Virus record (IMG/VR): IMGVR_UViG_3300032331_003181
Location: 1 to 21,419 of that record
Direction: 5' to 3' (one strand)
Origin: a virus
DNA: 21,419 nucleotides
The notes beneath the pieces are model-generated. The model was not told where the DNA came from and did no database searches. It worked only from the letters and a program-made list of their open reading frames with translations. A program made the translations under genes and the position numbers. Position 1 is the stretch's first letter. Each line of letters begins with the position of its first letter. Below, piece after piece: positions 1 to 21,419 of this stretch.

Positions 1-22
1 CAAAGAAAAAGGAAAATAGTTA

Positions 23-2395
23 ATGGCCGTCGACGCTAAGTCTAGACTCAAGGAAATTATTGACTCGTATCTTGAAAAAGACGGCGGGTCAATGATTGAC
101 ACTGGCGTCGTAGCTTCACACCTTGCGCAGATGAAATTATTCGGCATCCGTCAGGGTGTCGAGTTTTTTCCTGTGCAGGATAACTTTGGCAATCAACGCA
201 AAGACTTTATCGATCGTGTAATCAAATACAACTCTCTCGACATCCGCTTCGATTCAATCTGGGATTATTCACTTTGTGATGGACAAGGTCTTTTTTACAT
301 CCGTCCAACTCAGAACAACTATCGTCTTTATTACTTTCGTAAGCACGAATATCGTAGCTATTACAACATTGATGGCGAGCTTGATGAAGTTGTAATCATC
401 TACAGCTACAAAGTCAAGAACGGGTTTGGTTACCAGCAGGACATTGATTCCGCAGGCTTAAGCGGTCCGGCCACCATGGGACAGGGCGGTGCAAAGCGTT
501 ACATCCGCCTTTCCATCAAACGCAAAACAATTGAAGAAACACATTCGGAAGGCGAGCTGTCGTTTGATAGCAACTACCAAGCAAATTTTGGTAGAACAAA
601 AACGTTTACAAATACGCTGGGCTTTATTCCTTGCGTAGAAATTTTCCATAACGTCAAGGGCTTCTCTACTGAAGGTGTTGGTGAATTTGACGCATTAGCC
701 AATCACATCTGCACGCATGATGAGATGGTTCGCACCATGCGCAAAAACGTGCAGTTCTTTGGTAACCCCACGCTTCTTTCCTCCAGGCCCAAGACTGACC
801 TGATGGAGGCCGGTGGCGAGAATGTTGTTCAGCGTCCTTCTATCGCAGCCAACTCTGGGTTTAGTGGTCCCAGCGGACTGAGTCAATCCCGATTCAAGGC
901 TGATCCAATCCACCGTGGTGTTGACGGTCAGATCAGAGTTCCACGCGTCATTGCAAACCTGGAACCAAACGACCGCGTTGGTTACATTGTTCCTGATGCC
1001 ATCACTGGCGACCAGAATTCTTTCGCACGTCAGTACCGAGAAGAAATTCGCACCGCCCTGGGTGGCGTTGACGAACTGTCAATTTCTGCAGGCGTGACTG
1101 CTACTGAGTACAAGTCATTGTTTGGTCGTGTTTCTGCCACATCCAAGAAAAAAGCAATTGCTATTTACACTTACGGTATTTGCCGTTGTTTTGAGCTAAT
1201 CATTTACCAGGAAGAACGTCTGTTCAAGGAGACGCTTGCCGCTGCCGCAGGATTAGAAAAACCCCTGGATCTCCCAGAGGAATCTAGTGCGGAAGACTTG
1301 GCAGCTTATAACGATGCCATGGGTGCATTCGATGATCAGGTCAAGCAGTTGATGATGGCTTGCCTCCAAACGCAGCAGATTCCGCCCGGTGTTTCTGGTT
1401 TGATTCCAGATGGTGATGTAACCATGCAGTGGCGTTGGCTTGGCCCTGTTTATGAGGATTCCACTCAAGACATCCTGAACAACTCCATCGTGGTGCGCAA
1501 CTTACAGGAGTTAGGTGTTGATAGCATTGAGGCACTGAAATACCTCTTCCCGTCCAAGACGGATGAGGAACGGGCCGAGATGTTATCTGGGTTTCCGTTC
1601 AGAATGGTGAATGAATTGCAGGGTGCATACTCTCAATTTGCTCGCCTTGTGGGGGGAATGATGCAAACTCCCCATCCGCAATCACCGGACTTACCGATGG
1701 CTGCGGACCCGCGATTAGATTTAACACCCTATCTATATCGCACTCTAGAAGCTTTACAAAAGGAGATGAGTTATGCAGGACGCTACCGTCCAATCGATCC
1801 CACAGACGAGCCAAGCACCAGTGGCCGTCGCTCCGAGCAGCTACGTGGTGGCAGCACCGCAAGCAGCTCCGGCCAGTTACCAGGCTCCGGCTCCGGTGGC
1901 GTATCAGGTGGGTACCAGTTACCCCCAAGCGGTACCTCAGGCAGCCCCCAGCTACCAATCCAGCCCTACTCAGTACGCCCCCCAATCCCAACCGGCGGTG
2001 GACTCGGCGGGGAATCCCTGGGAGTCGGCGTTCAACAAGGTGGTGAATCTGCTGAGCGCACCAGTCCAATCCCCGTTCCAGGGTCAACCATCGCCGCCGA
2101 CGACGGCGTATACCCCGGCCAATTACGGACAGTACAGCAGCCAAGCTACGCAACAATCGGCTCCGCAGACTTGGTCTCCCAACCAGGCATACTCGCCCAG
2201 CTATTCCCCAACCTCCTCCAATCAATCCTTGCAGGAGGCGGCAAGCCAAATGGCGGACCTCCTGGGAATGAGCCAGGACAGTCGGTACGTGATGGACGCG
2301 TTCGGGATCGAAGCTCCGGCAGTGCTGAACAACTACGCTCTAAACCTGGAGCAAATGCTGGACAGCGCAGTCGCGTGGGGAAACCGCGCCGCTGA
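23..2395 (+). CDS. Portal (head-tail connector) protein with a long C-terminal extension that overlaps the next gene
   Basis: A 790-residue protein preceded by an AAGGAAAA ribosome site. The first ~580 residues look like a phage portal, the dodecameric ring at the capsid vertex through which DNA is packaged and ejected. They are mixed alpha/beta with aromatic-rich strands near residues 80-135. Around residues 485-525 an acidic-helical segment reads 'NNSIVVRNLQELGVDS..ALKYLFP', the kind of C-terminal helix region seen in portals. Gene order (portal, scaffold, capsid) supports the call. From about residue 584 the sequence changes abruptly to a Gly/Ser/Pro/Arg-rich, probably disordered tail of ~207 residues, read from DNA that also encodes the start of the scaffold-like gene in the +1 frame. 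The body is well supported by context. The tail must be translated if the sequence is correct, since no stop occurs before 2395, but it may be functionally neutral. No terminase is visible; it would be expected upstream. Confidence 0.72.
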   Translation: MAVDAKSRLKEIIDSYLEKDGGSMIDTGVVASHLAQMKLFGIRQGVEFFPVQDNFGNQRKDFIDRVIKYNSLDIRFDSIWDYSLCDGQGLFYIRPTQNNYRLYYFRKHEYRSYYNIDGELDEVVIIYSYKVKNGFGYQQDIDSAGLSGPATMGQGGAKRYIRLSIKRKTIEETHSEGELSFDSNYQANFGRTKTFTNTLGFIPCVEIFHNVKGFSTEGVGEFDALANHICTHDEMVRTMRKNVQFFGNPTLLSSRPKTDLMEAGGENVVQRPSIAANSGFSGPSGLSQSRFKADPIHRGVDGQIRVPRVIANLEPNDRVGYIVPDAITGDQNSFARQYREEIRTALGGVDELSISAGVTATEYKSLFGRVSATSKKKAIAIYTYGICRCFELIIYQEERLFKETLAAAAGLEKPLDLPEESSAEDLAAYNDAMGAFDDQVKQLMMACLQTQQIPPGVSGLIPDGDVTMQWRWLGPVYEDSTQDILNNSIVVRNLQELGVDSIEALKYLFPSKTDEERAEMLSGFPFRMVNELQGAYSQFARLVGGMMQTPHPQSPDLPMAADPRLDLTPYLYRTLEALQKEMSYAGRYRPIDPTDEPSTSGRRSEQLRGGSTASSSGQLPGSGSGGVSGGYQLPPSGTSGSPQLPIQPYSVRPPIPTGGGLGGESLGVGVQQGGESAERTSPIPVPGSTIAADDGVYPGQLRTVQQPSYATIGSADLVSQPGILAQLFPNLLQSILAGGGKPNGGPPGNEPGQSVRDGRVRDRSSGSAEQLRSKPGANAGQRSRVGKPRR
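1758..1765 (+). promoter_or_regulatory. Strong ribosome binding site inside the portal gene
   Basis: AAAAGGAG lies 7 nt upstream of ATG 1773, inside the portal reading frame. It is one of the best Shine-Dalgarno matches in the window and fixes the start of the scaffold-like gene within the portal gene. Confidence 0.75.
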
Positions 2396-2759
2396 TACCA
2401 TCAAGGGTTATGCTGATTTTGCTATTAACGAGCATCAAGAGAATCTTGCCTACAACGAGATCCTTACCAATCCCGATGTCCTGAGCGATTACACGCTTAA
2501 GTTTTTTGGTCCTGAAGGTCCGTACCCTGTGTACGAAAACGAGCAGGAACTTGAGACACGCGGTTATCCGACTCAGTCGATTGGTCAGTTCCAAGCTGGC
2601 AACTTCCCTGCTCCCCCGACAGCTGCTGCTCCGCAAGCACCTGAGAATTTCTGGGGCACTTTTGGCGAGATGATGAATCGCGATCCTCAAAATGCCTGGC
2701 GCGTCCTGAACCAAGCTCAGCCTCAGACCGTTGCAAACAAACTGTTTGTAATGGAGTGA
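1773..2759 (+). CDS. Putative capsid scaffolding/assembly protein
   Basis: A 328-residue protein placed exactly between portal and major capsid, the usual position of a scaffold or assembly chaperone. Residues 1-165 are very rich in Pro, Ala, Gln, Ser and Tyr with repeated short PxxYQ/SYQ-like units, and are presumably disordered. Residues 165-328 are ordinary mixed sequence with predicted helices (for example around 'ALNLEQMLDSAVAWGNRAAD') and end in '...VANKLFVME'. I recognise no scaffold family signature, so the role is inferred from position and composition. The start is fixed by AAAAGGAG at 7 nt spacing. The first 623 nt are shared, in another frame, with the 3' part of the portal gene. 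Codons in this shared part favour C/G/A endings more than in the rest of the gene. Confidence 0.65.
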   Translation: MQDATVQSIPQTSQAPVAVAPSSYVVAAPQAAPASYQAPAPVAYQVGTSYPQAVPQAAPSYQSSPTQYAPQSQPAVDSAGNPWESAFNKVVNLLSAPVQSPFQGQPSPPTTAYTPANYGQYSSQATQQSAPQTWSPNQAYSPSYSPTSSNQSLQEAASQMADLLGMSQDSRYVMDAFGIEAPAVLNNYALNLEQMLDSAVAWGNRAADTIKGYADFAINEHQENLAYNEILTNPDVLSDYTLKFFGPEGPYPVYENEQELETRGYPTQSIGQFQAGNFPAPPTAAAPQAPENFWGTFGEMMNRDPQNAWRVLNQAQPQTVANKLFVME

Positions 2760-2765
2760 TTTAAT

Positions 2766-2800
2766 GCGGCCAGCAGTTGCACTTGAAAATTGCTGGCTGC
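2766..2800 (+). terminator. Stem-loop after the scaffold gene, possible terminator or processing site
   Basis: Ten-base arms 2766-2775 and 2791-2800 pair with a single G.U wobble around a 15-nt loop, just after the scaffold stop codon. It is followed by TAAAATTT rather than a clean U-run, so termination may be weak. Confidence 0.4.
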
Positions 2801-2813
2801 TAAAATTTGTGTT

Positions 2814-2838
2814 AGATAAGACACATGTGTCTTTATCT
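2814..2838 (+). repeat. Inverted repeat in the leader of the capsid gene
   Basis: AGATAAGACAC and GTGTCTTTATCT are complementary apart from one bulged base, with only AT between the arms. The element lies 40 nt before the capsid start and 8 nt after a TAAAAT (-10-like) hexamer at 2801-2806. It could be an operator or a 5' mRNA stem-loop stabilising the capsid transcript. Confidence 0.45.
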
Positions 2839-2878
2839 TTCACCCGATAAAAACACTAACACTGGAGGATAAACCAAG

Positions 2879-2894
2879 GTGTTTATTGATAGCT
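2879..2894 (+). CDS. Major capsid protein, exon 1 (first 5 codons plus one base)
   Basis: GTG at 2879 has GGAGG at 2864-2868 (10 nt spacing), the strong ribosome site expected for a capsid gene. The frame stops after five codons unless the intron 2895-3720 is removed. Splicing after T2894 joins the last base to AC at 3721-3722 and gives MFIDS-Y-FPKILGAELYRP in one open frame. The exon ends in T, as group I introns require at position -1. The exact start codon is an inference from the ribosome site and the frame. Confidence 0.75.
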
Positions 2895-3471
2895 AGTTCA
2901 GATCCTGGTAGGTATTTCCTTTCAAGATTTGGTAAATAGCTCCGTGATTGCAATTAAACTTTTCGGCAATTTTTCGATAAGAAAGACCAGCCTCTTTTAA
3001 AGATTTGATTTTAATCACGTCGTCCGAAGAAAACTTTCTCAAAGAGTTTTTCGGCCTTCCTTTACTGGCAAAACCATTGTTTTTGTAACAACCGTTTTTC
3101 CAAGCCCTTGTTAGATTTTCTTGTTTGGTAACGATTTCAAGATTATCAAGTTGATTATTCCTCTTGTTATTATCTTTGTGATCGACTTGAAGGGAGAAGT
3201 TACTGGTTCCATGGGAACGCAGATCCAATCCCAAAAAAGCCACAGCCATCAAGACATGAAGATGAAAACGTTTCCTCTTCCCATCTACAAGAATTGAAAC
3301 TCGGTTATAAACACTGGTTGTACTGATGGACAGCTCTCGAAAATATTCTTGATTATCGGGATCAAGACGTTTCTCAAAAGCCTTACCTTCTTCAGTTAAG
3401 TAAAGATTACCAAATCCGGGAACAAGCTTTGGTTCCATGTTGTTCATGAACAAGTTTCCAAAGCATAGCAT
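2893..3471 (-). CDS. HNH homing endonuclease encoded antisense inside the capsid-gene intron
   Basis: A 192-residue protein. The HNH core at residues 96-114 reads 'VDHKDNNKRNNQLDNLEIV' (His98, Asn105/106, Asn110), the standard phage HNH arrangement. Residues ~146-188 form a helix-turn-helix ('SYRKIAEKFNCNHGAIYQIL') suited to recognising the target site. The N-terminus resembles NUMOD4-like segments of such enzymes, but weakly. Such proteins nick or cut intron-lacking alleles to spread their host element. It is unusual in lying on the strand opposite to the intron, and its stop codon (CTA on the plus strand, 2893-2895) straddles the exon 1/intron boundary. Translation may begin at Met1, Met9 or Met12. 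No promoter was identified with confidence. Confidence 0.9.
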   Translation of the reverse strand: MLCFGNLFMNNMEPKLVPGFGNLYLTEEGKAFEKRLDPDNQEYFRELSISTTSVYNRVSILVDGKRKRFHLHVLMAVAFLGLDLRSHGTSNFSLQVDHKDNNKRNNQLDNLEIVTKQENLTRAWKNGCYKNNGFASKGRPKNSLRKFSSDDVIKIKSLKEAGLSYRKIAEKFNCNHGAIYQILKGNTYQDLN

Positions 3472-3720
3472 GCCTCAACTGAACGCTCAACGTTGTCACC
3501 TCACCGAGTAATCGATGAGTGCAAACTGGATGAATTCAGGGAAGCCCTAACGTCAAGCCGAGGGTAATCCTGAGCCAAGCCAATCAAGAACGTGATTGGA
3601 AGGTGCAGAGACTACTGGGTGTAACACGATCTTGTTACGTAATACCAGAATTAGCGTCCGGCATCCCACAGGGATGAAGAGATAGTCCACCCCTCTAAGA
3701 AACTAGAGACCAGGAGAACG
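2895..3720 (+). ncRNA. Group I intron (subgroup IA-like) interrupting the major capsid gene
   Basis: The 3' quarter (3479-3720) folds as a canonical group I core: P2 near 3500-3519; P3 CTGGAT 3526-3531 with GTCCGG 3656-3661; P4 TCAGG 3536-3540 with CCTGA 3569-3573; P5 CCCT 3545-3548 with AGGG 3561-3564; P6a CCAATCA 3580-3586 with TGATTGG 3593-3599; P7 GACTA 3610-3614 with TAGTC 3683-3687; P8 CATCCC 3662-3667 with GGGATG 3671-3676; P9 CTCTA 3693-3697 with TAGAG 3704-3708. A nested hairpin (3615-3648) between P7 and P3 fits P7.1 of subgroup IA, as in T4 td. The intron ends in G3720. GTTCAG 2896-2901 pairs perfectly with CTGAAC 3479-3484, closing a loop that contains the endonuclease gene. The exact P1/guide pairing with exon 1 is not fully resolved. 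Confidence 0.9.
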
Positions 3721-4868
3721 ACTTTCCAAAGATTTTAGGTGCGGAACTTTATCGTCCCCACCCTGCGTACATCGCTGAGATGGCTGTGGAGCCCGTGGTT
3801 GTCCACGACTTCACACGTCAGCCTGGTCAAACTGTTCAGTTAGACCGGTATAAGTTCTGGGGTAGCCCTGGTACTAAGGACAGCCGTGAGCGTATTGCTG
3901 ATCAAACGATTGGTACCGCTAACGCCCGTAACATCACCAAAGAAAAAGTTCTGGTGGTGCTTAAGGAGTACACGGGTCCTGCGGATCCGGGCGATCCGAC
4001 TCAGCCCAGTACATTCAAGATTGCTCGCGAAACTTTGGTTACCGCCCAGCGCATGCTGCTGGACACCGGCAACCTGAATATGTTCCACCAGTCGATCGGT
4101 AGTCTGACGCTGCTTGATGACTATCGCCGGTGGCGTGACCGCGTCTTTATTGATGAACTGTCCAAAACTGAAGCAAACGGCCTGGCTTCTACCACTCAAG
4201 GCGGTTATTTCTTCCCTGGCAGTAAAGTCAAAGATGCTTCTGGTCGTATTTCTTACACCAGCACTGAGTACGCCGCTGACCTGCAGCAGTTCCAGGTGCG
4301 TACCGACCTTCTGAACGTTGTTAAGGACTTACGCAAGCGTAACGTCCCCACCTACGCTGATGGTCTGTATCGTTGCATCTGCGATCCTACGTTCATGATG
4401 CACCTGCGTCGTGACCCTGACTTCCGTGAGATCGCCCGCTACGCTGGTAATCCTGGCCAAGGCATGTACATGGGCAACCCCATGCTGCCTAACAATGCCA
4501 GCTTCTTCCAAGGTCCTCAGGCAGGCCAAGCTTACTTCCTGGCTGGTGAACCTGTTATGCCTACTGGCGTGCAGTTTGAAGGCGTTAAGTTCTTCGAATC
4601 CACCAACTTCCCGACCAAAAACACCACTAGCTCTTTTGACGGCGGTAGCACATTTGCTTCACGTGAAGTTTCCCAAGGTTACTTCTTTGGTCCTCAAGCT
4701 GTTGGTGTTGGTATCGGTGGCCCGAATGCCCAGGTGCTTATCAACAACAATGATGATTTCAGCCGTTTTATCATTCTTATCTGGCAACTGTACGCCGGTT
4801 TTGAAATCCTAAACAAGGATTTTGTAACCACCGCGTTTAGCTTTGTGCAAGATGACGGTAACATCTGA
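3721..4868 (+). CDS. Major capsid protein, exon 2
   Basis: With exon 1 this gives a protein of about 387 residues, a normal size for an HK97-fold capsid subunit, which forms the icosahedral shell. The frame is open from the splice site through FPKILGAELYRPHPAYIAEM; the internal ATG at 3780 has no ribosome site and would drop this conserved-looking N-terminal arm. Later parts include a long charged N-arm ('TRQPGQTVQLDRYKFWGSPG'), a helix-rich middle and a C-terminal aromatic stretch ('RFIILIWQLYAGFEILN'). The call rests on its place after portal and scaffold, its size and the strong upstream ribosome site; I cannot show homology without a search. T-ending codons such as GGT and CGT are frequent, as expected for a highly expressed gene. 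Confidence 0.8.
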
Positions 4869-4903
4869 TCAATAACGTAAACAACTAACAAAAGGAAAAA
4901 TAA

Positions 4904-5710
4904 ATGACCTATTTGTCCGCTAAGAAAATCTACCCAGGCAACTGGGCAATGCCTCTGAACGGTTGGTACAAGAATATTGATTCCAACGCTCAGGGCGGTT
5001 CTAGCCTCAACAGCACTAATTCCGGTCCTACGTCGGTACTTGCTGTTCCCGGCTATCGTTATTTCCAGCAACGTGGTTATGTTGCTGTTACCACCACTTC
5101 TGGTGCTGGTAGCGTCAACTCTGCTGCCGTAATTGTTCCCTCGCCTTATCGTCAGGACGACACTCGTACTGACATCACAGGCATGGTAATCTCTGGCAGC
5201 AGCACACTGCCTGCTTACGTGTATCGCTCCACCATTTCCGTTGCTTCTGGCTGGGGTGATGGCCGCGTGGCTTCCGGTGTTTATGCCGCTACCGGTAACG
5301 TCCTTTCGTTCGGCCGTAGCAACGCTGGTGCTCCTGTCGCCGCTTCTGGCGTGGGTGAAGGTGTGATTCAGGCTAACCTCACCTCCACAGTTTCTGGCAC
5401 TCAAGTTGGTGAGATTTATTTTGCGGGTGGTTCCGCCGCTTATGGCGCCAACCCCTATATCACCAACTCTGGCGCCCTTGGCCCCACGGTCAGCAGCGCA
5501 TACTACCCCGTCACTGCAGCTACCACGTTGCGCGTGTTTGCTAAAGAAACTGCAAACTCCACCACAACTTCCGGTGGTTTCTACATCTCCAGTGGTGATT
5601 CCGCCGCTGGTCGTGTTGGTTACTTTGTGGTTGAAGTCTGCTATCTTCAGCCTGACGAGGCTCCTGGCTACGAAGATATCGATGCGTACCTGCTTGGCCG
5701 AACTGTCTGA
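4904..5710 (+). CDS. Probable abundant virion protein (capsid decoration or head fibre type)
   Basis: A 268-residue protein rich in Gly, Ser, Thr, Ala and Val and nearly free of Lys and Glu in its middle, a composition typical of beta-rich surface proteins. It begins 35 nt after the capsid gene with an AAAGGAAAAA ribosome site. The sequence runs as short beta-strand blocks ('GYVAVTTTSGAGSVNSAAVI', 'TTLRVFAKETANSTTTSGGF') and ends in an acidic segment, 'PGYEDIDAYLLG'. Codon use matches the capsid gene. No signal peptide or enzyme motif is present. Position next to the capsid suggests a decoration or head protein; a minor capsid or fibre role is also possible. Confidence 0.6.
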   Translation: MTYLSAKKIYPGNWAMPLNGWYKNIDSNAQGGSSLNSTNSGPTSVLAVPGYRYFQQRGYVAVTTTSGAGSVNSAAVIVPSPYRQDDTRTDITGMVISGSSTLPAYVYRSTISVASGWGDGRVASGVYAATGNVLSFGRSNAGAPVAASGVGEGVIQANLTSTVSGTQVGEIYFAGGSAAYGANPYITNSGALGPTVSSAYYPVTAATTLRVFAKETANSTTTSGGFYISSGDSAAGRVGYFVVEVCYLQPDEAPGYEDIDAYLLGRTV

Positions 5711-5723
5711 ATAAGCTAAACTG

Positions 5724-5746
5724 GGACCAGAATTAACATCTGGTCC
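5724..5746 (+). repeat. Perfect 8-bp stem-loop ending 2 nt before a start codon
   Basis: GGACCAGA 5724-5731 and TCTGGTCC 5739-5746 enclose a 7-nt loop; ATG follows at 5749. A TAAACT hexamer at 5717-5722 could be a -10 box. No Shine-Dalgarno lies between stem and start. It may terminate the upstream transcript, stabilise a new 5' end or control translation. Confidence 0.5.
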
Positions 5747-5748
5747 TT

Positions 5749-6159
5749 ATGCTTTACCAGCACAAAAAAACTGGCGCTCGCGTCAAGGTTGTAAGTGAAC
5801 TTGATAATGGCGATTGGTTCATGGTCGAAGATCAGGACGGTCGCCTTTACACCGCTTACAAATCTGAACTTATCCCGGATGAAGAGGCTACCAAAAAAGT
5901 AAAAACTCTTCAAGTCAAGGATAAGGCGGCCAAAGAGGACCCACGGGATTTCCCCCCTGATCACCGTTTAAATGTCAATTCCGCTACCGCACAAATGCTT
6001 GCGGATCACATTAAGGGAATTGGTCTTAAAACAGCACGTGAGATTAAAGATCTTCAGATGTCTCTGTCGGGTGAAAGATTCAATAATCTTGAACAGCTGA
6101 AGCAAATCAAGCGTGTTGATTGGGAGTCCGTACTTGCTGCTGATTTAATTCGCGTATAA
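5749..6159 (+). CDS. Helix-hairpin-helix (ComEA-like) protein, possibly virion DNA-binding
   Basis: A 136-residue protein in two parts. Residues 1-45 form an SH3-like beta segment ('GARVKVVSELDNGDWFMVED'). Residues ~75-136 resemble ComEA-type tandem helix-hairpin-helix motifs: 'LNVNSATAQMLADHIKGIGL' contains the NVNxAxxxxL entry and the IKGIGLKTA hairpin, and 'FNNLEQLKQIKRVDWESV' gives the second helix pair. These motifs bind DNA backbone without sequence preference. In a structural-gene block it might contact packaged DNA or the portal region, which is inference. The gene ends shortly before a strong terminator. Confidence 0.6.
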   Translation: MLYQHKKTGARVKVVSELDNGDWFMVEDQDGRLYTAYKSELIPDEEATKKVKTLQVKDKAAKEDPRDFPPDHRLNVNSATAQMLADHIKGIGLKTAREIKDLQMSLSGERFNNLEQLKQIKRVDWESVLAADLIRV

Positions 6160-6173
6160 CCATCTCCACCAAG

Positions 6174-6197
6174 CCCCTGGGAAACCAGGGGTTTTTT
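6174..6197 (+). terminator. Rho-independent terminator
   Basis: CCCCTGG (6174-6180), loop GAAA, CCAGGGG (6185-6191), then six T residues. A GNRA-type tetraloop on a perfect 7-bp GC-rich stem with a U-tract is a textbook intrinsic terminator. It ends the transcript of the head module. Confidence 0.92.
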
Positions 6198-6226
6198 AAT
6201 CTTACAATGAAGAATAAAACAATACC

Positions 6227-6964
6227 ATGGCAGGCATAACATACTTAGGACAGGTGGGTTCTACCGGAACATCAACCGGTCCCCATAAGCATGTTTATGT
6301 GAAAGATCTTTCGACTGGACAGTATATTGATCCTTCTACTATTCGTTCTGCTTTAGCTGGTGTTCGCGTTGGCGAGCAAAGAGTACCAGCACTGATTAAA
6401 AACAAAGAAGGCAAATACGACTTCAATCCACAAGCTGGGATCAGCCTGACTTCCAAGTATGGTCCGCGCAGTGCCCCAACCAAAGGCGCTAGTTCGTTTC
6501 ACCAAGGAGAAGATTGGGCTCTTCCAGAAGGAACTCCGGTTTATTTTGAAGGTTCTGGTACATACAAACCCCTTGCTAATCAAGGCGGTTACGGCAACCT
6601 GGCAGCATTTACCACAGGGGATAACAAATACGAACTTGGTTTCGGACATATGAAGTCCCTTGGTAAGGCCGGGGCTACTGCGTCAACTGCACCAACTGCA
6701 GCACCGACTCAACCACAAGGGGGCACAGATTCTCGCGCTGACGACATCATTAAAGCATTTATGTACGGCGCTCAGCTGCAGGGCAGAGAACCAGAAAAAC
6801 CCAAGAAAACAATACAAGACACGCTCAAAGAACAGTTGGTTGGAGGTTTAATTTCACAAGCACTCAACCCCATGGGATTCCTGGATTCTTACAGAACAAA
6901 CGATCCGCTACTTATGGGTCAATCCAGCGCCACATCAGATTATCTCAATGGCCTGTTTGGTTGA
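6227..6964 (+). CDS. M23/LytM-type peptidase with circularly permuted motif order, virion-associated
   Basis: A 245-residue protein carrying all the recognisable metal and catalytic motifs of M23 zinc endopeptidases, which cut peptide cross-bridges of peptidoglycan, but in swapped order. Residues 8-24 read 'GQVGSTGTSTGPHKHVY', the element that normally ends the domain (HxH: His20, His22). Residues 78-106 read 'YGPR...FHQGEDWALPEGTPVY', the element that normally begins it (His92, Asp96). 'GYGN' and 'GFGHM' (His141) follow. The C-terminus after ~160 is a Pro/Gln-rich linker and an amphipathic tail ending near 'LNPMGFL' (213-219), shared with the transglycosylase at 9338. A virion-borne enzyme that opens the wall during DNA entry is the best inference. 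No signal peptide and no Shine-Dalgarno are present. A LytM-like non-enzymatic role is possible. Confidence 0.7.
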   Translation: MAGITYLGQVGSTGTSTGPHKHVYVKDLSTGQYIDPSTIRSALAGVRVGEQRVPALIKNKEGKYDFNPQAGISLTSKYGPRSAPTKGASSFHQGEDWALPEGTPVYFEGSGTYKPLANQGGYGNLAAFTTGDNKYELGFGHMKSLGKAGATASTAPTAAPTQPQGGTDSRADDIIKAFMYGAQLQGREPEKPKKTIQDTLKEQLVGGLISQALNPMGFLDSYRTNDPLLMGQSSATSDYLNGLFG

Positions 6965-6975
6965 TTACTTGCTTT

Positions 6976-6981
6976 TATAAT
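6976..6981 (+). promoter_or_regulatory. Putative -10 box (TATAAT)
   Basis: A consensus TATAAT lies 22 nt before the GTG start at 7004, just after the preceding gene. A convincing -35 was not found. The same hexamer with nearly the same spacing occurs at 10276-10281. Confidence 0.4.
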
Positions 6982-7003
6982 TGAAAGACAACGACACGTA
7001 GAA

Positions 7004-7465
7004 GTGCAGTTAAGCGACTACGACAAAAGTAGAGTTCGTTACCACCTCGGTTACTTTACTGTTTCTGTTCCGGCTGGCGATTACGCCCGCCTGGAAGAAG
7101 CAATGAATACCGTGCCGGATTCGTACTTCTACGACAAGCTCGCTATTCAGTTGGGTCGTTGTGACACAGCTGAAAAGAAAACTGAAGTCGCAACTTCTCC
7201 TTCCACGCGTCTCGAAAGCATTGCTGGTGACGTTGATCGTACCATTAGATCCAGCAATGCCAAAGAAGCCTTAAAGGTTTGGGATGAGATTTATCTCTAC
7301 GAAACAAACCGTTTAGCCGGCATCCTTTACGTTCCAAACTACAAGGATCCGTTCCAGGCCAGATACCGTTACGAACGCTCTGGTGCTGAATTCATCCAGG
7401 CATTACCTGGACCTGCCGATGTTTCCGTGGGAACCCGCATATACCTCCATGAAATATGGCGATAA
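7004..7465 (+). CDS. Small virion-type protein whose 3' end exists in two versions
   Basis: A 153-residue protein starting with GTG, without a Shine-Dalgarno. I do not recognise the family. It is rich in Tyr, Arg and Asp ('YHLGYFTVSVPAGDYARLEE', 'KVWDEIYLYETNRLAGILY') and looks like a compact soluble structural protein. Its last residues, 'VSVGTRIYLHEIWR', recur as 'VAVGSRIYLHEVWR' immediately after the HNH gene downstream (8037-8081). This suggests the endonuclease inserted near the end of this gene and that a replacement 3' end came with it. The divergent TATAAT-containing spacer at 6965-7003 probably drives it. Function unknown; location suggests a head-completion, connector or adaptor protein. 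Confidence 0.75.
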   Translation: MQLSDYDKSRVRYHLGYFTVSVPAGDYARLEEAMNTVPDSYFYDKLAIQLGRCDTAEKKTEVATSPSTRLESIAGDVDRTIRSSNAKEALKVWDEIYLYETNRLAGILYVPNYKDPFQARYRYERSGAEFIQALPGPADVSVGTRIYLHEIWR

Positions 7466-7466
7466 T

Positions 7467-7504
7467 TTAATCCGTGTATGCTAGCATACTGATACACGCA
7501 TTAA
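7467..7504. repeat. Inverted repeat in front of the HNH/AP2 endonuclease gene
   Basis: Arms TTAATCCGTGTAT (7467-7479) and ATACACGCATTAA (7492-7504) match at 12 of 13 positions. Nested within is a perfect 14-bp palindrome, GTATGCTAGCATAC (7476-7489). The outer repeat ends 4 nt before the ATG at 7509. It may be an operator, a terminator for the upstream gene, or the boundary of the inserted module. Confidence 0.6.
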
Positions 7505-7508
7505 TCCA

Positions 7509-8024
7509 ATGGTAGCGCCTTGCCCACTGCCCGAAGTTGAAGAGTTAAAAAAATACTACAAATATGTACCAGAAACAGGTGAGTTGTTTTTAATAAAGGC
7601 ACGTTGCAAAGCTGACAAGAAAAAAGTTGGCAAACCAATTGGCTCCCTTGGCGGCCCAGCAAGGCGTAAAACATGGACAATAAAACACCAAGGGAAAAGT
7701 TATTACGTTAGTCGTATTGCGTGGTTTCTGATGACGGGCAGCGATCCAGGTGTTTTGTTAGTTGAACATAAAAACCGGAACGCTCAAGATAATCGCTGGG
7801 AAAATTTAAGATTAGCAAGTGAAGCAGAAAACAATTACAACAAAATCTTTGTTGGATATAGCAAGAGAAAGGATAATGGACTTTATCGTGTGCGCGTTAC
7901 TTTGGGCGGAACGCGTATTACTGTAGGTAATTTTAAAAATGAAAACGACGCCAAAAAGGCTGCTCTCGACGCACAAAAGCTTTTTTACAAAGAATTTGCG
8001 TGTCTTGATTTAGAATCGGATTAA
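7509..8024 (+). CDS. HNH homing endonuclease with C-terminal AP2-like DNA-binding domain (free-standing)
   Basis: A 171-residue protein. The HNH core spans residues 85-102: 'VEHKNRNAQDNRWENLRL' (His87, Asn95, Asn99). Residues ~117-160 fit an AP2-type domain ('YSKRKDNGLYRVRVTLGG', 'RITVGNFKNENDAKKAA'), common in phage HNH enzymes for target recognition. Such enzymes cut alleles lacking the insertion so that repair copies the element across. Only ~45 nt of spacer flanks the gene, too little for a ribozyme, so this is not an intron. Directly after its stop codon comes a second, divergent copy of the 3' end of the gene upstream, which points to insertion into that gene. The start has no Shine-Dalgarno and abuts an inverted repeat. 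Confidence 0.88.
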   Translation: MVAPCPLPEVEELKKYYKYVPETGELFLIKARCKADKKKVGKPIGSLGGPARRKTWTIKHQGKSYYVSRIAWFLMTGSDPGVLLVEHKNRNAQDNRWENLRLASEAENNYNKIFVGYSKRKDNGLYRVRVTLGGTRITVGNFKNENDAKKAALDAQKLFYKEFACLDLESD

Positions 8025-8081
8025 CAGGCACGGCCCGTCGCAGTTGGTTCCCGTATTTATTTACATGAGGTTTGGAGGTAA
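8025..8081 (+). pseudogene. Residual or recoded 3' end of the gene at 7004-7465
   Basis: Read from 8025 in frame with the following TAA (8079-8081) it gives QARPVAVGSRIYLHEVWR, matching the C-terminus of the 7004 gene at 11 of the last 15 residues, including VG, RIYLHE and WR. At DNA level the last 45 nt, stop included, match at only about 29 positions, with most third positions changed. It has no start of its own. Its last codons, TGG AGG TAA, also form the GGAGGTAA ribosome site of the gene at 8084, which may be why it is retained. Confidence 0.75.
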
Positions 8082-8083
8082 AG

Positions 8084-9121
8084 ATGGCGTCTTATTCTGA
8101 ACAACAACGCGCTCAGGCAAAACAGCGCCGGGCCGCTGATCAGGCGCAAGTACAGAAACGTCTGCAAGCCGGTCGCGGAATTGGCTTGTATTCTGCAAAT
8201 CCCTTAGAAGCGGCTGTACAAGGAATTGGTTCTTTTTTCGGCATTACAAAACCGCCGACAGCTTTTGCAACTCAAATGCAAGGCAAGAATCAGTTGGTCG
8301 TTCCTGGGGGATGGAATGATCGCTCAAATATGCCCGGCAATGTAAACGTTGTAGGACGCACCTGGGATTTAGCGCAGCAGGGGGCTAATGCTGTATACAT
8401 TCCCCGTGGCGAAACCACACGATTTAATACTGTTGTTGGAAGACCTACATCTGCGCCACCCGCACCGGACTTATCGCCTCCCCCTGGCTACCCCTCAGCA
8501 GCAGCAGAACGTGATTATCAACAGAAAGTTTCTCGTGTTGCCCAGCTAACCGCTCAAGATCCAGAACTTAAGCGTTACGAAGACGCTCGCCAAAAGGCAA
8601 AACTTGCAGGCCCTGGTTCTGCTGCCGAACAATCTGCAGAAGATCTTGGGATGCAGATTTGGGCAAAAAAATATGGCAAACCAGGAGATCTTGCGTCACG
8701 CGTTAAGCCCGGTCAGGCTGGTTACGATGCCATCCAACGTACTTTTGGCGCGGGTCAGATGGGTTCACCGTTGAACTTACCGTTTGACACCAGCTCCCCC
8801 CTTGGAACTACGCCCCCTATTTCGCCTGCTTCTTATGATGCTGGCAAGGTTGCCCAAGGATTGGGTCTTTCCACTGTACCGAGGAATGCCTTTGCTGGTG
8901 CCTCTGCAGCTCCTTATGCAGGCTTCAGTCAGGGCCCCACACTTCAAAGCGCCCCCCTGGGCTTCCCCTCGGAAATGCCCAGTACGTCATATGAAGGGGT
9001 AACAGGTATTCAACCCTTTGGTCAAACAACTTTTCAAAACTTCACTCCTGACGAAAAGGCCCGGCAATTTGCTGAAATGTTTAAAAAGGGTTTAATAGGC
9101 CAAGGTACATCAAACGAATAA
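8084..9121 (+). CDS. Unrecognised virion-type protein, Pro/Ala/Gln-rich
   Basis: ATG 8084 follows a strong GGAGG ribosome site, so this start is preferred over the upstream TTG at 8072. The protein has 345 residues. It starts with a basic, Gln-rich helix ('SEQQRAQAKQRRAADQAQ', residues 3-20), has a central helical part around residues 140-190, and low-complexity Pro/Ser/Gly stretches around residues 119-140 and 235-290. The C-terminus is charged and amphipathic ('DEKARQFAEMFKKGLIGQG'). No family or catalytic motif was recognised. Its composition resembles internal head or ejected proteins of podovirus-like phages, an inference only. Confidence 0.7.
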   Translation: MASYSEQQRAQAKQRRAADQAQVQKRLQAGRGIGLYSANPLEAAVQGIGSFFGITKPPTAFATQMQGKNQLVVPGGWNDRSNMPGNVNVVGRTWDLAQQGANAVYIPRGETTRFNTVVGRPTSAPPAPDLSPPPGYPSAAAERDYQQKVSRVAQLTAQDPELKRYEDARQKAKLAGPGSAAEQSAEDLGMQIWAKKYGKPGDLASRVKPGQAGYDAIQRTFGAGQMGSPLNLPFDTSSPLGTTPPISPASYDAGKVAQGLGLSTVPRNAFAGASAAPYAGFSQGPTLQSAPLGFPSEMPSTSYEGVTGIQPFGQTTFQNFTPDEKARQFAEMFKKGLIGQGTSNE

Positions 9122-9337
9122 TCCCCTGGCATTGCAAAGCATGTAAGCCCAGCCGACTGGACACGAATCTTTTGATTCACGGGGGCCAGTGTAGTTGCTT
9201 TAAACCCATGATTCTCTGCCCGAAATTTGTTAAACGAACCCTGACCTACCTGGCATCAACACTGGTTCTTCAAACAGTATTTATCCCTGGTCTCAGAGCA
9301 AGTTCAAATTGGGTAGGAGATTGAAAAACCTAAAGCC
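9122..9337. other. 216-nt spacer with a structured element; function unknown
   Basis: This is the longest gap between assigned genes outside the intron. It holds an imperfect hairpin at 9156-9190 (ACTGG...CCAGT closing an inner GAATC/GATTC stem with a TTTT loop) and a possible 38-codon gene at 9208-9324. It does not fold as a tRNA by eye, and I saw no good promoter. Confidence 0.4.
9208..9324 (+). CDS. Candidate tiny membrane protein (low confidence)
   Basis: A 38-residue frame starting at ATG. A short basic N-terminus (KFVKR) is followed by a hydrophobic segment 'TLTYLASTLVLQTVFIPGL' that could span a membrane, then a polar end. The stop lies 13 nt before the transglycosylase start. No Shine-Dalgarno is present and the frame could be chance. 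Its size and topology are compatible with a small membrane protein in a wall-degrading context, but there is no family match. Confidence 0.22.
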   Translation: MILCPKFVKRTLTYLASTLVLQTVFIPGLRASSNWVGD

Positions 9338-10000
9338 ATGGCACCAGTACGCGTTGGAACACTAAAACCAGAGGACAGGCAGGCTGTATTCTCTTCAGCA
9401 AAACGGCTTGGCTTGGATCCTTACGAGTTTGGTGCGCTCATTCACCAAGAGTCTGGATTCCGCCCGAATGTTTACGGCGGTGCCGGTGGTAATTACTACG
9501 GATTAATTCAGTTTGGCGCCCCGGAACGCGCAAAGTACTTGGATAAATCCAAGCTTGGTAACTACACAATTGCAGAACAAATGCCTGCAGTTGAACAGTT
9601 TTTGCGTGACCGTGGTTTTCAGCCTGGAAAAATGGGCATTGATCGTGCGTATGCCACGATTCTTGGCGGCAATCCAAATGTTTCTTTGACAGCAAAAGAT
9701 TCGTTTAGTACTTCTGTTGCCTCCTCAATCCCTAAATTCAAATCTGGAGGTTCGCTTTACAAGGCTGCGCAAACAACCTTGGGAGATCCACTGGCTCAAC
9801 CTGCGCCTGTTGCCGCCCCACAACAAATGGCTAGCGGCCAACGTTCTGTAGAAGAAATTTTGTCTTCTGCTTTACAAGGCGCAGCAAAACCAGAGTTAAG
9901 CAAAAGGAACTCCATCGCTGACGCGATGAAAGAAACTGTGCTCAAATCACTGCTTCCAGATTTGTCGGGACTACTTAATCCCTTCGGTTTCCTTCAGTAA
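9338..10000 (+). CDS. Lytic transglycosylase (SLT-like), virion-associated
   Basis: A 220-residue protein. Residues ~10-110 match the lysozyme-like fold of soluble lytic transglycosylases: 'YEFGALIHQESGFRPN' carries the likely catalytic Glu38 in the ESGF motif, followed by 'GGAGGNYYGLIQFG', corresponding to the GLMQ block. These enzymes cleave the glycan strand to form 1,6-anhydro ends. Residues ~130-175 are a flexible linker. The C-terminal ~35 residues end in 'LNPFGFLQ' (L213 onward), closely like the tail of the M23 peptidase at 6227. No signal peptide is present, which fits packaging in the particle and local wall opening at infection. The ribosome site is weak. Confidence 0.75.
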   Translation: MAPVRVGTLKPEDRQAVFSSAKRLGLDPYEFGALIHQESGFRPNVYGGAGGNYYGLIQFGAPERAKYLDKSKLGNYTIAEQMPAVEQFLRDRGFQPGKMGIDRAYATILGGNPNVSLTAKDSFSTSVASSIPKFKSGGSLYKAAQTTLGDPLAQPAPVAAPQQMASGQRSVEEILSSALQGAAKPELSKRNSIADAMKETVLKSLLPDLSGLLNPFGFLQ

Positions 10001-10005
10001 TCACA

Positions 10006-10272
10006 ATGTCTCGTTTTTACAAATACTCTGACTATGATTACCTTCCAAGCGAAGCCTTGAAAGTTGGGATTGGCGATAGCTTCCTCTCAGAACCACAAGC
10101 CGAAACAGATTACCTAGCCGCTCAGAAATTTAAATTTCAACCAGAGGAAGACGGTAATCTGTTCGGTCGTTTCCTTGCATTGCAAAATAATCCCAATGCC
10201 TTGGTTGAATCCAAGATGAAATTACCTGCAAATTTCCAAGCCTTTATGGCGATGTCAGGCATGGGTGGTTGA
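10006..10272 (+). CDS. Small unrecognised virion-module protein
   Basis: An 88-residue protein beginning 5 nt after the transglycosylase stop, probably translated by coupling because no Shine-Dalgarno is visible. The N-terminus is Tyr/Asp-rich ('RFYKYSDYDYLPSEALK'), the middle is mixed, and the C-terminus ends in a Met/Gly-rich segment (FMAMSGMGG). No domain was recognised. Tight packing between virion genes suggests a structural or assembly role. Confidence 0.6.
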   Translation: MSRFYKYSDYDYLPSEALKVGIGDSFLSEPQAETDYLAAQKFKFQPEEDGNLFGRFLALQNNPNALVESKMKLPANFQAFMAMSGMGG

Positions 10273-10275
10273 CGT

Positions 10276-10281
10276 TATAAT
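10276..10281 (+). promoter_or_regulatory. Putative -10 box (TATAAT)
   Basis: TATAAT lies 23 nt before the TTG start at 10305 in a 32-nt spacer. It parallels the site at 6976. The spacer has no Shine-Dalgarno and no clear -35. Confidence 0.4.
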
Positions 10282-10304
10282 TAACAAAAAGCGGTACTAG
10301 AAAA

Positions 10305-11090
10305 TTGGCGTCATCCTCGACAAACAAGCAGCCACTGTTGGTTGATAGGCCCTTATTTGATTCGGTGCGTGTTACAACACAAACCGTTGGTAGCGCAGCA
10401 AGTAATACTTTGTTTGTACAAGGTGGCCAAGCGCCCTCCATCCTGGTGGACATGGATGCGTCACTGAGCGAAGACAATAACAGTGGCGGTGTCATTGATT
10501 CCATCACGATCACGCGCAACGACTTTTATCGCGGCCCCGACTACACAGTAAATTCCACAACTTCAGGCACACCGATCTCCCTGGTTAGTGGACAGATTGT
10601 TTTTGTATCCGCCACAGGTTCCCTCACTGGTGCTGGCGCACCATACAGTGGTTACGGCTATTACACATACACTGGTTCTAGCACGCTGACAGGCGTCAAT
10701 AGTGCATTGAATTATTCGGGTGGCACTACGTCTGGCTTCTTGTACAACGGTATTGCATACGGCAATCAACCTGCTGCTACCTTTGTCTTTTACCAGACAC
10801 GTGGCACAACCACACCAATCCCTGGCTCTGGTGACTACAAAGTTTTATTCGCCAAAACAGTTCCGGCAAACAGTGGTGTGGTTGACTGTTCGGATGTAAT
10901 GCCACAACTGGCGGTTCCCAGTGTGAACGCAGGTAACACCAACGGCCTTGGTACTACAGCTCCACTGCGTAACAAAGGAATTTACCTTGAGCGTGGCGAC
11001 CGTGTTTACGTTGGCGTGTTCCCGGATGGTCCCAATAGTTCTGGTTATATCCCAGGTGTGCACGTTGCTGCGCAAGGCGGCTTCTTCTAA
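10305..11090 (+). CDS. Probable beta-rich virion surface protein
   Basis: A 261-residue protein, start TTG (MASSSTNKQ). It is dominated by Gly, Ser, Thr, Val and Tyr with few charged residues, arranged as repeated strand-turn units ('SGYGYYTYTGSSTLTG', 'SGGTTSGFLYNGIAYGN'). The C-terminal third ('GIYLERGDRVYVGVFPDGPNSSG') resembles the jelly-roll edges found in phage decoration or fibre-like proteins. Composition is close to the 4904 protein, although no clear sequence identity was seen. Function is inferred from composition and position only. Confidence 0.6.
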   Translation: MASSSTNKQPLLVDRPLFDSVRVTTQTVGSAASNTLFVQGGQAPSILVDMDASLSEDNNSGGVIDSITITRNDFYRGPDYTVNSTTSGTPISLVSGQIVFVSATGSLTGAGAPYSGYGYYTYTGSSTLTGVNSALNYSGGTTSGFLYNGIAYGNQPAATFVFYQTRGTTTPIPGSGDYKVLFAKTVPANSGVVDCSDVMPQLAVPSVNAGNTNGLGTTAPLRNKGIYLERGDRVYVGVFPDGPNSSGYIPGVHVAAQGGFF

Positions 11091-11093
11091 GTC

Positions 11094-12656
11094 ATGGCCC
11101 CGAAAGGTGGGGACAAATTTGGGTCTTTTGTTAGGTCTTATGACAAGGATCCCTTTTGTTTAAAGCCTATTACAACCGAATTTTCTTCAGGTTCTGTCCC
11201 AAACTCTTTAAGTGCCGCAAATAGAGAATCTGCATGGTCTCGTTGGCGCAGGGGGTATGAAATTGCAACTGCTTCTATCCATGACAACGCCTATGAATAT
11301 CCGTTCAGCTATGTAATTCCAGTGCCAGCTGGAACTCCTGCTTCCGTTGCAGCAGTACAGCCCACTATCCCTGGAACTTTTGTTGGGTTTCCTACTAAAA
11401 ACAAAGAGCTTGGTATGCACTGGGCTGGTACCAGATTGGCGGGTTCTTTACGGTGCGACAACTTGGTTGACAAAACGACAGGCACCAAGCTTTACATTGA
11501 AATGGTGACAGAAGATGTTGATTACTGGTACGTCAAGCTGGCCGGAAACTGGAGCACAAGCAATCCACTACCCCCACCGTTTTACGTGGCCCTTCCAGGC
11601 GTTCCTAATGGCCTTAGAGCAATCAATGGCGAGATCCTGGAAGACCGTGTTATTACTGTTGGGGCACCGCCTATCACAAAAGAAACAATTAATCCAACAA
11701 CACAAACACGCTACGGTTACATTCAAGCAGTAATTGTGGAAACATATCCATTTACTGGAATTTTGAAGCTCCGCAAAGCAGGTTCTGTTGAAGCGACACC
11801 GGACGCAACCTTAATCACACCGGCAACCAAAGGCCCCACTCCTAGTAGATACCTCATAACCGGAGCAAGATATTGCTGCTCTTGCCAAGATTTTACGCAT
11901 CGAGATTATGCATTTATGTCTACTCTTGGCGAAGGGACAAAAAGAATATTCCCAAGAACAAGTGCTGCTTCTATTAAACCCGGACGATATGAAAAAACAA
12001 GATTAAGCGGAAAATTAAACAACAATGCAATGACAAGCGCAACGGTTGATCGCAAGATGGACATTATTGCGCCTACGCCTAAATACACAGTCCCTCCTGA
12101 AGTAAACACAATTTCAACGGTAGACTCAGATGCCACTAGAGATTTTGCCGGGGTGTTTCGTGAGTTTGGTGCCACCTATTTAAGAAGTACAGCGGACCCA
12201 TCTATACCTGGCTCCAGGGCAGAAGGTATGCCTTCGTATAAAGATTACACTGCAACCAATGGACAAATCACATCCATTACAGATTTCTGGACTCCGTTGT
12301 TGGATGAGATGCGTTATTGCAAGCATATCTATGCCATGAAATTTGCAAAAGATACTTTTCCACCTGAGCCATCTGATTTCCCCGTGGAAGAAGGAAGCAT
12401 GGTTGATTGGGAGCAAAAATTAGTTGATGAAAATGAAAATGTTCAAAAAACATTAGCCGCGACAAATTTATCAAAAAGAGCCTTGTCAATAATGGACGTG
12501 CCACCATACAATTGTCAATCGCCAATGATGATGCCAATGATGCAAAAGTTGTTTAATATTCCTGCCAACTTTGTAATGATGAGAGGTTTTACAATGTATG
12601 ACAAAGATGGCACCGCCTATAAACCATCTCTAGGTCAAAATCCTTCTTCGTTATGA
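11094..12656 (+). CDS. Large unrecognised virion-type protein
   Basis: A 520-residue protein starting 3 nt after the previous stop, so coupled. The sequence is mixed, with a beta-rich N-terminal half (for example 'GILEDR'-like strands around residues 180-230), a short Cys-containing stretch at ~260-265 ('GARYCCSCQDF') and a helical C-terminal part with several Met-rich turns ('SPMMMPMMQKLFN'). No tail-fibre repeat, protease or enzyme motif is evident. Size and location suggest a major tail, neck or portal-proximal component, but I cannot assign one. Confidence 0.65.
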   Translation: MAPKGGDKFGSFVRSYDKDPFCLKPITTEFSSGSVPNSLSAANRESAWSRWRRGYEIATASIHDNAYEYPFSYVIPVPAGTPASVAAVQPTIPGTFVGFPTKNKELGMHWAGTRLAGSLRCDNLVDKTTGTKLYIEMVTEDVDYWYVKLAGNWSTSNPLPPPFYVALPGVPNGLRAINGEILEDRVITVGAPPITKETINPTTQTRYGYIQAVIVETYPFTGILKLRKAGSVEATPDATLITPATKGPTPSRYLITGARYCCSCQDFTHRDYAFMSTLGEGTKRIFPRTSAASIKPGRYEKTRLSGKLNNNAMTSATVDRKMDIIAPTPKYTVPPEVNTISTVDSDATRDFAGVFREFGATYLRSTADPSIPGSRAEGMPSYKDYTATNGQITSITDFWTPLLDEMRYCKHIYAMKFAKDTFPPEPSDFPVEEGSMVDWEQKLVDENENVQKTLAATNLSKRALSIMDVPPYNCQSPMMMPMMQKLFNIPANFVMMRGFTMYDKDGTAYKPSLGQNPSSL

Positions 12657-12883
12657 CAACACCAAACTTTGGGGACATCGTAGATACGCACTTTATTTAC
12701 TCGCAAGAACAAGATGATCTTCGCAAGTACGGCTTTAGTGAACTCCAGATAAGTGGACGACCTACCGTCTATCACGCTGGAGACGTCGTACATTTACCCT
12801 TTGCTTCTGGTGAGCTTTCAACAATTGAAGCCGTAGGGCTTGCTTGGTCTGGTTATGTGAACGGCATTCCGCCAGAAGAGTAG
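12653..12883 (+). CDS. Small acidic protein translationally coupled to the gene before it
   Basis: A 76-residue protein whose ATG overlaps the previous stop (ATGA). The mixed sequence ('IYSQEQDDLRKYGFSELQ', 'IEAVGLAWSGYVNGIPPEE') suggests a small folded structural or chaperone protein. It closes this plus-strand block and is followed by a bidirectional terminator. No family was recognised. Confidence 0.65.
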   Translation: MTTPNFGDIVDTHFIYSQEQDDLRKYGFSELQISGRPTVYHAGDVVHLPFASGELSTIEAVGLAWSGYVNGIPPEE

Positions 12884-12890
12884 ACAAAAT

Positions 12891-12916
12891 AAAACCCCGC
12901 ACAAGACGGGGCTTTT
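12891..12916. terminator. Bidirectional terminator between converging genes
   Basis: CCCCG (12895-12899) and CGGGG (12907-12911) form the stem, with AAAA before and CTTTT after. It can work for the plus-strand gene ending at 12883 and for the minus-strand gene ending at 12935. Confidence 0.8.
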
Positions 12917-12934
12917 GATTATTTCTTACTCAGT

Positions 12935-13153
12935 TCAAGCGGTTACCGCTTGTGGTTCAAGTTTTTTCAAGTGTTTGCGTATGGCAGTCACATTCCACCT
13001 GTAGCTATCCCTGGAACGTGTCTCAGGAAACGCTGCGTAGTGAGGGCCAAGCTTCAGTGTGCCGTCATCGCGGTACTTGAAGAGTGTTTTCTTGTCAATG
13101 CCGAGAAGTTCTTCGGCTTGTTGGGCCGTGACCCAACCTGGATGCTTAGCCAT
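12935..13153 (-). CDS. Small helix-turn-helix (excisionase/MerR-like) DNA-binding protein
   Basis: A 72-residue protein with 'WVTAQQAEELLGIDKKTLFKY' at residues 7-27, the first helices of a winged HTH of the excisionase/MerR type, then 'DDGTLKLGPHYAAFP', the wing, and a basic C-terminus. It lies alone on the minus strand within plus-strand virion genes. Its layout resembles the N-terminal HTH of the protein encoded at 20905 (V-T/S-xxxAxxLxxxxxT, then G-x-HY). It probably regulates phage transcription; recombination directionality is an alternative, but no integrase is seen here. Confidence 0.7.
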   Translation of the reverse strand: MAKHPGWVTAQQAEELLGIDKKTLFKYRDDGTLKLGPHYAAFPETRSRDSYRWNVTAIRKHLKKLEPQAVTA

Positions 13154-13288
13154 AAAAAGGCATTTGCGTGCCCCTGTACGTTATGGGACTCACGCAAGTT
13201 GTCAATGGATTTAAACAAGATTTCATCTCTTTGCTTACATTGGTCTACATGTCCTGAAATTAGAATAAGTTAACGGCAACCGAAGAGC

Positions 13289-13660
13289 ATGTTCAACTGT
13301 GAGCAGGAACCCCTTTCCCTTCTCCTTGAATTAACTCCTAAATTGGCCAAGAAACGTTACCGTCAATCCATATACGATGCCTGGGACCACAAATGTGGCT
13401 ATTGCGAGGACCAAGCTACATCCCTGGACCACATTATCCCAAGGTTCCGTTCTGGTTCTAGCAATCGGAACAACCTTCTGCCTTGTTGCAAAAGATGTAA
13501 TGCAAACAAAGCTAGTTCAAAAATGGAAGAATGGTATCCACAACAGACGTACTACACCGAAGTAAGGATGAACAGGATTGAGGCCTGGATACACCAAGAA
13601 ATTATCGACCTGTTTACTTATAATATTGAGACGGTACCAGATACATTTGCTGCTGGATAA
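13289..13660 (+). CDS. HNH endonuclease, zinc-ribbon McrA/Cas9-like subtype
   Basis: A 123-residue protein with two CxxC pairs (C36-C39 and C67-C70) around the HNH core: 'LDHIIPRFRSGSSNRNNLLP' has His48 and Asn62, and 'CKRCNANKAS' follows. The zinc-bound form differs from the two other HNH enzymes in this window, so all three arrived independently. It starts after a TAGAAT hexamer (13261-13266, 22 nt upstream) and its stop overlaps the next start (TAATG at 13658-13662). A free-standing homing endonuclease is most likely; a DNA-processing enzyme of the phage is an alternative. Confidence 0.85.
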   Translation: MFNCEQEPLSLLLELTPKLAKKRYRQSIYDAWDHKCGYCEDQATSLDHIIPRFRSGSSNRNNLLPCCKRCNANKASSKMEEWYPQQTYYTEVRMNRIEAWIHQEIIDLFTYNIETVPDTFAAG

Positions 13661-16380
13661 TGGCATTAACTTACGATCCAACAAATAAAAAGTGGAATCT
13701 GGCACAGGAGAAAACAGACTACCCTACAAATTACCAAACTGATTTATACGCACTTAGCACGTTAAAAGTTTGGACTAAATACAAGACTGTACAAGCAGGC
13801 TCACTTAAAGGCCAAGCGCAATTTAGAACGGTTCTTGATGGTGTAGTAGTAAGTCCAACAAACCCTGGGGGCGGTTGGGAGGAAGCCGGCGATCTACCTG
13901 TTAACTACACTGCTGACGAACTTAAAAGGTTTGCGCAAAGCAAATTTGTGCTAGCCGATCCAACAAACAATCTTGAACCAGTTGCCGAGTTAAGAACTGC
14001 AGTTGAAAGCGCTGCAACCACATATAGAAATAACGCGCAAACCAACAGTATAAACACACAAAAAAACCAGGAGAACACAGCTTTAAATACTGAGAACACA
14101 AACAAAAACAACGCCTACAATACCGTCCTTGCAACAGCTAATTCAACCCAAGGGGGAGACTATGTTACACAAAGGGAGCAGATTAGAAAGCTCCAGGGTA
14201 TTAGTGATGTAACTAAATCGCAATTAGAGGATTATTTCAAAGCTTTTTACTCAACTGAAAAGTTGCAAACCTGGGATGCAAACCTGGGAGCAAAACCGCA
14301 GTACGGCGACTTTGATCCAAAGTACTACAAATCAATCAACCCAGATGTAGAACAAAAGTGGAAAGCTGCAATTGCTAATGATGATATTGACATTACCCAA
14401 AGGTATTCTGAAAACTCTTATTACCTTCAGCACTACACCTCCCAAGGGAAGGCGGCTGGGATGCGTGGCAATGCCGCAGAACAAACAACAGCAGCAAACC
14501 AATACCTGGAACGCAAGCCAACCGATGCCGACATTCAGGCTGCCCGTAGCCTCCAGCTAGGCCTTAATACTGACACGCAAACTGAACGTCTCTTGGCAGT
14601 ACCCGAGGTTTCTGCTGAATGGGATAAAGCAAAAGCAGGTGATCAATACTGGAAAACACTTGGCAAAGAGAAGTTCTTAAACCCAGAGAAACCTGATGAA
14701 TTTGCTGCACTGTTCCGTTTGTCCCAGCGACCAGAAGACAAACAAGTAAGTTTTGCTTACAACTTGAATGCTGGGTATGGCGTCACGGAATTAGAAGATG
14801 CAGTAAACCAAGCTGTTGGCGAAAAAGCAACAGTAGACGCAAAGAAATTTGGTGCGTTAACTCAAAATGTTTTAAAAGACACCATTGAACAAATGAAGAA
14901 GGCCAAGGGAAAAGAACAAATGCTTGGCCTTATGCAAGGTTTCTCCGGCTTTGGAGAAATTATGGACATCAACAAAGAACTAAGCAACAGCATCCTTGGT
15001 GATTCTGGGGTTGGTGGTATTCTTTCTTTTACGTCCGGCAAGGCGTCCCAGGATTCCCTGGAGAAAAGCCTTCAAAACATAACAGGTGTCAACAACAGCA
15101 CCACCTACAACTGGCAACAATGGTTTGATACGGAGCTAAAGAAGAAGTACGAACAAGAAGTTGAACTTGGTTATAGCACCGAGGCAGCAAAAGACACCAT
15201 CAAAGTTGAAGCGCAGTTTGCAAGGGATTTCATGGATAAGTACTTGATCCCACGTTTTAACACCTCCCGTTCAATCAGTGAATTCACGGAGTACCTTGAT
15301 GTTCGGCAAAAAGAGCAAAACCCGTTCCAAACGCAGGACATGCTGAACGCTGTTAGTCGGATTGCCAATTTACGTTCTGAAGATTTTTTGAAGAACGTTC
15401 AAAATACTGCCGACCGTTACTTTAATGCCGACTTCTATTTCAATCCCACTGGAGACAAAGCGCGGGTCGATGCTTACTCGCAGCAAGCTCAGGCAGTAGC
15501 AGATGATTGGGAAAAGGCAAAAGCTGGTGATGAATACTGGGCGAGCCAGGCGTATCGTTTTGGTATTGATGATCTAAATAACAAAGAACAATTTGCGCGA
15601 ATGCATTTCCAGGTAAAAGGAAAAGGCTTGGGATACGACCCGGCGGAAGACGTATTAAACGCAGGAAAAGTGCAAGATGAAATCTACAATAAAATCTTGC
15701 CTTCTCTTAAAGAAGAAGCATTAAAACAGGGATCAATCTTTGGTCAATTCATTACGCCAGAAGAGTTTGCCGATGAGATGTTGCAGGGCCTAGACCCAAC
15801 GGATAAAGCTACTTGGCAAAAAGCACTGGATGCCGTTGGCCTAAAAGATTTCCAAGGGGACCTGGGTGAATTTAAAGACTTAGTTGCAGAAACACTACGC
15901 ACGGGTTCCGCACAACAAATCAGAGAGCAGATCAAATACCTGAATGAAAAAGGCGAGAAGCCTACTCAAAAAGTTTTAGGTGTTGATTACATTGAAAGGC
16001 CCGAAGATTACAAAACGGACTCGATCAAATCAGAAACAGAAATGTACAAAGTCTTTCAACAAGCTGGTTACAAGGGCACAGAAGATGAGTTTTATACTGA
16101 CTTGTTCCCCGATACGGACCGAAGTGAGCAACAGCTTCTCACCAAAGCGGGCGCAGGCAGCGCCCTTCAGTTAAAAGGACTTGATTTAAGTGACCCATTC
16201 GCATCCCTTGGTACTATTCAAGGTTTCTTTGGTGATGAGGACACCGATACAACTGATGAAACAACCACCAAAGAAAAAAGTATCTTTAACTTAGGATTGG
16301 ATGATGAAGAAACAAGCTACAAATCAAAGACAGGTAGCCAAATCTTGGGTGAATTTACATCAATGTTTAAAGGATTTTAA
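13660..16380 (+). CDS. 906-residue internal or ejected virion protein candidate with internal repeats
   Basis: The largest gene in the window. It is hydrophilic and mostly helical, rich in Lys, Glu, Gln and Ala, without membrane segments or signal peptide. Residues ~120-160 are a coiled-coil-like Asn/Gln/Thr stretch. Residues 218-265 resemble the bacterial 'FDPxYYxxxNPDV...HYxxxGxxxG' module common in surface and S-layer-associated proteins. A unit containing D/E-W-x-KAKAGD-x-YW occurs twice, at Trp321 and Trp617. The acidic, Thr-rich C-terminus (~860-880) precedes a short final helix. It is coupled to the HNH gene by TAATG and to the next gene by TAATG. Length and composition suit an internal core, ejected or tape-like protein, but no family was recognised. 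Confidence 0.65.
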   Translation: MALTYDPTNKKWNLAQEKTDYPTNYQTDLYALSTLKVWTKYKTVQAGSLKGQAQFRTVLDGVVVSPTNPGGGWEEAGDLPVNYTADELKRFAQSKFVLADPTNNLEPVAELRTAVESAATTYRNNAQTNSINTQKNQENTALNTENTNKNNAYNTVLATANSTQGGDYVTQREQIRKLQGISDVTKSQLEDYFKAFYSTEKLQTWDANLGAKPQYGDFDPKYYKSINPDVEQKWKAAIANDDIDITQRYSENSYYLQHYTSQGKAAGMRGNAAEQTTAANQYLERKPTDADIQAARSLQLGLNTDTQTERLLAVPEVSAEWDKAKAGDQYWKTLGKEKFLNPEKPDEFAALFRLSQRPEDKQVSFAYNLNAGYGVTELEDAVNQAVGEKATVDAKKFGALTQNVLKDTIEQMKKAKGKEQMLGLMQGFSGFGEIMDINKELSNSILGDSGVGGILSFTSGKASQDSLEKSLQNITGVNNSTTYNWQQWFDTELKKKYEQEVELGYSTEAAKDTIKVEAQFARDFMDKYLIPRFNTSRSISEFTEYLDVRQKEQNPFQTQDMLNAVSRIANLRSEDFLKNVQNTADRYFNADFYFNPTGDKARVDAYSQQAQAVADDWEKAKAGDEYWASQAYRFGIDDLNNKEQFARMHFQVKGKGLGYDPAEDVLNAGKVQDEIYNKILPSLKEEALKQGSIFGQFITPEEFADEMLQGLDPTDKATWQKALDAVGLKDFQGDLGEFKDLVAETLRTGSAQQIREQIKYLNEKGEKPTQKVLGVDYIERPEDYKTDSIKSETEMYKVFQQAGYKGTEDEFYTDLFPDTDRSEQQLLTKAGAGSALQLKGLDLSDPFASLGTIQGFFGDEDTDTTDETTTKEKSIFNLGLDDEETSYKSKTGSQILGEFTSMFKGF

Positions 16381-16667
16381 TGTCTGACAAACATAAAAAA
16401 GCCGCTGTTGCCGCTAAAAGATACCAAAAGGACAAGATGGCTTGCAATAAGCCGCAGCGGGCGCCAAAGGGAGATAAGCATAAGTATGTTGTCAAGGGGT
16501 GCCAGGATGGGAAAGAGGGTATTTTGCGGTTTGGCCTACGTGGTTACGAAGATTATCTGTCACACCACGACGAAGAAAGACGTGCTAACTTTAAGGCCAG
16601 GCACAACTGCTCCGAGAAGAAGGACAAACTGACTCCCGGCTATTGGGCCTGTAATTACAACTGGTGA
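16380..16667 (+). CDS. Small basic protein with a Cys/His/Trp C-terminal motif
   Basis: A 95-residue Lys/Arg-rich protein whose start overlaps the previous stop (TAATG). The C-terminal part 'FKARHNCSEKKDKLTPGYWA' followed by CNYNW resembles a motif (R/KARHxC...K..P.YWxC..W) that I associate with small proteins of T4-like cyanophages and pelagiphages, though this cannot be checked here. Spaced Cys and His residues could bind metal. A DNA- or RNA-binding virion or accessory role is possible; function unknown. Confidence 0.65.
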   Translation: MSDKHKKAAVAAKRYQKDKMACNKPQRAPKGDKHKYVVKGCQDGKEGILRFGLRGYEDYLSHHDEERRANFKARHNCSEKKDKLTPGYWACNYNW

Positions 16668-16672
16668 TTTCC

Positions 16673-16798
16673 ATGGCCAAACCAAAGTCCACCTCAGTCT
16701 CCAAAATTGAATCCCGCCCTAAAAAGACTCGTCAAGGACAGGGGCAACACTCACTTCCTAATCACGGACGCAAACAAACACGCGGCCAAGGTAAGTAA
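16673..16798 (+). CDS. 41-residue very basic protein
   Basis: ATG 16673 to TAA 16798 gives a protein starting MAKPKSTSVSKIESRPKKT and ending HGRKQTRGQGK. It contains about 10 Lys/Arg and several Gln/Gly/Ser residues and is probably disordered. It begins 5 nt after the previous stop, fills the spacer completely and keeps the basic character of the preceding gene. Similar tiny basic proteins with an (R/K)-x-RGQG ending occur in marine phages, to my recollection. It may bind nucleic acid or be packaged with DNA. It is easy to miss because of its length. Confidence 0.6.
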   Translation: MAKPKSTSVSKIESRPKKTRQGQGQHSLPNHGRKQTRGQGK

Positions 16799-16812
16799 AT
16801 TGTGTATGATTG

Positions 16813-16832
16813 GGAGTAACTAATGTTACTCC
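16813..16832 (+). repeat. Perfect 8-bp stem-loop 1 nt before the lysozyme start
   Basis: GGAGTAAC 16813-16820 and GTTACTCC 16825-16832 enclose a TAAT loop; ATG follows at 16834. The only Shine-Dalgarno-like GGAG is buried in the 5' arm, 17 nt from the start. A TATGAT (-10-like) lies at 16805-16810. A structure-controlled start for a lysis gene is plausible. Confidence 0.55.
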
Positions 16833-16833
16833 T

Positions 16834-17493
16834 ATGTCGGATCTTTCCGCTGCGCTTAATCTGATCAGGAAATACGAAGGTTTTAACGAACAAGCTTTCG
16901 CAGATCTTCACACAGGGAAAGATCCGTACACCATTGGTTACGGCACACAGTTTTACCCTGACGGCTCTCCTGTCAAACGTGGTCAACGTTGCAGCCCACA
17001 AAAAGCACTGGAGTTGTTATTCCACGAAACAAATATCATTGACACCCAGCTGCTAAAGCAAAACCTGGGCCTTGATGACGGCATGCGTCAGGCCTTGATT
17101 TCTTTCATTCACTCCATCGGCTGGGAACCTTTTCTTTACAGCGCCATTATCGATTGCATTGAACACGAAGACTACTGCGGTGCCACAAGGGAAATGGGCC
17201 GGTGGATCTTCAATGCTGATCATCAAGTCGTAGGTAATCTCCTGGATCGACGCCGAGAAGAAATCAACTTGTTCCTCCAAGGAGTTGATGCAAATCCCTG
17301 GGCCTCTACCGAGGTATTGTTAACAGCATTCCGTAATTACACCGCAGCACCGCATCAGGTGAAAGCAGTGCGACGTTTGGAAGAACTCATGAGTCCATAC
17401 ATCCTGGCAGAGTTTGGAAACAACTTCCGTATTGATGAAAACCCTTGGTTTGATTTTAACGACCAAGAAGCAGATCTTCTGTCCGCCAGCTAG
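16834..17493 (+). CDS. Endolysin, T4-type lysozyme (GH24)
   Basis: From ATG 16834 the protein has 219 residues and begins MSDLSAALNLIRKYEG. The catalytic triad of T4-type lysozymes (E11/D20/T26) is matched by Glu15, Asp24 and Thr33 in 'YEGFNEQAFAD...GKDPYTIGYGT', with three extra residues before the Thr and Thr38 replacing the following His. The enzyme hydrolyses the N-acetylmuramic acid to N-acetylglucosamine bond of peptidoglycan and would release progeny at the end of infection. An in-frame TTG at 16810 would extend it through the hairpin but is less likely. There is no signal peptide, so a holin is expected, but none was found nearby. The C-terminal ~80 residues extend beyond the minimal T4 enzyme. 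Confidence 0.85.
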   Translation: MSDLSAALNLIRKYEGFNEQAFADLHTGKDPYTIGYGTQFYPDGSPVKRGQRCSPQKALELLFHETNIIDTQLLKQNLGLDDGMRQALISFIHSIGWEPFLYSAIIDCIEHEDYCGATREMGRWIFNADHQVVGNLLDRRREEINLFLQGVDANPWASTEVLLTAFRNYTAAPHQVKAVRRLEELMSPYILAEFGNNFRIDENPWFDFNDQEADLLSAS

Positions 17494-17517
17494 CATTAGA
17501 ATAATTGCAACACGCAA

Positions 17518-17823
17518 ATGAAGGCTGGAATGGAGAGATCAGTCGAACCCAGGGAATTTGAACTCCCGTTGGAATTGCAGTTCTCCATGCGCAAGGCAGA
17601 ACTTGCAGCGCAAGAGATGACATGGGATGAATTGCTGTACGCACTTCTGAACCTCTACCACCAGCGCCTGATGGAGTGGTATGCCATCAAAGATATCCTC
17701 GCAGCAGAAAACATCTCGATTGACTTCGACATTCCCACCGACTTGGAATTAGCAGAACTCGCCGCCGCTTGTATTGGCGACGACGAGGATGACGAAGACG
17801 AAGATGAGCTTCAACCGTTTTGA
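17518..17823 (+). CDS. nblA: NblA-like phycobilisome-degradation protein with an acidic C-terminal extension
   Basis: A 101-residue protein. Residues 14-62 ('FELPLELQFSMR...EMTWDELLYALLNLYHQRLM...KDIL') match the NblA pattern: an LxLExQF-x-R start, a polar turn with Met and Ser/Thr-Trp/Arg, and a long helix ending in L..LY.Q.M...... NblA (~60 residues) is a cyanobacterial adaptor that brings phycobiliproteins to the Clp protease; phage copies are known in freshwater and marine cyanophages. Here ~40 more residues end in an Asp/Glu run (88-98). TAGAAT at 17499-17504 may be its promoter -10. Its 3' end overlaps the converging DUF3310 gene by 13 nt. Confidence 0.75.
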   Translation: MKAGMERSVEPREFELPLELQFSMRKAELAAQEMTWDELLYALLNLYHQRLMEWYAIKDILAAENISIDFDIPTDLELAELAAACIGDDEDDEDEDELQPF

Positions 17824-18302
17824 GCTTCGTCCAAATCAATAAGGCGGTTGAGGTACCACTGTGCCTTCTTCAGTGATTCTGTCCCGCCTTTATGCTTCTC
17901 ACGCCAGATATACTTTATGCAGTTGCCCTTGCAGTAACCACGGAATTCTTCGGTGGTTAAAGCTGCCTCAATGGCTTCAATCGTTTCGATGCCCCCATCG
18001 GTGTAATGAGAAGGATGGTTAACCACATCCTCCTGGAGCACCGGAGCTTTTTCTTTCGTTAACCAGGGCACAGGACAAATGCCGTCCTTGCAGTCAGAAT
18101 CGTCTGTTACCGGCTCAAACCACGACGCTTGCGTGATTGCTCCAGCATCTCCTCGCTGGGCCCCTCCAGGTCCAGCACTAACGCCCTGGGTTTCGGTGAT
18201 GCCCCCATCTGCAGGCCCTCCTCCATTGACGGAATGTACCCCGTCGTTCCAGGCCGTTGCCCCTCTAGATGCAGTGGATTCCTTTCCTGCCCCTGTTGAC
18301 AT
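17811..18302 (-). CDS. DUF3310 protein (T7 gp1.7-like nucleotide-kinase-related); start uncertain
   Basis: The C-terminal ~65 residues are a clear DUF3310 domain: 'VNHPSHYTDGGIETIEAIEA', then 'FRGYCKGNCIKYIWREKHKG' and 'LKKAQWYLNRLID'. The family includes T7 gp1.7, a nucleotide kinase, and is common in cyanophages. It would act in dNTP supply. The frame stays open upstream to an ATG at 18302, but the first ~65 residues are Gly/Ala/Ser-rich and overlap the previous gene's last 196 nt in another frame. A GTG at 18071 gives an 86-residue protein that avoids the overlap. The domain is certain; the N-terminus is not. Confidence 0.8.
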   Translation of the reverse strand: MSTGAGKESTASRGATAWNDGVHSVNGGGPADGGITETQGVSAGPGGAQRGDAGAITQASWFEPVTDDSDCKDGICPVPWLTKEKAPVLQEDVVNHPSHYTDGGIETIEAIEAALTTEEFRGYCKGNCIKYIWREKHKGGTESLKKAQWYLNRLIDLDEAQNG

Positions 18303-18448
18303 GCGACCAAGCCTCGGTTGTACATATCCATTAATGGTACATCATTTGTCTCGTTGTCGAGCGGTGCACCAAAATCTTCTTCGCTGAGGCAGCGGCACTT
18401 TACTTCGTCTTGAATGAAGCTATCTAAGAAACCTGCGACGCCATGCAT
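18107..18448 (-). CDS. Unrecognised 113-residue protein of the minus-strand operon
   Basis: Starts MHGVAGFLDSFIQDEVKC and continues with an acidic, ordered-looking N-terminal half ('LSEEDFGAPLDNETNDVPLM'). The second half is charged and possibly helical ('RALVLDLEGPSEEMLEQSRK'). It precedes DUF3310 and overlaps the open upstream part of that frame. Its even amino-acid composition makes it the more likely true product of 18107-18302. No family was recognised. It diverges from the plus-strand gene at 18490, with a 41-nt gap between them. Confidence 0.6.
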   Translation of the reverse strand: MHGVAGFLDSFIQDEVKCRCLSEEDFGAPLDNETNDVPLMDMYNRGLVACQQGQERNPLHLEGQRPGTTGYIPSMEEGLQMGASPKPRALVLDLEGPSEEMLEQSRKRRGLSR

Positions 18449-18489
18449 GGCGAATACCCTGGTTGATTTATTGCTTCTACAATGATACT

Positions 18490-18861
18490 ATGGCAAAATT
18501 CTTTGACCCCAATTACGATCCAACGGCTGACGCTGGTACGTCAGGGGCTGAGGTTACTGACCTTAATCCTGAACAGGCGTACGATACAGATTTGCGTCGT
18601 TTTCCGTCAGAAGAAAGACAAGCTGTTGAGTCATTAAACGATAATCAAGATCGCGTTGGTAAGTTCTTCAGGGCAGCTAAAACTGCTGGGGCATACAGAC
18701 AAAGAGCAGGTATTGCTGAACCGACCATTCGAGGTAAAACCCCAAGAACAGAAGCAACAATGGATGGTGTTGCACTGCCAAGTATGGGGGATACAATTGG
18801 ACGAGCCGGAAGTACCGGCTACGCCCGTAAACCTGGACCAAGCTTTGGTAAGCAATACTAA
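18490..18861 (+). CDS. Small plus-strand protein inside the minus-strand operon
   Basis: A 123-residue protein, ATG 18490. It is rich in Gly, Arg, Thr and Asp and probably flexible: 'KFFDPNYDPTADAGTSGAE' at the start, a charged middle with a possible helix ('RVGKFFRAAKTAGAYRQRAG') and a Gly/Pro-rich basic end. TGATACT directly precedes the start, so the mRNA may be almost leaderless, and no ribosome site is seen. Its stop overlaps the stop end of the converging dCTP deaminase gene by 4 nt. Composition suggests a virion protein, placed oddly among early-type genes; function unknown. Confidence 0.6.
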   Translation: MAKFFDPNYDPTADAGTSGAEVTDLNPEQAYDTDLRRFPSEERQAVESLNDNQDRVGKFFRAAKTAGAYRQRAGIAEPTIRGKTPRTEATMDGVALPSMGDTIGRAGSTGYARKPGPSFGKQY

Positions 18862-19445
18862 ACCTGGGAGAACACAACGGTTTTTGGTTGATCTTGATAC
18901 TTACCCTTCCGGTCCTGGTAAGTAACTTCACAACGGCTGCCAGTGTGGAACAACAGCTGAGTAATTCCCTCATTCGCATAAATGCGATTGAATAAACCAG
19001 TGCAGTTACTGATTTCAAGCGTAAGGTAACCCTCCCATCCGGCTTCGGCAGGCGTGATGTTTACCATGATCCCCGACCGTGCATACGTAGATTTACCAAC
19101 AGCTACAACACTGATGTTGTCAGGGAGTTTCAAACGTTCATGCGCTACGCCAAGACAGTAGCCGTACGGCGGCAGCAAGAAGTATTGACCACGTTCGTCC
19201 TCCCGCAGATCCGCTGGCTTCAAAATGTCTGGATCAAAATTCTTAGGGTCACAATCTCCAGCTTGTACACGGCCAAAAATCAGGCACTGACTAGGTGACA
19301 GGCGAATGTCATATCCGTACGAACTGAGGCCGTAACTGAGAAGCTTCCGTCCATTCTCCTTGCTTACCAAATGATCCACAAATGGATCAATCATCCCATG
19401 TTCAAGGGCCTGCTCACGAATTTCCCAGTCGGCAAGGATGCTCAT
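18858..19445 (-). CDS. dcd: dCTP deaminase
   Basis: A 195-residue enzyme converting dCTP to dUTP and ammonia, which feeds dTMP synthesis during phage replication. The N-terminal 'LLSYGLSSYGYDIRLS' is the family's highly conserved substrate-pocket segment. Downstream, 'GKSTYARSGIMVNITPAEAG' and 'WEGYLTLEISN' contain the Ser/Arg and the Glu of the catalytic core. Length is typical of a homotrimeric Dcd. It is the clearest metabolic gene of the minus-strand operon. No Dut or ThyX is seen in the window, so the next step is encoded elsewhere or by the host. Confidence 0.93.
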   Translation of the reverse strand: MSILADWEIREQALEHGMIDPFVDHLVSKENGRKLLSYGLSSYGYDIRLSPSQCLIFGRVQAGDCDPKNFDPDILKPADLREDERGQYFLLPPYGYCLGVAHERLKLPDNISVVAVGKSTYARSGIMVNITPAEAGWEGYLTLEISNCTGLFNRIYANEGITQLLFHTGSRCEVTYQDRKGKYQDQPKTVVFSQV

Positions 19446-19477
19446 AATTCCTTTTAATCCTTTTCACTCTAGAGAAA

Positions 19478-20065
19478 TTAACAGAGAATGTGCCCCCTCG
19501 GCTCGTAAATATCCTTAAAACGTTCGATTGCTTTCCCCGTATCTTCCATGGGGGGCAGGTACACCAATAGTGAGGTACACGTTTTATGCACACCAACGCC
19601 TGTGCTTTTGCGAACTGTTAACGTTGGTGGCGTCCGCAAGATGCAGATGGGAAAATCAAAGATCTTAAACTCGTAACGAATCATGTCCGGGCAGTTGGTA
19701 AAGTACAAGCCCTGACTTACTTCTCTCGCCAACCAGCTGCGGTACAGCTTTCGGAACCACACCGCATGTGACGATGTCAAGGTTGGAGAAGAAGACCGGG
19801 TCATCTTCCAACGTTCATTCTTCTTGTCCCAGAAGTATGCACCGCTGGGAGGAAAGACGTAAACCTTGCCGTACCACGTTTGGCAATTCAACCCATCGTC
19901 AGATGGAGTGAAATACTTCTTAGCATCGACATATTCATTTGCAAAATCTGAGCTGGCAACATCAAGATCAATACCCTCCATCAGGGCATGCGCTGCTGAA
20001 ACCAAGTCAGAACTTGTGATTAACTCACGATCTTCTGCGTGAGCTTTAATGTTTTCAATTGCCAT
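19478..20065 (-). CDS. Dam-like DNA N6-adenine methyltransferase relative with altered catalytic motif
   Basis: A 195-residue protein resembling phage Dam-type methyltransferases (PF05869). Residues 31-75 give the family block: 'IDLDVASSDFANEYVDAKKY' (SAM-binding Asp region), 'FTPSDDGL' and 'WYGKVYVFPPSG'. In active enzymes the last element is D/N-PP-Y/F; here it reads Phe71-Pro-Pro-Ser74. The C-terminal half ('LYFTNCPDMIRYEFKIFDFP') is also family-like. If the altered motif abolishes catalysis, the protein could bind DNA or SAM without methylating, or act on other bases. Its start overlaps the stop of the 20065-20451 gene by 1 nt. Confidence 0.65.
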   Translation of the reverse strand: MAIENIKAHAEDRELITSSDLVSAAHALMEGIDLDVASSDFANEYVDAKKYFTPSDDGLNCQTWYGKVYVFPPSGAYFWDKKNERWKMTRSSSPTLTSSHAVWFRKLYRSWLAREVSQGLYFTNCPDMIRYEFKIFDFPICILRTPPTLTVRKSTGVGVHKTCTSLLVYLPPMEDTGKAIERFKDIYEPRGHILC

Positions 20066-20451
20066 CAGTCTTCTGACACCTTCGTGTAGTCGACTTCCAA
20101 ATAGCGCATTCCTGCTGCATCATTGATGATGTAACCAGCCTTTTCCGTTGGATCAATTTTCTGTGCGGCATTGAGGATACGCCTAAATGTCTCAGCTAAA
20201 TCACCATCATTACCGCGCTCGCACTCCTCTTGCGCTGAGTGCATCTCCTTTAGCGTCATGAAGAACATCGAACGGTCGGAGTTGTCGGGCTGAAACACCA
20301 TCACCCCTGGACCTTCATGCTCCCACATTTTGCAATAATGCTGCCCCATGTCACCAAGGATCAACTTGATGGTGGCATCAAGCATCTTGGCTTTCGTTTG
20401 ATCAAGCTCAGGACCGATCACCGATGCGATCAACTTTTCACGACGGCTCAT
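20065..20451 (-). CDS. Unrecognised 128-residue early-region protein
   Basis: A soluble, charged protein without low-complexity stretches. N-terminal helices ('SRREKLIASVIGPELDQTKA') precede a middle with 'MWEHEGPGVMVFQPDNSDRS', and a C-terminal segment, 'DPTEKAGYIINDAAGMRYLE', suggests a compact fold. It is coupled by short overlaps to both neighbours, so it belongs to the same transcript. No domain was recognised. Confidence 0.7.
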   Translation of the reverse strand: MSRREKLIASVIGPELDQTKAKMLDATIKLILGDMGQHYCKMWEHEGPGVMVFQPDNSDRSMFFMTLKEMHSAQEECERGNDGDLAETFRRILNAAQKIDPTEKAGYIINDAAGMRYLEVDYTKVSED

Positions 20452-20905
20452 TTTTGATCAACCCCTGCTTGATTAGTGCTTCCAGTAGTTTATTGGTTGG
20501 TTTGTACAAGACAACCATCTTGCCCAGGATACCGCGTTTTTTTACGAGGCGTCCAGTATCGTCCTTCAGTTTTTCAAATTCTCCTGAACGGATCAGATAT
20601 TCTGCCACACAACGTAGCCGTCGTTTAAGTGGCAATTCAGCTTGCGGGAATTTGCCGCAGATCGTATCAGGTGTTAAGTCCTGGAACGCAAGACGCAAAC
20701 GATTGGCAAGTGTCATGCCAAAGTTCGCATCTTCTTCTTCATAATTTTTTAAGTTTTCCAGGTATCTTTGCAGGCACCCGTCATCAAAAGATCCTTCGGG
20801 TGGTAAGAACATTTCCACTTGATCCGCCAGTGATGCTGGCAATACTTCCCTGTAATTGACCAGGGTTACAACCTCAGTTTCAATCCCGTGAAATCTGTGC
20901 GGCAT
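20438..20905 (-). CDS. Unrecognised 155-residue early-region protein, possibly helical DNA-binding
   Basis: A mostly helical, charged protein. Residues ~60-120 have alternating basic and hydrophobic positions ('LANRLRLAFQDLTPDTIC', 'ELPLKRRLRCVAEYLIRSGE') and could form a winged helix. The C-terminus ends 'LLEALIKQGLIKNEPS'. It overlaps the gene downstream in the operon by 14 nt, and its ATG overlaps the HTH gene's stop by 1 nt. A regulatory or DNA-binding role is a guess from composition and linkage. Confidence 0.68.
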   Translation of the reverse strand: MPHRFHGIETEVVTLVNYREVLPASLADQVEMFLPPEGSFDDGCLQRYLENLKNYEEEDANFGMTLANRLRLAFQDLTPDTICGKFPQAELPLKRRLRCVAEYLIRSGEFEKLKDDTGRLVKKRGILGKMVVLYKPTNKLLEALIKQGLIKNEPS

Positions 20906-21330
20906 TATACGAGACGATCAGGGTTAGTTGTTTTATATTTCGTCGACCGTGCACCGGTGCTGCCAATAAAATCCCAGAGATCACTTTGGCGATTCTTGCA
21001 GAATGCTTGGATCATCTGGTTCCACGGGATGCGAATAACCGCTTTACGATTGGGATCTGGCGAAATATTGACGTAGTGAACACCTTCTACCCAACCCTTG
21101 TCAGGAGTCTTACGTCCGATAGAAATCCAATTTCTGATTGTTTGATCGGATACGTTCAACCGCTTGGCACACTCCTCAGTTGATACGTATTCATCTGCGT
21201 AAATCTGAGGATTCAAGATATTTGTTTCATCTTCTCCGTAACGACTGTGCCACATTGACGAAAGGATGTTGCGAATACCCTTGAGTTCAGTAGCAATATC
21301 CTCCAAACCTTTTCGTAAGCCGTAGTTCAT
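20905..21330 (-). CDS. Helix-turn-helix DNA-binding protein heading the minus-strand operon
   Basis: A 141-residue protein. Residues ~48-70 ('YVSTEECAKRLNVSDQTIRN') are an excisionase/MerR-type HTH, followed by a wing with 'GVHYVNISPDPNRKAVIRIP' and a helical, basic C-terminus. The layout matches the smaller protein at 12935-13153. AGAGAGGATT precedes its ATG on the minus strand, a good ribosome site. As the first gene of the early-type operon it is likely a phage transcriptional regulator. Confidence 0.75.
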   Translation of the reverse strand: MNYGLRKGLEDIATELKGIRNILSSMWHSRYGEDETNILNPQIYADEYVSTEECAKRLNVSDQTIRNWISIGRKTPDKGWVEGVHYVNISPDPNRKAVIRIPWNQMIQAFCKNRQSDLWDFIGSTGARSTKYKTTNPDRLV

Positions 21331-21381
21331 GGCGACAAATCCTCTCTATAGATGCTAGTGTGTGTGAAAAGGTTTTGCATC

Positions 21382-21419
21382 ATGGAAGAACAAATTCCCC
21401 CTAGTCAGTTTCCGGGTCA
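21382..21419 (+). CDS. Possible start of a plus-strand gene cut by the window edge
   Basis: ATG 21382 opens a frame MEEQIPPSQFPG that runs off the end. AAAGG lies about 10 nt upstream. It would diverge from the minus-strand operon. Only 12 codons are visible, so this is tentative. Confidence 0.3.
   Translation, partial: MEEQIPPSQFPG

Follow-up and report, generated by a model that had tools for sequence, protein, structure and literature searches.

The gene that begins at position 7004 of a virus sequence of 21,419 bases (an IMG/VR virus record, the whole of which we call the window) has very probably been invaded at its 3' end by a mobile homing unit of ~0.6 kb, in which a replacement gene end and a spacer precede an HNH endonuclease gene. 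Relative to empty alleles of the same gene the unit is an insertion, every carrier that can be read far enough has a doubled gene end, the replacement end and the nuclease are linked in their inheritance, and the end left downstream is a relic of the recipient. Site-specific cleavage, homing and immunity of the carrier allele are what this arrangement, read from sequence, suggests.

A doubled gene end around an HNH gene

The window belongs to the S-EIV1-like cyanophages. Its 7004 protein shares 86% identity with one from Synechococcus phage S-EIV1 and matches PHROG_29158 (function unknown); its structure model, with a pLDDT of 40, was too low for use. Beyond the HNH stop codon (8022-8024) there is a headless frame that ends VAVGSRIYLHEVWR, with its stop at 8079-8081 (Table 1).

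Table 1. Coordinates of the doubled gene end and of related features (window positions unless a locus is given; L numbers designate the loci compared)
Feature	Position	Strand	Length or basis
Target gene (7004 ORF), GTG start	7004-7465	+	462 nt
Recipient (native) body of target gene, CDS nt 1-416	7004..7419	+	L008 comparison, S-EIV1 homologue, PHROG match
Replacement 3' end brought by the element, ending VSVGTRIYLHEIWR + stop	7420..7465	+	Mismatch run; HNH phylogeny
Spacer with conserved inverted repeat, arms 7466-7479 and 7492-7505	7466..7508	+	Alignment, 10 sequences
HNH endonuclease with AP2-like C-terminal part, presumed homing endonuclease	7509..8024	+	Pfam, PHROG
Relic: leftover native 3' end, native CDS nt 420-462, headless	8039..8081	+	L005 comparison
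GGAGG inside relic, likely ribosome site for next gene	8074..8078	+	Sequence
Downstream gene; homologue adjoins native gene end in L005 and L017	8084..9121	+	
Helix-hairpin-helix gene; the window's copy is empty, with its native end	5749..6159	+	
Tail-type doubled end of 5749 homologue	L006:2195-3160, L016:2249-3215 and relatives		Antisense HNH relative

The preliminary description had presented this frame as a divergent second copy of the gene's 3' end, and its coordinates and peptides were right: the two ends align with a BLOSUM62 score of 68, which was reached by none of 100 and none of 300 shuffled C-termini (P = 0.0033). Their last 42 nt are 64% identical, and of the 9 codons that keep their residue and have a synonym, 8 are changed, which agrees with the claim that about two thirds of the bases match and that third positions have mostly changed. 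That the new end is synonymous and keeps the protein intact was borne out only in part, since the protein is nearly the same while 3 of the 13 residues differ (10 agree). The V that opens the downstream copy belongs to the junction, where the native codon is ACC (T); homology to HNH-free relatives on the downstream side begins at 8039. Translation of the relic by readthrough of the HNH stop was considered and set aside: in the window the relic is in frame with that stop, but in L016 and L020, inspected by eye, further stops or a frame change lie between.

The HNH protein matches Pfam HNH_3 (5e-12) and the HNH endonuclease family PHROG_99 (1e-44), and so has a nuclease domain of the homing type, as in free-standing phage homing endonucleases. 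Pfam AP2 is matched by five of eight HNH family members (best 3.4e-4), the window's own protein having no AP2 match at E ≤ 1. Its structure model (pLDDT 74) gave no PDB match in Foldseek at E 0.001 or better; a weak hit was to the AP2 domain of Arabidopsis TEM1 (E 0.5, probability 0.99, 37 columns). The spacer shows no Shine–Dalgarno sequence by eye. Its inverted repeat is present in the window's HNH subfamily, is absent by eye from the L055 and L062 types, and could be an operator, an extended -10 or a promoter as well as a hairpin. For the hairpin, in which 85.5% of cells are paired, covariation did not exceed that of column shuffles (two pairs changed on both sides, a level reached by 248 of 500 shuffles); we therefore make no claim of a conserved RNA and dropped that candidate.

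Empty alleles were sought among relatives of the 7004 protein from IMG/VR (best 80 of at least 595). As the preliminary description had predicted for HNH-free relatives, the gene in L005 and L017 has only the downstream version of the end, directly joined to the homologue of the 8084 gene (tblastn, 88% over residues 1-338 in both). Between the window and these two loci, identity is 97% in the gene body, 98% in the relic and 99% in the first 80 nt downstream, compared with 62-64% in the replacement end. The relic is identical to the L005 native end at 42 of 43 nt, with homology running from CDS nt 420 through the stop, and the following 300 nt match at 298. Upstream, HNH-free L008 differs from the window at 2 positions across CDS nt 1-416 and at 19 across nt 417-462. 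With the insert, the allele is 616 nt longer than when empty.

Three other pairs of carrier and empty allele (L062/L002, L105/L139 and L114/L185) repeat the pattern, with 98-99% identity in the body, 100% in the first 80 nt downstream and 50-71% in the replacement end. Here the relics match the partner's native end at only 81-88%, either because they have decayed or because the partner carries a different allele. Empty alleles of the kind expected for a free-standing phage homing endonuclease are thus present in L005, L017, L139 and L185. The element has entered the gene at two points. Divergence sets in at nt 417 in the window, L105 and L084, and at nt 396 in L062 and L114, where the relic begins at about nt 407.

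Carriers, empty variants and the inheritance of the new end

A search with the HNH, together with an HNH-family alignment search, gave 25 loci in the wider search, 24 of which sit behind the 7004 gene, the remaining one (L110) being cut off upstream. Removal of duplicates (gene plus 600 nt downstream identical) left 129 variants, 18 with a family HNH or its remnant and 111 without; the 18 are distinct sequences rather than 18 independent insertions, and most contigs are fragments. The window itself (L091) and L090 and L110, in which the upstream gene is missing, stand outside these counts, although L090 does show the relic. A second C-terminus lies downstream in all 17 HNH-bearing variants readable past the HNH (scores 30-68), the contig of the eighteenth (L103) ending before the relic region. 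Among HNH-free variants, none of the 94 with at least 700 nt downstream has a doubled end (best score 27); the other 17, with less than 700 nt, fell outside this test. The preliminary description had named two findings that would speak against it, namely HNH-free relatives with both copies and a downstream copy unrelated to homologues of the gene; the former were absent from these 94 variants, and the downstream copy is the native end. In L116 most of the HNH has been deleted and both ends are retained. Seven family HNH proteins are 47-88% identical to that of the window, and the doubled-end layout is therefore probably old.

The insert might instead be a group I or other intron, in which case the gene body would be spliced to the downstream end, and the upstream one would be just intron sequence read through. 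Removal of ~0.6 kb would likewise leave the protein intact, and a group I intron does occur elsewhere in the window. Yet no Rfam family was found up to E 1 in 7300-8200, whereas the capsid-gene intron scores 88 bits at its own position, so that the insert shows no catalytic core of a group I intron; beyond the HNH and the two ends just ~57 nt remain (a 43-nt spacer and a 14-nt joint); and in 18 of 18 variants the upstream end reads as a regular protein terminus. We regard splicing as a most improbable explanation. An intein is ruled out by the stop codon at 7465, which precedes the HNH gene and separates the parts, and the HNH has a start and a stop of its own. The earlier characterization of the insertion as neither intron nor intein thus stood.

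HNH protein distance was compared with the distance of gene segments in 16 variants (L116 excluded). The correlation was r = 0.82 with gene nt 391-420, 0.87 with nt 421-450 and 0.59 with the last 12 nt, compared with 0.17 for nt 1-390 (P = 0.05; 3 of 13 30-nt bins with P < 0.05) and 0.09 for the relic (P = 0.23). It is the gene's last 72 bases that track the HNH phylogeny. Since the gene end follows the HNH and the relic does not, the replacement end is, as far as sequence comparison tells, one mobile unit with the HNH, and the leftover end is the recipient's own. This linked inheritance is the sole trace of preferential inheritance here.

We considered whether the HNH could instead be a passenger, the divergent end having come by ordinary recombination or tandem duplication and the HNH having landed between the ends by chance or illegitimate recombination, with no homing. 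The start of the downstream gene varies widely among these phages, and exchange at this gene boundary is therefore frequent; moreover, the cleavage is a predicted one, and native alleles with similar half-ends occur. A passenger does not, however, account for the lack of any doubled end without HNH or remnant in the 94 testable HNH-free variants, for a phylogeny common to the end and the HNH and not to the relic, or for recurrence of the pattern with nucleases at three other gene ends (below). We therefore hold it to be unlikely. As for the downstream gene, its first part varies widely among the related phages L001-L080 and its middle is often related.

A further account accepts homing and takes the replacement end to be the donor lineage's end, diverged by drift, the difference mattering, if at all, against recombination between direct repeats. 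To this we give not far short of an even chance. The synonymy of replacement ends is incomplete, two native ends can be equally different, the ends of L062, L078, L113/L130 and L114 have the L127 native end as their nearest (74-81%), and the accessible parts of PMC3630166 give a foreign-end reading for Allomyces and Glomus. On the other side, each replacement end reaches only 71-86% with its closest native counterpart. Moreover, in the pooled data the replacement end and its own relic differ at 100 of 132 same-residue degenerate codons (76%), which exceeds both the median for native ends against each other (43%) and the largest native-native value in the gene body (67%). The ends are short and native pairs reach 86% at the 95th percentile and up to 100%, so that 76% is not extreme for single pairs. 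Since the replacement end seems to be inherited with the HNH, the word "recoded" describes an outcome and not a process that has been shown. The replacement end of the homing unit may plausibly destroy the cleavage site.

The relics look fresh, 13 of 17 keeping every residue of the closest native end. GGAGG stands at the stop in 13 of 17 relics, compared with 1 of 17 replacement ends and 53 of 111 native ends. The suggestion that the old end was kept as the ribosome site of the next gene thus has a basis, but it can be at most part of the explanation.

Mosaic ends, the first part like replacement ends and the last part like relics, occur in 11 of the 111 HNH-free variants. They fit recombination between doubled ends, and shared allele ancestry could also yield them. 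Some HNH-free variants have a VSVGT half-end, and cuttable alleles therefore cannot be told from sequence. In an HNH-free phage (L012:4440-5200) the end resembles replacement ends (86% to that of L101), and the start of the following gene seems to lie within it.

Similar layouts at other gene ends

The preliminary description had proposed a search for other HNH genes flanked by doubled C-termini. The layout recurs at the 3' end of the 5749 gene and, as a doubled head, at the 5' end of the 7004 gene; evidence from a second phage group is thinner. One phage group thus has three gene ends with the layout, and a second group probably has one.

At the 5' end, the 7004 homologue of L023 (3340-4110) has been invaded by another HNH type, encoded by an antisense ORF (3469-3960). 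The leftover native head upstream, a truncated frame, is identical to L063 at 88 of 90 nt. The new head matches L063 at 65 of 90 nt, the protein being nearly unchanged, and nt 91-390 match at 28-30 of 30 nt per bin. Among 193 loci tested, head doubling was found only in the contig of L023 (the same contig as L176).

Homologues of the 5749 gene have a replaced 3' end with an antisense HNH relative behind it in L001, L006, L013, L016 (with copies), L023 and L063. Between L006 and L005, 368 of 375 nt are identical in the body, 24 of 36 in the end, and 70 of 70 in the relic and the bases that follow. All six carriers among 121 distinct testable variants have scores of 39-42, against a maximum of 23 in the 115 others; L114, whose contig begins inside the gene, also has the antisense HNH relative at this site and was left out of the count. 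In L009 the gene end matches the L006 replacement end at 27 of 27 nt and then the L005 native end at 9 of 9, a mosaic like those of the 7004 gene. The nuclease at this site has a weak Pfam HNH match in L023 (HNH_5, 0.017, below the cut-off) and none in L016; several of its phage relatives are annotated as HNH endonucleases.

The second group is represented by Xanthomonas phage L13.2 (L206:2498-3014), in which an HNH gene lies at the 5' end of the RNA polymerase gene. Its HNH ORF opens with the polymerase start of relatives (29 of 30 nt in three HNH-free relatives and 25 of 30 in a fourth), and the new head of the polymerase gene matches all four at 18 of 30 nt; the case is based on 30 nt of one genome. 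Other HNH proteins start with a peptide similar to that of the L13.2 HNH ORF, which may have aided the fusion.

L13.2 was the one match when 39 other phage HNH loci, 37 of them testable, were scanned at both ends. A further 88 HNH loci (87 testable) produced no convincing case: of 8 nominal matches (P ≤ 0.02), inspection put L285 and L263 down to chance, and L256, L258, L269, L277, L293 and L294 were judged unconvincing from their printed peptides only. One match in 37 and no convincing case in 87 make the layout a minority habit, as seen by a scan that detects only peptide-similar ends near the HNH and whose queries were all HNHs related to that of the window. The surveyed loci include copies, both of each other and of phages scanned earlier; L225 and L241, from a set of 23 loci, were short and left unscanned, and L226, L237 and one further locus had no testable flank. 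In the doubled-end scan, g4904 and g10305 gave matches at 8 and 3 loci, respectively, to short common motifs ~700 nt on.

Proposed mechanism and relation to known systems

In the mechanism that we propose, the HNH would cut HNH-free alleles in the junction region (CDS nt ~417-420 for the window's subfamily), and repair from an HNH-bearing genome would copy the replacement end and the HNH into the cut allele. The interrupted frame would be completed by the unit's own end, with near-identical amino acids in other codons; since the unit supplies its own gene end, splicing would be unneeded. The recipient's cut-off end would remain downstream as the right-hand homology arm, often serving as the ribosome site of the next gene. 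Because the sequence directly downstream varies widely among phages, the gene's last bases are often the only close common right flank, and a role as homology arm would explain the retained end more fully, and more simply, than a ribosome site. Divergence of the two ends would keep the joint from being recut and lower deletion by recombination between repeats.

More tentatively, and with somewhat less than an even chance of being right, we propose that phages repeatedly harbour such "self-mending" homing endonuclease genes as a strategy, that the nucleases, of two or more HNH types and in either orientation (sense or antisense), enter either end of a conserved virus gene, and that their loss leaves mosaics. 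If so, each homing event would swap the terminal codons and leave the recipient's old end as a scar, and gene ends would cycle through invasion, replacement and loss, the doubled and mosaic ends being a readable record of intronless homing. Besides introns, inteins and intergenic placement, the unit shows a route by which a selfish nuclease gene sits inside a coding sequence while the gene stays unbroken. The phage case offers many natural empty, filled, decayed and mosaic alleles for comparison; cleavage site, immunity and co-transfer can be tested directly on short synthetic DNAs, and doubled gene ends are a simple signature for finding further cases. There is also a warning here, since the first or last codons of a phage gene may differ in history from the remaining gene.

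The unit is a phage variant of a strategy known from fungal mitochondria. As far as the accessible parts of PMC3630166 describe them, mORFs with a carboxy-terminal duplication occur in atp6 of Allomyces macrogynus and in atp6, atp9, cox2 and nad3 of Glomus sp., where, as here, an endonuclease ORF lies behind a replaced gene 3' end with the native end downstream. In the atp6 mORF described there, the leftover native end is 91.2% identical in nucleotides to that of a relative, and the two ends are 63.5% identical in nucleotides and 91% in amino acids. The phage unit has the same order of replacement end, nuclease ORF and native end in all 17 readable carriers, and here too the native end is the one closer to ORF-less relatives (against L005, 98% for the relic and 64% for the replacement end). 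According to the same parts of that source, mORFs are mitochondrial, encode LAGLIDADG or GIY-YIG enzymes and are in some cases in phase with the gene, whereas the phage unit has an HNH-AP2 enzyme in a separate ORF, replaced ends of ~46-67 nt, and visible empty, filled, decayed and mosaic alleles. Its nuclease being of HNH type and in a cyanophage, we say that it functions like an mORF and do not class it as one. The Tremella form is similar in that the 5' part of the insert is a second version of the next host-gene exon, able to replace it, and differs in being mitochondrial and described as introns, some unspliced by cDNA (PMC7315562, parts available).

Free-standing homing endonucleases of the T4 type share with the phage unit a gene outside introns, a phage genome, presence/absence polymorphism and transfer with flanks, in the parts of PMC2988022 and PMC3984707 consulted; unlike the unit, those reviewed in the former are intergenic. 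The strings "duplicat" and "synonymous" are absent from the main texts of both. Skunavirus HNH endonucleases of the I-HmuI-like type resemble it in having particular insertion locations in a phage genus and in marker exclusion (PMC12724721, in part). The available parts of PMC12724721, PMC3984707 and PMC8861465 describe no doubled or replaced gene ends, and no phage report of a nuclease with a doubled gene end was found in the open-access full texts as far as these could be seen. For elements of this sort that carry coding sequences, PMC3630166 refers to Eddy's 1992 dissertation on T7-like phages, and an earlier phage description, e.g., in Eddy 1992, Paquin 1994 or Belle 2002, is possible.

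The window holds two more HNH ORFs and a group I intron. The intron (RF00028, 88 bits, 3466-3709, plus strand) lies in a region of about 2886-3717 and seems to split the major capsid protein gene a few codons past the start; an HNH ORF with a weak HTH match (2893-3471) lies in this region on the opposite strand. The start of the S-EIV1 capsid gene is apparently uninterrupted, and L020 carries the intron too. The third HNH ORF of the window (13289-13660) stands directly before the gene at 13660, and S-EIV1 has an annotated HNH nuclease in a similar arrangement.
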